Below are positions 1 to 64,000 of a stretch of DNA of 64,000 nucleotides, piece by piece. Positions within the stretch are counted from its first letter, which is position 1, and every line of letters starts with the position of its first letter. Below the pieces are notes generated by a model. It made no database searches, was not told where the DNA came from, and worked only from the letters and a program-made list of their open reading frames with translations. The translations under genes were made by a program, and so were the position numbers. Origin of the DNA: Bacteroidetes bacterium GWF2_43_63 (GTDB lineage Bacteria; Bacteroidota; Bacteroidia; Bacteroidales; DTU049); assembly GCA_001769275.1 (NCBI GenBank), contig MEOQ01000028.1, positions 1-64,000 of the forward strand, given 5' to 3'.

Positions 1-140
1 TCTTTGTTTAAGTTGAACATTTAAAAATTTGTAGCAAATATAATTTGACTACTTGTTGCAACTTCCTCAAAGACCTTTTTTATTACATGGATACTCATCC
101 AATACCACAGACTTCTTTTTGTTGATTTTCGCTGCATACG

Positions 141-267
141 CTTCGACGGAGTTTATCCTGCTGTCGACTCTTCGACGGAGTTTACCCCGCTGTTCATACT
201 TCGACTCCGCTCAGCATGACAGCGGCGGGGCTCAGGATGACAGCGGGCGGGGCTCAGCGTGACAGCG
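141..267. repeat. Short direct repeats in intergenic DNA
   Basis: The 15-mer CTTCGACGGAGTTTA occurs at 141 and 170, followed by three near-copies of CTCAGNNTGACAGCG at about 210, 231 and 253. The stretch is far more GC-rich than its flanks. I see no credible gene from 1 to 427. Short frames here are artefacts of the repeats. Confidence 0.6.
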
Positions 268-427
268 AGGGAATGTCATTTTTTTAAGAGATACAATAGC
301 CAGATTAACACGCAACTTCAACAACGACTTACCACGCGAATAGACACTGACATTATGTGCAATGGCGCTAATTACAGCAATATTTGAAATAAATATTTTG
401 TATTTTTGTTTTCAAGATTGAAAATCC

Positions 428-859
428 ATGCGCATTTGGTCTGTTCATCCCGAATATCTCGACGTAAAGGGGCTTGTCGCGCTCTGGCGCGAAACGCTGC
501 TGGCGAAACACGTTCTTTTGGGACTCACCAGGGGTTATACAAATCATCCACAGCTCAACCGCTTCAAAGCCGCACCGGATCCGGTAAATTGCATTGATTA
601 CTATTTATCGGTTGTGTATGCCGAAGCCCTGAATCGCGGTTATCACTTTGATAAAACGAAATTCAACAAGAACTGCAAACCCTGCACGCTCAGTGTTACC
701 AGCGGACAAATGCAATATGAAACAAAACATCTGCTGAACAAACTCAAACTCCGCGATCCCGGAAAATTTAAACAACTAAGCAACGAAAAACTTTTGGCTC
801 CACATCCGGTGTTTACGGTGATTGAAGGGCCTATAGAATCCTGGGAAGTAATTATATAA
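428..859 (+). CDS. Pyrimidine-dimer DNA glycosylase family protein (DenV-like)
   Basis: 143 residues, the usual size of the Pyr_excise family typified by T4 endonuclease V. The N-terminus MRIWSVHPEYLD followed by KGLVALWRETLLAKHVL is the family hallmark. Members excise UV-induced pyrimidine dimers or related lesions and then nick the abasic site. The Arg/His/Glu-rich N-terminal part (R2, H7, E9, R22, E23) is where catalytic residues lie in the family. The ATG at 428 places the canonical MRIW start. A TATTTTTG element at 401-408 could be its promoter. The gene stands alone, followed by an unrelated membrane protein. The exact lesion preferred cannot be read from sequence. Confidence 0.88.
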   Translation: MRIWSVHPEYLDVKGLVALWRETLLAKHVLLGLTRGYTNHPQLNRFKAAPDPVNCIDYYLSVVYAEALNRGYHFDKTKFNKNCKPCTLSVTSGQMQYETKHLLNKLKLRDPGKFKQLSNEKLLAPHPVFTVIEGPIESWEVII

Positions 860-885
860 CACAACTGCTGATTGTTCTTTTTTAA

Positions 886-893
886 TATATTTG
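886..893 (+). promoter_or_regulatory. Candidate -7 element TATATTTG
   Basis: TATATTTG matches the Bacteroidota -7 consensus TAnnTTTG, 35 bases before the ATG of the downstream membrane protein gene. No clear -33 TTTG at proper spacing is seen. Confidence 0.45.
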
Positions 894-927
894 TCGAAAA
901 CTACGGTTATCCGCAATTCTCATTCGC

Positions 928-2238
928 ATGACAAAACACAGCAAACTCCTGAAATATTTGCTTTTTCTGCTTTTTTCGGTGATTGTAATGTTCTTGTCTT
1001 TCAATCGCCACAGTAAATCAGGTGTGTTTAATTACCACAGCGAGATTTGGGCCGATAAAGCCGGATACTATATTTATTTGCCGGCCGTTTTCAACTATAA
1101 CTTCAATGCGTCATTATTTCCCGATTCCATCGCCGCTAAAACCGGTGACGGATTCCGCATCGATACAACAAACAATAAAGTCATTACCAAATATTCATGC
1201 GGTATAGCTATACTACAAATGCCGTTTTATCTGGCTGCCGGAATTTTTGATGACTCGTCGGATCCGGGCCGAATTCCAGGATTTACAAAGGCAAACCATG
1301 CTGCCATAAACATCGCCGCCGTTTTTTATCTGTTGCTTGGTTTCTTTTTTCTTGGCCGATATCTCGAAAACCGTTTTCACAAGCCCCTAGTGTGGTTGGT
1401 TTTATTTGTTTTGTTTACTGCAACCAATCTTTATTACTACTCAGTGGATGAAACAGGAATGTCGCATGTTTATTCGTTTTTTCTATTCAGCTTGTTTTTA
1501 TTTCTTGTTCAAAAAACCGAATATTTCAAAAAGTCTTGCCTTGCAGATTTGTTGCTATCTGGCATCGTGTCTGGACTTATCGTTTTAATAAGACCTACCA
1601 ATTTGATTTTTCTGGTATTCGTTTTCTTTCTTGAAATTAAAGATACAACGATGCTTAAAGCCCGCGTGAGGGCTGTTTTCCGGTTAAAGACAATTTTGTG
1701 GTTGACAATAGGGTTTGTTTTTATTAATATACCTCAGGCTGCATATTTACATTACACTTATGGATCTCCTTTTCACTATGCATACGAAAACGAGACTTTC
1801 ATCTGGACTAATCCGCAACTCCTGAAAACATGGTTTTCGCCGAATAATGGATTGTTTTTATACACTCCATTTTTTGTAATTATTCTCATCTCCCTCGCAT
1901 ATTCAACAATCAAAAAATCAGCTGATGGACGGTTATTGGTCTTATTGTTTTTTGTAATATCCTATGTGTTTTCCTCCTGGTGGATTTGGAATTTTGGTTG
2001 TAGTTTCGGAGCACGCAGTTATGTCGAATATCTTGCAGTATTCAGTATTCCATTGGTCTTTTTGTTTTTAAAAGTAAATTCTTCGGGCCTTGTTGTCAAA
2101 ATTGTTTTTTATCTGATGGTTCTTTCCTTCATTGTGATGAACTTTCTGATGACCTACAGCTGGGATGGTTGCTATTACGGGATCGGCGACTGGGACTGGG
2201 ATGCATGGATTGGCACCGTCATGTCAAAATTACGCTGA
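928..2238 (+). CDS. Polytopic inner-membrane protein, GT-C-like, function unknown
   Basis: 436 residues with roughly ten hydrophobic segments, starting with a helix at residues 9-26. A soluble loop follows (about 27-95) containing SEIWADKAGYYIYLP. Acidic residues in the first periplasmic loop and the scattered membrane helices resemble GT-C glycosyltransferases that use lipid-linked sugars, but no decisive motif is visible and I do not recognise the family. The last 20 residues are rich in Trp, Asp and Gly. It lies between a DNA-repair gene and asd with no operon partner, as is common for envelope-polysaccharide or other accessory genes. Confidence 0.7.
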   Translation: MTKHSKLLKYLLFLLFSVIVMFLSFNRHSKSGVFNYHSEIWADKAGYYIYLPAVFNYNFNASLFPDSIAAKTGDGFRIDTTNNKVITKYSCGIAILQMPFYLAAGIFDDSSDPGRIPGFTKANHAAINIAAVFYLLLGFFFLGRYLENRFHKPLVWLVLFVLFTATNLYYYSVDETGMSHVYSFFLFSLFLFLVQKTEYFKKSCLADLLLSGIVSGLIVLIRPTNLIFLVFVFFLEIKDTTMLKARVRAVFRLKTILWLTIGFVFINIPQAAYLHYTYGSPFHYAYENETFIWTNPQLLKTWFSPNNGLFLYTPFFVIILISLAYSTIKKSADGRLLVLLFFVISYVFSSWWIWNFGCSFGARSYVEYLAVFSIPLVFLFLKVNSSGLVVKIVFYLMVLSFIVMNFLMTYSWDGCYYGIGDWDWDAWIGTVMSKLR

Positions 2239-2389
2239 CCGCTGAATTATCGCTTGCTCGTCCCCGGAGCCCTGACGGGCATGCGGGCTATTAATATTTA
2301 ACTCCTCCGGAGTATCTAATGGTGCTACGCAGCTTCTTTGATGCCTACGGCAACATATAACTGGCTACTGAATACTGACTACTTCTTCG

Positions 2390-2397
2390 TACTTTTG
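2390..2397 (+). promoter_or_regulatory. Candidate asd promoter -7 element TACTTTTG
   Basis: TACTTTTG fits TAnnTTTG and lies 38 bases upstream of the asd ATG at 2435. Confidence 0.5.
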
Positions 2398-2434
2398 CAA
2401 AGGATTTTGCGTTATTGAAAAAAATGATTTAAAA

Positions 2435-3418
2435 ATGAAACTCTGTATTGTCGGTATTACCGGTCTGGTGGGAAGCGAGCTGATTCAGGTGCTGAACGAA
2501 AGCCCGCTGCATGTGGATGAATTTATCTGCGCGGCTTCGGAACGTTCAAAAGGAAAAGAAATTGAAATCCGCGGAAAAAAATATTCTGTGGTCACTCCTG
2601 CCGAAGCCTGTGAAATGAAACCCGATATCGCCATATTTTCGGCAGGTTCGGGTGTGTCGAAAGAATGGGCTCCACGCTTTGCCGAAAACGGTTGCTTTGT
2701 GATTGACAACAGTTCGCAGTGGCGCATGTACGACGAAATCCCGCTGGTGGTGCCCGAAATCAACGCCGACATCATTACACGTGAAACAAAAATCATTGCC
2801 AATCCGAATTGCTCCACCATACAGCTCGTGCTCGCGCTGAGTCGTCTGCATGCGGCTTTCGGCATAAAGCGCATTGTGGTTTCGACTTATCAGAGTGTGA
2901 GTGGAACCGGCGTCTTTGCGGTTGAACAACTCATGAACGAACGCGCCGGAAAGCAAGGCAAAATGGTTTATCCGCATCCGATCGATATGAACTGTCTGCC
3001 GCACGGCGGATCGTTTCTGCCCAACGGCTATACCACCGAAGAAGAAAAGCTGGTGAACGAAACACGCAAAATACTGCGTGCCCCGCAGATTCAGGTGTCG
3101 GCCACCGTGGTGCGTGTGCCTGTAACCGGCGGCCACAGCGAATCGGTGAACATTGAATTTGAAAGACCCTACGAAATCGCTGATATTTACAAGCTGCTGA
3201 ACGAAACTCCCGGCGTGGTAGTGCAGGATAATCCTGCAGAAAACCTGTATCCGATGCCGCTCTACGCCAAAGGAAAGAACGAAACCTTCGTAGGCCGCAT
3301 CCGCCGCGACGACAGCATTGCCAATGGACTCAACCTGTGGATTGTCGCCGACAACCTCCGCAAAGGCGCCGCCACCAATGCGGTGCAGATTGCTGAGTGG
3401 GTGGCGGGGAATGTTTAA
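2435..3418 (+). CDS. asd: Aspartate-semialdehyde dehydrogenase
   Basis: 327 residues. The enzyme reduces L-aspartyl-4-phosphate to aspartate semialdehyde with NADPH, feeding lysine, diaminopimelate, threonine and methionine synthesis in the cytoplasm. Visible hallmarks are the Rossmann loop GITGLVGSEL (residues 8-17), the catalytic cysteine C126 in NPNCSTIQ, and the active-site histidine H234 in TGGHSES. Length and motif order match bacterial ASADH. The C-terminus ends AVQIAEWVAGNV, and this 3' end recurs three more times in the next 3 kb in diverged form. The gene itself looks intact and is transcribed towards a run of minus-strand accessory genes. Confidence 0.97.
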   Translation: MKLCIVGITGLVGSELIQVLNESPLHVDEFICAASERSKGKEIEIRGKKYSVVTPAEACEMKPDIAIFSAGSGVSKEWAPRFAENGCFVIDNSSQWRMYDEIPLVVPEINADIITRETKIIANPNCSTIQLVLALSRLHAAFGIKRIVVSTYQSVSGTGVFAVEQLMNERAGKQGKMVYPHPIDMNCLPHGGSFLPNGYTTEEEKLVNETRKILRAPQIQVSATVVRVPVTGGHSESVNIEFERPYEIADIYKLLNETPGVVVQDNPAENLYPMPLYAKGKNETFVGRIRRDDSIANGLNLWIVADNLRKGAATNAVQIAEWVAGNV

Positions 3419-3519
3419 AGATCAGAAAAAGGGGTTTGGGAGGCCAATGGTTTCGGGGCTTGCATTGGTGGGCTTTTGAAACCCTAAATAGTGAGCTTGC
3501 TCTAACGTTTATTAATTGT

Positions 3520-4020
3520 TCAAATGTTTCTATTCACTGTTCGCCCACTAACGTAAAACCTGGGTTGCAAACGATATTTTTTTTCAATTTTTATATACTT
3601 AAATATTTTATTCGGTTCGTTGATAGTCAACTTGTACCTATACCAACACACACAACCACACACTACATCGTTAACTACTTCGTATATGAATTTTAACGTA
3701 TCATTTTCGAACGAATAATCGCCAAGAAACTTATAGCAACAATTATCTATAAATCTAAATTCAATAATAATATTTGTGTCTGTTATTGTTTTTGAGTCAA
3801 TATAAGTAATATACCTCTCGTGAATGGTATCTTCAAGAGCATTGTCACAAGGTCCTGTAATTTCAAGCTGAAAATTCTTTTCTCTCATTATCTTCAGATA
3901 TAATTCCTTTTTGCTTAAACTGGTCTTGACGGTCTCCATAATTTTGCACCCTTGTTTACGGTTGTTGGAACAGGACAAAATTATAAGGCCAATAATTAGA
4001 GACAGTACTATTTTATTCAT
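3520..4020 (-). CDS. Small predicted lipoprotein of unknown function
   Basis: 166 residues beginning MNKIVLSLIIGLIILSCSNN. The hydrophobic helix followed by LILSC is a lipobox, so the mature protein should start at the Cys and be lipid-anchored. The body carries several cysteines (GPCDNA, DNCCYK, CGCVCW) but no motif that I recognise. It is convergent with asd and is bounded on its right by the first asd 3'-end copy (4065-4153), so it appears to be cargo of an inserted segment. The base composition is more AT-rich than asd. Confidence 0.65.
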   Translation of the reverse strand: MNKIVLSLIIGLIILSCSNNRKQGCKIMETVKTSLSKKELYLKIMREKNFQLEITGPCDNALEDTIHERYITYIDSKTITDTNIIIEFRFIDNCCYKFLGDYSFENDTLKFIYEVVNDVVCGCVCWYRYKLTINEPNKIFKYIKIEKKYRLQPRFYVSGRTVNRNI

Positions 4021-4064
4021 CTAAAAATGTTCTTAACGTCACACAAATATAGCAATTGCATCAG

Positions 4065-4153
4065 CACCAATAAAAATATTTTATTAAGCAGTTGGAATTT
4101 TTGTGGCTTTATGCGGTGCAGATTGCTGAGTGAATGGCGGGAAAGGTTATTGA
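4065..4153 (+). pseudogene. asd 3'-end remnant, copy B
   Basis: Positions 4111-4132 are identical to 22 bases of asd (3378-3399). Read in the asd frame this copy gives AVQIAE, a stop where asd has Trp, then MAGKVIE, so it is a mutated variant of the Asd C-terminus. The preceding 45 bases (from 4065) resemble those before copy D (from 6094) but not asd, so B and D share extra ancestry. Confidence 0.75.
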
Positions 4154-4165
4154 ATAAACCGCGTT

Positions 4166-4453
4166 TCACCTATATTGAATTCGTGCATTTGCCATCACTT
4201 TTTGATGAGAAATATTCTTTCCCTGCTCCATTTGTTCGGCAGCATCAATAATGCCCTGCTTTTGTTCTTCGGAAAGGTTGTCCCAGTCATCAATGTCTTT
4301 CTGACCTCTGAAATAATTCATCAGCATTCCATAAACCTCGTCCAGCCTGTTCTTCTGTAAAGAATCAAGTTGCCGGAAAATTTTCAGTTTCAAATCTGCT
4401 GTTGTCACCTTTGCCTTTTTTTCAAAGATACGAAATGTTTTTTCAAAAATCAC
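4166..4453 (-). CDS. Orphan antitoxin-like protein (addiction-module component)
   Basis: 95 residues. The core TTADLKLKIFRQLDSLQ with the later LSEEQKQGIIDAAEQMEQGK and ISHQKVMANAR follows the pattern, as I know it, of small Bacteroidota antitoxins that precede RelE/ParE toxins. A GTG at about 4408 would give the more usual start MTTADLK, and the first 15 residues may not be translated. No toxin gene follows on the minus strand: immediately downstream lies asd remnant B. It is therefore either an orphan or a unit whose toxin was lost. The assignment rests on sequence pattern only. Confidence 0.6.
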   Translation of the reverse strand: MIFEKTFRIFEKKAKVTTADLKLKIFRQLDSLQKNRLDEVYGMLMNYFRGQKDIDDWDNLSEEQKQGIIDAAEQMEQGKNISHQKVMANARIQYR

Positions 4454-4473
4454 AAACTGCTGATATTTTCAAC

Positions 4474-4623
4474 GACCCGCAGCGCGGGTCAAATAATAAT
4501 AGCCCGGACGAAGTCCGGGTAAGAGATCAAGGTATATTGGACCCTGGCAGGGTCCAATCCGAGCATGCGTAATGACATCCGGCTCCGCCGGACGCTATTT
4601 TTGTTCGACATCCTCCGGATGTC
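4474..4623. repeat. Array of five different palindromes
   Basis: Five compact hairpin units lie within 150 bp: GACCCGCAGCGCGGGTC (4474-4490), CCCGGACGAAGTCCGGG (4503-4519), TTGGACCC/GGGTCCAA arms (4537-4557), TCCGGCTCCGCCGGA (4578-4592) and GACATCCTCCGGATGTC (4607-4623). Stems differ from unit to unit and linkers include AATAATAATAG. Related arrays lie at about 37.8 and 61.3-61.55 kb. No long T-run follows, so simple terminators are unlikely. Confidence 0.8.
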
Positions 4624-4702
4624 GGAATGCCTTTTTTAATAATGTTGCCTTGTTGTTTCTATGCATATTATTAAATCATAGTCAATGTAAAAAATCGCGG
4701 AA

Positions 4703-4966
4703 TTAAAAATTTGTGTCGGCAACATCGGTTTTATAATATTTACCATCTGCAGCTACCATTTTCAAAGCGTGACAATTCGTCACGGTTTCATTTCCCTCTT
4801 CTTTCAGTCTTTGCTTTAGTTTTCTCCAATATGCCTGTGGATCTATGCTTTCTGATAATACGCCCACTAAATCAACAACAGAAAAAAACCATTTTTCCTG
4901 ATCATCATTCCAGACAGTTCTTATCTGCTTGTCATTAAATAGTTTTATTGCTGTTTCTTTAGCCAT
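4703..4966 (-). pseudogene. Truncated Bro-N domain protein (phage antirepressor type)
   Basis: 87 residues from MAKETAIKLF. The segment with KQIRTVWNDDQEKWFFSVVD, then LVGVLSESIDPQAYWRKLKQRLKEEG and DGKYYKTDVADT, matches the N-terminal Bro-N DNA-binding domain of phage antirepressors and DinD-like proteins. Full-length relatives continue well beyond DVADT, whereas here a stop follows after NF, so the C-terminal half is missing. It was probably part of a mobile or phage-derived gene. It lies between the palindrome array and asd remnant C. The 7-residue upstream extension to 4987 is less likely to be used. Confidence 0.65.
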
Positions 4967-5055
4967 TATATTTTTGTTTTCCAACAAATATAAGACATAA
5001 TTTCAAAAATAAAAAGATTTAATCACCAGGTGTTCAATAAAGAAAAACTGACATT

Positions 5056-5125
5056 CAACCTCCGCAAAGGCGCCGCCACCAATGCCGTGCAGATTGCTGA
5101 GTGGGTGGGTGGAAAGGTGCTGTGA
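5056..5125 (+). pseudogene. asd 3'-end remnant, copy C
   Basis: Bases 5056-5108 match asd 3352-3404 at 52 of 53 positions. In frame it encodes NLRKGAATNAVQIAEWVGGKVL and a TGA stop. The final residues differ from the resident Asd (WVAGNV), so this copy looks like another allele's end rather than a fresh duplication. Confidence 0.85.
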
Positions 5126-5156
5126 ATTTGTAAAAGCCTTTGCTTGCTGGCTGGTT

Positions 5157-5755
5157 TTATTGATTCATAATCTGTTCTAAAATCAATTCCATCAATATTT
5201 TTACATCACTTTTTATCGTACCGTGCATATACCGGTCATAAACGCTTTTATTGTCAGGTGGATTGAGATTTAAAATCATGTTTTTTCTAATGCCAGCAAT
5301 CTTATAAATTCTCTTTGTGTTCGCCCATTGCCTTCTCTGAAAGGATGTAAATAATTTACATGATCCAATATTTCGGCTAATGATTGAGATAGCTCCTGTT
5401 TCTTCGTTTCTCGAATGGCTCTGTAATTTGAAATAAGGGTGTCTATGTACTGAAAAGCAATATTAAAGCGTTCTTTGTCAAAAAATGGTTTTCCGTTTTT
5501 ACTGATATTTACCGTTCTGACTTTTCCAGCCCATACATATACATCCTGAAACAAATAATGATGAATGATCAGCAATGAATCAGCGTCTACAATTGTGATT
5601 GGGTTTTCAAATAATTCCTCAACTCTTCTAGAAACCTTTAAGCTCTCATACGACAGCAATATTCTTTCATCTTCAATATTGGCTAAATTACGTAGCACCC
5701 CATTTTTATTGGTGTATGCGTAATCCGGGTCAATGTACTGATAATTATTTTCCAT
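5157..5755 (-). pseudogene. Fic-family AMP-transferase toxin, frameshifted near the C-terminus
   Basis: The complete Fic motif HPFREGNGRTQR is present, followed by EFIRLLA. Fic proteins transfer AMP, or sometimes another nucleotide, to target proteins. The N-terminus MENNYQYIDPDYAY and VYVWAGKVRTVNISK also fit the family. The open frame stops at 5276 after ALEKT. In another frame the expected tail (ILNLNPPDNKSVYDRYMHGT, then a helix) continues to the stop at 5157-5159. One missing A in the run of six As at about 5285-5292 explains the break. The start codon at 5755 overlaps the end of the antitoxin gene. If the frameshift is real, about 40 residues are lost while the catalytic motif remains. 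Confidence 0.8.
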
Positions 5756-5966
5756 AAATGGCATATAACTTCGCCAGAAATTCTGTTTCTGAAATACAGC
5801 CATTTTTCCAATCTACATACAATTGTATCAATTCCCTGGTTGGTTCAAAACCCTCAAACATATTTGTGCCAATAGCATTTGCCGTACTTTCCAATGTTTT
5901 TAGATCAGAAAATTTCACACCCATTAATGTCAGGTTTTTTCGGTCTATTTCTATTGTTTTATACAT
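5745..5966 (-). CDS. Fic-associated antitoxin, VbhA-like
   Basis: 73 residues encoded immediately upstream of and overlapping fic. The stretch TNMFEG fits the inhibitory motif (S/T)xxxE(G/N) of class I Fic antitoxins, whose Glu blocks ATP binding in the toxin. The following FEPTRELIQLYVDWKNGCIS and ETEFLAKLYAIYGK is the small helical C-terminal part typical of VbhA-family antitoxins. The 4-11 bp translational overlap indicates a bicistronic toxin-antitoxin unit. It sits between asd remnants C and D, as cargo. The family assignment is by motif and gene order. Confidence 0.75.
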   Translation of the reverse strand: MYKTIEIDRKNLTLMGVKFSDLKTLESTANAIGTNMFEGFEPTRELIQLYVDWKNGCISETEFLAKLYAIYGK

Positions 5967-6093
5967 TGTTGTTCAATTCAGAAACAAGGCAAATATACGG
6001 GTTTTTCAGCCCTTTTTCAAGCTTTTGAATCAATTTTTCAGAGAAACAGTCATAATCTTCCTCTTGTCAACACAAAAATATTATTTACAAAAA

Positions 6094-6165
6094 CACCAAT
6101 GAAAATATTTTATTTTGCGGTTGGAAATTTTCGGTTTTATGCGGTGCAGATTGCTGAGTGGGTTG
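6094..6165 (+). pseudogene. asd 3'-end remnant, copy D
   Basis: Bases 6139-6160 equal asd 3378-3399, and the frame reads AVQIAEWVANVLK before running into the antisense of the next gene's stop codon. The 45 bases before it resemble those before copy B. It abuts the 3' end of the DJ-1/PfpI gene directly. Confidence 0.75.
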
Positions 6166-6174
6166 CAAACGTTC

Positions 6175-6756
6175 TCAAAATCCCATCAACGCGCTCACCC
6201 GCTCCGCGTTTTCCTTCGATGTCAATTTTTCCAAAAGCCGCATGGCGACATGAATTGCTGTGGACGGGTTCCACGATGTAATGATGTTGTCGTCCACAAC
6301 AACTGGTTCGTTTATTACATTTGCATCATAGCCTCGCAACATTTCCTGTCGCTTCGGATTTTTGTTATAGGTGGTGGCGCAACGGTTGCGGAGTATTCCG
6401 CTCTTTCCCAGTGGCAGTGCGCCTACACAGATAGAAGCAATGATCTTCTTTTTGTCTCTGAATTGCTGTATCAGACTGAGATATTTTTCATCAAACGCAT
6501 CGGCGTAAAAGCCAAATTCTTCGAAGCCGCCAGGAATAGCGAGTGCATCATAATCATCGGCATCGACTTCATCAATCAGAAAATCAACGGTAAAACGCTG
6601 ATCAAAAGTGCTCCGAAGCTCTTTCCGCAAGCCGCATGAATACAGCTGTGTGCTGCCATCGCCTTCCACCAGATTCCAGCCAATTACATCGATAAATGCA
6701 CTTGCTTCGTAAATTTCAAAGCCATTTGCCAATAGCAATAATACTTTTTTCATCAT
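6175..6756 (-). CDS. DJ-1/PfpI family protein
   Basis: 193 residues starting MMKKVLLLLANGFE, the first beta strand and conserved Glu of the DJ-1/PfpI fold. The nucleophile elbow is IASICVGALPLGKSG, with Cys in the expected place. AIPGGFEE is the preceding loop. Members act as deglycases, chaperones, amidotransferase-like enzymes or regulators, and the exact role cannot be inferred. The 5' end of this gene is repeated at 8708-8754 in diverged form, beyond a PAS fragment and a membrane protein gene. Confidence 0.88.
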   Translation of the reverse strand: MMKKVLLLLANGFEIYEASAFIDVIGWNLVEGDGSTQLYSCGLRKELRSTFDQRFTVDFLIDEVDADDYDALAIPGGFEEFGFYADAFDEKYLSLIQQFRDKKKIIASICVGALPLGKSGILRNRCATTYNKNPKRQEMLRGYDANVINEPVVVDDNIITSWNPSTAIHVAMRLLEKLTSKENAERVSALMGF

Positions 6757-6768
6757 GCAAAATTAAAA

Positions 6769-7005
6769 TTATTTCCATGCCGGCAATCGTTTCTCACCAC
6801 TCAGGCAGAGGATTTCGGTGGCGACCTGGCTGACTGCGAGCACGCCTTTGTAGGCGCCGTTCTTATCGCGCAGCGCAAAGTACTTAATCAATATGAAACG
6901 ACCTTTCGTCTGAATCCAGAATTGCGCTTTGACGTTTATATCGGAGCGAAATAATTCCAGAAGCTTGTACAGGCGCTGTTTTCGGGTGATGACAAATTCT
7001 GACAT
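6769..7005 (-). CDS. Short PAS-like protein, probably the C-terminal fragment of a DUF438-type protein
   Basis: 78 residues. VKAQFWIQTKGRFILIKYFA, then LRDKNGAYKGVLAVSQ and ending LSGEKRLPAWK, corresponds to the last part of the PAS domain at the C-terminus of DUF438/hemerythrin-like proteins, where relatives read FWI, IRYF, RDE.G.Y.G. and GERRLLDW. The helical N-terminal half of the PAS fold and everything before it are absent, and the frame upstream shows no such homology. It is either a mini-PAS protein or a gene remnant. It lies 13 bp from the PfpI gene, upstream of it on the same strand. Confidence 0.5.
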   Translation of the reverse strand: MSEFVITRKQRLYKLLELFRSDINVKAQFWIQTKGRFILIKYFALRDKNGAYKGVLAVSQVATEILCLSGEKRLPAWK

Positions 7006-7081
7006 TACGGATGTTTGACTTATAAATATTTGTATTATTTCACGGTAAATGGATGAAATTACAAATGATTGAGTAAAACAC

Positions 7082-8611
7082 TTACTTTTCTTTTAAACTG
7101 AAAACTGAAACTTCGTTTTCAATAAGTATAGGATCACCGCATTCGGCTCCAACTGACAAATACAATGAATCGTTTGTAGCCAGCAATAAATACGCTGCAC
7201 CACTTTTTGAATAGAAATTAATGGTATCTGATGTTACAGCGCCTAAAGAATCCAGCGTCCAGCCCATCCTGTCGAGAAAAAACAATCCGCTGTTCTGACA
7301 GGGATCAGGTGCCACAACAAACTTTGCGTCCGCCGGAATATTAAGAGCCTGAATTTTTTGATTGTTATTCTGAATAATTATACTGGTTTTTGAGAATTTA
7401 TCAGCAATTGGATGATATCGCTGCGACAGCTTCATCCTGGAATAATTAATTCCTGCAATTACAATAACAGACATTATGATTTTAAGCGCAATGTGAATAA
7501 CCCTGCGTGAAGTTAGGTTTTGCAGAGTTCTAATGCCGGACACAAGCAATAAAACAAAAAACGGGAAGAAGGCCAAAAAATAATAATCGTGATCCTGAAA
7601 CTGATGATAAAAAAGCATCCAATAAGAAGCACTTCCAAGAAAAAGAATACCCAGGAGAAAAGCTAAGCGTGAACTTGCTTTGCGGATCATTATTATCTGA
7701 AAAGCAGCAACGCAAAACAGCAAATGAAATGACGACTGATAGAAATAATTGCAATGCCAATAATGTCGCATATGATCCCAAATAACAACAATTGTTTCTT
7801 TAGACTCCTCCCAGATAGGAAGAATCGTCGTATTGAAAGAATATGAATCATTTGCATCATTATACCATAGAGCATACATATTCCAAAATACTACTATAAA
7901 AACAGAGGTAATGCCATACCAAATAATTTTTTTGCTCTGCTCGCCTGAAAACATTTTAGCATTCCTTTTTAGCATGGAGAGTGCTGCTAAAGCCATTATT
8001 GACAAAGGATTAATCATATAGGTCACCTTTATCAAACTGCCAAGCAGAAATAAAACAAAAGCCGTTATCAAATACGCGCGCAAACCATTGCACAGATATC
8101 GGTACAAATAATACCAGCCAGAAAAAACAAGTCCCAGCGCCGTGATATCAGGTAAATAATTAAACGAATAGAAATTAAAAACTGTAGACGTAAAGAGAAA
8201 AATGGCAATCAGGGCAGCATAAAAATAGTCTTTTAGAATCCCATATGCCAGTCTGAAAACATTGAAAACCCCGAAATATAAAATAATCAGATTCAGTAGC
8301 TTCAGAATTATAAAATTCTTACCAAAAACCAGATACAACAAAGCTGTAATGTAGTAAAGAAGAGGAAATTCGCAGGCCGCTTTCCCATCAATATTTTTCA
8401 GATTAAAAAGCTGTGGCTCGAAAAAATGAAAACCGTTGTTGTAATATTGCGATGCAAACGACATGCTGTCTGTCTGCCGCATAATATGAATTCCGGCAGG
8501 TCCATTAAAAAAAACCGTGTTCATGCCTAAAAAGAAAAACAAGCATATAAAACTGCTTATTGCAAGCAAAGCAATCAGCCATGTTTTACCGTGTTTCATT
8601 AATCTAATTTT
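7082..8611 (-). CDS. GT-C type glycosyltransferase-like membrane protein
   Basis: About 509 residues if translation starts at MKIRLMKHGKTW. An upstream ATG at 8665 would add 18 residues lacking membrane features. There are about ten to eleven hydrophobic segments, with the first at MKHGKTWLIALLAISSFICL. The first periplasmic loop carries RQTDSMSFA, an Asp placed as in the catalytic loop of PMT/ArnT-like GT-C enzymes that use polyprenyl-phosphate sugars. The C-terminal 150 residues are soluble. The acceptor is unknown. Together with the PAS fragment it lies between the PfpI gene and a copy of that gene's 5' end, so it may have been inserted. Confidence 0.7.
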   Translation of the reverse strand, partial: KIRLMKHGKTWLIALLAISSFICLFFFLGMNTVFFNGPAGIHIMRQTDSMSFASQYYNNGFHFFEPQLFNLKNIDGKAACEFPLLYYITALLYLVFGKNFIILKLLNLIILYFGVFNVFRLAYGILKDYFYAALIAIFLFTSTVFNFYSFNYLPDITALGLVFSGWYYLYRYLCNGLRAYLITAFVLFLLGSLIKVTYMINPLSIMALAALSMLKRNAKMFSGEQSKKIIWYGITSVFIVVFWNMYALWYNDANDSYSFNTTILPIWEESKETIVVIWDHMRHYWHCNYFYQSSFHLLFCVAAFQIIMIRKASSRLAFLLGILFLGSASYWMLFYHQFQDHDYYFLAFFPFFVLLLVSGIRTLQNLTSRRVIHIALKIIMSVIVIAGINYSRMKLSQRYHPIADKFSKTSIIIQNNNQKIQALNIPADAKFVVAPDPCQNSGLFFLDRMGWTLDSLGAVTSDTINFYSKSGAAYLLLATNDSLYLSVGAECGDPILIENEVSVFSLKEK

Positions 8612-8707
8612 CATACTGCAAACAAATGTACAAATATTTAGAAAAGACAAGCCTTTGCGATTCAAGTCTATTCTGGCGCAATAAGGTTTCAGGCAAGCTG
8701 AAAATTA

Positions 8708-8754
8708 GCTTCGAAAAATTCAAAGCCATTTGCCAATAGCAACAATACTTTTTT
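8708..8754 (-). pseudogene. Remnant of the 5' end of the DJ-1/PfpI gene
   Basis: 44 of 47 bases match 6704-6750. On the minus strand it reads KKVLLLLANGFEFFEANFQLA and stops, compared with KKVLLLLANGFEIYEA in the intact gene. The start codons are replaced (ATT). It lies about 2 kb from the gene, beyond the PAS fragment and the membrane protein gene. Confidence 0.85.
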
Positions 8755-8883
8755 AATAATTCAGTTTTTTAATGCTCCTATTCAATTAAGCATCCGGACA
8801 ACCAATCAGGATTAACTTTGCCATATATTTATTCCTTCCACAAATTTCCATCTGTTTTTGCCTGCTTTGCGGTAAATAAAATG

Positions 8884-9435
8884 TCATTTTGCTTGAATAC
8901 CAGTATCGAGTTGAATTGCATTTGACTTCCTGAGGCTGTCTGGTTTAATCCATCTTTTTTCCTCTTCTGAAATATCAGTTTTATCAATTTTTCTCTCACT
9001 ATCCCTTTTCCCGATCTCTACAGCAGCAACAATAAATAAAACCCAGAATAACGTTCCTGATATTAGTAAAAACAGTCTTTGTTTCAATTTTCTACTATAA
9101 TTCTCTTTTTTAAGTTCCGATAACGTAAGACCTATTGATAATCTGCCAGACAGTAGAAGAGGTGCCTGAAAAAAAATTGCAATTTTAATCCATATGGAGT
9201 ACCCTTCTGTTTCATTAAGCTGCATTTCCCTTTTATAAGTTTCTTGAAAACGTTTTTCTTCTTCTTCACATTGTTTAAGAAATTCCAGCTGAGACTCATA
9301 TGAAACATTACGCCTGATCAATTCCGATTTTGCCTGATCAATTGCTTCCTTCTGCCAACTATCAATTGTGCCATGAGCAATTAATATAAGCTCTTCAGTC
9401 TCTCGTTCAGAAATAGGCGGATCAAACTCTCTCAT
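8884..9435 (-). CDS. Uncharacterised protein with one or two membrane segments
   Basis: 183 residues. The first 75 are charged and helical (ISERETEELILIAHGTIDSW, then a Glu/Gln-rich coiled-coil-like stretch). A weakly hydrophobic segment IWIKIAIFFQAPLLLSG is followed by a clear helix LFLLISGTLFWVLFIVAAVEI near residues 125-145, and then a polar tail. I do not recognise the family. The N-terminal part recalls short helical domains that begin Bacteroidota membrane proteins. It stands alone between the PfpI remnant and pgk. Confidence 0.6.
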   Translation of the reverse strand: MREFDPPISERETEELILIAHGTIDSWQKEAIDQAKSELIRRNVSYESQLEFLKQCEEEEKRFQETYKREMQLNETEGYSIWIKIAIFFQAPLLLSGRLSIGLTLSELKKENYSRKLKQRLFLLISGTLFWVLFIVAAVEIGKRDSERKIDKTDISEEEKRWIKPDSLRKSNAIQLDTGIQAK

Positions 9436-9712
9436 TTATGGATGAAAATAATTGTTCAAAATTACAAATATTACAAACGCTGAACTCAAGAACATAACTT
9501 TACAAATCATAGTCCAACACGAACCTTTTGCTGCACGGAGTAAACTCCAGGCCTCAATATTGATAGCAAATAAATAATGCTTTGTACGCTGTACACAAAA
9601 CCTTCAACTCCGGCTCTGCATCGAAGACTCGTTAATCCCCTACGCTGAAAGATTTTGGTTTGGGATTGCTATTAATGTTTTTCCCCTACAGGAAATGGGT
9701 TTGATTATGGAC
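9436..9712. other. Intergenic region without recognised genes
   Basis: No frame here has family features. The only structure I see is at its right end, the palindrome that abuts the pgk stop codon. Confidence 0.5.
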
Positions 9713-9744
9713 AGTTGTGCGAAGTTTAAAAACTTCGCACAACT
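9713..9744. repeat. 15-bp-arm palindrome abutting the pgk stop codon
   Basis: Arms AGTTGTGCGAAGTTT (9713-9727) and AAACTTCGCACAACT (9730-9744) are perfect inverted repeats with a 2-base spacer, one base beyond the pgk stop codon. A T-run follows only on the plus strand, so it is not an obvious pgk terminator. Nearly the same arms occur at 45568-45616 just after another gene's stop codon. Confidence 0.8.
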
Positions 9745-9745
9745 T

Positions 9746-10939
9746 TTACTCCTCCAGCGCTTTTACCGCCGGCAATTCTTTTCCTTCGAGATACTCGAGC
9801 ATAGCGCCACCACCGGTACTCACGTAGCTCACCTGGTCGGCGAGATTGTATTTGTTGATGGCCGCTACCGAATCGCCGCCACCCACCAGCGAATACGCGC
9901 CACGAATGGTTGCTGATGCAGTAGAAATAGCCATTGATTTGGTTCCCTGTTTAAATTTCTCCATCTCAAAAACACCGAGCGGACCGTTCCACAAAATGGT
10001 TTCGCTGTGGTTGATGATATCGGCAAAACGCTTGATGCTTTTCTGTCCGATATCGAGTCCCATCCAGCCATCGGGAATATTGTCGGCCTCACTCCAGCCG
10101 GTCTGTGCGTCGTTGCTGAATGCATCAGCAATAATTGCATCGGTTGGCAGACAAAGGTTGACGCCTTTGCGCATCATTTCCGCAACAATTTCGTTGGCAA
10201 CATCGAGTTTGTCTTCTTCAATCAATGAGCTTCCAACCTTGCCGCCAAGCGCTTTTACAAAAGTGAAAGCCATGCCTCCACCAATGATCATATTATCGAC
10301 AATATTACTCAGACTCTTGATTACATCAATCTTCGACGACACTTTCGCACCACCGATAATGGCGGTGAAAGGATGTTTTTCTGCACGAAGAATTTTCTCC
10401 AAATTCTTCAATTCATTTTCAAGAAGATAACCGCAATATTTGTTTCCGGGAAAATATTTTGCAACCGTTGTTGTGCTACAATGCGCTCTGTGGGCCGATC
10501 CGAAAGCATCGTTGACATAAATATCGGCCAGCTCAGAAAGTTGTTTTGCAAATTCTTCATCGCCTGCCGTTTCCTGCTTGTAGTAGCGCAAATTTTCGAG
10601 CAACACAATTGTTCCGAAATCGAGATTGTGAATTACTTCTTTGGTACGCGGGCTGAATAATTCACGATCGAAAATCACGTTTTTATTCAGAAGCTGCGAA
10701 AGGTGAATGGCTACCGGCATCATGGAATAGTTGATGTCATGCCCCTTCGGACGTCCAAGATGCGACATCAGAATAACAGATCCACCCTGATTAATTATTC
10801 TCTGAATAGTTGGCAATGACTCTCTGATCCGCGTGTCGTCAGTAATTTCCTGATTCTGATTAAGCGGCACATTGTAATCTACGCGAATTAAAACCCTCTT
10901 ACCCCTGAAATCGACGTTCTCAATACTTTTAATTCCCAT
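9746..10939 (-). CDS. pgk: Phosphoglycerate kinase
   Basis: 397 residues from the ATG at 10939 (MGIKSIENVDFRGKRVLIR). An earlier in-frame start at 10972 would add 11 residues that homologues lack. The enzyme transfers phosphate from 1,3-bisphosphoglycerate to ADP in glycolysis and reverses this in gluconeogenesis. Hallmarks are VDYNVPLN near the start, HLGRPKG, the conserved NDAFGSAHR substrate-site stretch, GGAKVSSKI, and the C-terminal nucleotide loop GGGDSVAAI. The length is standard. It is monocistronic, with a possible -7 element TAACTTTG just upstream on the minus strand. Confidence 0.97.
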   Translation of the reverse strand: MGIKSIENVDFRGKRVLIRVDYNVPLNQNQEITDDTRIRESLPTIQRIINQGGSVILMSHLGRPKGHDINYSMMPVAIHLSQLLNKNVIFDRELFSPRTKEVIHNLDFGTIVLLENLRYYKQETAGDEEFAKQLSELADIYVNDAFGSAHRAHCSTTTVAKYFPGNKYCGYLLENELKNLEKILRAEKHPFTAIIGGAKVSSKIDVIKSLSNIVDNMIIGGGMAFTFVKALGGKVGSSLIEEDKLDVANEIVAEMMRKGVNLCLPTDAIIADAFSNDAQTGWSEADNIPDGWMGLDIGQKSIKRFADIINHSETILWNGPLGVFEMEKFKQGTKSMAISTASATIRGAYSLVGGGDSVAAINKYNLADQVSYVSTGGGAMLEYLEGKELPAVKALEE

Positions 10940-10960
10940 AACATAACCTTTTATGGGTTT

Positions 10961-10968
10961 CAAAGTTA
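10961..10968 (-). promoter_or_regulatory. Candidate pgk promoter -7 element
   Basis: On the minus strand the sequence reads TAACTTTG, matching TAnnTTTG, 22 bases before the chosen ATG at 10939. Confidence 0.5.
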
Positions 10969-10972
10969 CCAA

Positions 10973-11293
10973 ATAATTATTCAGGATTTTTTAAGAATAT
11001 TGTTTTTTAATAAAATGGAATAGTTCTTAATAATGAAATTCAAAACATTTTTCAAAATCCGGTTTGTTTTGGTTTTGTTTTATGTTAATTCTATATATAT
11101 GCATGTTTAAATATTTCAAAGCGCAGTATTGGAGCGGTTTTCCGTGGTCATTTCAATAATTTGATTTTAATCAACGATGTTGCTCCAGTTTAATCCATTT
11201 GTTTTCCGGAACAAAAAAATGTCTAAAATCGCCTCATTCGCAATTTTAACATATATGAATATCATACATGTTTTTGTTTTATAGGTAATTAGT
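10973..11293. other. AT-rich intergenic region without recognised features
   Basis: 320 bases between the mnmG stop and the pgk promoter. I see no gene, no strong hairpin followed by a T-run and no clear repeat. Confidence 0.5.
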
Positions 11294-13162
11294 CTATTTT
11301 CGCAACCACCCAATCAAAACAGCAATGTCGGCCGGCGAGACTCCGCTGATGCGAGAGGCCTGAGCAACTGTCGCCGGACGAATCCGATTTAACTTATCCC
11401 GGCCCTCCCATGATATGTTTGTAATTTTATGATAATCGAAATCCGGAGGTAATTTTACGTTTTCAAATTTATCGAACTGAGCCGCAAAATCTTTTTCTCG
11501 TTCAATATAACTTTTATACTTCACTTCAATTTCGAGGGTGTCGTCAAATGTTTTGTCGGCAGGAGAAAAATGTTCCACGGGTAACAAACCGACCGCTCGC
11601 AGATTTTCAATCGAAATTTCAGGTCGCAGAATCAGCTGTGAAAATTTTTGACGTTGTGGAATGATGCTACTGTTGTTTGCCTCAAGAAAAGAATTAATGA
11701 CAGCGGGTTCGGCGCTGTTTTTTTCAAACCAGCGTGTGGCGTTTTCGATATATCGAAGTTTTTCCACTACTTTCTCCAAGCGGTCTTTGCCGGCCAAACC
11801 CAGCTTGAAACTCAGCGGCGTCAGGCGGATGTCGGCATTGTCCTGCCTGAGCAGCAACCGGTGTTCGGCACGCGAGGTAAACATTCGGTATGGTTCATCC
11901 ACCCCTTTCGATATCAGATCGTCGATCAGAACGCCTATATAAGCTTCGTGGCGCTTAAGAATAAACGCTTCTTCGCTTCGCAAACGCAGGTGCGCATTGA
12001 TTCCGGCCATGATTCCCTGCGCGGCGGCTTCTTCGTAACCGGTGGTGCCATTCACCTGACCGGCAAAATAGAGATTCTCAATTTTTTTCGACATCAGATC
12101 TGCCGTTAGCTGCGTCGGTGGAAAGTAATCATATTCGATTGCATAGCCGGGCTGCATGATTACAGCGTTTTCAAACCCTGCAATTTTTCGAAGTGCTGAA
12201 TACTGCACATCGAGCGGCAGCGAGGAACTAAATCCATTCAGATAGTATTCGTTTGTGTTCCAGCCATCGGGCTCGACAAAAAGCTGATGAAATTCTTTGC
12301 CTGCAAACCGGACAATTTTGTCTTCAATCGAAGGACAATAGCGCGGTCCAACACCATTTATGACTCCGGTAAACAACGGTGAAAACTCAAAACCCGTTCG
12401 CAGAATATCGTGAACCTGCTCCGAAGTGTAGGCCAGATAACAGCTTCGCTGCTTTGTAAGAGTCGGGGTGTCCGAAAATGAAAATTTCTCAGGGTTTTCA
12501 TCCCCGGGTTGTTCTTTTAGGACGGAAAAATCAATGGTTCGGCCATCAATGCGCATGGGCGTTCCGGTTTTGAGCTTCTCGGTTTCAATTCCCAGCTCTT
12601 TCAAATTTTCACTCAGCCCAAGCGAAGGTTTTTCGCCAATGCGTCCGCCACTAACTGAAACTTTACCTATATATATTTTACCATTCAAAAATGTTCCGGC
12701 AGTAATGATAACAGCTTTTGCATTGATGGTCAACCCCAGACTCGTATCTACACCACAGACCTGATCGTTTTTTATCTGGATTGCAATCACATCGTCGCGC
12801 CAGAGGTAGAGCCCGGGCGTATTTTCAATAATATCGCGCCACTCGACGCTGAATTGCACACGGTCGTTTTGCGAACGGGGACTCCACATGGCTGGTCCTT
12901 TGGAGCGATTGAGCATGCGAAACTGGATCATGGATTTATCGGCCACAATGCCGGTAAAACCACCAAGAGCATCTATTTCTCTGACTATCTGTCCTTTAGC
13001 AATTCCACCAATAGAAGGATTGCACGACATGCGCGCAAAACCGGTCAGATCCTGGGTAATCAGAAGCACTTTCGAACCCAGTCTGGCTGCGGCTGTAGCT
13101 GCTTCGCAACCGGCATGGCCTCCGCCAACAACAATTATATCATAATCCTGAAAAATGTTCAT
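11294..13162 (-). CDS. mnmG: tRNA uridine-5-carboxymethylaminomethyl modification enzyme MnmG (GidA)
   Basis: 622 residues. With MnmE it installs the carboxymethylaminomethyl group on the wobble uridine of several tRNAs, using FAD and methylene-tetrahydrofolate. The N-terminal dinucleotide fold VVGGGHAGCEAA, the CNPSIGGIAKGQ segment and GVGPRYCPSIEDKI with its conserved Cys are family hallmarks. The C-terminal helical domain ends in SRISGVSPADIAVLIGWLR, which is typical. The ATG overlaps the ybeY stop codon by four bases (ATGA), so translation is probably coupled. It is the last gene of a seven-gene minus-strand operon. MnmE is not in the window. Confidence 0.97.
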   Translation of the reverse strand: MNIFQDYDIIVVGGGHAGCEAATAAARLGSKVLLITQDLTGFARMSCNPSIGGIAKGQIVREIDALGGFTGIVADKSMIQFRMLNRSKGPAMWSPRSQNDRVQFSVEWRDIIENTPGLYLWRDDVIAIQIKNDQVCGVDTSLGLTINAKAVIITAGTFLNGKIYIGKVSVSGGRIGEKPSLGLSENLKELGIETEKLKTGTPMRIDGRTIDFSVLKEQPGDENPEKFSFSDTPTLTKQRSCYLAYTSEQVHDILRTGFEFSPLFTGVINGVGPRYCPSIEDKIVRFAGKEFHQLFVEPDGWNTNEYYLNGFSSSLPLDVQYSALRKIAGFENAVIMQPGYAIEYDYFPPTQLTADLMSKKIENLYFAGQVNGTTGYEEAAAQGIMAGINAHLRLRSEEAFILKRHEAYIGVLIDDLISKGVDEPYRMFTSRAEHRLLLRQDNADIRLTPLSFKLGLAGKDRLEKVVEKLRYIENATRWFEKNSAEPAVINSFLEANNSSIIPQRQKFSQLILRPEISIENLRAVGLLPVEHFSPADKTFDDTLEIEVKYKSYIEREKDFAAQFDKFENVKLPPDFDYHKITNISWEGRDKLNRIRPATVAQASRISGVSPADIAVLIGWLRK

Positions 13163-13602
13163 TGTTTCACGTGGAACTCCTTGTATTTCCGAAGATACAG
13201 ATCTTCTTGTTTGTGAATTTCTTCCTTTTTATCCTTCGTGTCATCTTCGAGTCCGCACAGATGAAGCATTCCGTGAACCGCATATCGCAAAACCTCTTCG
13301 CTGCCTGTTGATTTATTCGATTTTGCATTATCATCGGCCCGGTCGGCACTGATGAATATTTCGCCGCTGACAAATTTGCCCAGATTATATGGGAACGTGA
13401 TCACATCGGTAAGCGTATGATGATTGAGGTGCTTCACATTCATTTCAAACAGCGCCTCATCCGAAACCACGTGGAACACAATGGGACCCTGTTTAAAACG
13501 AAAATCGGCGCAAATCAGCGTGCAAACACGGCTCAGTGCGTCGATATCTATATCTTTGACCCTGTTATCAGGATCATTCCAGTCAATGCCCTTTATTTTC
13601 AT
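13159..13602 (-). CDS. ybeY: Endoribonuclease / rRNA maturation factor YbeY
   Basis: 147 residues. YbeY is a metal-dependent RNase involved in 16S rRNA 3'-end maturation and ribosome quality control. The motif appears as HGMLHLCGLEDD: H110 and H114 are present, but the third histidine of the usual HGxLHLxGxDH is an Asp (D120). As far as I recall, many Bacteroidota YbeY proteins also lack that third His, so this may be a lineage trait. LTDVITFPY is also conserved. The start overlaps the upstream HATPase gene by 20 bases and the stop overlaps mnmG by four. Confidence 0.9.
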   Translation of the reverse strand: MKIKGIDWNDPDNRVKDIDIDALSRVCTLICADFRFKQGPIVFHVVSDEALFEMNVKHLNHHTLTDVITFPYNLGKFVSGEIFISADRADDNAKSNKSTGSEEVLRYAVHGMLHLCGLEDDTKDKKEEIHKQEDLYLRKYKEFHVKQ

Positions 13603-14068
13603 CCTCCTGTTTTATCGTTGCGCTTGTTTGTTGTCCAAACGCCGACATCCGGCTCTGGCTAATGCTTTGATTGACCGAAGCCACATTGAAATGTATTGAA
13701 ATGCACCGACCATTATCGCTGAATTCAACTTTATCGCTTACGCTCTGAATAAGTTCAATTCCGCGCTGGTTCTCGCTGTGTTTGGTATTGATGAACAGAA
13801 GATGATCAAATCCTTCTCCCTGATCACTGACTTCGAAAATCAATTCTTTGTCGGTATATGAAAAATCGATGCTTATCTGTTTTGATGGGTCGTTATGATT
13901 TCCGTGAGTCAGCGCATTGTTGAATGCTTCGGTCAGCGCAACCATTATATTGGCAAAATATGAATCGTTGAGATAATATTTATCCGCCAGTGCCTCAACA
14001 AGTTTTTCAACCTTGTTCAGCTCCGATGAACTACTTTTGAGTTTGAGTGAGTCTGAATTGCCTTTCAT
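13583..14068 (-). CDS. RsbW-like HATPase (anti-sigma-factor type serine kinase)
   Basis: 161 residues with a stand-alone HATPase_c fold. The N box is ALTEAFNNALTHGNH (E47, N50) and the G1 box is DQGEGFD at about 88-94. This arrangement is typical of RsbW/SpoIIAB-like proteins that bind or phosphorylate partner-switch proteins. No anti-anti-sigma factor or sigma factor is adjacent, so the partner is unknown. The C-terminal 30 residues are Ser/Gln-rich and extend beyond the fold. The gene overlaps both neighbours (four bases with the DUF4175 gene and 20 with ybeY). Confidence 0.8.
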   Translation of the reverse strand: MKGNSDSLKLKSSSSELNKVEKLVEALADKYYLNDSYFANIMVALTEAFNNALTHGNHNDPSKQISIDFSYTDKELIFEVSDQGEGFDHLLFINTKHSENQRGIELIQSVSDKVEFSDNGRCISIHFNVASVNQSISQSRMSAFGQQTSATIKQEDENKGH

Positions 14069-17000
14069 TCCGCTTTTGTTTTGTACAGGTATTCGTTTAC
14101 TTTTTGTTTGTAGTAGGGATTCAGATTTGGTGGGACCGTTTTCAGAATTTCCGAACTGTTTCTTTTCAGACTATTATACTTGAAAAACGTCATAGGGTTA
14201 CCATTGTTGAAAATTTTTGCCTCCTCGCTCTGACGCTTCGGATCCTTTTCGCGTTCCATGTCCGCTTTTTCCGACTCCAACAATCGCGTTTCGATCTGCT
14301 TCTGCCTATCCATGGTTTCGGTATTCAACCTTTTATTGACAAGATCTTCTTCGGTCTTTTCCATATCATTAATGACCTTATTCAGGGCCGATCCGTTGCC
14401 TCCTTCGCTGTTGAGCTGCTGCTGATATTGCTGCATGGCCTTACGGATGGCTTCCTGCTGAGCGGCCATTTTGGCCAGCTGTTCGCTCATTCCGGGTTGA
14501 CCGGGACCTGGTTTTTGTCCGCTTTCCATTTGTTTTTTGAGCGACTCCATCTGTTGGTTCAATTGCTCCTGCAGCTGACGCAAGGTTTTTGCGCTGGGTT
14601 TCTCTCCCTGACCTTTTCCGGGTTTATTTCCCGGTTTATTACCGGGCTTTTTGCATTGCGAACTGCTTCCCTGCCCCTGTTTCTGCTGATTGGCCTGCTG
14701 CTGCATCTGCTTCAATGCATCGCTCAGCAGCAAGGCGAGGTTATTCACACCCATCATCACATTTTGCTGCTCACGCGTTGCCGGAGCGACATAGCGACTG
14801 TTCAGATTTTCCAAAGCGTTTTTGCGCGCCTGACTTATTTTGGTCAATTCATCGGTAATAAAGGAATTAATCATAGGATTTCGCCTACCAAGTGCTGATA
14901 ATGAGTCGTTTATGATTGAAAGACCTTCCTCAATACGTTTTTGCTTCCTGAGATTTTCAAAATATTTAGGATCAGCAATCCTTGTTACAGCGACGTTTCG
15001 CATAAGGTCTTCCTGCTGAAAGCTAATTGTGATAAGGTTTTCAAGTATTTCACGCACCAGCCCCATGTCTTCCTCGTTTTGCTCCTCACTGGCCTCCTCC
15101 ATCATCTGTTCCATTTCCTCAGCCAGATCCTGCATTTGTTCGGCAGCTTCTTGCTGCGACTTCGACGCTTTATTTTGTTTTCCACTTTTGAGCTGGTCCG
15201 AAGCAGCCTTCATAGTACTGTCAATGGCGTCCAGCTTTTTGCTGAGCGAGTCCATCGGAAAGGGTTCCTCGAGTTCGCTGTTTTGCTTTATCATCGAATC
15301 AGCTTTTTGCTGAAGTTCGTCAAACATTTTATTCAGCTCTTCCTGGTTCTTCATTTTGTCTTGAGCAGATTCTTCGCTTTTCGAAAGGTCCTCTTGCTCC
15401 TTGCCCGACTCTTTCAAATCATTGGTGAGCGAAAGAATATCTTCCTCCACTTTTGAGCGCTTAAGCAACTCAATGGTTTGCTCCATGTTCTTCAGAATCT
15501 CATCATTTTTCTCGTTCAATTCCTCCAGGTGCGGACTTATGTTGGAATTGTTTTTCTCCAGCATCTCGGTCAGCTTTTCCAGCATTTCCCGGAACTCATC
15601 ATCCATAATCTGGTTCAGAAGCTCATCTATCATCCGCTGTTTTTCGTACACCTGCTCGTTGAATTCATTCAGCTGTTCGCTCATTCGCAAACGTTCAGCA
15701 TTCTGCTCGCCTGCCTTGTTCAGGTTTTCTTCCATCTGTTTTTCGCGGTCCAACAGCTCCCTCAGTTTTTCCTGGTCTTCCCAGTCGAGTTTCTTTTTCT
15801 GCGAATTCTTTTTTATAAACTCATCAAGTTCTTTCTGAAGTTTGGCGGCTTCCTCAAACATGTTTTCAAGACCCCCACTCACCTGCTCCGACTTTTCGCT
15901 GATCAGTTTTTCCATTTCCTCTTTGCCGGGCATTCGGAATGTGAAAACCTGACTTTTCGAGGATTTTGGTCCGGCATACGAGTCATTGTCAAACACCGTG
16001 AAAAAGTATTCTATCCGATCGCCGGGGCGAAGATCAAAAACGGAAAAGTCGAAAGCATTGTAAAACTCCTGTAGATTGTATTCACTGCTGATGGGAATAT
16101 TGAATGAAGAATCTAGTATTCCTCCTTCAGCCGCATAAAATTTATAATCGAACTTCAACTTCGAAAGTCCATAATCGTCTGAAATCTTTCCCGAAAAATA
16201 CCTCAACATAAACATGGTAGAATCGACTTCTTCCTTAACCGAAATGGTTGGGAATTCATCGGGAACTACCGCAAAACTAAATTCCAGGCTATCGGCCGCC
16301 TTTACATTATTGCGGAACGAGACTGCTTTGAGAATTACATTATTATCAAACAACCGTTCAAAAACAAAATTGCGTTCATCGCGCAGAACTTTTATCCGAT
16401 TGTTCTCATCAAACACCTTCAAATCGTCTGCGTCCCGCGTCAGCACATGAAATCTTATAATTGTTCCACGTGGAACACTCAACGAATTGATATTGTTTAT
16501 CACTTCGTTCTGCTTTCCGGTATAAGATGGATAAGAAATGTGAAGAGAGTAACTAACAATTGCCGGCATTTTGAAAACCGAAACTGTATAATCAGCCGAC
16601 TTATATCCATCGGCATAAAAATGGAAATTCTGATCTTTTTTAACAGACTTAAATGTATATTGAAAAACATTCCTGTCGACCGGATTCATCCTGAACCGAC
16701 GATCGCCATCTTCAAGAAAAACCTCTTCCGGAATTTCAGACCCTTCGAGTTGCATCAAAACCGTAAAGTCGCTATTCTGAGCAACCTCCATGTTTTCGTT
16801 CTGAATAACAAAATCAAATGGAGCCGGCTTCACATATTCGGTATTATAATGCGAAAGTCTTTCGAGTGGATTCAATAAAACATCGGGCATGGTGAATCCC
16901 ATAATCAGCAAAAACAGAAAAGGAACTATTATTAAAGGTATCCTTCTAAAGGTGCGGCGGCGATCAATCGCTTCAAAAAAATGAAAGAATTTCACTTCGC

Positions 17001-17409
17001 CAAGCTTTTGCCTTATACTTGCAACAATTAAATCAACACTGGCTGTTGAGTATTTCCCCTCACTCAACTCAAGAATATTCAGAATCCGGTCGTTCACATC
17101 AGGAAAATGCTTGCCAATAACCAGCGCAAACTCCTGTCGCGATAATTGCTTTTTGATACCAAATAAAAGAAAAAGTGGCTGCAGCAACAAAGCTGAAAAA
17201 GATGCAAAAACAAGAATAATCAAACCCCAGAAGAGAAAAAAGCGGGTTCCGGTTTCAAACCAGAATGAATATTCAGCCAGGGAAAAAACGACCAGAATCA
17301 GAAAAATAGCAGCCACAAATAATGCCAGTCGCTGCCAGAAAATGTTCATATAATACTTTCGGGCAAAAAGCTTCAGTTCATTTTCGAGCCATTGAATCTG
17401 TTCCATCAC
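14065..17409 (-). CDS. DUF4175 family large membrane-anchored coiled-coil protein
   Basis: 1114 residues. There are three membrane helices near residues 22-45, 53-78 and 152-172, then an extracytoplasmic region with beta-rich segments (about 180-480). A long Glu/Lys/Leu coiled coil (about 490-800) follows, then a Gln/Gly/Pro-rich low-complexity stretch (about 900-990) and a short charged tail. This layout and length match the DUF4175 proteins common in Bacteroidota, whose function is not established. A role in envelope organisation is only a guess. The start could be either of two adjacent ATGs. It is flanked tightly by the 211-residue membrane protein gene and the HATPase gene. Confidence 0.85.
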   Translation of the reverse strand: MMEQIQWLENELKLFARKYYMNIFWQRLALFVAAIFLILVVFSLAEYSFWFETGTRFFLFWGLIILVFASFSALLLQPLFLLFGIKKQLSRQEFALVIGKHFPDVNDRILNILELSEGKYSTASVDLIVASIRQKLGEVKFFHFFEAIDRRRTFRRIPLIIVPFLFLLIMGFTMPDVLLNPLERLSHYNTEYVKPAPFDFVIQNENMEVAQNSDFTVLMQLEGSEIPEEVFLEDGDRRFRMNPVDRNVFQYTFKSVKKDQNFHFYADGYKSADYTVSVFKMPAIVSYSLHISYPSYTGKQNEVINNINSLSVPRGTIIRFHVLTRDADDLKVFDENNRIKVLRDERNFVFERLFDNNVILKAVSFRNNVKAADSLEFSFAVVPDEFPTISVKEEVDSTMFMLRYFSGKISDDYGLSKLKFDYKFYAAEGGILDSSFNIPISSEYNLQEFYNAFDFSVFDLRPGDRIEYFFTVFDNDSYAGPKSSKSQVFTFRMPGKEEMEKLISEKSEQVSGGLENMFEEAAKLQKELDEFIKKNSQKKKLDWEDQEKLRELLDREKQMEENLNKAGEQNAERLRMSEQLNEFNEQVYEKQRMIDELLNQIMDDEFREMLEKLTEMLEKNNSNISPHLEELNEKNDEILKNMEQTIELLKRSKVEEDILSLTNDLKESGKEQEDLSKSEESAQDKMKNQEELNKMFDELQQKADSMIKQNSELEEPFPMDSLSKKLDAIDSTMKAASDQLKSGKQNKASKSQQEAAEQMQDLAEEMEQMMEEASEEQNEEDMGLVREILENLITISFQQEDLMRNVAVTRIADPKYFENLRKQKRIEEGLSIINDSLSALGRRNPMINSFITDELTKISQARKNALENLNSRYVAPATREQQNVMMGVNNLALLLSDALKQMQQQANQQKQGQGSSSQCKKPGNKPGNKPGKGQGEKPSAKTLRQLQEQLNQQMESLKKQMESGQKPGPGQPGMSEQLAKMAAQQEAIRKAMQQYQQQLNSEGGNGSALNKVINDMEKTEEDLVNKRLNTETMDRQKQIETRLLESEKADMEREKDPKRQSEEAKIFNNGNPMTFFKYNSLKRNSSEILKTVPPNLNPYYKQKVNEYLYKTKAE

Positions 17410-17413
17410 ATTG

Positions 17414-18049
17414 CTAATTTACGACTCTTGAGCCGATTTTGATACTGTCGGCCCTGAATGCCCCTGTTAAAACAAGCTTATCCGGGTAAAAATCGGGATT
17501 CAATAAATATTCCTCGGCATAAAATACACCGGTGAACGAAGCCAAAGAATCATATCGATTACACTTCAGACTCAGATAGTATTTCGAAAAATCAACATTA
17601 TCGGTTAGAAAATAATTTTCTCCCATCTTCAGTTTTGATTGAAGTTTAAACTGCAATAACCCAATCGGACAATTTTCATTCATTCCCGGAATCATTTCGG
17701 AATAGATTAAACTATCGCCCTTTTTCCACAAATGCTCCGTTTCCCTGAAATCGATAAGTAAGGTATAATCCATCGTCTGCCCAACGCTGAAAACCTGAAA
17801 AATCCAGCCCACATCTTCGCCACGAATTGTTTCGAAACGAACAGAATCTCCTTTCACCTGCTCGTCGGTAAAAACACGCCCGGTGGAATCGGTAGGTTGC
17901 AAATCGATGTTCATCTTTACCGAAACCGGCAATCGCTTTGTGCTATCGGTTCTGTTCAGAATCACATTCAGAACAACCAGCAAAACCAAAAGTCCTGCAA
18001 CTGATAAGAGCAAAATCTTCTGCCAGGGTTTGAGTCGGATCTTTTCCAT
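17414..18049 (-). CDS. Single-pass membrane protein of unknown function
   Basis: 211 residues. The short basic N-terminus MEKIRLKPWQK is followed by one helix (about 12-31, ILLLSVAGLLVLLVVLNVIL). The remainder should be periplasmic and beta-rich, without a motif I recognise. The gene is four bases from the DUF4175 start and one base from the aminotransferase stop. A functional link with DUF4175 is inferred from gene order only. Confidence 0.75.
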   Translation of the reverse strand: MEKIRLKPWQKILLLSVAGLLVLLVVLNVILNRTDSTKRLPVSVKMNIDLQPTDSTGRVFTDEQVKGDSVRFETIRGEDVGWIFQVFSVGQTMDYTLLIDFRETEHLWKKGDSLIYSEMIPGMNENCPIGLLQFKLQSKLKMGENYFLTDNVDFSKYYLSLKCNRYDSLASFTGVFYAEEYLLNPDFYPDKLVLTGAFRADSIKIGSRVVN

Positions 18050-18050
18050 T

Positions 18051-19259
18051 CTACAGCATTTCTTTGATACTTTCGCTCAGGCGACGGATACCTTCAACAT
18101 TATCCTCCATAGTACTAAACGAAAAATTGAGTCGCATCGTATTATGGCCTGAATCATTACAATAGAAAGCATGACCAATTACAAAGGCCACATTCTTTTC
18201 AATTGCCTTCACGAACAGTTTTTCACTATCAATATGTTTTGGCATAGTAATCATAAGAAACAATCCGCCTTCGGGCTTTATCCATGTTACGCCGGCCGGC
18301 ATGAATTTTTCAAGAGAATCGAGCATGCAATCTCGCTTTTCATGATACTTTTCAATTATAATTTTAAGGTTCTTTTCGTAATAACCTCTCTCAAAGTATT
18401 CGGCCACCGTCATTTGCAAAATAGCAGAACTGCACAAATCGGCAACCTGTTTGATCGTTACAAATTTTTCAATCCAGTAAGGATGAGCAATCACCCACCC
18501 CAGTCTGAAACCAGGCGAAAACACTTTTGAAAAAGTGCCGAGAGTGATCACCATATTCTGTGTATCGAGCTGCTGAAACATTGGCTGACTTTTGCCTTCG
18601 AAACGCAAATCGCGGTAAGGTGAATCCTCAATTATCGGAAGCTTGTATTTGTAGGCTACCTGTAAAATTTCCTTTCTTCGTTCTTCACCCATCGTCATGC
18701 CGGCAGGGTTCTGAAAGTCGGGAACGACATAAATGAATTTAGGTGTTTTTCCAGCTTTAATAGTCTTCTCAATGGCTTCGTCCAGCTTAAGATGACTCAT
18801 GCCATCTGCATCCATTTCAACGCCGCAAAGCTCCGCGCCACTGGCCGAAAACGCATTCAAACCACCCAGATAGGACGGAAGTTCACAAAAAACAACGTCG
18901 CCCGGATTGACAAAAACACGTCCGCAGAAATCGAGTCCCTGTTGCGAAGAAGTTGTAATCAGCAAATTGTTCTCGGTAATACTGAGCCCTTCCTTTTCAT
19001 TGTAGCGCTTCACCAGTTGAGCACGTAACCGATTATCTCCTTCTGTGGTTCCATACTGCAACGCTCTTCCGCCATCTTTTTCCAGAACTGAGTTCATGCA
19101 TTCCTGAATATCTTTGAATGGAAAAAGCTTAGGGTCCGGCAGACCTCCGGCAAATGAAATAATATCAGGTTTCTGGGTAAGTTTCAGTAATTCCCTGATG
19201 ATAGATTTTTTCATTTTGCCAACATTGGCCGACCACAAATGATCAAAATTCATGTCCAT
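18051..19259 (-). CDS. PLP-dependent aminotransferase, LysN/MocR-like class I
   Basis: 402 residues. FAGGLPDPKLFP near residue 36, NPAG at 184-187, the PLP-ring-binding D212 in IIEDSPY and the Schiff-base lysine K245 in LGTFSKVFSPG all fit the subfamily containing 2-aminoadipate and aromatic/branched-chain aminotransferases. It has no GntR DNA-binding domain, so it is an enzyme rather than a MocR regulator. The substrate cannot be fixed from sequence. The start MDMNFDHLWSANVGKM is typical. It is the second gene of the operon ending in mnmG. Confidence 0.9.
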   Translation of the reverse strand: MDMNFDHLWSANVGKMKKSIIRELLKLTQKPDIISFAGGLPDPKLFPFKDIQECMNSVLEKDGGRALQYGTTEGDNRLRAQLVKRYNEKEGLSITENNLLITTSSQQGLDFCGRVFVNPGDVVFCELPSYLGGLNAFSASGAELCGVEMDADGMSHLKLDEAIEKTIKAGKTPKFIYVVPDFQNPAGMTMGEERRKEILQVAYKYKLPIIEDSPYRDLRFEGKSQPMFQQLDTQNMVITLGTFSKVFSPGFRLGWVIAHPYWIEKFVTIKQVADLCSSAILQMTVAEYFERGYYEKNLKIIIEKYHEKRDCMLDSLEKFMPAGVTWIKPEGGLFLMITMPKHIDSEKLFVKAIEKNVAFVIGHAFYCNDSGHNTMRLNFSFSTMEDNVEGIRRLSESIKEML

Positions 19260-19271
19260 TATAATGTGTTT

Positions 19272-20525
19272 TTAAAGTCTGTGTAGTATCGAAATTTCGC
19301 TATCATTCAAAAACCGAAAGGTTCCTCTTGGCAGGTTTTTCTTTGTAAGCGGACCATACATGGTACGATCAAGCTTAATCACATCGTAACCTAATTGTTC
19401 AAAAATGCGCTTCACCACATGGTATTTCCCATTATGCAACTCAATCCCAACCAGATTTTTTTTGTCTGGCTCAGGCCAGGCAATGCCATCAATCGGAATA
19501 AAATCGTCTTCGATGGTAACACCCTTTGAAATTGCATCCATATCTTCTCTGGTAATGTTTTTATCGAGGGTGGCCTCATACACCTTAATTATTTTGTGCG
19601 AAGGATGCATCAGTTTTTTTGCCATGTCACCATCATTGGTAAGAAGAATCAGACCTGTTGTGTTTCGATCGAGTCTGCCTACAGGATACACGCGCTCACG
19701 ACAGGCATCTTTTACAATATCCATCACCGTAGCACGTCCCGAAGGATCGTCGGTTGTTGTGATGGTGTCTTTTGGTTTGTTGAGCAAAATATAAACTTTC
19801 TTCTCTGACTTGAGTTCTCGTCCATCCACGGTTACCTTGTCTCCCGGTTTAACTTTATAACCCATGGTAATAATTACCTCTCCGTTCACTTTCACCACTC
19901 CGGTCGAAATTAATACATCAGCTTCGCGACGCGAACATATGCCGCTGTTCGAAATAAATTTATTCAGACGGGTATCTTCCCCACCCTTTTTTGACGGAAC
20001 ATCTTTTTTGCTGCTGTAAGATTTTTCAAACGATTTTGTCGGTCTGAATTCTCCGTCGCGATTCGTCGTTTTACGTGAAATATCCCGGGAATTTCCCCGA
20101 CGATTTTCGTCTGTTGAATTCTCGGACGGCTTAAACCGACGCGCTGGTCTATCGGAACCTGCATCTGGCCTTGGTTTGCGAGGATTATCGGAATAACGTC
20201 CTTTTTGAGGTTTATCGTCCGAAAACCGTCCGGTTTTTTTTCTAAGCACTGGTTTTTCATTTCCTGTTCCAGATTCTGCTTTTTCAGTCCGATTTCGGTC
20301 ACGGCTAAAAGCCGGTTTATCATCTTTCGAAAATCTTTTTACAGGCCGCGAAGTTTTACGATCACTTTCTGCTCCAGATTCTGCTTTTTCAGTCCGATTT
20401 CGGTCACGACTAAACGCCGGTTTATCATCTTTTGAAAATCTTTTTACAGGCCGCGAAGTTTTACGGTCGCTGCTATGCTGTTTGGGAGATTTTTCTCTGC
20501 TGTTTTTGTCTTTTCTTTTTTCCAT
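19272..20525 (-). CDS. rRNA pseudouridine synthase (RluB/RsuA family) with a repetitive basic N-terminal extension
   Basis: 417 residues. The C-terminal 235 form an S4 domain (RLNKFISNSGICSRREAD) and a pseudouridine synthase domain with catalytic Asp in VGRLDRNTTGLI. Such enzymes isomerise specific uridines in rRNA. The first 180 residues are very rich in Lys, Arg, Ser, Asp and Pro and should be disordered. They contain a 35-residue unit (SDRKTSRPVKRFSKDDKPAF plus 15 more) repeated head to tail at residues 19-53 and 54-88. Basic extensions are common in Bacteroidota homologues, but the exact duplication is recent. It is the first gene of the operon running to mnmG. Confidence 0.93.
   Translation of the reverse strand: MEKRKDKNSREKSPKQHSSDRKTSRPVKRFSKDDKPAFSRDRNRTEKAESGAESDRKTSRPVKRFSKDDKPAFSRDRNRTEKAESGTGNEKPVLRKKTGRFSDDKPQKGRYSDNPRKPRPDAGSDRPARRFKPSENSTDENRRGNSRDISRKTTNRDGEFRPTKSFEKSYSSKKDVPSKKGGEDTRLNKFISNSGICSRREADVLISTGVVKVNGEVIITMGYKVKPGDKVTVDGRELKSEKKVYILLNKPKDTITTTDDPSGRATVMDIVKDACRERVYPVGRLDRNTTGLILLTNDGDMAKKLMHPSHKIIKVYEATLDKNITREDMDAISKGVTIEDDFIPIDGIAWPEPDKKNLVGIELHNGKYHVVKRIFEQLGYDVIKLDRTMYGPLTKKNLPRGTFRFLNDSEISILHRL
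20262..20471. repeat. Tandem 105-bp coding repeat
   Basis: Two adjacent 105-bp units within the pseudouridine synthase gene differ at only a few bases and encode 35-residue repeats. The in-frame unit suggests possible copy-number variation by slippage. Confidence 0.8.
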
Positions 20526-20587
20526 AATTAAATAGTCATTACAAACTTAAGGATTTTTGGTGAATCAACCTGATTAATAACAGAAAA

Positions 20588-20611
20588 GCCGCTCCGGAGA
20601 TCCGAAGCGGC
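20588..20611 (-). terminator. Intrinsic terminator after the LytTR regulator gene
   Basis: On the minus strand GCCGCTTCGGA pairs with TCCGGAGCGGC (one mismatch) and is followed by TTTT. It lies 22 bases after the stop codon at 20633. Confidence 0.8.
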
Positions 20612-20632
20612 ATTTTCCAAAATAAAAAATCA

Positions 20633-21385
20633 TTATATCAGGTTCAGGCGGCTGAAAAGTTCTTTGCGATACAAACCACCGATTGGAATAACTTTCATTT
20701 TGCCTTCGATTACGAGATCGGGATACTTAATCGAGAAAATCTTATCCAGACGTACAATGTATGAACGGTGAACACGTACAAAATCCTTTTCAGGAAGTAT
20801 GCGCATCATTTCCTTCATGGTTGTATGCGTGGTGTAGATGTTGTCGGCGGTATTGATGACTACATAATCTTTCAATGCTTCAACAAAATAGATTTCCTTG
20901 AAATTAACTTTGTTCAGACGATAGTCGGCACGAACAAAAATACTTTCTTTATCATCTTTATTCAGAGCGATTGAATGCAAAAGATTGCGCTCTTTTTTCA
21001 GTTCCATGTCGCTCTGGTGCTTATTCAGCGCCATTTCGATGGTCGTGTGCAATTCTTTTTCCTTGAAAGGCTTAATAATGTAGCCATAAGGAATTGCTGA
21101 TTTTGCTTTTTCAATGGTTGTTTCGTCAGCATAAGCAGTCAGGAAAACCACAGGAATATCATAGCGTTCACGTATGATTTCAGCAGCCTGAATTCCGCTC
21201 ATGTCGCCCTTAAGCATGATGTCCATGAGAACAAGACCCGGCATGTTTTTTTCGACTTCGGCCAGTGCTTTTTCACCAGAGGAAACTACGGCGGCAACCT
21301 GATAACCGATATTGTTCAGAATGTTCTGAATGTCTTTGGCAACAATGGTTTCATCCTCGACAATGACAATTTTAATTTTGCTCAT
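20633..21385 (-). CDS. LytTR-family response regulator
   Basis: 250 residues. The receiver domain (about 1-125) has VEDE at residues 9-12, phospho-acceptor D55 in LVLMDIML, Thr/Ala in LTAYAD and Lys in IKPF. A linker leads to a LytTR DNA-binding domain (about 150-250) with FVRADYRLNKV, EALKDYVVINT and FVRVHRSYIV. It should bind promoter DNA when phosphorylated. It starts one base after the stop of the PAS kinase, its obvious partner, and is followed by a terminator, so the two form a bicistron. Target genes are unknown. Confidence 0.93.
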   Translation of the reverse strand: MSKIKIVIVEDETIVAKDIQNILNNIGYQVAAVVSSGEKALAEVEKNMPGLVLMDIMLKGDMSGIQAAEIIRERYDIPVVFLTAYADETTIEKAKSAIPYGYIIKPFKEKELHTTIEMALNKHQSDMELKKERNLLHSIALNKDDKESIFVRADYRLNKVNFKEIYFVEALKDYVVINTADNIYTTHTTMKEMMRILPEKDFVRVHRSYIVRLDKIFSIKYPDLVIEGKMKVIPIGGLYRKELFSRLNLI

Positions 21386-21386
21386 A

Positions 21387-23546
21387 TTAGTTTATTTTTG
21401 ACAGTTTAACAATCAGTTGAAGTTCAGCTTTCTCAAAATGACATTCCATGTATCCATCCATCTGTTCAAGTAAATCGGTCAGTGAAACCTTCTCGGCAGA
21501 ATGTTCAAATTTCTGTTCGAGCAGACCAGCCAGTTCATCATGAAAACGGACAGTAAACATTAAATTGGTTTTATTCTGCCATTTTAATGATACAAAGTTA
21601 CAAAAATTATCGCTTAATTTGTCGACCAATTGAAATAAGATTGTTAATATTTCGTTGAAAATCAGTCCAATAGGCACTGCATCATTAAGATCAACTACTA
21701 CATCCCTCAGTTTTGTTTTAAAGACAATCTTCTCAAGCGTATATGCAGAGCCATTTTCGCGTATAAAATTCTGATATATTTTCTTCAGGTAGTCGACCAA
21801 CATTATAGAGTTGTAATTTTCAGCATCCATGTAAAAATCATTTACAATTGCCATCGATACAAGCCTGTTTTTGACTGCGCTGATTGCCTTTATTGATGCG
21901 GGGTCTGATATATTTGTAGTACACCGGTTCAACATACTTGAAATGATCTGATAGTTGTTTTTAACACGATGATGTACTTCGTTTATTAATATTTTGTTTT
22001 CGTCGATTGTTTTCTTAAGCTTATTCTCGATATCTATTCTTCTGGCTATTTCGGCCTTTAATTTCTTATTGTGAGCCTCCAGCAGCTGTTTTTTCAGCCT
22101 TTCTTCCATCAAAAGCTTTTCTGTCGAATTGTTTCGGAAAACGATCTGAAAAGCCTGTTTTCCCTGATAATCGATCAGGATTGGCTTGGTGATAATCGAA
22201 ATGGGTTTCTTTGTATCGGCCGGCGTAATCATGTATTCCATATATTCAACTTCGCCTCCGCTCTGCACCTGGAGCAACCGTTCATTAATCGATGCAAGAT
22301 CTTCCTTCCTCAAAACATTTTTAAGTTGAACTTCGCTGCTTTTTTTGAACCCGAGAATCCGCAAAGCTTCGGGGTTGGCATAATATAGCTTGTTGAAATC
22401 GCGGATCATAATGCCATTTGGCGATGTTTCAACAATAACCTTATGCTTTTTGTAGCTTGCTTCCAGCGCATTTTTAGCTTTTTCCCTATCAGTTACATCA
22501 ACAAAAGATACAATGTGATGGGCCTTATTTGCCTTGTTGTGTTTGCGGCTGGAAACATCGACAAACAATTTTCCAATCTGCACACAACATGTGTGTTTTT
22601 CGGTTTCATTGAATTTCAAATCACTAAACAATTCACTCCCTATATATTCGCATATATCATCGGTCACATTCAAGCCGGCCCGCTTAATAAGTTGAATAAA
22701 AGGGCTATTCCTGAAGACAATTTTGCCCTGAGTGTTTGCCAGCAATACTGCAACCGGCATTTCATCAATCACTTCCTGCAATTCCTGCTGATTATCGATA
22801 AGCTTTTGCAACGCCTGTTTCTCAGCAGTGATATCACTAACAAGTGCAACAATAAAGGATTCATAAGGAATCACTCTGAAACGGTAATAACGCTGCTTTT
22901 CATTGATTTCAAGCGCGTATTCAAACACAGCCTTTTTGCCTGTTTTTCTACAATTTTTCAGAGTGTCTACCGAAAGCTTCTTCAAGCTGGCCGGAGCAAT
23001 TGAATCTTCAATTTTTTTGCCTACGCCCAGATTAAACAACCTGATCAAATCTACATCGCCCGAAACATTAATATCGATGATAATAAACCGGCTGTTGAAA
23101 AAAACTGTTGCTTCCGGAAATGCATCTGCAGAAGAATTTAATGAGATTTCACTGTTAATATTTCCAGCTTTATTCAGGTGTTTAGAATGGTTGAAAAGAA
23201 ATATTATTTTTTTACCCTTGCCGGCGTGTCTCACCTGAAACAAGAAATACTTAAGCTTGCCCGATTTATTCTTCAATGCAATAAAATCAGAAATACCTGA
23301 GTTTTTTTTATTTAAAAATTCAGAAGACTTGATTACTCCAAAACTGTTTTTTGAGGCGGAAATACTTATATCGGTTATTTTCTTTTTTCCCAACAATTCT
23401 ATTTCTGAATAGTTCAATTCATTCAGAAAGGCTTCATTTGCGTCACAAATTACATTGTCCTCGTTCAGGACAATATAAGGGAATGAATATTCCGCAAAAT
23501 ATTCGCTTATTTTATTTATGTCAACACTAGATGGTAATTTCCCCAT
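21387..23546 (-). CDS. Multi-PAS sensor histidine kinase (HisKA_2) with a degenerate ATPase domain
   Basis: 719 residues, with no membrane helix visible, so probably cytoplasmic. About four PAS-like domains (roughly 17-120, 140-240, 255-355, 365-475) are followed by a short coiled coil and a HisKA_2 segment, INEVHHRVKNNYQIISSML, with the histidines H525-H526. The C-terminal domain should bind ATP, but the expected N box (NELxTNAxKHA) is only NEILTILFQLVDK, and the DxGxG G1 motif is replaced by FHDELAG. The acceptor site is thus intact while the catalytic part looks eroded. It may be phosphorylated by another kinase, or act only as a phosphatase or scaffold. Confidence 0.88.
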   Translation of the reverse strand: MGKLPSSVDINKISEYFAEYSFPYIVLNEDNVICDANEAFLNELNYSEIELLGKKKITDISISASKNSFGVIKSSEFLNKKNSGISDFIALKNKSGKLKYFLFQVRHAGKGKKIIFLFNHSKHLNKAGNINSEISLNSSADAFPEATVFFNSRFIIIDINVSGDVDLIRLFNLGVGKKIEDSIAPASLKKLSVDTLKNCRKTGKKAVFEYALEINEKQRYYRFRVIPYESFIVALVSDITAEKQALQKLIDNQQELQEVIDEMPVAVLLANTQGKIVFRNSPFIQLIKRAGLNVTDDICEYIGSELFSDLKFNETEKHTCCVQIGKLFVDVSSRKHNKANKAHHIVSFVDVTDREKAKNALEASYKKHKVIVETSPNGIMIRDFNKLYYANPEALRILGFKKSSEVQLKNVLRKEDLASINERLLQVQSGGEVEYMEYMITPADTKKPISIITKPILIDYQGKQAFQIVFRNNSTEKLLMEERLKKQLLEAHNKKLKAEIARRIDIENKLKKTIDENKILINEVHHRVKNNYQIISSMLNRCTTNISDPASIKAISAVKNRLVSMAIVNDFYMDAENYNSIMLVDYLKKIYQNFIRENGSAYTLEKIVFKTKLRDVVVDLNDAVPIGLIFNEILTILFQLVDKLSDNFCNFVSLKWQNKTNLMFTVRFHDELAGLLEQKFEHSAEKVSLTDLLEQMDGYMECHFEKAELQLIVKLSKIN

Positions 23547-23600
23547 TATCCTCCCGGTTTCTTGCTAAATTAGCTACTGAAGGAGTAAGAAACAAACAAA

Positions 23601-25127
23601 TTATTCTTCAGTAATCGGATCAATTTCGGGTTTTATAATCACATTATCATATTTTATCTCTATTCCATTTCGATACGTAATGTTTATAATTAAAGAACCG
23701 TCGGGAGCAAATATTCTCCAGTCTCCTTCGCGCAAACCACTGATATACAAACCTTCCATTTTTTTTGTTCCGTCCTGAAAATACCAGGTATGACGGCCTT
23801 CAGGAACTCCATCGGTGTATTTACCTTTAAAAATAAGCTGTCCGTCTGATTTCGACCTTTGTTCCCACCAGTCAACCTGCACACCGTCCTGATATTTGCC
23901 TTTTTCAATAACATCCCCTATGGCATAATACCATTCGCCTGTTTCAAAACCTTCGGAAAACATTCCTTTTACTATAACTTCCCCACTGTCGCTGTATTCA
24001 ATGAATTCTTCCTCTGGATCGCCATTGCTGTAATATTCCTGCCGTAAAATATTTCCGCTTTCGTAATAATAACTCCATTCACCATCAGGAATTCCTTTAC
24101 TCGTAAATGAGCCTTTCTGCTCGACTTTTCCGTTTTTATGGTAGAATGTCCAGTTTCCAGTGCGTTCGCTGTTTCTGTACGTTCCTACGGCCATAATTTC
24201 ACCGGTTTCGTGATACTCTTTCCAGGGTCCTTGCTTTTTTCCGGCAGCATCAATAATTCCTTCTCCCAATATAATTCCCTCACTGAAAACATATCCTTTC
24301 ACAATATTGCCAATACTGTCGAATTCACGCCGTATTCCATCAGGTTTGTTTTTAAAATAACTTCCTTCAATTTTTACTCTGCCATCGGAAAAATAATCGC
24401 GGCGGATTTCATATTCCTTAAGCTCTTCGGCAAACAGAGCGGGCTCGTCGTTAATAAATTTTTCAATGCTGAGCAACGTACCGGTTGAATCATATTTTTT
24501 TAAATACCCATTCTTTTTATCGTTCAAATAGGTAACTTCCTGCTGCACTTTTCCATTTGAATAAAAATCTTTCCACAAACCCTGTTTCAATCCATTTGGA
24601 TCTTTTCTGTTGATGTGTTCACGGCTAAGTAATATTCCCTTCCGGTATTCTGTAATCAGTATAACAACGCTGTCTCTATTAAACTCAAATGCAATTCCAT
24701 CTTCAAGTCCAGCTTTAAAAGGAATAACTTTTTTTAATTTTCCTTCGCTGAAATAAACTTTTGAAAACTGTTCCCTGACATCATTTATAAAAAAATCTTC
24801 AATAATATCATCCTTATAAAACGTGCGTCTGATACCATTTTTCAAACCTGCATCGTAATAAATTTCCTGCGTTATTTTTCCTTCTTCCGAATAAAATTTC
24901 CAAAGGCTGTCAAGCAAAAAATTCTTTCTGTTTCCTTCTGCTTTCAACACTCCGGTTTCATAATAAGCTTTCCAGTATCCATCGGGTTTTCCATTTTTCA
25001 AAAAACCTTCTGATGAAATTTTTCCATTCGAATAAGTGTATTTCACAGGCACAAGCACTGTGTCAACCTGCGCTGACAATACAAAAACAGAAAAAAACAA
25101 TATAGAAAACAAAACAATTTTATTCAT
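23601..25127 (-). CDS. Secreted MORN-repeat protein (YwqK-type)
   Basis: 508 residues with a signal peptide (MNKIVLFSILFFSVFVLSAQ). The rest is about twenty repeats of roughly 23 residues with the pattern G.W..Y...G.......Y.nG, as in GYWKAYYETGVLKAEG. These are MORN-like repeats of the family often labelled antitoxin component YwqK, although nothing here suggests a toxin-antitoxin role. The repeats build an elongated beta sheet, probably at the cell envelope. The gene begins one base after nadA's stop, so they are co-transcribed, without a known functional link. Confidence 0.85.
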   Translation of the reverse strand: MNKIVLFSILFFSVFVLSAQVDTVLVPVKYTYSNGKISSEGFLKNGKPDGYWKAYYETGVLKAEGNRKNFLLDSLWKFYSEEGKITQEIYYDAGLKNGIRRTFYKDDIIEDFFINDVREQFSKVYFSEGKLKKVIPFKAGLEDGIAFEFNRDSVVILITEYRKGILLSREHINRKDPNGLKQGLWKDFYSNGKVQQEVTYLNDKKNGYLKKYDSTGTLLSIEKFINDEPALFAEELKEYEIRRDYFSDGRVKIEGSYFKNKPDGIRREFDSIGNIVKGYVFSEGIILGEGIIDAAGKKQGPWKEYHETGEIMAVGTYRNSERTGNWTFYHKNGKVEQKGSFTSKGIPDGEWSYYYESGNILRQEYYSNGDPEEEFIEYSDSGEVIVKGMFSEGFETGEWYYAIGDVIEKGKYQDGVQVDWWEQRSKSDGQLIFKGKYTDGVPEGRHTWYFQDGTKKMEGLYISGLREGDWRIFAPDGSLIINITYRNGIEIKYDNVIIKPEIDPITEE

Positions 25128-25128
25128 A

Positions 25129-26049
25129 TCAGCTCATTTCTAGCATTCGCTTCAAAGGTATCAAAGCCTTTCGGATCACATCATCAGATAACGTAATTTC
25201 ATTGGTTTCATTTTGCAGCACTTCCTCAATTTTTTCAATGGTATTGAGTTTCATAAATTCACAATCATTGCAATTGCAGGTTTTATCGGCAGGTACAACA
25301 ATAAACTCTTTATCGGGGCTGAATTTTTTCATCTGATGAATAATTCCACCTTCAGTAGCTACTAAATATTTATTGTGACCATCACTTTTTGTGAAATTCA
25401 GCAATGCTTGTGTAGATCCAATAAAATCAGCCATTTCAAGAATAACGCTTTGACATTCGGGATGAGCAATTAACGGAACATCGGGATTATTAATTTTTAG
25501 TTGAATCACATTTTCTGCGCGCAACTGATTATGCACATGACAGCTTCCATCCCACAATATCATATCGCGGCCTGTCATTGAATTGATATAAGCTCCCAGA
25601 TTTTTGTCGGGTGCAAAAATAATTTTTTGATCAGCTGGCAACTGATTCACAATTTTCAATGCATTGGTAGAAGTTACAATTATATCAGAAAGTGTTTTAA
25701 CGGCAGCAGAGCAATTAACATAGCTCAGCACCATATGATCCGGATAATTTTTAATAAATTCCTCAAAAGGTCCAGCCGGGCAGGAGTCGGCCAGGGAACA
25801 GCCCGCATTCATATCCGGAATCAGAACTTTTTTTGACGGATTCAGTATCTTAGCGGTCTCAGCCATAAAATGAACACCGGCAAAAACAATAATGTCGGCA
25901 TTGGTTTTTTCGGCTTGTTGCGCCAATGCGAGACTGTCGCCCACAAAATCAGCAATATCCTGAATTTCGGGAATCTGATAGTAATGAGCCAGTATCACTG
26001 CATTTTTTTTCTTTCGCAGTTCGTTTATATTATTCTTCTTGTTTTTCAT
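25129..26049 (-). CDS. nadA: Quinolinate synthase A
   Basis: 306 residues. NadA condenses iminoaspartate with dihydroxyacetone phosphate to form quinolinate in NAD synthesis, using a 4Fe-4S cluster. Candidate cluster ligands are C84 in NAGCSLADSC, C198 in HPECQS and one of the cysteines in CNCNDCEFM (257-262). ILAHYYQIPEIQDIADFVGDS is the N-terminal substrate-binding signature. Length and order are standard. It is the first gene of a two-gene operon with the MORN protein and the last minus-strand gene before the orientation switch at 26.05-26.58 kb. nadB and nadC are not in the window. Confidence 0.96.
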   Translation of the reverse strand: MKNKKNNINELRKKKNAVILAHYYQIPEIQDIADFVGDSLALAQQAEKTNADIIVFAGVHFMAETAKILNPSKKVLIPDMNAGCSLADSCPAGPFEEFIKNYPDHMVLSYVNCSAAVKTLSDIIVTSTNALKIVNQLPADQKIIFAPDKNLGAYINSMTGRDMILWDGSCHVHNQLRAENVIQLKINNPDVPLIAHPECQSVILEMADFIGSTQALLNFTKSDGHNKYLVATEGGIIHQMKKFSPDKEFIVVPADKTCNCNDCEFMKLNTIEKIEEVLQNETNEITLSDDVIRKALIPLKRMLEMS

Positions 26050-26143
26050 TTAGAAAAAAATCAAATTACAATCTTAATAATAAGCACTGTGAATTGGTTG
26101 AAAAAAGTAATTTTTGAAATTAGGAAAAACCGTTTTCAAAGTT

Positions 26144-26559
26144 TTGTCAACAAAACAGCGCGTCTTATTAACTGCAAAAATAACTGTTTTTGTGGTAAAA
26201 GTCAATGTTATCAACAATGTGTTAATTACTGTTGTTGTTGAAAGTTTACAAATCATCAACACTGCAACCTTTGTTAATAAAACGGTGAGGAGCTGTTATA
26301 ATTCCCTGAAAATATTTTTTGGTAAGTTGATAAGTGCAGCGGTATATACGAATGAATAACAAAACAAAATTTATTTATTGAGACTTTTTAACAGACTAAT
26401 TGAATTTTGTTGATAACCTGGTTAAGTGTTTCTTTATTAAGGCTTCAATAGTAAAACAGGCATCTTTAGCCGCATAGGATAGTAAAAGGAAATAGGGCTA
26501 AGGTGTTGTTTTATAATAATTTTGAAGCTTTTAACATGCCTTACGAATTTTGTTGATAT
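26144..26559. other. AT-rich gap with clustered DnaA-box-like 9-mers, candidate replication origin
   Basis: Within 420 bp of non-coding DNA there are two copies of TTATCAACA (26208-26216 plus, 26408-26416 minus) and four one-mismatch relatives: 26144-26152 and 26253-26261 on plus, 26325-26333 and 26551-26559 on minus. TTATCAACA differs by one base from the DnaA box TTATCCACA. The gap lies between divergent nadA and rpiB. Every gene from 3.5 to 26.0 kb is on the minus strand, and most from 26.6 to 48.7 kb are on plus, as expected around a bidirectional origin. dnaA is not adjacent, so the assignment is inferential. Confidence 0.45.
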
Positions 26560-26564
26560 TTTTG
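26557..26564 (+). promoter_or_regulatory. Candidate rpiB promoter -7 element TATTTTTG
   Basis: TATTTTTG fits TAnnTTTG, 18 bases before the ATG at 26582. It overlaps the last DnaA-box-like 9-mer, which could couple the two if both are real. Confidence 0.5.
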
Positions 26565-26581
26565 CAGTAAACTTAGAATTC

Positions 26582-27019
26582 ATGAAAGTACAACAAATTG
26601 TCATTGCGTCCGACCATGCAGGATATAAACTTAAGAAAAGCATCATCAAGCATTTTTCCAAAAGTATATATTTCAACGATATGGGCACGCATTCAGCTGA
26701 AAGTGTCGATTATCCCGATTTTGCCCATAAGGCCTGTATTGCGGTCACACGCGGTGATGTAAAAAAAGGCATTCTTATCTGTGGAACTGGCAATGGTATG
26801 ACAATGGCTGCCAACAAACATCAGATGGTGCGTTGCGCATTGGCCTGGAATGTTGAAATAGCTCAGCTGGCGCGTCAGCACAACGATGCAAACATGTTGT
26901 CGTTGCCGGCCCGTTTCATTAGCGAAAAAGAAGCATTTGATATTGTTGAGGCCTTTATGGTAACGGAATTTGAAGGTGGCCGCCACGAAAACAGAGTCAA
27001 AAAAATAGCTGAATATTGA
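26582..27019 (+). CDS. rpiB: Ribose-5-phosphate isomerase B
   Basis: 145 residues from the ATG at 26582. A longer frame starting at 26522 would run back through the promoter element. The enzyme interconverts ribose 5-phosphate and ribulose 5-phosphate in the pentose phosphate pathway. Hallmarks are IASDHAGYKLK at the N-terminus, DYPDFAHKA, the catalytic-cysteine and anion loop LICGTGNGMTMAANK, and HNDANMLSLPAR. It is monocistronic and divergent from nadA. Confidence 0.95.
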   Translation: MKVQQIVIASDHAGYKLKKSIIKHFSKSIYFNDMGTHSAESVDYPDFAHKACIAVTRGDVKKGILICGTGNGMTMAANKHQMVRCALAWNVEIAQLARQHNDANMLSLPARFISEKEAFDIVEAFMVTEFEGGRHENRVKKIAEY

Positions 27020-27095
27020 TTGTCATTCGCATAATTTCTTAATTTCGCAAAGACGGCATTTTTGTACTCTAAATTTTCAGTAATTTATTTATTAC

Positions 27096-28481
27096 ATGAG
27101 CAGCAGCGGTTTTAGTATTTTTAGGAACAGTATCTCGGAAAAGCTTTCAGATACTGTGCTGCAGCAAGCCATGAAAAAGAATACTGAAAACTATGAGCAA
27201 AAATTTGGCGATGGTATTGCGCAATTCAATGATTTTGAAGGCTGTCGCGAACGACTTTCCTACCTGAAAAAAAGGGCGCTGAATAATCTGGACAAATATC
27301 TCCTTGAATTTGAAAGTAAGTTTATCCGAAATGGAGGGACTGTTTACTGGGCCGATACAGTTGATGATGTTGCCCGCATTTTAGCTGAAATTCTTCCTGA
27401 AAATCGTGGTGTTATAGTGAAATCGAAATCCATGACGGGGGAGGAAATAGGATTTGATAATGTGGCCAAGGAAAGAGGCGACGAGGTTGTTGAAACAGAT
27501 CTGGGCGAATTTATTGTACAACAGATGGGTCAGAAGCCTTCTCATATTACGGCTCCGGCTATTCATTTGTCGAAAGTGCAGATTGCTGAATTTTTCAACA
27601 CACGTTTCGGTTCTGATAAAAATGCCAGTGCTGAAGAAATCACAGATTTTGTAAGAAAGCTGCTTCGAACAAAGTTCACTGAGTCATCTGTTGGTGTTAC
27701 AGGCGCCAATTTTATCATTGCTGACACAGGTTCTGTGGCCATTACCGAAAATGAAGGAAATGCGTCACTTGCAACTTCATGGCCCCGCAAACACATTGTT
27801 ATTGCAGGCATCGAAAAGGTAATTCCTTCAGTCAGGGATTTGTACCTTTTCTGGCCTATGCTTGCTTCGCATGCTACCGGTCAGAAAATTTCAGTTTACA
27901 ATCATATAATTTCAGGACCCGCCCGCAGCGCGGAACTCGATGGCCCCGGTGAAATGGCGGTCATACTTGTTAATAATAAACGGCATGTTTTGCTTGAAGA
28001 TCTTTTTCTGCGTGAATCGCTTCAGTGTATTCGCTGCGGAGCCTGTCTGACGGTATGTCCGGTGTTTTGCAAACTGTCGGGACATGCGTGGCCTTCGGTT
28101 TACAGCGGTCCGATTGGATCGGTAATTCATCCGCATATTGGCGATGAAGCGAATAATTTTCACTTGTCATTTGCCTCTACATTATGCGGAAAATGCACTC
28201 AACGTTGTCCTGTAAAAATTCCGGTACACAATCTTTTGGTTTATAACCGCCACCTGGCTGTAGAGCGAAAACTGATTCCTGCTGCCGAAGGACGATTGAT
28301 GCGCATGATTGTAAAGCGCCTAAAGTCGAGAAAAAGCATGGACTTGTGGAGTGCAAAAATCAAAGGACTTGTATTTAGAATAATACTCCGGAAATCGTGG
28401 ATGCGCCACAAAGCTCCTTTGCAGTTTGCCGAAAAGAGCTTTAACACCTTGATGACGGAAAAGAAAAAGGGAAGTAGTTAG
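27096..28481 (+). CDS. LutB-like iron-sulfur lactate utilisation protein
   Basis: 461 residues. The N-terminal two thirds form a LUD (DUF162) domain containing GVTGANFIIADTGSVAITENEGN. Two 4Fe-4S ferredoxin motifs follow: CIRCGACLTVCP near residue 307 and CGKCTQRCPVKIP near residue 360. This is the LutB architecture. With LutA and LutC it oxidises L-lactate to pyruvate. Neither lutA nor lutC is adjacent. The stop TAG at 28479-28481 coincides with the left boundary of a MITE-like element, whose first base supplies the G. Confidence 0.9.
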   Translation: MSSSGFSIFRNSISEKLSDTVLQQAMKKNTENYEQKFGDGIAQFNDFEGCRERLSYLKKRALNNLDKYLLEFESKFIRNGGTVYWADTVDDVARILAEILPENRGVIVKSKSMTGEEIGFDNVAKERGDEVVETDLGEFIVQQMGQKPSHITAPAIHLSKVQIAEFFNTRFGSDKNASAEEITDFVRKLLRTKFTESSVGVTGANFIIADTGSVAITENEGNASLATSWPRKHIVIAGIEKVIPSVRDLYLFWPMLASHATGQKISVYNHIISGPARSAELDGPGEMAVILVNNKRHVLLEDLFLRESLQCIRCGACLTVCPVFCKLSGHAWPSVYSGPIGSVIHPHIGDEANNFHLSFASTLCGKCTQRCPVKIPVHNLLVYNRHLAVERKLIPAAEGRLMRMIVKRLKSRKSMDLWSAKIKGLVFRIILRKSWMRHKAPLQFAEKSFNTLMTEKKKGSS

Positions 28482-28787
28482 GGCCAGCTGAAAAAGTCTG
28501 AGGTGCGTCAGCTTCGAGACGACAAGACGAAGATGTATAATAATACTTCGAGTCGCAGGCAACGAAGAAGATGGCGTGTATCAGACTAACAGACACTTGC
28601 AGTGCAGCGTTTTATCAGAAGAATTAGTTCAAATATTCGCATCAGTATTTTAGCGCTTGCTGTGATGCTGCTGAAATGCAAGGATTTTTGATGATACTAA
28701 TAAAATTGCTTGCATTTGAAATCCTGTTTTACATGAATATATTGCTGTTGCTGAAAGTGTTGTGTGTTTTTCAGCAGGCCCTAGTTA
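28475..28787. mobile_element. 301-bp MITE-like element with terminal inverted repeats and 6-bp direct repeats
   Basis: The ends GGGCCAGCTGAAAAA (28481-28495) and TTTTTCAGCAGGCCC (28767-28781) are inverted repeats matching at 14 of 15 positions. TAGTTA flanks both sides (28475-28480 and 28782-28787) like a target-site duplication. No transposase frame lies inside. The interior holds a GTCTGA...TCAGAC hairpin and two similar CTTCGAG...ACGAAG stretches. The insertion is exactly at the lutB stop codon. Confidence 0.7.
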
Positions 28788-28795
28788 ATCTCTGC

Positions 28796-29677
28796 TTATT
28801 TTGTGTATCGTCGTAAAATATCAATCACCTTGGACACATAAGAATGTCCAAACAGATTTACATGGACGAGCAGGGGATAAAGGTTAAAAATATCGGTTCG
28901 CTGTCGCCAGCCCGACTCCATTGGATAGGCCTCATTGTAATTGGCATAGAAGTCATTGGGAAAGCCGCCGAAAAGCGTGGTCATAGCAATATCTGATTCG
29001 CGATGTCCGAAATAGCATGAAGGATCAAAAATGGCAGCTCTACCTCCGGGTCCCGACATATAATTGCCAGCCCATAGATCACCGTGAATCAGAGCAGGCT
29101 TTTCAGCGGGAATAAGTTCTGGCAGCTTTTTGCAAAATGCATCAAGACTGTCTTGCAGATTGGGATTGAGAAAGCCGTTTTTTATCGCCATGTCAAACTG
29201 AACCTTAAGTCTTTCCTCAATAAAAAATTTAATCCAGCTTGAATGAAAACTGTTGCTTTGACGCAGCGATCCAATGTAATTGTTGAATTTGAGCCCGAAT
29301 TGTTTAGAGGTATTGCGATGCAATAACGCCAGTCTAAAACCGAAATTTCGCCAGAAATTCTGTTCCGGTATGTCAGTTTCAAGAAATTGCATAAGCAGAA
29401 AACTTGTTCCACCACTGTCTGTATCACATAAAATGGGCTCAGGAATTACAAGCTGTGTGTGGGCAGAGGCCAGCAGCTCCAATCCTTTTTTTTCTGATTC
29501 AAACATACCCGGATATCGGTTTGCAGGATTGAATTTGACAAAAAACTTCCCTGCCGATGTGTTTATTTCCATAGCAGCACTGATATTACCCCCGCCAACC
29601 TGACGGGATGAGTGAATTGTCAGTTCCGGATAATAATAATATAGTTTTTGCGCTATTGCAACAGCAAGTGCCTTCAT
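28796..29677 (-). CDS. Fructosamine kinase / ketosamine-3-kinase family protein
   Basis: 293 residues. The N-terminal lobe has VGGGNISAAMEI and the lysine strand KFFVKFNP. The catalytic loop is LIHGDLWAGNYM and the metal-binding motif is AAIFDPSCYFGHRESD, exactly as in fructosamine-3-kinase-like proteins. These phosphorylate sugar-derived lysine adducts so that they decompose, repairing glycated proteins. Length is normal. It is monocistronic, on the strand opposite to its neighbours, next to the MITE-like element. Confidence 0.9.
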   Translation of the reverse strand: MKALAVAIAQKLYYYYPELTIHSSRQVGGGNISAAMEINTSAGKFFVKFNPANRYPGMFESEKKGLELLASAHTQLVIPEPILCDTDSGGTSFLLMQFLETDIPEQNFWRNFGFRLALLHRNTSKQFGLKFNNYIGSLRQSNSFHSSWIKFFIEERLKVQFDMAIKNGFLNPNLQDSLDAFCKKLPELIPAEKPALIHGDLWAGNYMSGPGGRAAIFDPSCYFGHRESDIAMTTLFGGFPNDFYANYNEAYPMESGWRQRTDIFNLYPLLVHVNLFGHSYVSKVIDILRRYTK

Positions 29678-29721
29678 ATACAGGATTGTGAAATATATGA
29701 AAGCACAAATATAATTAACTT

Positions 29722-29729
29722 ACCTTTGC
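29722..29729 (+). promoter_or_regulatory. Candidate -7 element TACCTTTG
   Basis: TACCTTTG fits TAnnTTTG and lies 13 bases before the start of the choice-of-anchor-type secreted protein. Confidence 0.5.
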
Positions 29730-29741
29730 ATTGCAAAAAAT

Positions 29742-30608
29742 ATGTATATGAAGTCTCTCACCCTACTCGCCGCATTACTGTTGTCTTCGTTTCTGATGGC
29801 TCAGAACACAGAAAAATCAAACTCTTCCAAACACATTCAGATAACGGCTCCTGCCAATCCAAAAGGATTTCCAATCTGGGAAAGCTTCGAAGATCTGCTC
29901 ATGCCTCCAACCGGCTGGCAGCTCCTGCAGGGCCCCACTCCCCAAACATGGGACACCTCTTCTTTTGATCCGGCCTGGGGTATTGGCTATGTTAAGTGTC
30001 TTTATGATGAGTCTCTTTCCGGAGTTCAGAATGAATATCTGATTACCAGAGTTATGGACCTGAGTACTTTTTCCAATGTTTCGGTCGCTTTCTATTTCCA
30101 GTTTTCGAAATATTGGGGAATTTCTCCAAACGATAATTATGATCTGCTTTTGCTGGCCAGCACGGATAGTGCCCAGACTTTTCCGGATACCCTCTGGAGC
30201 GAAATGAGCACCGATACTGCCACCTGGAACAGCTTTGAATGGGTTCACGCATCGGTTGATCTTTCAGCTTATATTGATCAGGAAAAATTTGCGCTGGCAT
30301 TTGTTTATAGCGGGTATGACGGTGCCGAAGCTGCGCTTGATATGGTTGCTGTTGAAACTGTAGGTGGATTTACCGAAAATAGTCTTTCACTCAAAGCCTT
30401 TCCGAATCCTGCCGACGGCGTTCTCAATATTGAATCCGCAAGCGATGGTGATTTGACAATGTCAGACCTGCAGGGTAGGGTAGTGCTGCAGAAATATTTT
30501 AGAGGAAACGAAACCATTGATGTCTCGGCGCTCGAGCCGGGAAAATATTTTGTCACACTGCGGGCAGAAAACGCTATAAGTCATATTCCGGTAGTTGTTG
30601 CCCGATAG
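29742..30608 (+). CDS. Secreted T9SS substrate with an adhesin-like (choice-of-anchor J type) domain
   Basis: 288 residues. A signal peptide (MKSLTLLAALLLSSFLMAQ) precedes a single beta-sandwich-like domain with WESFEDLLMPPTGWQ near residue 46 and VYSGYDGAEAALDMVAVE near 200, as in cleaved-adhesin/choice-of-anchor modules. The last 75 residues, from AFPNPADGVLNIES to GKYFVTLRAEN, form the T9SS type A sorting domain. The protein should be exported by Sec, moved across the outer membrane by T9SS and anchored at the surface or released. A second ATG two codons downstream is an alternative start. It ends at an intrinsic terminator. Confidence 0.88.
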   Translation: MYMKSLTLLAALLLSSFLMAQNTEKSNSSKHIQITAPANPKGFPIWESFEDLLMPPTGWQLLQGPTPQTWDTSSFDPAWGIGYVKCLYDESLSGVQNEYLITRVMDLSTFSNVSVAFYFQFSKYWGISPNDNYDLLLLASTDSAQTFPDTLWSEMSTDTATWNSFEWVHASVDLSAYIDQEKFALAFVYSGYDGAEAALDMVAVETVGGFTENSLSLKAFPNPADGVLNIESASDGDLTMSDLQGRVVLQKYFRGNETIDVSALEPGKYFVTLRAENAISHIPVVVAR

Positions 30609-30632
30609 ACGAATGGTTTAAAATATTCAATC

Positions 30633-30657
30633 AGCCCGCATTTGACGGGCTTTTTTT
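30633..30657 (+). terminator. Intrinsic terminator
   Basis: Stem AGCCCG / CGGGCT with a 7-base loop is followed by seven Ts, 24 bases after the stop codon of the secreted protein gene. Confidence 0.9.
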
Positions 30658-30736
30658 ATGCCGCCAGAATTACCCGATTGAATGGTTCAAACGCATTGAG
30701 GGGTCATTACAGCGGTTGGCGTTTATTAAAATTATG

Positions 30737-30744
30737 TACTTTTG
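30737..30744 (+). promoter_or_regulatory. Subtilase gene promoter -7 element TACTTTTG
   Basis: TACTTTTG fits TAnnTTTG, with TTGG about 19 bases upstream. The in-frame TTG at 30742 lies inside this element, which argues for the ATG at 30760 as the real start. Confidence 0.6.
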
Positions 30745-30759
30745 AACAAACATCACCGC

Positions 30760-32901
30760 ATGAAACGAATTGTAATTGTTTTCCTTGTTTTGCCATTGCT
30801 GCTCTCAGCACAGATAAAAACCGATGCTGTTACGCGCAGTAAAATGATTGATGATAAAAAAGGCACCGATGTATCATGGCGTAAAATCAACGGTCAGGAA
30901 TATTTTCCAATGCTCGCAAAAGTTAGCAGCAATTATAGCCCCGGGCTACTACCAGAGGGGATACTGCAGGGTTCTCTTGCAGGAAATATTGTTTCGCTTT
31001 ATGTCAGAAAAGACTTGTTGAATTCAAAGCTTATTATTCCCGGAGTCGAATACGCCGAATGGGCGCGTCCGGTAGTGCCAATGCTCGACAAAGCATTGCC
31101 CGATGCCCGGGTAGATAGTGTTCACATGGGCTTCAATCTGCCTCAGCCTTTTACCGGAAAAGATGTGCTCATCGGTATTACCGACTGGGGATTTGATTAT
31201 ACCAATCCGAATTTTTACGATACATCATTGCAACATACGCGCATTGCTGCCACCTGGGATCAGTGGAAAACATCGGGTCCGGCACCAACAGGATTTTTAT
31301 ATGGAACTGAATTCGAAGGTGAATCGGAAATCCTCGCTGCTCAATGCGACACTTCAAATGTATATGGATATGCTTATCACGGAAGTCATGTAGCCGGCAT
31401 TGCAGGCGGAAGTGGCGCAGGAACGGTGTATCGCGGTGTTGCATTCGAAGCCAATTACTTATTTACCACTTTTCTGGTCGATGCTGCTGCAGTGCTCGAT
31501 GCTTACAACTGGATGCATCAGTATTCAGTCAGTGTCGGAAAACGGCTTGTGATCAATCAAAGCTGGGGTTTGTATTATATTGGTAATATGGATGGAACTT
31601 CGCTGATCAGTCAGGCCATTGATTCTCTTTCGGCGCTGGGAGTGGTGTTTGTCTCCAGTGCAGGCAATAACGGCGATGCCGATTTTCACCTGATGTATGA
31701 TGCTTCGGTGTCAGATACACTGAAAACTCAGGTAAAATTTGATAGTTACTCCTCATATTCGCAAATGTATGGTCAGTGCCTGACTTTGCATGGAACGCCC
31801 GCAAACAGCTTTGAAGCCCGCATTCAGGTGCTGAATTCATCAGGCGTACTGCTTGCTGAAACACCATTTTATCTGACGGATACGCTGGATTCATATATCG
31901 ATGACACCTTGTTTGCCGGCACCGACACAGTGTTGTACAATGTAATGGCAGATTCTGCCAATGCGTTGAACCAGCGTCCGTTTATGCAGATTCGAGTCGC
32001 AAGCCGCAATTCAGCTAATAGAGTCATTCTTCAGATTCATGCTGATTCAGGAGTTGTGCACGCGTGGAATCTGATAGAACTGAACAACGGAGTAGGGAAT
32101 TGGGGTTCCGATTTTCTGGCTCCCTATGTGGGTTACACGGCAGGTGATCCGTATTATGGTATTGGAGAACCTGCATGCGCACAGTCTTGCATTGCTGTAG
32201 CAGCGCACAATTCAGAATTTTTTCATCCAACTACAGGCGCAATATTGGGTGGAAACATGGCCTATTTTTCCAGCTACGGTCCATTGATTGACGGAACAAT
32301 AAAACCCGAAATCTGTGCTCCGGGTTACGGTGTATGCTCTTCCGTTTCTTCTTTTACAACCACTTCTTTTACAACGGTTGTTGCTTCTGTAACTTTTGGT
32401 CCAAGAACCTATAAATTTATTCGTTTGAGCGGAACATCCATGTCGTCGCCCATGGTGACCGGAGTTGTAGCATTGATGCTCGATGCAGACTCAACCCTGA
32501 CTGCTGCTGAAATAAAAACCATTTTGCAGGAAACAGCACGCGAGGACAACCTTACAGGCGATCTTTCCGAAACAGGTGACACGCGCTGGGGCTGGGGAAA
32601 AGTAAATGCGTTGCATGCTATTTACCGCGTTCTGGGTGTTGAAGGATTGACCGAAAATGTTTCGGACGAAAAAGTTTTACTCTATCCGAATCCCGCTTCT
32701 GATCAGGTTTGTATATTGGCTGTTGATGGCAATGTGAAAAAGGAAATAGATATTTATTCTCTTGATGGAAGACTGATAAAAACTGAAAAACTCAATGAAA
32801 ACAATATGTTCAGCGTTTCGGGTTTGCCCGAAGGAATGTATTTTGTCCGGTTTGTGCTCGACGGAAAGCCGCTTTCAATGAAGATTTTGGTGAATGACTA
32901 A
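30760..32901 (+). CDS. Secreted subtilisin-like serine protease with T9SS sorting domain
   Basis: 713 residues from the ATG at 30760. MKRIVIVFLVLPLLLSAQ is a signal peptide. The S8 catalytic triad is visible: Asp142 in GITDWGFDY, His207 in YHGSHVAGIAGG and Ser560 in LSGTSMSSPMVTG. About 270 residues separate SAGNNGD from the Ser motif, so the peptidase carries an inserted, probably PA-like, region. The C-terminal 75 residues, VLLYPNPASDQV to GMYFVRFVLDGK, are a T9SS type A sorting domain. A surface or secreted endopeptidase is likely, with unknown substrate. It is monocistronic with its own promoter. Confidence 0.92.
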   Translation: MKRIVIVFLVLPLLLSAQIKTDAVTRSKMIDDKKGTDVSWRKINGQEYFPMLAKVSSNYSPGLLPEGILQGSLAGNIVSLYVRKDLLNSKLIIPGVEYAEWARPVVPMLDKALPDARVDSVHMGFNLPQPFTGKDVLIGITDWGFDYTNPNFYDTSLQHTRIAATWDQWKTSGPAPTGFLYGTEFEGESEILAAQCDTSNVYGYAYHGSHVAGIAGGSGAGTVYRGVAFEANYLFTTFLVDAAAVLDAYNWMHQYSVSVGKRLVINQSWGLYYIGNMDGTSLISQAIDSLSALGVVFVSSAGNNGDADFHLMYDASVSDTLKTQVKFDSYSSYSQMYGQCLTLHGTPANSFEARIQVLNSSGVLLAETPFYLTDTLDSYIDDTLFAGTDTVLYNVMADSANALNQRPFMQIRVASRNSANRVILQIHADSGVVHAWNLIELNNGVGNWGSDFLAPYVGYTAGDPYYGIGEPACAQSCIAVAAHNSEFFHPTTGAILGGNMAYFSSYGPLIDGTIKPEICAPGYGVCSSVSSFTTTSFTTVVASVTFGPRTYKFIRLSGTSMSSPMVTGVVALMLDADSTLTAAEIKTILQETAREDNLTGDLSETGDTRWGWGKVNALHAIYRVLGVEGLTENVSDEKVLLYPNPASDQVCILAVDGNVKKEIDIYSLDGRLIKTEKLNENNMFSVSGLPEGMYFVRFVLDGKPLSMKILVND

Positions 32902-32984
32902 TTTTTAAAAAAGAAGTCAGTTGTGAGTAGAATTTTCACTTATAACTTATTACTGGCCACTGAGTACTAAAAAAAAGTTTATGT

Positions 32985-33521
32985 ATGAATAAAAAAGTAT
33001 TTATAATTTCTTCAAGTCCGCGCAAAAATGGCAATTCGGATATGCTATGTGATGAATTTCTGAAAGGCGCGCTGGAAGTTGGACACAAAGCAAAAAAGGT
33101 TTTGTTGCACGACAAAAAAATAAAATATTGCAAGGCCTGCGATGTGTGCCAGAAGGGCAAACCTTGTGTGATAGACGATGACATGGAAAAAATTCTGCAG
33201 AAAATGATTGATGCCGACGTGATTGTGCTGGCAACACCAGTGTATTTCTACACCATGTGCGCGCAGCTAAAAACGCTCATAGACCGCACTTATGCACGTT
33301 ATACAGAAATCAAGGAAAAAGACTTTTATTTTATTCTTACTGCAGCCGACGAAGAAAAAAAGAATATTGAACGCGCGATCGAGAGTTTGCGGGCTTTTAC
33401 TTTTTGTCTCACAGGGGCTAAAGAAAAAGTAACAATATGCGCAACAGGTCTTTGGAAAAAAGGCGAGGCGAAGGATAGCAAGTACTTGAAAGTGGCGTTT
33501 GATGCTGGATTAAAAGTCTAA
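32985..33521 (+). CDS. Flavodoxin-like NAD(P)H-dependent FMN reductase family protein
   Basis: 178 residues. The N-terminal FMN phosphate loop is SSSPRKNGNSD, and VLATPVYFYTMCAQLKTLIDR is the flavin-contacting segment of the iron-sulfur-flavoprotein/NADPH-dependent FMN reductase family. C-x2-C-x5-C cysteines in YCKACDVCQKGKPC near residue 48 are typical of family members that carry or once carried a 4Fe-4S cluster. Substrate unknown. It is monocistronic. Confidence 0.88.
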   Translation: MNKKVFIISSSPRKNGNSDMLCDEFLKGALEVGHKAKKVLLHDKKIKYCKACDVCQKGKPCVIDDDMEKILQKMIDADVIVLATPVYFYTMCAQLKTLIDRTYARYTEIKEKDFYFILTAADEEKKNIERAIESLRAFTFCLTGAKEKVTICATGLWKKGEAKDSKYLKVAFDAGLKV

Positions 33522-33628
33522 ATATCGATTGGCTTTTTCAAATACAGCGATCAAATTTGATGCAGACAATATAACAAGCTGTAACAAAATTTGCAGCATA
33601 AACGTCTTTACTTCATATATTTTCTGTT

Positions 33629-34213
33629 ATGAATTCAATCAATTTTTTTGGATTTCGGATAATTTTTATGATTTTTCTTGTGGTAAGTGCAACAACTTTG
33701 TTTTCGCAGTCACAAACAAATCAGAAAGACTCGCTTATCTGGGGAGCCGAATACGACTTTATGGCGCCCCGGATTGGGCAGTGGTACGATCTGAACATTG
33801 ATGGCTATGTGGCGCACGGAAGAATTAAACATTCATTAATGTTTGCGCATATCAGCATTAAAGATATACACTTAACTGACGAGTCTTTTTCGAAAGACAA
33901 TCTGAATGCGTTTGGTTATCGGGGTGAAGTATTTTCACACAGAGAGCTGAAGAGATGGAGTACTGGTGTTCTTCTGTTGTATTCGATGCACAAGGTTGAA
34001 ACTTCTGCTAGTCATCATCAGGGCCGCTTTGGAACTTTGTTTGTCGGAGTACCCATCGGATATACCTGGGTAATTTGGAAACATTTGACAATAAATCCAG
34101 GCATCAGTGTTTTGTATCCACTGACTAACCGAACAATTACTATTGGAACTGAGCAAGTAAATCAGGCCCCATGGGGTCTTGAGCCGGGACTACGCATTGG
34201 CTACCGGTTTTAA
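33629..34213 (+). CDS. Predicted outer-membrane beta-barrel protein
   Basis: 194 residues. A longish signal peptide ends near residue 27 (VVSATTLFSQ). The rest alternates hydrophobic and polar residues and ends in GLRIGYRF, with the terminal aromatic residue of outer-membrane barrels. No specific family recognised. Confidence 0.65.
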   Translation: MNSINFFGFRIIFMIFLVVSATTLFSQSQTNQKDSLIWGAEYDFMAPRIGQWYDLNIDGYVAHGRIKHSLMFAHISIKDIHLTDESFSKDNLNAFGYRGEVFSHRELKRWSTGVLLLYSMHKVETSASHHQGRFGTLFVGVPIGYTWVIWKHLTINPGISVLYPLTNRTITIGTEQVNQAPWGLEPGLRIGYRF

Positions 34214-34254
34214 ACTGACTACCGGAGAAATTTCAAAGTGGCAGAAGAAGCGTT

Positions 34255-35025
34255 CTATTCTTCCTGATCCTGCAATTCTTCTTCATTTTCCGCGCTTTCA
34301 GTTTCAGGTGTTCCTTTTTCTTTCAACGCTCTGGTCTCGCAGAATTTGCACAGCTCGGTGATGTTTTTCAATTCTCTGGCCTTGTAAACAGGTCCTTCAA
34401 AAATTTCTGTCGTAACGTCTTTGTTGATTGAATGACAGTCATTATAGATGTGATATTTTGTTCCGGATTTTGTCCAGTAAACAATATTTTGTCCGGTTAA
34501 CTCTTCAACCCTTGATGTTTGCTCAGTATACTCTTCAACAGAGGGTGGATTGAAATCGTATCCGATCAATCCGGCTATAACCAGCGCAATACCTGCAATG
34601 GCGCCAAGTATGGTCTTTTGTTTTCCATCGATATTTTTACTGGTGAGAATAAAAATTATGAGCGGAAGAAAAGCAATTACAGCCACAACGAGCCCCAGCT
34701 GGCTTTGCATAAAAAACCTGAATTTATTTTTCTTCGAGGCCGGATCCAATCGGTTGGACTTTTTCCAGAGAATCGAACCCACAATGGCCAACGCCAGGTC
34801 AACAACAATAAGGATGATGATCCAGGTCATGTTGACCGGCTGTTTGAACAAAAATGTGATGGCTCCGATTTGTGCACCAATAGCAAGAATCCACAAAATG
34901 GCAGCAATAACTCTCAGACGCGTTGCCCGGCCTTTGTTTTCGGCAGTAGGAACAAACATTGGGGTTTCATTGCCCGCTTCAGATTTGTCATCATCAATTT
35001 TCACTATTTTTTTATTTGTTGCCAT
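34255..35025 (-). CDS. Membrane protein with C-terminal His/Cys motif, unknown function
   Basis: 256 residues from the ATG at 35025 (MATNKKIVKIDDD). Upstream residues to 35070 look spurious. There are four hydrophobic helices at roughly 38-57, 64-82, 106-125 and 137-154. The C-terminal domain has YWTKSGTKYHIYNDCHSI and later ITELCKFCETR, a Tyr-His...Cys...Cys-x2-Cys arrangement resembling small metal-binding modules such as those appended to competence nucleases. It ends in an acidic tail. The zinc-site idea is inference. Confidence 0.65.
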   Translation of the reverse strand: MATNKKIVKIDDDKSEAGNETPMFVPTAENKGRATRLRVIAAILWILAIGAQIGAITFLFKQPVNMTWIIILIVVDLALAIVGSILWKKSNRLDPASKKNKFRFFMQSQLGLVVAVIAFLPLIIFILTSKNIDGKQKTILGAIAGIALVIAGLIGYDFNPPSVEEYTEQTSRVEELTGQNIVYWTKSGTKYHIYNDCHSINKDVTTEIFEGPVYKARELKNITELCKFCETRALKEKGTPETESAENEEELQDQEE

Positions 35026-35210
35026 GATGAATGATTTTTTATGATTTAATTTTCTGATGCTTAGTAACAAAGATAATTATTTTTTCGAAAATCTTTTTCA
35101 GAACTGTTAATTCCAAATTGCATGGTTTATTATATATATAACCTCGCTTTTGTTTGCAAAAACAGGGTCGACGCATTAAACTCCACAAAAATCTGCAGGA
35201 ATCGTAGGTA

Positions 35211-35399
35211 CACAGAGGTATCACAGAGTATTCACAGAGTGACAAAATAGCAAAAGCCGGTTAACAGTGTACACAACGAGTTGTGTAAATCAATTACAGC
35301 ACATCGAATTCTGAAAGCGCGCTTTCAGATTCACTTTGCTGTAATTGATACCAGCTTTTGCCGCGTAAAATCTACTCTGTGTGACTCCGTGTGTACTCC
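35211..35399. repeat. Large imperfect palindrome with cloverleaf-like core
   Basis: Outer arms GCAAAAGCCGGT (35250-35261) and ACCAGCTTTTGC (35350-35361) pair at 11 of 12 positions. Inside lie a hairpin ACACAA/TTGTGT (35271-35286), a 12-bp stem ATCAATTACAGC (35289-35300) with GCTGTAATTGAT (35338-35349), and an 18-bp palindrome CTGAAAGCGCGCTTTCAG (35311-35328). Flanking CACAGAG-rich stretches on the two sides are also roughly inverted. No coding frame fits. The 35071-35573 gap otherwise shows nothing I recognise. Confidence 0.75.
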
Positions 35400-35573
35400 T
35401 TCAAACTCTGTGTAACAAAGGTTATAGAGGCATGACATTGTACGCTTGAAGTCGGCGTCGGATGCATTAATCAGAAGTATATACAGGCATTTCAATGCGT
35501 TAGCCCTGGCTGCAAAAACTCAACCAGCATGTATTTCCCGTTAATATCGTATTTTTGACCTTTCAAAATTCCA

Positions 35574-36698
35574 ATGAAATTCTCCATTAAACATAAAAGC
35601 GGAAAAGCGCGGGCGGGCGTATTGTCAACAGACCATGGTGATATTCTGACTCCGATATTCATGCCGGTTGGCACACTGGGAGCGGTAAAAGGCGTTACCT
35701 TCGATGTTCTTCAAAACGACATTAATGCACAGATTATTCTGGGCAACACCTATCATTTATATCTCAGGCCCGGAGCCGAAATTCTGAAACAGGCCGGCGG
35801 TCTGCACGGCTTCAATGGCTGGAAACGTCCGATATTGACCGACAGCGGAGGATATCAGGTGTATTCGCTTTCGAAGATTCGCAAGATCACCGAAGAGGGA
35901 GTCGTTTTTCAATCGCATATCGATGGAAGTAAGCACAAGTTCACTCCTGAAAATGTAATGGACATGCAGCGGATCATCGGTGCCGACATCATGATGGCGT
36001 TTGATGAATGTACACCTTATCCAGCCGAGCGGGATTATGCGCATAAAAGCATGCTGTTGACACATAAGTGGCTCGAACGATGCTACACTCATTTTCATAA
36101 AACAAAGCCGCTCTACGGTCACGAACAGGGCCTTTTTCCGATTGTACAGGGCAGCGTGTATGAAGACCTGCGCGAACAGTCGGCAAAATTCATCAGTCAG
36201 TTCGACAGCCCGGGCTATGCGATTGGCGGCCTGAGTGTTGGTGAGCCAACAGAAATGATGTATAAAATTACGGAGCAGGTTTGCGACATACTACCACACG
36301 ATAAGCCGCGTTATCTGATGGGTGTGGGCACACCGGCGAACATCATCCGCGGAATTGCGCATGGAATCGACATGTTTGATTGTGTGATGCCAACCCGCAA
36401 TGGCCGCAACGCAATGCTTTTCACACGCAACGGAATCATGAACATGCGCAATAAAAAATGGGAAGACGACTTTTCACCGATTGATGAATCCAGTCCGCTC
36501 GGGATTGACAAGACCACATCCAAATCATATATGCGCCATCTTTTTGTCGCAGGTGAGATGCTTGGACCAATACTCGCCAGCATTCACAATCTGGCTTTCT
36601 ATCTGCGTTTGGTGGCCGAAGCCCGCCAGGCAGTGATTGAGGGAAATTACGAAACCTGGGCCGCCGAAGCCGAAAAACAAACCATGACCCGCCTTTGA
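35574..36698 (+). CDS. tgt: Queuine tRNA-guanine transglycosylase
   Basis: 374 residues. TGT swaps guanine 34 for a queuosine precursor in GUN-anticodon tRNAs. Present are PIFMPVGTLGAVKGV, catalytic D90 in LTDSGGYQVYS, FPIVQGSVYEDLR, the GGLSVGEP loop and the second aspartate in MFDCVMPTRNGRN. The C-terminal zinc site, usually CxCxxC before the final His, is absent: the segment reads DESSPLGIDKTTSKSYMRHL. As I recall, Bacteroides homologues also lack these cysteines. The tgt stop codon overlaps the start of the lptF/G gene by four bases (ATGA type). Confidence 0.96.
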   Translation: MKFSIKHKSGKARAGVLSTDHGDILTPIFMPVGTLGAVKGVTFDVLQNDINAQIILGNTYHLYLRPGAEILKQAGGLHGFNGWKRPILTDSGGYQVYSLSKIRKITEEGVVFQSHIDGSKHKFTPENVMDMQRIIGADIMMAFDECTPYPAERDYAHKSMLLTHKWLERCYTHFHKTKPLYGHEQGLFPIVQGSVYEDLREQSAKFISQFDSPGYAIGGLSVGEPTEMMYKITEQVCDILPHDKPRYLMGVGTPANIIRGIAHGIDMFDCVMPTRNGRNAMLFTRNGIMNMRNKKWEDDFSPIDESSPLGIDKTTSKSYMRHLFVAGEMLGPILASIHNLAFYLRLVAEARQAVIEGNYETWAAEAEKQTMTRL

Positions 36699-37777
36699 TG
36701 AAGATACTGGATAAGTATATTATAAAGAGATTTTTATCTTCGTTTGTGCTGGCAATTGCTTTGCTGTTGCTCATTATCATTGCATTTGACGTATCGGAAA
36801 AAATTGATGAATTTATTGACCGGCATGCGACTTTTCGCGATATTGTATTCAAATATTATTTCAACTTTATTCCGTATTTCATCAATCTTTTCAGTCCGTT
36901 ATTTGTTTTTATTTCGGTAGTATTCGTGACATCAAAAATGGCCGGGAACACAGAGATTGTTGCCATTCTCACAGGCGGAATCAGTTTCAGACGGCTATTG
37001 ATGCCGTTCGTTTTTACCGGTGTTTTTCTCGCTGCATTTTCATTTGTTCTCCAGAATTTTCTGATCCCTCCTGCCAATGCGGTGCGTTTGGAGTTTGAAT
37101 ACAACTTCATTCGCAAAAACAAACCCATGGGCGCAAGAAATATTCATATGCAAATGTCGCCCGGAGAGTATGTTTACATGGAGTCATTCAATTTCAAATC
37201 GAACAGAGCCATGATGTTTACGCTCGAAACCATAGATTTTGAAAATGGAATGACACGTAAGCTTTCAGCCAACATGGCAATTTACGATACGCTGACTGGC
37301 AAATGGCAAATGACCGAAGTATATGACCGCCGTATGAAGGATTCGGTTGAAAATCTGCGCTATCTGCCAAAGCTTGATACAACGCTGGCCATTCTTCCGA
37401 AAGATTTCAACAAGGACATGGAGAATATTGATGTCATGGATTTTTTTGAATTGAATGAGCATATTGCACGACAGAAAATGCGCGGCGCCGATAATATAAA
37501 ACAGCTCGAAGTCGAGCGTCACCGACGGATTGCATTTCCTTTTGCAACCGTTATTCTTACCATCATTGGTGTTGCAGTATCAAGTCGCAAAATGCGCGGT
37601 GGTACCGGTTTGCATATTGGTATTGGACTGGCGCTGAGCTTTGGTTTTATTTTATTTATGCAAGTCAGCAGTACTTTTGCGACCAATGGAAATCTACCAC
37701 CCATGGTAGCTGTGTGGATTCCGAATGTTGTTTTTGCGATCATTGCCATGTTGCTGGTACGATGGGCCCCGAAATAA
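36695..37777 (+). CDS. LptF/LptG family permease
   Basis: 360 residues of the YjgP/YjgQ family. LptF and LptG are the membrane subunits of the LptB2FG ABC transporter that extracts lipopolysaccharide from the inner membrane. MKILDKYIIKRFLSSFVLAI is the characteristic start. Three membrane helices precede a periplasmic beta domain (about 130-265), and three follow it. The sequence does not tell LptF from LptG. Coupling to tgt by a four-base overlap is frequent in Bacteroidota genomes as I recall. Confidence 0.93.
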   Translation: MMKILDKYIIKRFLSSFVLAIALLLLIIIAFDVSEKIDEFIDRHATFRDIVFKYYFNFIPYFINLFSPLFVFISVVFVTSKMAGNTEIVAILTGGISFRRLLMPFVFTGVFLAAFSFVLQNFLIPPANAVRLEFEYNFIRKNKPMGARNIHMQMSPGEYVYMESFNFKSNRAMMFTLETIDFENGMTRKLSANMAIYDTLTGKWQMTEVYDRRMKDSVENLRYLPKLDTTLAILPKDFNKDMENIDVMDFFELNEHIARQKMRGADNIKQLEVERHRRIAFPFATVILTIIGVAVSSRKMRGGTGLHIGIGLALSFGFILFMQVSSTFATNGNLPPMVAVWIPNVVFAIIAMLLVRWAPK

Positions 37778-38241
37778 AATACAAGGTTAAGGGTCACGCG
37801 TCAGGAGACGCGCGCCCAGGTTTAGAAGCCGAAGGCCTATAAATAGCTACGCCGTACAAAAAGCGCCAACGGCGCTGCAGATATTGGCCCGGGACGCAGT
37901 CCCGGGAATAAAAAGGTCGCGAAGCCCCTTTGAAATCAGCACGCAGCAAAATACATGGAAAAAGCGTTGTCTTTTCCAAACATTAAGCATTAAAAAAATC
38001 AATATAATATAAGAATCGGTAAAAATATTTAATCTTCACGCAAAGCGCTTAAATTAACACATATATAGCAAATGACACGTGGACTGTTTTGTCAGATAAA
38101 TCCGGAGCTGTCTCAAAACAACGCTTACTGCACAAGCGACTCTTCCATGTCCTTCATTGCATTCCGGACCATTGAAGGTCGGTTCACTTGAAGAAGTTGT
38201 TGTTTTTGTTGTAAAAGCAAGTTCAGGTAGTTTCTATATGG
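37778..38241. repeat. Intergenic region with three palindromes
   Basis: Palindromic units are GCGTCAGGAGACGC (37798-37811), AGCGCCAACGGCGCT (37862-37876) and CCCGGGACGCAGTCCCGGG (37888-37906), the same style as the arrays at 4.5 and 61.4 kb. The rest of the gap to the next promoter shows no gene I can support. A frame of about 45 codons on the minus strand (38060-38235) lacks a start codon. Confidence 0.65.
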
Positions 38242-38272
38242 TTGAATTTTATTGAATTAAATCTTATCTTTG
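38242..38272 (+). promoter_or_regulatory. Promoter of the gliding/T9SS trio
   Basis: TTG at 38242-38244, a 20-base spacer and TATCTTTG (38265-38272) fit the Bacteroidota pattern TTTG-N19-21-TAnnTTTG. It lies 15 bases before the ATG at 38288. Confidence 0.65.
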
Positions 38273-38287
38273 TTTGAAATTCAATAT

Positions 38288-41200
38288 ATGCGTTCGTTCA
38301 TATTGACTTTTATCTGTTTGCTGGCGGTATCATTTCTGTCTTCTGCAGAGGTGCTGCATAAGGGCTCCGATACATTGGGAGGTCATATTATTTTTATTGA
38401 AAACGCTGGACAATGGGAACAATCTTTTGCTTATAAAGCGGATCTTCCCACGGGGCAGATGTTTCTGTTTGAGAACCGCATTTTGGTCGACCTTCGCGAC
38501 AAAGCCATGATTGCAGAATTGCTTCATTTCAAAATGCTTTCGGAGGAAGAAAAAAAATTGCGAAAGCAACCAAACAATGTTATTAATTCCCATTGCTACG
38601 AAATGGAATTTGCCGGGGCTCTGAACCCCGTATTGCAAGCCGAAGAACAGGTGACTCCTTATTACAATTACTATCTGGGCGATGATCAGTCGCGCTGGAA
38701 ATCGAATGTACATGGATTTGAACGTGTGAAATACGATGAGCTTTATGATGGAATTGATTTGTTTGTTGGCGATGAAAACGGAATGCTTAAATATGAGTTT
38801 TCCGTTAGTCCTTTGGCCAATGTAAATGATATTGATATCCGTTATAGCGGGGTTGATAATATTCGTGTAGAAAACGGAAATCTTGTTTTTGGCACATCGC
38901 TCGGTAGTGTAACGGAATTGCGGCCTGTAGCGTGGCAGATTATTGACGGCGATACCGTTTTTGTTCAATGTGATTATAATCTGAAAAACAAATCTGTTGG
39001 TTTTTTAGTTGGAAATAATTACAACAAAAACTATGAATTGATTATAGATCCAATTGTGGTTTTTGGTACGTATTCCGGCTCAACAGCCGATAACTGGGGA
39101 TACACGGCAACCTATGATCAGTTGGGCTATGTGTATGCTGGTGGAATTGTTTTTGGACAGGGTTATCCAACGACCATTGGTGCTTATCAGACCACCTACG
39201 GCGGAAACGTGGATATTGCGGTGACCAAATACAACACCAACGGAACATCGCTTATTTACAGCACTTATCTTGGTGGCTCCGGTCCTGATGTTCCAAACAG
39301 TATTGTTGTTAATTCAGCTGATGAATTATATATTTTTGCAACAACCGGTTCGTTTGATTATCCGACAACTTCCGGTTGCGTCGACAGCATTTTCAATGGC
39401 GGAACGCCTTATACACTAACTTATGTAATCAATTATTCGTCCGGATGTGATTTGGGTGTGACCTGTTTTAATGCAGCCGGCACCTCATTGATTGCATCGA
39501 CCTATATTGGAGGAAGTGGCAACGACGGACTCAACATGGATGCGGTTTTAAAACATAATTATGCCGATGATGTACGTGGCGAAATTCTGCTGGATGCCAA
39601 TAGTAATGTTTTTGTTGTCGGCAGCTCTGCTTCTTTGAATTTTCCAATAACATTCGGCGTGCTTCAAACGATGTATGGAGGCGGTTCTCAGGATGGTTTT
39701 ATTCTGAAATGCGACAGGTCGCTCACTACAATAATCTGGTCCACCTACCTGGGCGGATCGTCTGCCGATGCCATATACAGTATTTCGCTAAACGAATTTG
39801 GTAAACTTTCGGTTGCGGGCGGAACTTCAAGTACAAATTTTCCGGTTTCATCAAATGCTGCGATGACCACCTATCAGGGCGGTTCATCCGATGGGTTTGT
39901 ATCGCTCATTCAGAGTGATGGTACATCAATCATTCGTTCAACATATTGGGGCACGTCGGCTTATGATCAGGTGTATTTTGTTGAAACGGATAAACAGAAT
40001 AATGTTTATTTGCTCGGACAAAGTGCGTCTACAGGCTCGGTGCTGATTCAGAATGCTGCCTGGTACACAACCGGTGGCGGCCAGTTTATTTCAAAAATTA
40101 ATCCTCCGCTCAACACTGTTATTTGGTCAACCCGTTTCGGTAATGGCGATGGTGTTGTAAATATCAGTCCTACGGCTTTTCTGGTAGATTATTGTCACAA
40201 TATTTATTTGTCGGGGTGGGGAAGCCCATATCTGAGTGGTTTTGGAGGCACTGCAGGATTGCCCATTACTGCCGGCGCATTTCAGACATCGACAGATAAT
40301 AATGATTACTATTTTTTGTGCATGCGCGATGATGCATCAGGCATTGTCTTCGGCTCCTTTTATGGCGGCTCCAGCTCAGAACATGTGGATGGAGGTACCA
40401 GCAGGTTCGACAGAATGGGGAGAATTTATCAATCGGTTTGTGCCGGTTGCGGCGGACTTGACGATTTTCCTACAACGGCCGGTGCATGGTCAAACACAAA
40501 CAATTCGACAAACTGCAACAATGGCGTAATTAAAATAGATTTCAGTCTTCCGGCTATAGTGGCTGATTTCAATATGCCTCCGGTTATTTGTTTGCCTTAC
40601 ACCATAAATTTCAACAATACATCCTATTTTCCCAATCCGGGCCTTGAAACTTGTTTCTGGGACTTTGGAAATGGTGTTACAAGCACAAACTGCGACCCCT
40701 CTTATACTTATCCTACTTCGGGTGTTTACGATATAACGCTGATTGTGTCTGATGCAACTGCATGCAACAGTGCGGATACGATTACCAAACAAATCATTGT
40801 TCTTTCCAGCAGTACTGATACTTTGACCGAAACAGGCATCTGTGCAGGTGGTTTGACTCAGATAGGCGTACTTCCTTTTTCAGATCCAACCATCACTTGC
40901 CAGTGGTATCCTTCAAATTTTCTTAGTAATTCAACCATTGCCAATCCCACTGCCAGTCCGCCTGTAACAACTGATTACTATCTGGTAATTTCCAACGGTG
41001 TATGTTTCGACACGCTCTACCAGACTGTCAATGTATTTGATCTTGTTGTAGATGCTGGTAATGATACGTCGACTTGTTCTCCCGGAATTACGCTTACAGC
41101 GTCGTATTCAGGTGGAACGGATTTTACAGTTGTATGGTCTTCAAATGCTTTTTTTACGGATACGCTCAATGCATATCCAGCCGGAAACAGCTGCACTTCT

Positions 41201-42262
41201 ATTCATTCGGCACCGCATACATACTATGTTCAGGTGAGTAATGGCTATTGCATCGAAACAGATGAAGTGTTTGTTGATTATCAGGAAATGGACTTGAATG
41301 TTGTTTTGACGCAGCCTTTGTGTTATGGAGATTCCAATGGTTCCATAGCGCTGAATCCTTCGGGCGGTGTGTCGCCTTTTTCATTTGCGTGGAGTACAGG
41401 AGAAACCACGCAAATTATAACCAACCTTAGTAATGGATTTTATTCTGTAACCGTTCATGATTTTAACGGGTGTCTGCAGCAAAGTAATATTTTGCTTAAT
41501 CAGCCACAGCTATTGGGATATGTGTCAGAAACCGGCCCGGTGAATTGTGATATTGCTTGTAATGGTTTCATTTATGGGACAACCACCGGTGGCACTCCGC
41601 CCTATTCGTATAATTGGAGTAACGGACAAAACACAGAAGATCTCACCGGTTTATGTCAGGGCAACTATCTGGTTACAATTTCCGATGCTCACAATTGTGA
41701 GCTACCCAAATCATTAAATATCGAAGTTGACTACATTTACGACAACGTGGAAGCATGGACCGATGACGATACAATCTATGCCGGACAATCGACTTTAATA
41801 CACGCATCAGGCATTTCGGCTGTTGACTATTCATGGTCGCCGGCCGGCAGTCTGGCTGACAGTCACAGTGCAACAACAGAAGCTTCGCCGTTGCAAACAA
41901 CCACTTATTCGGTTTATCTCGACGATGGATTTGGCTGCACCTACACGGATACTGTCAGAATTGTAGTGCTCGACGTTTATTGTTTTGATCCGTATATTTT
42001 CATTCCAAATTCATTTACACCCAACGGAGATGGAGTGAATGATGTTTTATATATTCGCTCACGATATATTGAGCAAATGTATTTTGTGATTTTCGATCGT
42101 TGGGGAGAAAAAGTATTCGAAACAAATGATCTGAGGTCTGGCTGGGATGGCACTTTCCGCGGTCAATTGCTTGAACCGGCTGTGTTCGATTATTATCTTG
42201 AAATCGATTGTTTTAATAAAGTCCAGTTCATAAAAAAAGGAAATATAACATTACTCAGATAG
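38288..42262 (+). CDS. Giant surface protein: SBBP-type propeller, PKD, SprB repeats, gliding-associated C-terminus
   Basis: 1324 residues from the ATG at 38288. A signal peptide ends near residue 20. A DUF7948-like N-terminal region precedes about eight beta-propeller repeats with STYLGGSG-type motifs (about 250-740). A PKD-like domain follows (FWDFGNGVTSTNCDPSYTYP), then Ig-like parts and two SprB repeats (GDSNGSIALNPSGGVSPF and CNGFIYGTTTGGTPPYSY). The last 85 residues, from IPNSFTPNGDGVND to FIKKGNITLLR, are the gliding-motility-associated C-terminal domain, a type B T9SS signal. It is probably a surface adhesin. It heads an operon with its PorP/SprF-like and PorE-like partners. Confidence 0.92.
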   Translation: MRSFILTFICLLAVSFLSSAEVLHKGSDTLGGHIIFIENAGQWEQSFAYKADLPTGQMFLFENRILVDLRDKAMIAELLHFKMLSEEEKKLRKQPNNVINSHCYEMEFAGALNPVLQAEEQVTPYYNYYLGDDQSRWKSNVHGFERVKYDELYDGIDLFVGDENGMLKYEFSVSPLANVNDIDIRYSGVDNIRVENGNLVFGTSLGSVTELRPVAWQIIDGDTVFVQCDYNLKNKSVGFLVGNNYNKNYELIIDPIVVFGTYSGSTADNWGYTATYDQLGYVYAGGIVFGQGYPTTIGAYQTTYGGNVDIAVTKYNTNGTSLIYSTYLGGSGPDVPNSIVVNSADELYIFATTGSFDYPTTSGCVDSIFNGGTPYTLTYVINYSSGCDLGVTCFNAAGTSLIASTYIGGSGNDGLNMDAVLKHNYADDVRGEILLDANSNVFVVGSSASLNFPITFGVLQTMYGGGSQDGFILKCDRSLTTIIWSTYLGGSSADAIYSISLNEFGKLSVAGGTSSTNFPVSSNAAMTTYQGGSSDGFVSLIQSDGTSIIRSTYWGTSAYDQVYFVETDKQNNVYLLGQSASTGSVLIQNAAWYTTGGGQFISKINPPLNTVIWSTRFGNGDGVVNISPTAFLVDYCHNIYLSGWGSPYLSGFGGTAGLPITAGAFQTSTDNNDYYFLCMRDDASGIVFGSFYGGSSSEHVDGGTSRFDRMGRIYQSVCAGCGGLDDFPTTAGAWSNTNNSTNCNNGVIKIDFSLPAIVADFNMPPVICLPYTINFNNTSYFPNPGLETCFWDFGNGVTSTNCDPSYTYPTSGVYDITLIVSDATACNSADTITKQIIVLSSSTDTLTETGICAGGLTQIGVLPFSDPTITCQWYPSNFLSNSTIANPTASPPVTTDYYLVISNGVCFDTLYQTVNVFDLVVDAGNDTSTCSPGITLTASYSGGTDFTVVWSSNAFFTDTLNAYPAGNSCTSIHSAPHTYYVQVSNGYCIETDEVFVDYQEMDLNVVLTQPLCYGDSNGSIALNPSGGVSPFSFAWSTGETTQIITNLSNGFYSVTVHDFNGCLQQSNILLNQPQLLGYVSETGPVNCDIACNGFIYGTTTGGTPPYSYNWSNGQNTEDLTGLCQGNYLVTISDAHNCELPKSLNIEVDYIYDNVEAWTDDDTIYAGQSTLIHASGISAVDYSWSPAGSLADSHSATTEASPLQTTTYSVYLDDGFGCTYTDTVRIVVLDVYCFDPYIFIPNSFTPNGDGVNDVLYIRSRYIEQMYFVIFDRWGEKVFETNDLRSGWDGTFRGQLLEPAVFDYYLEIDCFNKVQFIKKGNITLLR

Positions 42263-42266
42263 GCTT

Positions 42267-43280
42267 ATGCGGAAATGGATATTGCTTGTTTTGTTTGTTT
42301 TGCCGCCGGTTTTTGCCGATGCGCAGGATATTCATTTCAGTCAGTACAACAATGTTCCTTTCTATCTTAATCCCGCCAAAGCGGGCATGATGAGCGAACA
42401 ATTCCGATTTTCGGCCAACACCAAGTTGCAGTGGAGATCTGTCACATTGCCCTATCAGACTTATCTGGCGGCCGGTGATGTAAGTTTTCAGCGCAAAGGA
42501 AGTCATCTTGGAAAAGTTGGTCTTGGTCTTGATTTTATGCGCGAAAAGGCTGGTGATGCGGCTTTTGGAACCAGCGGGTTTGGCATGGCCGCCTCATATA
42601 TCAAAGCGTTGAATCGCTTTAATAATCAATTTTTATCCGGCGGTGTCTCGTTTCGCATGCATCAGCGGAGTTTCGATTCCGATGAGCTCTCCTTTGATAA
42701 TCAATACAACGGGTTGAATTATGATCCTTCACTTGAAGGCGGAGAAACTTTTTCCGAAATGAATTTCTGGTATCCTGTGCTGAATGCGGGCGGAGCTTAC
42801 ATGAAACGATTCGATCAGCGACATGAATTAACGGCAGGACTTTCAGTATTGAATATCAATCGTCCGGCACAATCTCATTTTAACGACAACAGTATTCGTT
42901 TGCGAACAAGATGGGTGGCCGATGTAAGCTATAATACCGCAGTGACCCGGAACAGTGCGCTTGTGCCTTCTGTGTTTTTTTCAAAGCAAGGTGTGTTTAC
43001 TGAATTAATTTTCGGTGCCGATTATCGTTATGTAAAAAGTTTTAATCCCTGGTCCTACAAGGCCTATTCAGGTGGACTTTTCTATCGGGTCGGCGATGGT
43101 TTTATTATGTCTGCAAGACTTGATTTTCTAAATTATAAATTTGGTATCAGCTACGATCTGAATACTTCCAAACTTGTTCCTGCAAGCCAGCTTCGCGGAG
43201 GCTTTGAATTCAGTATTATTGCGGTTTTCAACAGAGCCAGTCATCAATCAAACCGCGAAATTCCCTGTCCGATTTTCTGA
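42267..43280 (+). CDS. PorP/SprF family T9SS membrane protein
   Basis: 337 residues. The start MRKWILLVLFVLPPVFADAQ is a signal peptide and DIHFSQYNNVPFYLNPAKAG is the family hallmark. The remainder is a predicted outer-membrane beta barrel with GLGLDFMREKAGD and ending in a strand (FEFSIIAVFNR). Such proteins help export or retain the type B cargo encoded beside them. It begins four bases after the giant adhesin's stop codon and ends two bases before the PorE-like gene. Confidence 0.93.
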   Translation: MRKWILLVLFVLPPVFADAQDIHFSQYNNVPFYLNPAKAGMMSEQFRFSANTKLQWRSVTLPYQTYLAAGDVSFQRKGSHLGKVGLGLDFMREKAGDAAFGTSGFGMAASYIKALNRFNNQFLSGGVSFRMHQRSFDSDELSFDNQYNGLNYDPSLEGGETFSEMNFWYPVLNAGGAYMKRFDQRHELTAGLSVLNINRPAQSHFNDNSIRLRTRWVADVSYNTAVTRNSALVPSVFFSKQGVFTELIFGADYRYVKSFNPWSYKAYSGGLFYRVGDGFIMSARLDFLNYKFGISYDLNTSKLVPASQLRGGFEFSIIAVFNRASHQSNREIPCPIF

Positions 43281-43282
43281 TT

Positions 43283-45565
43283 ATGATTAAACGATTCTGC
43301 ATCATATTTATTTTTGTGTTTCCGTTATTGCACCTTCATGCACAAACGGAACTGGAACTGCGCGGTGATGCCGAATTCAAGGCCGGTAATTTTCAGGCTG
43401 CCTGGAATTATTTTAATGAAGCTGCAAGAACCGATACGGCCAACATTGCTCTTTGGTATAAAATGGGTGAATCGGCCCGGGAATTTTTTAATTATAATAC
43501 TGCTTTTCAGTGCTACAGAATCGTGTATGAAAAAGATCTTGGAAAAAAGTTTCCTCAGGCCTTGTTCTGGATGGGCGATCTGTCGCGAAACCTGTCGGAT
43601 TACCTGATGGCAAAAGCATATTATTCGCTATATCTGGAGCAGGAAAACAATAGTTCGTTTTTTGAGGAAAAAGCCGAAGCGCAGCTGAATAATTTCGACA
43701 AAATCGAAAAACTCAGGTCCGATACATCGTCAGAAGTTACTGTTGAGCATCTGTCGTTGCCGGTCAATTCCCCCTTTAGTGAATTTGCTGGTTTTCAACA
43801 GGGCGAAAACAAATTGTATTTCACTTCCGTTCAACCTTTGTTAAGTGAGAACGAAGATGGATTGCTCGGAAATTCATACCTGTCATCGCTCTATGTAAGC
43901 GATTTCACAACCCGTGGATTGTCGCTCCCGGTAAAGGTTACAGAGCCATTGAACAGCAGTACAAAACATACGGCCAATATCTGTTTCAATAATGACGGAT
44001 CCGAAGTATGGTTCAACCGTTGCGAAATGTCAGGTGAATATAAATATCGCTGCGATATTTACAATGCAAAGCTCGAAAACGGGCGCTGGACCTTTCCGGA
44101 GAAGATATCACTCAACACAGAGGAATACACTTCAACGCAGCCATATTTTTATAGTGACAGTACAGAAAACGAAGTTTTGTATTTCGTCAGCGACCGGCCG
44201 GGTGGAGTTGGTCAGCTCGATATCTGGTTCAGTGTGCGTAAAGAGGGCAAATACAATGCGCCAACAAATCTGGGCAGTATTGTGAACAGTCCGGGAAATG
44301 AGATCACCCCTTTCTTCGACGGAGAATCGGGAAAACTTTATTTTTCGAGCGACTGGTATTATGGGCTGGGCGGTTATGATGTTTTTTATGCCAAGGGTTC
44401 ATTCAGCGACTGGAAAGCTCCTGAAAATGCAGGACTACCGATATGTTCGCCGGCCAACGATTTTTATTTCAACATTAACTCGGTCGATAGAGATGGCTAT
44501 TTCACTTCAAATCGCGAAGGCTCTTACTTTTTCAAAGGCGAGACTTGCTGCAATGATTTGTATGCTTATTATGGACAAAAAAGCGCAAAGAAAGACACCT
44601 TACCACAGCCAAAGGATTCGGTGGTAGTGGTGAATGAAATAAAGAAAATAATGGAGGACATGTTGCCGCTTGATCTGTATTTTCACAACGATATTCCGGA
44701 TCCACGCAGCCGTGACACAATTACCTATGCGACTTATGACGAGACCTATTATTCTTACATGGCAATGATAGATCGTTACAAAAAGGAGTATTCCAAAGGT
44801 CTTAGCGGTGATGTAGCCGTAAATGCTGCTGCCGAAATTGAAGTGTTTTTTCTGGCCAATGTCACAGCGGGCTTCGGAAAGCTGCTTGAAATTACACCGT
44901 TGATGATTGAAGATCTCGAAGCGGGCAGCCGTGTTACCATGAAAATTCAGGGATTCTGCAGCCCGCTTACAGGAACGGAATATAACATCAGTCTTGCAAA
45001 GCGAAGGATCAGCAGTATTCTTAATTATTTTGAAAAAATAGATGGAGGTAAAATAAAGCCATATCTAAATGGAACAGCTTCCAACGGCGGACAACTTATT
45101 ATCCTTGCAGAACCAGTTGGCGAAGCGCTCTCCGACCCGTTTGTAAGCGATAATCCAAACGACACACGAAACTCTGTTTATAGCATTTCGGCAGCACGTG
45201 AACGCCGGATTCAGATTGTCAGCTATGAATCTGACTTTGCCGGACAGAAAACCAGAAAACTCTCCGGGCCTCTGCTGACCTTATCTTCCAATGATCTGAA
45301 ACTTTCCTTGTCCGATGAAAATCAAAAATGTGTTCAGGTCACGATTACAAATACCGGCGATGAAATGCTTGATATAGCATCGATCCGATCCGATCAGCCT
45401 TGGATGCAGGCCAAATTGGGCGGTAATGTGATTGTTCCGGGCAATGTGACAACACTCGATATTTGTATCGATAAAACCATGCTGAAAAATCCCGCGCTGG
45501 GCGTATTAATTATCACCAGCAACTCACGCGACAAGCAGAGTGTGGTGTATGTGCGGGTAAAATAA
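43283..45565 (+). CDS. PorE-like protein: TPR, PD40 propeller, OmpA-like domain, C-terminal beta domain
   Basis: 760 residues with a signal peptide ending at LHLHAQ. TPR-like helices occupy about 25-150 (AEFKAGNFQAAWNYFNEAAR). PD40/WD40-like blades follow at about 170-400 (LYFVSDRPGGVGQLDIWFS). An OmpA-like region at about 535-640 (KIQGFCSPLTGTEYNISLAK) could bind peptidoglycan. The final 100 residues (VQVTITNTGDEMLDIASIRS) look like an HYDIN/DUF1573-type Ig fold. PorE in P. gingivalis has TPR, propeller, regulatory and OmpA domains and attaches T9SS to the wall. Here the extra C-terminal fold is unusual. It is the third gene of the trio. Confidence 0.85.
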   Translation: MIKRFCIIFIFVFPLLHLHAQTELELRGDAEFKAGNFQAAWNYFNEAARTDTANIALWYKMGESAREFFNYNTAFQCYRIVYEKDLGKKFPQALFWMGDLSRNLSDYLMAKAYYSLYLEQENNSSFFEEKAEAQLNNFDKIEKLRSDTSSEVTVEHLSLPVNSPFSEFAGFQQGENKLYFTSVQPLLSENEDGLLGNSYLSSLYVSDFTTRGLSLPVKVTEPLNSSTKHTANICFNNDGSEVWFNRCEMSGEYKYRCDIYNAKLENGRWTFPEKISLNTEEYTSTQPYFYSDSTENEVLYFVSDRPGGVGQLDIWFSVRKEGKYNAPTNLGSIVNSPGNEITPFFDGESGKLYFSSDWYYGLGGYDVFYAKGSFSDWKAPENAGLPICSPANDFYFNINSVDRDGYFTSNREGSYFFKGETCCNDLYAYYGQKSAKKDTLPQPKDSVVVVNEIKKIMEDMLPLDLYFHNDIPDPRSRDTITYATYDETYYSYMAMIDRYKKEYSKGLSGDVAVNAAAEIEVFFLANVTAGFGKLLEITPLMIEDLEAGSRVTMKIQGFCSPLTGTEYNISLAKRRISSILNYFEKIDGGKIKPYLNGTASNGGQLIILAEPVGEALSDPFVSDNPNDTRNSVYSISAARERRIQIVSYESDFAGQKTRKLSGPLLTLSSNDLKLSLSDENQKCVQVTITNTGDEMLDIASIRSDQPWMQAKLGGNVIVPGNVTTLDICIDKTMLKNPALGVLIITSNSRDKQSVVYVRVK

Positions 45566-45567
45566 TT

Positions 45568-45616
45568 AGTTGTGCGTAGTTTAAAGCTGTGCGAAGGTTC
45601 CAAACTTCGCACAACT
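45568..45616. repeat. Palindrome after the PorE-like gene, same family as at 9.71 kb
   Basis: Arms AGTTGTGCGTAGTTT (45568-45582) and AAACTTCGCACAACT (45602-45616) match at 14 of 15 positions around a 19-base spacer that holds a second GCTGTGCGAAGG half-copy. It starts two bases after the stop codon. Confidence 0.75.
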
Positions 45617-45701
45617 ATTTAATATTTCGCACAACCTTATGCGGGATTCAATGATAAAGTATAAATTATCGCTTAAACTGGTATTAAAGTTATATAAAAC
45701 A

Positions 45702-45732
45702 TTGTATTCGCCATATAAATTCCTTATATTTG
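45702..45732 (+). promoter_or_regulatory. Promoter for the secreted three-gene cluster
   Basis: TTG at 45702-45704, 20 bases, then TATATTTG (45725-45732) matches the Bacteroidota promoter pattern. It lies 29 bases before the ATG at 45762, confirming that start over an upstream one at 45639. Confidence 0.65.
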
Positions 45733-45761
45733 GGAGTTTGCAAAACTTTAAAAGCAGAGCT

Positions 45762-47036
45762 ATGAAAAAAGCTATCATCTTTTGTTTAGTCTTTTTAGCA
45801 TCAGCTTCAATTTTCATTGAAGCGCAAATAACAAAGAAAATAAGCTATCAGGCTGTTTTAAGAAACATAAGTGGTCAGTTAGTTGTTAATCAGCCAGTAG
45901 GGATAAAAATAAGTTTACTTCATTATTCGTCTAGCGGCACATGTGTATATGAGGAAATATTTATTCCGAACCCATTAACCAATGCCAATGGTTTGTTTTC
46001 AATCGAAATCGGCGGAGGACTTCCTTTGTCAGGTGATTTCAATTCTATCGATTGGTCGGATGGTCCCTATTTTCTTAAAACAGAAATGGATCCTACAGGA
46101 GGAACATCGTACACAATTACGGGAGTGAGTCAATTACTCAGTGTTCCCTATGCCTTACACGCACTTGTGTCCGATAGTGTTTCCGGCGACATTCATGAAG
46201 CTGATCCTCTATTCACTGTGTCTGTGGCCAGTGGTATAAGCAGTTTGGATACTGCCTTTTGGAACGCTAAAATTGATGCGGAAACCGATGGTTCGGTGAC
46301 AAATGAACTTCAGGACATCCAGGGTGTTTTATCAACAGGAAAAGACGCAGGAGGAGATAGTCTGGTCAATTTAGGCCATCTTACGGTTGGAGCTACCTCG
46401 ACAACACCAGATGCCGCGATTGAAATCAATTCAACGTCCAGCGCTTTTCTTCCTTCACGTATGACTACTGCGCAAAGGGATTCGCTTATTCCGGCAGAAG
46501 GCATGATAATTTATAACCTGACAGAAAGAAAATTTCAGGGTTATTCATTGATTTTTAATTATCTCTCGCAGCAACTCGATGTCATTCAGAATCTTTTTAA
46601 CAATGCAAGTGGTTCTAATGACAAATCTCAGAGCTTTACCGCTGTAACAACTGGTAGGATTAGTTGTGTAAAAGTAATGTTGAACGCCGCAGGCTCGGGA
46701 GGGATTGCAAATATTAAAATCAGGAACGGCGTCGGAAATGGGGGAACTGTTTTGTATAACGAAAGCGTGTATGTTACTTATATTGCGGGAGGGACAATGT
46801 ATTCCATTTATCCGGACAATACTTTTGTGATTGCCGGCATGCAATATACAATCAATATTGTAGATAATGTGCTTGATCCGATGGGATACGGATTTGATTG
46901 GTTAATATCGACCAGCAATCCCTATTCGGGGGGTGATTTTTATTGGACCGGCATGAATATTACCTCGTATGATGCGGTTTTCGAAATATATGTTGAACCA
47001 CAGACCTCCACTCCCGGATGGATTGATCTTAATTGA
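45762..47036 (+). CDS. Secreted protein, tail-fibre/adhesin-like, paralog of the gene at 47.6 kb
   Basis: 424 residues from the ATG at 45762. MKKAIIFCLVFLASASIFIEAQ is a signal peptide. The next 130 residues, ISYQAVLRNISGQLVVNQPVG onwards to [11 protein letters not shown], are a domain repeated in many Bacteroidota secreted proteins and also in the paralog at 47570. DAAIEINSTSSAFLPSRMTTAQRDS is the phage-tail-fibre-like element often seen near such ends. The C-terminal 150 residues form another beta domain. There is no T9SS sorting domain. Function unknown. Confidence 0.8.
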   Translation: MKKAIIFCLVFLASASIFIEAQITKKISYQAVLRNISGQLVVNQPVGIKISLLHYSSSGTCVYEEIFIPNPLTNANGLFSIEIGGGLPLSGDFNSIDWSDGPYFLKTEMDPTGGTSYTITGVSQLLSVPYALHALVSDSVSGDIHEADPLFTVSVASGISSLDTAFWNAKIDAETDGSVTNELQDIQGVLSTGKDAGGDSLVNLGHLTVGATSTTPDAAIEINSTSSAFLPSRMTTAQRDSLIPAEGMIIYNLTERKFQGYSLIFNYLSQQLDVIQNLFNNASGSNDKSQSFTAVTTGRISCVKVMLNAAGSGGIANIKIRNGVGNGGTVLYNESVYVTYIAGGTMYSIYPDNTFVIAGMQYTINIVDNVLDPMGYGFDWLISTSNPYSGGDFYWTGMNITSYDAVFEIYVEPQTSTPGWIDLN

Positions 47037-47078
47037 CAATTTTGTTTTAAAAACTTATTCAATTAAATAAAAAGTAAT

Positions 47079-47567
47079 ATGAAAAACATCAGGCTTATTT
47101 TTTTAGCATTATTTCTTCTGGAAACAACCACAACAGATTTGTTTGCACAACAAACAACTGATGCAACCGGAGGCATTATATCGGGCAGCGGAGGCTCGGT
47201 AAGTTATAGTGTTGGTCAGGTATTTTATTCATCGGCCAGCGGGACAAATAGCAATGTTACAGAAGGTGTTCAGCAACCGTATGAGATTTCGGAAATCACG
47301 GGAATGGAGCTTGCTTCAACAGATCTGATTTGCCTGGTTTTTCCGAATCCGTCAGCCGACTTCATCATTCTGCAGATTGAAGATTTGACCCGGACGAACC
47401 TGAATTATAAAATCTTTGATCCTGAAGGACGCATCATTGAAAGTCGTGCGGTGACTGATTCCAAGACTAAAATTTCCATGAGCTCTTTTTCTTCGGGGAT
47501 CTATTTTCTAAATCTCATGCAAGGGGAAAGCCTAATAAAAATGTTTAAAGTCGTCAAAAACAAATAA
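47079..47567 (+). CDS. Small secreted protein with T9SS sorting domain
   Basis: 162 residues: a signal peptide (to about LFAQ), about 50 residues containing SGSGGSVSYSVGQVFYSSAS and EGVQQPYEIS, then a T9SS type A sorting domain (CLVFPNPSADFIIL to GIYFLNLMQGES). Proteins with this SVGQ...GVQQPYEI core are very common in Flavobacteriia and relatives as nearly bare sorting-domain cargo. It lies two bases before the next gene, so it is co-transcribed. Confidence 0.85.
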   Translation: MKNIRLIFLALFLLETTTTDLFAQQTTDATGGIISGSGGSVSYSVGQVFYSSASGTNSNVTEGVQQPYEISEITGMELASTDLICLVFPNPSADFIILQIEDLTRTNLNYKIFDPEGRIIESRAVTDSKTKISMSSFSSGIYFLNLMQGESLIKMFKVVKNK

Positions 47568-47569
47568 TC

Positions 47570-48751
47570 ATGAAAAAGCTATTTCCAATATTAATGGCTG
47601 TGTTATTCTCGCTGCCATTGCAGGCTCAGAGTCCTGATAAAATCAGCTATCAGGCGGTAATACGCAACAGCAGCGGAAATCTGATCTTAAGCGAAACGGT
47701 TGGTATGCGCATCAGTATTCTGCAGGGCTCTATTTACGGGGCGACGATATATGTTGAAACACACAATACCTCCACCAATGGCAACGGCCTTGTGACCATC
47801 GAAATCGGTAGTGGAACCCCTGTTCTGGGATCTTTTGAATCTATTGACTGGACCAATGGCCCTTTGTTTATTAAAACGGAAACCGATCCATCCGGCGGAT
47901 CCAGTTACAGCATATCTGGTACGAGCCAGTTGCTCAGCGTGCCGTATGCGTTGCATGCAAAAACAGCCGAAAGCCTTTCAGGCGAATTAAATGAAACAGA
48001 CCCGGTTTTTAGTGCCTCTCTGGCTGCCAATATTTCCACTGTTGACACGGCGTACTGGAATGGAAAATTGGATAGTTTTTCTGAGGTGGATCCTATTTTC
48101 GATGTCTCTTTGGCTTCGGATATTACGGGAACAGATACGGCGAGATGGAATGACAAACAGGATCAACTTTCCGCAGGAAACGGCATCAATATCAGCTCAA
48201 GCAATATTGTTTCAGTTTCAGTTCTGAGTCAGGCTGCAGGTGATATGCTGTTTTATGACGGAAACAACTGGACAAGAGTTCCTGCTGGCACATCTGGACA
48301 GGTGCTGAAATCCAATGGAACAGCAGCTCCCTTCTGGGGTTATTACAATGGAATCTTTGCTACACGTAATTCCGGATCAACTACATACCTGACATCGACC
48401 ATTGTAAATTATGATGGGGCCTGGGTGACGATAACAGTTCCATGTGCAGGAACCATTGAGGTGATTGCAAGTGTTTGGACGAGAATTGGACATGTAAGTG
48501 GCGTTGAGGATCTATTATATCTTAATATCGGAACTACCCCCACTGACGAAGGAGAAATTTATACATTGCATATACATTCAGTACCAGCATCATATCCGTC
48601 TTCTACAAATACAAGCCATTCCACAATGTTGACCAGAAAATTCAATGTAATGGCCGGAACATATACTTATTACCTGAACGGAAAAATGGTAAGTGGTGCA
48701 AATAATGACGACAGCTTCTGGTATGCTTCTTTGAGGGCTGTTTTCTATTAA
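47570..48751 (+). CDS. Secreted protein, paralog of the gene at 45.8 kb
   Basis: 393 residues with a signal peptide ([20 protein letters not shown]). Residues 25-145 ([14 protein letters not shown] to [15 protein letters not shown]) are clearly homologous to the same region of the gene at 45762. After that come repeated units NETDPVF and FSEVDPIF and a beta-rich C1q/TNF-like C-terminal region ending in [12 protein letters not shown] trimeric adhesin tip would fit but is inference. Its stop codon overlaps that of ahcY, which runs the other way, by four bases. Confidence 0.8.
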
Positions 48752-50160
48752 TAGCGGTAATGATCAGCTTTATAAGGGCCTTCCTTCGGAACACCAATAT
48801 AATCGGCCTGTTCGGTTGTGAGCTGTGTAAGTTTTACACCGAGCTGATCGAGGTGGAGGCGGGCTACTTCTTCGTCCAGATGTTTTGGAAGGCGGTACAC
48901 ACCAACTTCGTATTTGTTTTTCCAGAGTTCAATCTGAGCCAGGGTCTGGTTGGTGAATGAATTACTCATCACAAACGAAGGATGTCCGGTAGCACAGCCA
49001 AGATTCACAAGGCGGCCTTCTGCCAGCAGATAAATGCAATGTCCGTCAGGGAAAATATATTTGTCAACCTGTGGTTTGATATTGATTTTTTTGATGCCGG
49101 GATAATTCTCCAGTTGTTCCATCTGAATTTCATTATCAAAGTGGCCGATGTTGCAAACGATTGATTCGTCCTTCATTTTGGCCATGTGCTCAATGGTAAT
49201 GACATCGCGGTTTCCGGTGGTGGTCACATAAATGTTTCCTTCCGGCAGTGCGTTTTCGACGGTAGTGATTTCAAAACCTTCCATAGCGGCCTGCAGAGCA
49301 CAAATAGGGTCGATTTCAGTAGTGATCACACGGGCTCCGTACGAACGCATTGAATGGGCACAGCCTTTGCCAACATCGCCGTAACCGCAGACTACGACTA
49401 CTTTTCCGGCAATCATAACATCGGTGGCGCGTTTGATTCCGTCGGCCAATGATTCGCGGCAACCATACAGATTGTCGAATTTCGATTTGGTCACACTGTC
49501 GTTTACATTGATAGCCGGAATAAGCAATTCACCTTTTTCCATCATCTGATACAAACGATGAACACCGGTGGTAGTCTCTTCCGAAACGCCCTTCCATTCT
49601 TTCACCAGATTTGTCCAGCGCGTTGGATTCTCAACATAAATTTCTTTCAGTGTTTTATATAATGCTTTTTCATCGGGCGTGTGAACCGGTGTGTCGAGCA
49701 GCGAAGGATTCTTTTCGATTTCAGCACCTAAGTGAATCATGAGCGTTGCATCGCCGCCATCGTCAACGATAAGCTGCGGGCCTTTACCGTCGAAGTTGAG
49801 GGCCTGAGAAGTGGCCCACCAGTATTCTTCGAGGGTTTCGCCCTTCCAGGCAAAAACGGGCGTTCCGGCAGCAGCAATGGCCGCGGCCGCGTGATCCTGT
49901 GTCGAGAAAATGTTGCAGCTGGCCCAGCGTACGTCGGCACCGAGTTCTTTCAGTGTTTCAATAAGCACGGCCGTCTGAATGGTCATGTGCAGCGAACCCA
50001 TTATGCGCGCGCCTTTCAGCGGTTTTTCGGTTCCGAATTTTTTGCGTAATGCCATCAGGCCCGGCATTTCTTTTTCGCCGATTTCAATTTCTTTGCGGCC
50101 CCAATCGGCCAGCGCGATATCTTTTACTTTGTAGTTCATCTTTGCTTCAGTTTGTAACAT
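48748..50160 (-). CDS. ahcY: S-adenosylhomocysteinase
   Basis: 470 residues, or 463 from the internal ATG at 50139. It hydrolyses S-adenosylhomocysteine to adenosine and homocysteine with bound NAD, relieving product inhibition of methyltransferases. Hallmarks are [17 protein letters not shown], the NAD fold [32 protein letters not shown] and the C-terminal [10 protein letters not shown] with the Lys and Tyr that reach into the partner subunit. The length with the extra insert (about 40 residues) is typical of the longer bacterial form. Its end is convergent with the secreted protein gene. Confidence 0.97.
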
Positions 50161-50179
50161 ACTGGTTCGAAATTTTTTG

Positions 50180-50211
50180 CAAAAATACGAATTTATGTGC
50201 TAATGCACCAA
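50180..50211 (-). promoter_or_regulatory. ahcY promoter
   Basis: On the minus strand TTG (50211-50209), 21 bases, then TATTTTTG (50187-50180) fits the Bacteroidota pattern. The ATG at 50160 lies 19 bases downstream. Confidence 0.6.
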
Positions 50212-50240
50212 TGTGTTGAGAGCTGATATATAGCATCCGA

Positions 50241-50478
50241 CATTGAGCGCAATGCTCAATGCGTGACCACAACCTTAATCTCCTTTACTGGTGCTGCGCA
50301 CGTTTGACCCGAGGCCTTGCCATCGGCTAATGTATTTTTCGCTTTCAGCGCATCTGATAGAGCTTCGCAGCTTTTTTTATGGCTCCGCCCACTTAACCTT
50401 GACCTTAACCTTAACCTTAACCTTAATCTTGACCTTGATCTTGACCTTGACCTTGATCTTGACCTTGTTCTCGATCTT
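50241..50478. repeat. Intergenic palindrome and hexanucleotide array
   Basis: CATTGAGC/GCTCAATG forms a hairpin at 50241-50261. From 50393 to 50478 about 14 copies of a degenerate hexamer, CCTTRA/TCTTGA, run in tandem up to the stop codon of the next minus-strand gene. The hexamer keeps a frame open on both strands, which explains Arg-Ser and Leu-Thr low-complexity frames that are unlikely to be genes. Confidence 0.8.
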
Positions 50479-51829
50479 ATTTCAGCCAATCCCACATATT
50501 GTAATTATATCTCTGTTGTTTTTCGGGGCTTAAACTACGATAAGTGCGTATGTTGTCCCAATATATTTTGAGATCATGTGCATCAAAGGCGTTGTCTTTT
50601 GTGAGACGCATGGTTTGTCCCTTGTCCGAAAATTCTGGGCCGCTCAGCCAGCGGTAATCAATGTTGCTGGTTGCTTTTAGCTCATCTGCAATATGCTGAA
50701 AATAGGCATTGAAATTTTCGACCTGCAGATTTTTATCGTGCGATCCGTTCATAAACATATCGACCAGCGAAGTCCCGTAAGGAACATAGTCGGCGGGGTT
50801 GAGCCATACTACCACTTTTTCGACTTTGCCCGTGGCAATCAGATCGGCATAGCCGCCCATGTTTGTGAGCGATCGATCGCCTCCCATAATGTGAAGTTCT
50901 TTCGCCTGAATAACATCGGCGCGGAGCAGCGCTTCGGTCACTGTTGCACCATTGCTGTGCGCCATCAATATTTCAAAATATGTATTATCCAATTCTTTCA
51001 CCAGCTCTTTTCCAACTTCTGTATTTAGAGAGGTGTATTTTCCGGTTGTAAGATTGTCAAGCGAAACACGCCCAAGGTCAGTCCAGGCCGCATTATCCGA
51101 GGTAGCGTAAAACGGAACATTGTTTCCCGAGAATGGACTTACCAGTTTGTTTTTTACAATTGAATTTTCAGAGGCCGTGTTGCTCATGCCAAGAATGACG
51201 CCCTCCTTGACGACTTTTCGCGATCTAAGCGGAGGCACATAACTGCCCAGTTGTTTATTCAGTTTTTTCTGAACAGTCTGATACGATTTTTTGTTTTCGT
51301 TGATGCAATCAGAGAAGGCCTTCATCTCAGCCAGATATTCCGTTGCAGCAGCACTGTTGTTATTTACAGGTTTTTGCTTCGCCTGTTTTGCCTTTTCTCG
51401 TTTAAGCATTGTTTCGGCATTATCGAGATTCTGGCTGTACATGCTGTTGTTTCGGTCGTACTTCAATGCTTTGCGGAACGCCGCTGCGGCTGCTGCATAA
51501 TTGCCTTTTTTATATGCTTCAACGCCCCGGTTGTTTACTATTCGCGCCTGTTCAAGCAGATATTCTGTATAATGTTCGTTTGCAGCGTCGCTTAAAACGG
51601 GTAGAGCTGCAGGTTCAGTATTGTATGAAGTTGTTTGTCCAGAGCTCTGATTCTGGCTTTTTCCAATTGGACAATCAGGATTTGTATGAGCTGACAGTGG
51701 AGCGTTGCACCAACAATGGCATAAACTGCAGGTGCAGTTGTAATTGTCGGGCTGCGCGGCCAGCGGCATAATCCAAAGAAAACCCATCAAAAAAAACAGG
51801 GAGATTAAAAGGCTTTTTAAAGTTTTCAT
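50477..51829 (-). CDS. Exported TPR protein with a possible alpha/beta-hydrolase-like domain
   Basis: 450 residues with a signal peptide (MKTLKSLLISLFFLMGFLWIMPLAAQ). A Cys-rich patch NCTCSLCHCWC follows at about 31-41, then one or two TPR helices (NRGVEAYKKGNYAAAAAAFR) and a Lys-rich linker. The C-terminal 230 residues include EILMAHSNGATVTEALL, reminiscent of the nucleophile elbow of lipase-like hydrolases, then HIMGGDRSLTNMGGY and a late DAHDLKIYW. A serine-hydrolase fold is suggested but not proven. It may be co-transcribed from the barrel protein gene upstream, 26 bases away. Confidence 0.65.
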   Translation of the reverse strand: MKTLKSLLISLFFLMGFLWIMPLAAQPDNYNCTCSLCHCWCNAPLSAHTNPDCPIGKSQNQSSGQTTSYNTEPAALPVLSDAANEHYTEYLLEQARIVNNRGVEAYKKGNYAAAAAAFRKALKYDRNNSMYSQNLDNAETMLKREKAKQAKQKPVNNNSAAATEYLAEMKAFSDCINENKKSYQTVQKKLNKQLGSYVPPLRSRKVVKEGVILGMSNTASENSIVKNKLVSPFSGNNVPFYATSDNAAWTDLGRVSLDNLTTGKYTSLNTEVGKELVKELDNTYFEILMAHSNGATVTEALLRADVIQAKELHIMGGDRSLTNMGGYADLIATGKVEKVVVWLNPADYVPYGTSLVDMFMNGSHDKNLQVENFNAYFQHIADELKATSNIDYRWLSGPEFSDKGQTMRLTKDNAFDAHDLKIYWDNIRTYRSLSPEKQQRYNYNMWDWLK

Positions 51830-51855
51830 TGTATTGAATTTTTCGAATATTTTTT

Positions 51856-52416
51856 TTATTTCATGGATGGTCCAAGCATCAAACCCAGTCGCAGAGCCCA
51901 GAATGATTTGCCGGGATATCCTTCTGTGTTGAAAGTGCCGAGCGAATTATAGAAATGAACGGTGACACCAATGGTACTTCGCACCGGCGATAATTCAAAC
52001 CCCACCTGATACATAAACCGCAGATCGAAGTTCCAGTCGCAGCCAATGGCGGCGGTTCCGGTTAATCTCAAAGCTGTTGGCCCGATCAGAAATGTTGGAA
52101 TCATTGGATAATAGCGCGAGCCCATAAAAAACTCATGACTGACCGTGTTTTTTGCACCAGGCACCAAATCCTCAATATCAGTAAGCCGGTAGGTGTAGGA
52201 TCCGAATAATCCACCGTGCTTGCGCCCCAGCGTGGTGTTGATTCCGAAACCATGTTGCGCAACCGGAGTGAATGTTCCGTTGTAGTTAATTTCGTAATTT
52301 CCTCCCAAATCGCTGTAAAGCTCAATCAGGCGGATTCTTTGTTCATCCTGTGCCGACGAAAATGCCGGTAGCAAAATGAGCAAAACAAATACTAGAATAT
52401 TGTTTCGGTTATTCAT
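51856..52416 (-). CDS. Predicted small outer-membrane protein
   Basis: 186 residues with a signal peptide (MNNRNNILVFVLLILLPAFSSAQ). Amphipathic beta strands dominate (LYSDLGGNYEINYNGTF, GLFGSYTYRLTD, ALRLGLMLGP), suggesting a barrel of about eight strands. No family recognised. It lies 26 bases before the TPR/hydrolase-like gene and is divergent from the MATE gene. Confidence 0.65.
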   Translation of the reverse strand: MNNRNNILVFVLLILLPAFSSAQDEQRIRLIELYSDLGGNYEINYNGTFTPVAQHGFGINTTLGRKHGGLFGSYTYRLTDIEDLVPGAKNTVSHEFFMGSRYYPMIPTFLIGPTALRLTGTAAIGCDWNFDLRFMYQVGFELSPVRSTIGVTVHFYNSLGTFNTEGYPGKSFWALRLGLMLGPSMK

Positions 52417-52548
52417 AGTTTTTTAATGATATCAAAATTAAAAAACAAAGATAGCTGCAAAACGAATCAATCTATCAAAGATACTATGGTTTTGTCTGTT
52501 TTTTTCATCTTTTCATATAAAAATTCCGCGTACAAATAAAATATTATT

Positions 52549-52556
52549 TAAATTTG
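52549..52556 (+). promoter_or_regulatory. Candidate MATE gene promoter -7 element TAAATTTG
   Basis: TAAATTTG fits TAnnTTTG. Transcription from it would leave a leader of about 305 nt before the MATE ATG. Confidence 0.5.
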
Positions 52557-52568
52557 TACCCTCAAACC

Positions 52569-52702
52569 ATCGCGGAAAATTTATGAAATCGCTCGCAGTC
52601 AATTTTGTCATTATGACTGTCACTTTTGTGGCAGAGCGCTGATTCCGCAATACAACAGATTTTCTCAACAAAGAAATTCTCCGGCGGATGAAGCCAGCGG
52701 AG
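52569..52702 (+). ncRNA. Candidate structured 5' leader upstream of the MATE exporter
   Basis: A nested set of helices can be drawn by eye: GCGG with CCGC closing the element (about 52571-52648), AATC with GATT, GCTC with GAGC, an inner hairpin CAGTCA/TGACTG and another GTCAC-TTTT-GTGGC with one G-U pair. A separate hairpin CTCCGGC/GCC..CGGAG follows at 52679-52702. It could be a cis-regulatory RNA. I do not recognise a known riboswitch class. An unsupported small frame (52738-52881, 47 codons) overlaps the MATE start. Confidence 0.35.
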
Positions 52703-52869
52703 AGTTAAAACCGTATATAAACCAAAACAAAAAAAAATGAAAACACTGTATTTTGAGGCCGTGGGCCTGACCATCACCAAAGCTGTATCCGCAGCCATTG
52801 TTCGTTCAATGTTTGTAAGAAAGCCAGGACAGGATCCGGGCATGCAAAATCACATAAAACGAAGACCCC

Positions 52870-54312
52870 ATGAAACAATATAAAAATCAAAACAAATTCT
52901 CTCTTTTCAGTGTCAATTTTCAGGGTATCCGGCGCCTGGGCTCGCTTATAGGCGATGCTATTGCCGGTAAGGAATATGATTATACCAACGGCAGAATATC
53001 GAAAGCGCTCGTACTGCTTTCAATTCCCATGGTGCTCGAAATGCTCATGGAATCACTGTTTGCCATTGCCGACATTTTCTTTGTGTCGAAACTGGGTTCC
53101 GAAGCTGTGGCGGCGGTCGGACTTACCGAATCAATCAACACAATTGTTTATGCAATCGGAATAGGTATGGCGGTGGCTGCAACGGCTATTGTGTCGCGCC
53201 GCGCAGGTGCGAAGCGCTTTATGGCTGCTTCAATCACATCATTTCAGGTGTTGCTGACAACGCTGTTGGTTTCAATACCAATTGCGATTGCAGGAATCAT
53301 TTTTTCAGGTGACTTGCTGCGAATGATGGGCGCGGAAGAAAACGTTGCATCCAACATGGGCGTGTACACCGCCATTACGTTGGGGACAGCGCCGCTCATT
53401 ATGCTGCTTTTCGCTGCCAATGCCATTTTTCGTTCATCGGGAAATCCGGCAACGGCCATGAAGGTGTTATTGGTGGCCAACGGACTCAACATTGTTCTTG
53501 ATCCCATTCTCATTTTCGGATGGGGACCGATACCGGCCATGGGTGTTGAAGGTGCTGCCATTGCAACGTTGATCGGACGTTCAGTCGGAGTAATTATGCA
53601 GTTGTATATTTTATTCAATGGAAAGCATTTAATCGGCATAACACGGCGAGCTATAATGATTCACTGGCGGACTATTGGTGAAATTTTTCGGCTCGCTGCC
53701 GGTGTCACTGGTCAGCATCTGATTGGCACAGCCAGCTGGATTATTCTGATGCGTATTATGGCCGAATTTGGCAGTGTGGTGGTGGCGGGTTATACCATAG
53801 CCATTCGCATCGTGTTGTTTTTTCTTTTGCCTGCCGAGGGATTCAGCAACGCAGCCGCTACAATGGTTGGTCAGAATCTTGGTGCCGGAAAACCGCACCG
53901 TGCCGAACGTTCAGCATGGAGTGCCGCGTGGCTCAACATGACTTTTCTGGGAACGGCCGGCGTTTTCATGGCGTTGTTTCCGTCGGAGATTATCGGATTT
54001 TTCAGCTACGAAGCCGACGTAATTGCAGCCGGAGCCAAAGGATTGCGCATGGTGAGTTTTGGAATGATCATGTATGGACTTGGCTCTGTCATGCTCAATT
54101 CCATCAATGCTGCCGGCGACACACTGCGTCCGGCCTGGTTTATGTTTGCTGCATTCTGGTTGGTCGAAATACCGCTTGCACTGTGGCTTTCGTTTAATAC
54201 TTCCGCCGGGTCGAACGGTGTTTATATTTCCATTCTGACAGCAGAATCCTTCATGGCATTTCTGGCGTTGTGGTGGTTCCGCCGCGGAAGATGGAAGACG
54301 ATTAAAATTTAA
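52870..54312 (+). CDS. MATE family efflux transporter
   Basis: 480 residues with twelve membrane helices in two homologous halves. The family signature is seen in the first half (SIPMVLEMLMESLFAIADIFFVSKLG split over residues 51-76) and again around AAGVTGQHLIGTASWIILMR. MATE proteins export drugs, metabolites or polysaccharide precursors with Na+ or H+ gradients, but the substrate is unclear. The N-terminus carries about 45 residues (MKQYKNQNKFSLFSVNFQGI) before the first helix, more than usual. The last 35 bases, coding for RRGRWKTIKI and the stop, recur exactly at 55605-55639. Confidence 0.93.
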   Translation: MKQYKNQNKFSLFSVNFQGIRRLGSLIGDAIAGKEYDYTNGRISKALVLLSIPMVLEMLMESLFAIADIFFVSKLGSEAVAAVGLTESINTIVYAIGIGMAVAATAIVSRRAGAKRFMAASITSFQVLLTTLLVSIPIAIAGIIFSGDLLRMMGAEENVASNMGVYTAITLGTAPLIMLLFAANAIFRSSGNPATAMKVLLVANGLNIVLDPILIFGWGPIPAMGVEGAAIATLIGRSVGVIMQLYILFNGKHLIGITRRAIMIHWRTIGEIFRLAAGVTGQHLIGTASWIILMRIMAEFGSVVVAGYTIAIRIVLFFLLPAEGFSNAAATMVGQNLGAGKPHRAERSAWSAAWLNMTFLGTAGVFMALFPSEIIGFFSYEADVIAAGAKGLRMVSFGMIMYGLGSVMLNSINAAGDTLRPAWFMFAAFWLVEIPLALWLSFNTSAGSNGVYISILTAESFMAFLALWWFRRGRWKTIKI

Positions 54313-54326
54313 ATTGTAAAAAAGAA

Positions 54327-54359
54327 ATGGCGTGGAAGACATATCCACGCCATTTTTTT
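54327..54359 (+). terminator. Intrinsic terminator of the MATE gene
   Basis: Stem ATGGCGTGG / CCACGCCAT with a 9-base loop followed by a T-run, 15 bases past the stop. A-rich flanks on the left could make it bidirectional for the convergent gene. Confidence 0.9.
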
Positions 54360-54387
54360 AATTCAAAGCTATGTTTTGCAATAGCAA

Positions 54388-55491
54388 TTATTCTTTCACA
54401 AACATTCGAGCCCCGCTTCCGGTGCTGTTTTTCAGAACTATCACGTACAGACCAGCCGGCAATGATTCAATGTTTATGGTGTATTCAGAACCGCTGATTT
54501 GCTTATCGTAAATAATCTTGCCTGTCAAATCGCTGATCAGAACCTGGCTGCATGGAGTTGCCGATTTAATGTTCAAAACATTGCCGGCAGGATTGGGAAA
54601 TACATTGAACGAAAACGATAATTCTTCACCAAGATCATTTGTGTTGTAAATGTAAGTGTTGATTATTCTTGTGAAATTGACCATAACGGTATCGTCAAGG
54701 ATCTGGGTCACTATTTCAACAGGCAGTCCCGATGTATTGTTGGTGTAGTATCCCTCGTAATAATCGCTGGATACAGATTGCTCCGTTTTAATCAGGTAAT
54801 TGCTTGCATCGTAAAAATATTCGATTGTATTATCTATACTGCCATCGGAGTTATGGTCGATTGTTGTGGTCAGAGGCTTTTGATAGGCATTATAGGTATA
54901 AGCAGTTGTCTGAGAATTTATCCAGGCATCTGAAACGGAGTCCCATCTGAATATGGTCTCGCTCTGAACGGTTCCGTCAGGATTGTTGATGTATTCAAAC
55001 CGGGAGTAGTTTTCCCATGCTGATGGCGATTGATAATTCAACTCCCCTGTTTTAGTTATGAGGAAATCATTGGTGTCATATATAAAGTGTGTACGTAACC
55101 TGTCATACCAGACACCGCCGGTCTTGATTTCCCACAGCACCGTATCTTCTTTTTCCGACAGGGAATAGTTAATTGTATATCGCGAAGAGTCAGCCGTGAA
55201 CAACCCGGTAACAGAATCCCTGCTGGTTTGAATTATCTGGTTTGGCAGGCCGGTTGCGTTATTGACATACCGTATTTTTGAAGTAGTATCCCATTGTGTT
55301 GCAACCGAATCCCACAGAAGTCTCCATTCAACTTCTTTGACGAAATTACTGTCGTATTCATAGACTCTTTGCTGCCAGTTTTGCCACACCGTGTCGTTGG
55401 TCCAATTCTGATACACCGATGTTTCAATTTTTTGTGCGGACATCACCAATGTCATTATCAGGAAGGATGAAAGCAATAAAAGTTTTTTCAT
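54388..55491 (-). CDS. Secreted protein with YD-like repeats and T9SS sorting domain
   Basis: 367 residues with a signal peptide (MKKLLLLSSFLIMTLVMSAQ). The body has repeated tyrosine-rich beta units (YEYDSN, FIYDTNDFLITKTGEL, YTYNAYQKPLTT, YFYDASNYLIKTEQ) resembling degenerate RHS/YD repeats. The C-terminal 75 residues (FNVFPNPAGNVLNIKS to GLYVIVLKNST) are a T9SS type A sorting domain. It lies between the MATE gene and an exact 35-bp copy of the MATE 3' end, so it may be inserted cargo. Confidence 0.85.
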   Translation of the reverse strand: MKKLLLLSSFLIMTLVMSAQKIETSVYQNWTNDTVWQNWQQRVYEYDSNFVKEVEWRLLWDSVATQWDTTSKIRYVNNATGLPNQIIQTSRDSVTGLFTADSSRYTINYSLSEKEDTVLWEIKTGGVWYDRLRTHFIYDTNDFLITKTGELNYQSPSAWENYSRFEYINNPDGTVQSETIFRWDSVSDAWINSQTTAYTYNAYQKPLTTTIDHNSDGSIDNTIEYFYDASNYLIKTEQSVSSDYYEGYYTNNTSGLPVEIVTQILDDTVMVNFTRIINTYIYNTNDLGEELSFSFNVFPNPAGNVLNIKSATPCSQVLISDLTGKIIYDKQISGSEYTINIESLPAGLYVIVLKNSTGSGARMFVKE

Positions 55492-55604
55492 AGAATTACA
55501 ATTTTATAGTTTATAGAAGAAATTTTCTGTTTGACGGTGAATTCATGTCAAAGTTAAAAAATTATTTTAATAACAGAAACTATTTATTAACAATAAGTGT
55601 TACC

Positions 55605-55639
55605 TCCGCCGCGGAAGATGGAAGACGATTAAAATTTAA
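55605..55639 (+). pseudogene. Duplicate of the MATE gene 3' end
   Basis: All 35 bases equal 54278-54312, including the stop codon. Weaker similarity continues (about GTAAAAAA..ATGGCG.GG), so the left arm of the following hairpin resembles the left arm of the MATE terminator. Confidence 0.9.
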
Positions 55640-55647
55640 CATCGTGT

Positions 55648-55754
55648 AAAAAAACACATGGCGCGGATTATTCACTCATTATACGACCTTTAAAGGAGTT
55701 CATGAGCTCAGCGCTTTCAGCGCTTCGGTTGCAAATCCGCGCCATGTGTTTTTT
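55648..55754. terminator. Long-armed hairpin, possible bidirectional terminator
   Basis: AAAACACATGGCGCGGAT (left, ending 55668) pairs with ATCCGCGCCATGTGTTTT (right, starting 55735), with A and T runs outside the arms and a 66-base loop that holds its own AGCGCTTTCAGCGCT palindrome. It could stop the minus-strand 494-residue gene and any plus-strand transcript. Confidence 0.7.
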
Positions 55755-55825
55755 GTGTTTCTTTTATCACTGGCGCGGTTCCGATCGCTATCGGAATTTT
55801 ATCCGTGACAGTGTTGTTTATAGCA

Positions 55826-57310
55826 TCAGAAACCAATCTTATTCACAAAATACACTTTGCGTTTTTCTTTTCCGTTTTTGACAACCTGGCTGCCATAGGC
55901 AAGAAAATAATTTCCATACCAATAATCAACATTTGAAAAAGTTCGTTTGGTTTTTTCAGATTCGTCGCCGGTTTCGATGAAGTCCCATTTTTCATCACTG
56001 AGAATGTTTCCGTCGAAGTCAACGGTTTTAGAAACGATTTCATTTCTTGACGTATAAACCATGCTTATTTGAGAAGCAGTTTGTTCTGAAATAGCGATAA
56101 AGCGGTTCACCGAAAACGGCTTGTATCCTGGGTTTAGTTCAAAGCAGACATCCCACATCAGTTCGCCTTGTTTTGAGAATTTCCCAAGGGTCGCATGTGT
56201 GTACTGATAGCCGTCAAAAACGGTAACGGTATAGGTTGAAACGGCTCCGTTGGCACCAACAGTTGTGCGGGTTTCGGTGCGATAGGTTGGATAATAGGCT
56301 TCGCCAAGGAATAAATAACCATCTTCAAGAACAATCACATCGTGATCTGCAATCCAGTAATCAAGCGACATTTCTTTTCCCTGAGCTTCTTTTTTTGCTT
56401 TTTTCTTTTCGATTTTTTCCTGTTTTTTTTCTGGCAGATATGAGAGGAAATCTTTTAAATCGAGAAAATTGTAATAGCGAATGTAATTAATGGCACCGTC
56501 TTCAATCTCGCCAAAGAAAAGGCCTTCGGACATCAGTCCTTTTTTTGCATAGGTGCCGGTGATGATTATTTTACTGTCATTAACCCTACATCCCGAAATG
56601 GAAACGATTGAATTGTCGCCTGCTCCCGAAATTTTTATGGCTTTTTCCACATTGTCGTTTTCCGAAATCCGGATCATGTGAAGCTCGCTTACAGTCTTGC
56701 TTAAACTGGCGCGGGCAAACAAAAGAATTTCGTTGGATTTTTCAAGAATCTGATAATTTTCGCTTGATAATTTTTTTGAAGTGAAGGCTCCAATATTTAT
56801 TGGAATCGCTGTTCCTTTTCCAGAGCCCAAATCCACTCTATATATTACAGGTGCTTTTTTTACAGAAGCCAGAAACCACGCCTGATCGCCCAGCACTTTC
56901 ATGCTTCGGGGAAATGCTTTGGGCGGCATAACCCCTGTTGTTTTAGAAATATCGAGCGTATTCATCTGTACCCCGGTGATTACAAACTCACCCTTTTTAT
57001 TTAAGTACATGTTATACACAAAGTCATCGTTGTAATACAATTCGCTGAATCGCATTCCCCTGGGAACCAGAACGGTTTCGGTCTTTTCCAGCTCTAAATC
57101 ACCGCTGTAGAGGTCGTATTTTATTTCTTTTTGTCCATCAACATCATCATCGGCCTGGGACTCCAGAACAAAGTATCCTTTGGTCGATTCATAAATGGTC
57201 TCGCCCGAATAGCCGTTGCGCAGGTCAAATTCGATGCGTTTTTCGGTGCTGAGTTGTGCTTCGGCCTGAATCAGAAGCAGCAGCAAAAAACTAAAAAACA
57301 ATTGTTTCAT
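55826..57310 (-). CDS. Exported protein of unknown function, tandem paralog 1
   Basis: 494 residues with a signal peptide (MKQLFFSFLLLLLIQAEAQ). It is clearly homologous along its whole length to the next upstream gene: shared blocks are STEKRIEFDLRNGYS, VDGQKEIKYDLYSGDLELEK, NYIRYYNFLDLKDFLSYLPE, SYWIADHDVIVLEDGYLFLG and the C-terminal RKVYFVNKI.F. The repeated strand pattern suggests a beta propeller. Residues 300-320 are Lys/Glu-rich. I do not recognise the family. Confidence 0.75.
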   Translation of the reverse strand: MKQLFFSFLLLLLIQAEAQLSTEKRIEFDLRNGYSGETIYESTKGYFVLESQADDDVDGQKEIKYDLYSGDLELEKTETVLVPRGMRFSELYYNDDFVYNMYLNKKGEFVITGVQMNTLDISKTTGVMPPKAFPRSMKVLGDQAWFLASVKKAPVIYRVDLGSGKGTAIPINIGAFTSKKLSSENYQILEKSNEILLFARASLSKTVSELHMIRISENDNVEKAIKISGAGDNSIVSISGCRVNDSKIIITGTYAKKGLMSEGLFFGEIEDGAINYIRYYNFLDLKDFLSYLPEKKQEKIEKKKAKKEAQGKEMSLDYWIADHDVIVLEDGYLFLGEAYYPTYRTETRTTVGANGAVSTYTVTVFDGYQYTHATLGKFSKQGELMWDVCFELNPGYKPFSVNRFIAISEQTASQISMVYTSRNEIVSKTVDFDGNILSDEKWDFIETGDESEKTKRTFSNVDYWYGNYFLAYGSQVVKNGKEKRKVYFVNKIGF

Positions 57311-57358
57311 TTGTTTGAATTTTTATATTTGTTGTAAAAATACAATTAATATGCAACA

Positions 57359-58819
57359 TCAAAATTCAATTTTATTTATAAAGTAAACTTTCCTTTTCTT
57401 ATTGCCATCTTTGATTTCCTGACTACCATATGCAAGAAAACTGGATCCATACCAGTGTTCTAAATGGGAGAAAGTGTTTTTTGTTTTACTATCGCCGGAT
57501 TCAAAAAACGTCTTTTTTTCTTCATTGACTATTTCTCCATCATAATCTACTGTTTTTGAAATCAGGTCATTTCCACTGGCATATACCATGCTTATCTGAG
57601 AATTTGTCTGTTCAGTAACAGCTATTAAACATTTAGGAACATGTAGTTTATATGCCGGATCCATTTCAAAGCAAGTGTTCCACATTATTTCACCAGTTTT
57701 TGAAAATTTACAGAGAACCGCATGTGTATAATCATAGCCATCAAATACGATTTGCGAGCTGTTTTCATAGATAATTTCCTTATAAGTTGGATAGCAAGCT
57801 TCTCCCAGAAACAGGTATCCGTCGTCAAGAATGATAATATCGTGATTCACCATCGAATAATTAAGAAGAAGTTCCTTGTCGTTCTTTTCTGCGGTTTTTT
57901 GTTTGCGTTCTATTTCTTTCTGCGCCTGCTCAGGCAAATAGGGAATAAAATCTTTCAGATCAAGAAAGTTATAGTAATGTATGTAGTCAATAAAACCATT
58001 TGTCACCTGACAAAAATAAATACCTTGTGAATACTGATTCATTTTAGAATATGTTCCTGTCAGAATCATTGTTTCTTCATCAATCCTGTATGGAGTTACT
58101 GATAAAAGACCATTTTCAAAGTTTTCGGAGATTTTGACAGGATCATTAATAGTATTGTTTTTTGTAATACTAATAATATAGGTTTCATAAGATCCATTTT
58201 CATTGTACACATATTCAATGAAAAAAATTTCTTTTGTCCTTTCCAGAACCTGAAAGTAGAATAAATCAAGTGATTTCGAGGTTCTTGAACCGAAATGAAA
58301 AGGAATTTCTGTTCCTGTTCCGGATTCAAGATCAATATTGTATAACTCATGACCTTCTTTTGTAAACATGTATAAGTAAGCCTGATCTCCCAACACTATC
58401 ATATTATCAATTGATGCTTTTGGTTCGATGGCTACCTTTGTTCCCGATACTTCCTGCATATTTATCTGTATTTCCGAAATGAACAACTCTCCTTTTTTCC
58501 AGTTATTGTACAAAATGAATAAGCTTTCATCATTGCTATATGACAGATCGTAATTTAATCCTTCTGGCACCAGTATGGTTTCTGTTTTTATCAATTCCAG
58601 ATCGCTATTGTAAAAATCATATTTTTCTTCGATCTGTCCATCAACCTCTTTATCTGCTGTGGATGCCATAACAAAGAATCCCTCAGAAGAATGATAGATC
58701 TTTTCATATGAATAACCTTTCCGCAGTTCAATTTCGATGCGTTTTTCGGTTGCTAGCTGAGCGGTTGATGCAAAAGAAAGCATCGCGCAGAAAATGAAAA
58801 GAAATTTTTGTTTTTTCAT
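57359..58819 (-). CDS. Exported protein of unknown function, tandem paralog 2
   Basis: 486 residues from the ATG at 58819 (MKKQKFLFIFCAMLSFASTAQ, a signal peptide). An upstream in-frame start at 58840 adds seven residues. It is the tandem partner of the gene at 55826-57310, 48 bases apart on the same strand, so the pair is likely co-transcribed. It has the same block order (ATEKRIEIELRKGYS, IDYIHYYNFLDLKDFIPYLP, DHDIIILDDGYLFLGEA, RKVYFINKIEF). The two copies differ at many positions, so the duplication is old. Codons in this copy are more AT-rich than in its partner. Confidence 0.75.
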   Translation of the reverse strand: MKKQKFLFIFCAMLSFASTAQLATEKRIEIELRKGYSYEKIYHSSEGFFVMASTADKEVDGQIEEKYDFYNSDLELIKTETILVPEGLNYDLSYSNDESLFILYNNWKKGELFISEIQINMQEVSGTKVAIEPKASIDNMIVLGDQAYLYMFTKEGHELYNIDLESGTGTEIPFHFGSRTSKSLDLFYFQVLERTKEIFFIEYVYNENGSYETYIISITKNNTINDPVKISENFENGLLSVTPYRIDEETMILTGTYSKMNQYSQGIYFCQVTNGFIDYIHYYNFLDLKDFIPYLPEQAQKEIERKQKTAEKNDKELLLNYSMVNHDIIILDDGYLFLGEACYPTYKEIIYENSSQIVFDGYDYTHAVLCKFSKTGEIMWNTCFEMDPAYKLHVPKCLIAVTEQTNSQISMVYASGNDLISKTVDYDGEIVNEEKKTFFESGDSKTKNTFSHLEHWYGSSFLAYGSQEIKDGNKKRKVYFINKIEF

Positions 58820-58858
58820 ACAATTGATAATTTTCAACAAATATAGGAGAAATGTTTA

Positions 58859-58915
58859 ATACCAAATTGAAATTGCAGATTGTCCAAAGACGTACTTCAA
58901 TTTCAAATTTGGTAT
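58859..58915. repeat. Inverted repeat with 17-bp arms
   Basis: ATACCAAATTGAAATTG (58859-58875) and CAATTTCAAATTTGGTAT (58898-58915) are inverted repeats differing by one inserted base, around a 22-base spacer. No T-run follows. The remainder of the 58820-59047 gap shows nothing else. Confidence 0.75.
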
Positions 58916-59047
58916 GTGCCGTTGAAAAATAATGAACAAATAAATTGTTTTCAACACGGCATTTATGCCGTTAGCAAACATAAATTGGCAAGCAATCCGG
59001 TTTTAATATTGGACTATTATTTAAGTAAACACGGTATAAAATAAAAA

Positions 59048-59071
59048 AGCGGGCGAAAACTTTCGCCCGCT
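59048..59071 (-). terminator. Intrinsic terminator of the ammonium transporter gene
   Basis: On the minus strand AGCGGGCGAAA pairs with TTTCGCCCGCT around a 2-base loop and runs into a T-tract, 29 bases after the stop codon. Confidence 0.9.
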
Positions 59072-59099
59072 ACATTCAAATTGTACCCAAACACAAAAC

Positions 59100-60317
59100 T
59101 CAGAGAGCGCCTGAATCGTAAGCGTTTTCACCATGAATGGAGCTGTCTAATCCTTCCATTTCCTGTGCTTCACTAACGCGAACTTTTACAAACAGATTGA
59201 TAAGAATAAGCATAATGTAGGTGAAAATAAAGGCGTAGGCACCGGCAGCAACCACGGCTACTATTTCTTTGAAGAAAAAATCGCTGCCACCGAAATACAA
59301 TCCGTCGGCTCCGGCTGCATTAACGGCTGTAGAGGCAAAAACACCCAGCAGAACAGTTCCGATAACACCTCCGATTCCGTGAACACCCCAAACATCAAGC
59401 GCATCATCCCATTTCATTCTGTTTTTTAATTGCACGGCCAGATAACAAACAGCGCCTGCGGCAATGCCAATAATCGGAGATGCCCATAGCGGAACAAACC
59501 CGGCGCAAGGCGTAATGGTTGCCAATCCTGCAATGGAACCGGTCAGAAGTCCGATTAACTTTGGTCTGCCGACGTGTATCCATTCAATGATAACCCACGC
59601 CACGGTTGCAAACGATGCAGCAATATCGGTGTTTAAAAAGGCCAGCGAAGTTATGTTGTCAACAGCCACTTCGCTGCCGGCATTGAAGCCATACCAGCCG
59701 AACCAAAGCAGTCCGCTTCCGATTGCGACCAGCGGAATGCTGTTGGGCGTGCTGTTTTTATCAACGCGGGCACCGACATAAAAAACAGATGCCAGTGCTG
59801 CAAATCCGGCGGTTGCATGAACAACAATACCTCCGGCAAAATCAAGAACACCCCAGTCGGCCAGTAGCCCCCCGCCCCAGATCATGTGTACAAATGGGTA
59901 ATAAACCAGAATTTGCCACACGGTTAAAAAGATCATATACGATTTGAAAGTCACGCGGTTTGCAAATGCTCCGGTAATGAGTGCCGGTGTGATAATGGCA
60001 AACATCATCTGATAGGCAATGAAAACAAATTCGGGAATTTGTCCGTTGGTGTACATCGAATCCATTCCAACTCCAGCCAGAAAAGCCTTGTCGAAATTGC
60101 CGAAAATGCCGCCGTCACCACCACTGAAACAAAGTGAATAACCGAAAGCAACCCATAAAACCGTTGTCCAGCCAAGCGAAACAAAACTTTGTATCATGAC
60201 GCCCAAAATATTTCGTTTGGTGGCCAATCCACCGTAGAAAAATGCCAGACCCGGAGTCATGAGCATTACAAGGCTTGTTGCAAGCAACATAAAGCCGGTT
60301 GAACCTGTGTCAATCAT
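59100..60317 (-). CDS. amt: Ammonium transporter (Amt family)
   Basis: 405 residues with about eleven membrane helices and no signal peptide: MIDTGSTGFMLLATSLVMLMTPGLAFFYGG is the first. Family hallmarks are DFAGGIVVHATAGFAAL with the pore histidine, and DALDVWGVHGIGGVIGT with the second pore histidine. It conducts ammonium/ammonia across the inner membrane. No glnK (PII) gene is adjacent, though amt is often paired with one. The gene lies 19 bases downstream of the TorF-like gene and ends at a strong terminator, so the two form an operon. Confidence 0.96.
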   Translation of the reverse strand: MIDTGSTGFMLLATSLVMLMTPGLAFFYGGLATKRNILGVMIQSFVSLGWTTVLWVAFGYSLCFSGGDGGIFGNFDKAFLAGVGMDSMYTNGQIPEFVFIAYQMMFAIITPALITGAFANRVTFKSYMIFLTVWQILVYYPFVHMIWGGGLLADWGVLDFAGGIVVHATAGFAALASVFYVGARVDKNSTPNSIPLVAIGSGLLWFGWYGFNAGSEVAVDNITSLAFLNTDIAASFATVAWVIIEWIHVGRPKLIGLLTGSIAGLATITPCAGFVPLWASPIIGIAAGAVCYLAVQLKNRMKWDDALDVWGVHGIGGVIGTVLLGVFASTAVNAAGADGLYFGGSDFFFKEIVAVVAAGAYAFIFTYIMLILINLFVKVRVSEAQEMEGLDSSIHGENAYDSGAL

Positions 60318-60336
60318 TTTTATATTCTCCTATTTT

Positions 60337-61107
60337 TTAAAGTGTGAATCCAAAAACCAAAAATATATTTTCCGCCATGGGGTTTACAATGAAAGAAGTT
60401 GACAATGGTAGCGTGAAATCTCCGCTTATTTTCACATCCTTTTTTACTTTTAATCCGAGATTGACAAATCCCATTGTGTTGCCGTAAAACCCGCGTGAAA
60501 CGCCTGCCAGTTTATCGGCATCGTTTGGTTTGTTCGGTGTGAAGCCCGCAAAAAGATCGTAGCTGGTACTACCACATTTACCACTGTAGCACAATTCCAT
60601 ATAGGTCGAATAAAACAACTTGCCATCGGCATGTCGGGTATCGGCGCCGTAAAAATTGGCAGCAACAAGAAACGACAAAGGCAGTTCTTCGGTTCCTTTC
60701 CATTTAATGGTGCCTTCGAAAATGTGCCCGCTCAATGAGTCGTTGTATTCAAAGTAATTATTGAATGCTCCCGGGGTTTCGTTCGGAAAGAAATAATCGG
60801 TAACCGTAATATCAATCTTGTCTTTCAGCGTGTAGGTGAGAAACAAATCGGTTTCTTGCGCCTGTGAAAAATTATTGGTGGCAAATGCGCCCCAAACTCC
60901 GAATGTAAAGTTGAAACCAGTGAGCGAAACCGTAGGCTGAATGCTGGGTGACGAGCCAAAATCACTTCCCCGCCACACGTAGCGACTCATGATATCTGCC
61001 CCACTGTTTAATTCTACCTTTGATGTGTCTTTTTCCTGACCTTCCATGAAATAAGGAATCAGAGACACGCAAAGAAAAAAGAATACTGATAAAAATTTTT
61101 GCTTCAT
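60337..61107 (-). CDS. TorF-family putative porin
   Basis: 256 residues from the ATG at 61107 (MKQKFLSVFFFLCVSLIPYF, a signal peptide). Residues around LNSGADIMSRYVWRGSDFGS followed by PSIQPTVSLTGFNFTFGVWG are the hallmark of the TorF/Gcw_chp outer-membrane proteins. The rest is strand-rich and ends in FLVFGFTL. It is co-transcribed with amt. As I recall, this pairing is frequent in Bacteroidota and suggests a role in nitrogen uptake across the outer membrane, which remains inference. A small hairpin (GCTTCG/CGAAGC, 61110-61129) lies just upstream of the start. Confidence 0.85.
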   Translation of the reverse strand: MKQKFLSVFFFLCVSLIPYFMEGQEKDTSKVELNSGADIMSRYVWRGSDFGSSPSIQPTVSLTGFNFTFGVWGAFATNNFSQAQETDLFLTYTLKDKIDITVTDYFFPNETPGAFNNYFEYNDSLSGHIFEGTIKWKGTEELPLSFLVAANFYGADTRHADGKLFYSTYMELCYSGKCGSTSYDLFAGFTPNKPNDADKLAGVSRGFYGNTMGFVNLGLKVKKDVKISGDFTLPLSTSFIVNPMAENIFLVFGFTL

Positions 61108-61225
61108 ATGCTTCGTTTTAATTCGAAGCAAAGCAATAAATACTGCGTCAGATGTACAATACCGAATTAACGGAAATGATTACGTGGCTTTCTGAAAAAG
61201 TCCTACGTGATTCACGTATTTTTCT

Positions 61226-61277
61226 AAAATCAGATTTCGATGATTTTATTTCGGATGGCATATTTAATCAGCTCAAC
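61226..61277 (-). pseudogene. Duplicate of the LuxR-type regulator 3' end
   Basis: 48 of 49 bases (61226-61274) match 61658-61706. On the minus strand it encodes VELIKYAIRNKIIEI and a stop, identical in protein to the intact gene's end. Confidence 0.9.
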
Positions 61278-61279
61278 TA

Positions 61280-61659
61280 TTCCTGACTTCGACACTTTGC
61301 GTTTTCTTTCTTAAAGAATACTGACGTCCGGAGGATGTCAAACAATAATAGCGTCCGGCGAACTTGTCACGTTTTACGTGAAGCCGGATGTAGAATAGCA
61401 CAAAAAACAAGACCCCGTCAGGGTCTAACACCCCTGTTATCGTGAAAAAATATTGTTTTGATTATCCTTTATTTGACCTCTCCGAGGTCGGTTTTTTTCT
61501 TTCTCTTTCCCGGCTTTGCCGGGCTATTATTATTTGACCTGCGCTGCAGGTCGGTTAAAATTCATGACATGCATTGATACTCTTCAATTCTATTCATTGG
61601 ATGTATCATCACAAAACTATAAAAATATAACCATAGTGTCCTAATGGCGAAGTCAGGAA
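61280..61659. mobile_element. 380-bp MITE-like segment with 12-bp inverted ends and a palindrome array
   Basis: TTCCTGACTTCG (61280-61291) and CGAAGTCAGGAA (61648-61659) are perfect inverted repeats. Between them are at least six palindromes: GAC.TCCGGAGGA.GTC type (61323-61339), GCGTCCGGC...GCCGGATGT (61351-61391), GACCCCGTCAGGGTC (61411-61425), GACCTCTCCGAGGTC (61475-61489), CCCGGCTTTGCCGGG (61509-61523) and GACCTGCGCTGCAGGTC (61536-61552). The segment is flanked by the regulator gene end on one side and its copy on the other. No protein is encoded. Confidence 0.65.
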
Positions 61660-61661
61660 AA

Positions 61662-62321
61662 TCAGATTTCAATGATTTTATTTCGGATGGCATATTTAAT
61701 CAGCTCCACCGTTGTTTTTAATTCCAGTTTCTGCATGATATGCGTTTTGTGAGTCTCAACAGTGCGAATGCTGATAAATAGTTTCCCGGCAATTTCCAGA
61801 TTGGAAAGTCCTTCGCAGAACAGGTGTAGCACTTCGTTTTCGCGTTGAGACAATGGCTCTGTCGATGGATCCGGATTTTCTTCTTTTTCCAGTTTTCGCA
61901 TCAGAGCTTTTCGCAGCACGTCGGAAGTGGCTTCACCGAAATATTCTTCGCCGGCATAAAGCCGACGTATGGCATCGGTGAGTTCGCGCGCCGGAATGTT
62001 TTTTGGCAGATACCCTTTTGCGCCAGCTTTAATAGCACGAATGATATATTCTTCATCGTTGTGCATGGAAAGAATGAGTACTGGTAAAGCAGGTCTCATC
62101 TGCAAAATCAGCGGAAGCGCATCAATCCCCGATTTGTCGGGAAGCGAAATATCGAGAATAAGAACATCGGGAAAAGTGTTCTCCAGCGTATTAAGAGCTT
62201 CTGCAGCCGAACTGGCCTCAGCAACGACGTTGATGTCCTGCGTTCCTGAAATGATCGCTTTCACGCCGTCACGCACAATGTCGTGATCATCAACCAGCAT
62301 GATTTTAATTTTATGCTCCAT
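61662..62321 (-). CDS. LuxR-family (NarL-type) response regulator
   Basis: 219 residues. The receiver domain (1-120) has VDDHDIVRDG, phospho-acceptor Asp in VLILDISLPD, and Lys in GYLPKN. A LuxR-type helix-turn-helix (about 152-215) has LSQRENEVLHLFCEGLSNLE and ISIRTVETHKTHIMQKL. It should bind DNA when phosphorylated by the kinase encoded just upstream, whose stop codon it overlaps by 11 bases. The last 49 bases are duplicated 430 bp further on, beyond a palindrome-rich segment. Confidence 0.95.
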   Translation of the reverse strand: MEHKIKIMLVDDHDIVRDGVKAIISGTQDINVVAEASSAAEALNTLENTFPDVLILDISLPDKSGIDALPLILQMRPALPVLILSMHNDEEYIIRAIKAGAKGYLPKNIPARELTDAIRRLYAGEEYFGEATSDVLRKALMRKLEKEENPDPSTEPLSQRENEVLHLFCEGLSNLEIAGKLFISIRTVETHKTHIMQKLELKTTVELIKYAIRNKIIEI

Positions 62322-64000
62322 GACTTTCGTTTAATGTATAGTGCAGTTCTATTTTTGTTCCACAGTTTTGTTTTGAATCAATATTCAGGTTGGCACCAAT
62401 CAGGGCGGCTCTTTCCCTGATATTGGCAAGCCCCTTTCCACGCGCAGTTTCTTCCGATCCGAATCCGCATCCGTTGTCCTGAATTTGCATCAAAATCAAA
62501 GGGGTATTAAAGGAAAATCCAACTTTAATTTCAGAGGCATTGCTGTGTTTTAACGCATTGCTCAATGCTTCCTGTAAAATGCGATACAAATGTGTTGCTT
62601 CCATTTCGCTCAGTGGCAGTGTTACTTCGTCGATGGCTTGAATAATTTTTATTCCGGAACTTTCTTCCATTTGATTGCATAAGCTACGAAGTGCGCTTGT
62701 AAGGCCAAACTCCGACAATTCGGAAGGCGCAAGCCCTTTCGATATTTTACGCAATTCGGTGATTCCCTGATTGACCAATTTTTTCGAAGCCGCATATGGA
62801 GCCAGATTCTGAATGTTTTCGTATTGCCCCATACTTTCCAGTTGAAAACGAGCGGCAACAAAAATCTGTCCTATACCATCGTGCAATTCGCGTGAAAGCC
62901 GCTGGCGTTCCTTTTCCTGGCCCTCGATAAACGATTCAATCCGTTGACTTCTTTCGGCTTCAAGTTGCAATTCGCGGGTGGATATTTCTTGTTGTTGTTC
63001 ACAAAGCTTCTGCGACATTTCGTTGAAAGCGCCCGCCAGCTCGCCCAGCTCATCGTTGCTTTGATAATCGACCTGCACACCCAGCTGACCTGTGCTTATT
63101 TGTGAAACAGCTGTTTTCAACCGCAAAAGCGGACGTGTAAAAAACCGGGAAAGCCAGAAAGAAACAAAAACGAGAATGAATACAATGGCAATGCTTACAA
63201 AAAGCAGCGTGTTCCGTAAGTTTAGAAGGGGCATCAGCGCTTCTTTTTTATCGATTTCGGCCAGAATGGCCCAGTCGAGTCCCGGAATCTGTAAGCGACT
63301 GCTGGAACTTAATACCGGAATGCCCCGATAATCATTACTGATCATTTCACCTTCGTTCTGTTGAAAAACCTGTTTGGCAGGAATGGTTTCCGCTTTCACA
63401 CTCATGACCGATTTTTTCAAGAAGCGCGATTGGCTGCGCATCATATAGTCGCTGCCGATTATATATACTTCGCCGCTGTATCCAAGTCCGTTCTGGTCGT
63501 TTTGTTCGAGTAAAATACTGTTCAATGCGTCGGCTGAAATACTAATACCAACAGCACCGATGATTTTTGATTTTTCAAGAACAGGTGCAAAAACGTACAT
63601 CAGCGGCAAACCATTGGTTGTGTCATAATCGCTTATTTGAACGGCGTTTTCAGCAATTGATTGTTGAGCCGTTATTAGATAATGAGCGTTATTAACTTCG
63701 GAAAAATAGTCAGCAACAATTTGTTTTTTTTGATTTCGGGAAATGATGAAGCTTTTATTGTCGGTTGAAACCAATAGTAGCTGATGGTGTCCCGGCCGGT
63801 CAAAAACAGCTGAAAAAAGATAATCGCCAGCTGTAGAAAGAGTAAGCGTATCGCCTGATTGCAGTTGTTCGGATTGCTGGTTGAATGCTGAAAAAACATT
63901 GTTTAATTCCTGCGAAAGCCCAAGTTGCAACACTTCGGTTTGCCGATCGCGGAAGTATTGTTCCAACTGAAATTTTCGCGCATTGCGAATGGTTTTAAGC
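62311..64000 (-). CDS. Sensor histidine kinase, partial at the window edge
   Basis: At least 562 codons: the frame is open to base 64000, so the N-terminus and first membrane helix lie outside. The visible order is a Cache-type periplasmic sensor (with GEVYIIGSDYMMRSQSRF), a membrane helix (NTLLFVSIAIVFILVFVSFW), a HAMP domain, a HisKA_3 dimerisation helix with the phospho-histidine in RLSRELHDGIGQI, and a HATPase domain with EALSNALKHSNA and DNGCGFG. This is a NarX/DesK-type kinase, all motifs intact, and the partner of the overlapping LuxR-type regulator. Ligand unknown. Confidence 0.93.
   Translation of the reverse strand, partial: LKTIRNARKFQLEQYFRDRQTEVLQLGLSQELNNVFSAFNQQSEQLQSGDTLTLSTAGDYLFSAVFDRPGHHQLLLVSTDNKSFIISRNQKKQIVADYFSEVNNAHYLITAQQSIAENAVQISDYDTTNGLPLMYVFAPVLEKSKIIGAVGISISADALNSILLEQNDQNGLGYSGEVYIIGSDYMMRSQSRFLKKSVMSVKAETIPAKQVFQQNEGEMISNDYRGIPVLSSSSRLQIPGLDWAILAEIDKKEALMPLLNLRNTLLFVSIAIVFILVFVSFWLSRFFTRPLLRLKTAVSQISTGQLGVQVDYQSNDELGELAGAFNEMSQKLCEQQQEISTRELQLEAERSQRIESFIEGQEKERQRLSRELHDGIGQIFVAARFQLESMGQYENIQNLAPYAASKKLVNQGITELRKISKGLAPSELSEFGLTSALRSLCNQMEESSGIKIIQAIDEVTLPLSEMEATHLYRILQEALSNALKHSNASEIKVGFSFNTPLILMQIQDNGCGFGSEETARGKGLANIRERAALIGANLNIDSKQNCGTKIELHYTLNESHGA

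Follow-up and report, generated by a model that had tools for sequence, protein, structure and literature searches.

In the window, by which we mean the whole stretch of 64,000 nucleotides analyzed here, a LuxR-type response-regulator gene of 219 aa is located on the minus strand (61662..62321), its reading frame being intact despite an insertion. The inserted segment (61282-61657, no strand assigned) is a gene-less element of 376 bp with the inverted ends CCTGACTTCG...CGAAGTCAGG, the left one lying on the plus strand (61282..61291; left-type form CCTGACTTCGACACTTTG) and the right one, again reading CCTGACTTCG, on the minus strand (61648..61657; right-type form CCTGACTTCGCCATTAGG). Adjacent to the element on either side are the two copies of a target duplication, likewise without assigned strand. 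The right copy (61658..61713) holds the 3' end of the regulator in its proper place, with the gene ending inside it, and the left copy (61226..61281) represents a second, out-of-place 3' end. This direct repeat is 96% identical over 52 bases (61226-61277 and 61658-61709) and, extended to the edges of the element, comprises 56 bp with 52 identical positions. The doubled gene end with 48 of 49 identical bases given in the preliminary description thus describes the first 49 bases of the full repeat correctly. As the duplicated stretch covers the last codons of the regulator together with its stop codon, the insertion would have restored the end of the gene. The nearest relative of the regulator within the genus (genome G001, 83% at the amino acid level) has its gene end only once and lacks the element, as judged by eye from the 250 bases downstream.

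The segment had been described as 380 bp long with inverted ends of 12 bp. These ends are indeed perfect over 12 bp (61280-61291 and 61648-61659), with the outermost TT/AA representing target DNA, since both bases are also present in the far copy of the duplication. Once they are set aside, the element proper begins at CC and measures the 376 bp given above. Allowing up to one mismatch, 0.27 occurrences of this 12-mer are expected in shuffled versions of the window; two exact ones were observed, a number reached by one of 100 shuffles. The interior of the element folds with -115 kcal/mol compared with a shuffle mean of -81 kcal/mol (z -6; none of 100 shuffles was equally good). Sequence reading and folding place a hairpin-array core at 61322..61552 (no strand assigned), consisting of GACGTCC..GGATGTC, CCGGC..GCCGG, GACCC..GGGTC, GACCTC..GAGGTC, CCCGGC..GCCGGG, and GACCTGC..GCAGGTC. 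At least six palindromes had been noted before; the six hairpins were recognized by eye, and four of them were also listed computationally as perfect stems. The hairpins possibly act as terminators for the neighboring genes. No ORF of at least 60 aa was found within 61282-61657, and the element hence carries no transposase gene; a comparison of positions 61000 to 62000 with Rfam at E values up to 1 gave no match.

Copies in the genome and their parent

The genome comprises 3.98 Mb in 51 contigs and is 98% complete. Within it, the end pattern CCTGACTTCGNCA... was matched 19 times with at most one mismatch, 18 of the matches being ends of the family (nine left-type and nine right-type) and the remaining one, on contig C42, being unrelated. 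The reversed pattern, used as a control, gave one match. Seven of the nine end pairs were defined by an all-against-all comparison of 900-bp flanks; a match of 11 bp linked C19 with C25, and C2/C40 was assigned by elimination. One of the pairs is a copy of an insertion sequence (IS), C4/C38. Only the copies on C28 (the one in the window) and C35 are whole on one contig, while the seven others are broken at contig ends, as is expected of a repeat in an assembly. The element measures 376 bp in the window, ~446 bp on C35, and 989 bp in a diverged copy on C2 that carries a Y1 transposase gene.

A duplication directly adjoins eight of the nine end pairs, ranging from 11 to 70 bp and differing in sequence in every case. 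It amounts to 41 bp at C4/C38, 34 bp with one mismatch at C10/C14, 22 bp at C11/C8, 56 bp with four mismatches in the window, 66 bp with eight mismatches (88% identical) at C33/C7, 26 bp at C39/C10, 70 bp with 11 mismatches (84% identical) at C35, and a weak 11 bp at C19/C25; the pair assigned by elimination, C2/C40, has no adjacent duplication. Seven pairs score at least 22, with 11 being the best score among 110 cross-pairings, a value that C19/C25 merely equals. Searching the genome for segments with such ends and inspecting their flanks, as the preliminary description had proposed, returned nine copies, eight of them next to a duplication. Its view that MITE features occur here together with a flanking duplication well beyond the usual length is likewise borne out by nine copies sharing their ends, long duplications varying in length as well as in sequence, and element lengths from 376 to 989 bp. 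Mismatches between the two copies of a duplication accumulate in the second half of the repeat (26 of 31, counted over C28, C33/C7, C35, C2, and C10/C14). Such clustering is not expected from uniform drift, and one flank was possibly replaced by the allele of another strain.

A search for exact matches to the end pattern in 197 genomes, including the one investigated here, was positive in 16 of them. In a relative (genome G065), the element with the same ends encodes a protein matching NCBIfam NF033559, the IS1634 family transposase, with 1.1e-61 (locus L137). In three of the translated loci (L121, L126, and L133), the DNA ahead of the right end reads as a transposase C-terminus. A scan of named genomes gave 37 loci, all of which we take from their titles to belong to Bacteroidota. 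The NF033559 profile had no match in the assembly containing the window, where the IS1634 transposase is seen only as a C-terminus of 23 codons at the start of contig C38. There, in the right half of C4/C38, TMLITQQHKTIAPLFDESFWKSI followed by a stop codon is encoded just ahead of the right end. Aligned with the C-termini of 36 transposases from IS having both ends, TMLITQQHKTIAPLFDESFWKSI scored 97, compared with 41 for the best of 1000 shuffles. Furthermore, the left end on C4 resembles that of the MITE (73% over 82 bases, E 1.6e-6). The transposase C-terminus on C38 together with the shared ends indicates a copy of the autonomous type within the same genome, its body presumably being lost in an assembly gap. 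Judged by sequence, the ends of the window element are those of IS1634-family IS, including this resident copy.

The MITE itself was found in none of 147 other genomes, three of them from the same genus, at E 1e-6 with up to four candidates scored per genome. A MITE of 229 bp that likewise bears these ends occupies positions 1501-1729 of a locus in genome G180 (L116); its 66-bp duplication is perfect, and no hairpin array was recognized in it by eye.

Lengths and edges of the duplications

For the duplications of IS in other genomes, 107 loci were examined, comprising all 37 loci of the scan, 30 loci of another search, and 40 further matches listed by that search and picked by length. Using the pattern for CC-type ends as the criterion, an end pair was present in 59 loci and absent in 48. 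A duplication was detected in 27 of the 59 end-paired IS, with lengths of 31, 31, 31, 32, 34, 43, 45, 49, 71, 72, 75, 88, 89, 90, 93, 125, 127, 131, 150, 171, 204, 239, 251, 284, 325, 407, and 629 bp. Twenty-two of these are perfect, including the one of 629 bp. Ten of the 27 IS originate from the 37-locus scan and 17 from genomes of the phylum of the window. Among pairs with close ends, 20 of 43 show no duplication. When six in which one of the flanks is shorter than six bases are set aside, the figure becomes 14 of 37. These 14 may have arisen by deletion, by joins made during assembly, or by one copy recombining with another, or their duplications may exceed the available flank.

The edges of the duplications mostly follow the form T/CCTG...GG/A, with the slashes marking the borders of the element. 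Of the 27 IS, 25 have a T directly ahead of the left CC and 23 have an A directly behind the right GG; a count on the flanks within the genome of the window gave T in seven and A in eight of nine cases. Since the far copy of a perfect duplication carries the same base, this T/A edge lies outside the element and represents a target preference. Regarding length, the first values had raised the suspicion of multiples of ~10.5 bp, which found no support with 37 lengths (11 to 629 bp). Between 8 and 14 bp, this small sample gave no conspicuous period (p 0.18-0.28 for any period and 0.19-0.31 for 10.5). It seems that the site of one joining event does not depend on that of the other. The 37 lengths, the edge preference, and the lack of detected phasing constrain any model of how the duplications are formed.

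Hairpin core and Y1 transposase gene

Arrays resembling the hairpin core were found without the inverted ends at five places in the genome, namely C9:66767, C28:70936, positions 4474-4623 of the window, C51:6480, and C10:23353, the latter two being interrupted by another element and partial, respectively. A strict pattern for one of the hairpins detected eight sites, of which five belong to MITE copies, one to the Y1 copy, and two lie outside, the control being zero; with only these two outside of elements, free copies of the hairpin are few. The small element that was inserted into the array on C51 (C51:6480-6657, locus L078) has ends like GAGGCTGTCTCAAAA / TTTTGAGACATCCTCG, and the sequence around the end-pattern match on C42 (C42:150563, locus L112) is similar to it.

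The 989-bp copy (C2:27752-28740, corresponding to 1253-2241 of locus L079) has ends of the same type, one of them degenerate, and a 42-bp duplication with seven mismatches. Between its hairpins, at element positions 348-794, it contains an open gene for a Y1 (HUH) transposase of 148 aa (PF01797) with the motifs DHVH, WQ, and YVSNQQEHH, and it is the only copy in which a hairpin-flanked Y1 gene lies inside the ends. The window element matches this copy on both sides of the Y1 gene, with 35/35 and 35/40 identical bases (E 1e-14 and 3e-10). We infer that either an element of this kind lost its Y1 gene and became the gene-less MITE, or the Y1 gene entered a hairpin MITE. Of the many matches listed, 29 Y1 loci of relatives were inspected and none lies inside the same ends, and neither do the two other Y1 loci of the same genome (C50 and C19), both being results of an insensitive script that also misses the C2 copy with its degenerate end.

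The motif YVSNQQEHH and the length of 148 aa agree with TnpA_Y1 subclass 1.2, which is described in the accessible part of PMC6006769 by the signature Y---Q--HH, 148 aa, and the lack of a REP association. Hairpins flanking a Y1 gene and related arrays being dispersed are also reminiscent of a REPtron or REPIN-RAYT system as outlined in the same text. REPtrons are described as not moving as a unit (PMC6006769, accessible part), and unlike them, the module on C2 is enclosed by DDE-type ends and accompanied by a target duplication.

Origin of the element and of its duplications

In our view, the window element is very probably a MITE derived from an IS1634-type IS. A gene 3' end in two copies could also point to a small integrative element using this 3' end as its attachment site, with a tyrosine recombinase joining the att sites and rebuilding the gene end; in line with this, the duplicated stretch is a gene 3' end including the stop codon and the gene is still open. 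However, the flanks differ in sequence and length at each copy, the inverted ends rather than any common core remain constant, and no 60-aa ORF exists within the element. With eight duplications lacking a common att sequence, att-site integration was ruled out, and we assign it a vanishingly small probability. Equally negligible is the idea that a repeat of the REP/BIME (REPIN) type was moved by a Y1 (RAYT-like) transposase, the inverted ends being incidental. The five core-like arrays without ends and the Y1 gene within one related element speak for it, whereas the duplications accompany the CCTGACTTCG ends. Y1 enzymes (IS200/IS605) are not known to make target duplications, which was counted against this explanation as well.

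The divergence of some duplications would find an explanation if the direct repeats predated the element, which either inserted between imperfect repeats or was placed there by recombination. The repeats of C33/C7 and C35 have diverged to 88% and 84% identity, although the left end on C33 equals a young copy over 89 bases, and in five pairs the mismatches are concentrated beyond the midpoint of the repeat, which points in the same direction. This has to be weighed against the exact contact of all eight repeats with the element, the presence of at most one mismatch in five pairs (C4/C38, C10/C14, C11/C8, C39/C10, and C19/C25), the single gene end seen by eye behind the regulator of G001, and the perfect repeats in 22 of 27 IS, reaching up to 629 bp. 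Older repeats are thus a highly improbable origin, and derivation from an IS1634-type IS by transposition is preferred.

For such a MITE, the transposase of an autonomous IS1634-type IS would bind the CCTGACTTCG ends and act in trans. The two 3' ends would each be joined to a different target strand, in most cases behind a T and with 11 to several hundred bp separating the joining points, and the subsequent gap repair would copy everything in between, generating the duplication. The rebuilt gene end would spare the regulator gene. A long duplication explains in this way how the element could land in a gene end without loss of the gene. The hairpin core would originate from an ancestor related to the C2 copy, with its Y1 gene and hairpins inside IS1634-type ends. 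A more far-reaching version, which we put forward as a tentative and rather doubtful possibility, assumes an element with two engines. Here, the Y1 gene and the hairpins would be packaged in DDE-type ends of the IS1634 family and spread by that transposon, the hairpin MITEs would be its offspring, and the arrays without ends would have been moved by Y1. The IS1634-type transposase would join each end independently behind T, and the free mutual distance of the joining points would lead to duplications of 11 to 629 bp. The hairpin and Y1 cargo suggests a possible travel route for REP-like modules.

According to the accessible part of a review from 2008 (PMC2266710), target duplications of the IS1634 family are as a rule 5-6 bp long, while IS1549 and IS1634 produce long and variable ones of 8-514 bp, which at that time were without a mechanistic model. 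As long variable duplications are known for these two IS, the duplication itself is no new phenomenon. As far as that text describes them, the elements investigated here share with IS1634 and IS1549 ends beginning with C, a transposase of the family in the autonomous relatives, and long variable duplications (11-629 bp in this study). In contrast to both, the window element is non-autonomous, devoid of a transposase gene, and hairpin-bearing. MITECca01 of Cardinium, another member of the Bacteroidota, is comparable in being short, gene-less, and multicopy and in sharing its ends with a resident IS, but derives from a different parent family, IS982, and the accessible text of PMC9769881 mentions neither a hairpin cargo nor a target duplication for it, the terms "target site" and "direct repeat" being absent from that text. 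Within the open-access literature, we found no description of an IS1634-family MITE with long duplications or of a Y1 gene in IS1634-type ends. The features for which no description was found are the six-hairpin core array, which recurs elsewhere without ends, and the intact Y1 gene between hairpins in the 989-bp relative.

As a minor observation, positions 1501-1756 of a locus in genome G045 (L127) contain a shortened IS1634-type IS, whose transposase consists of an N-terminal stretch running in frame into the last codons. This is apparently a MITE in the making, although it could be an assembly chimera.
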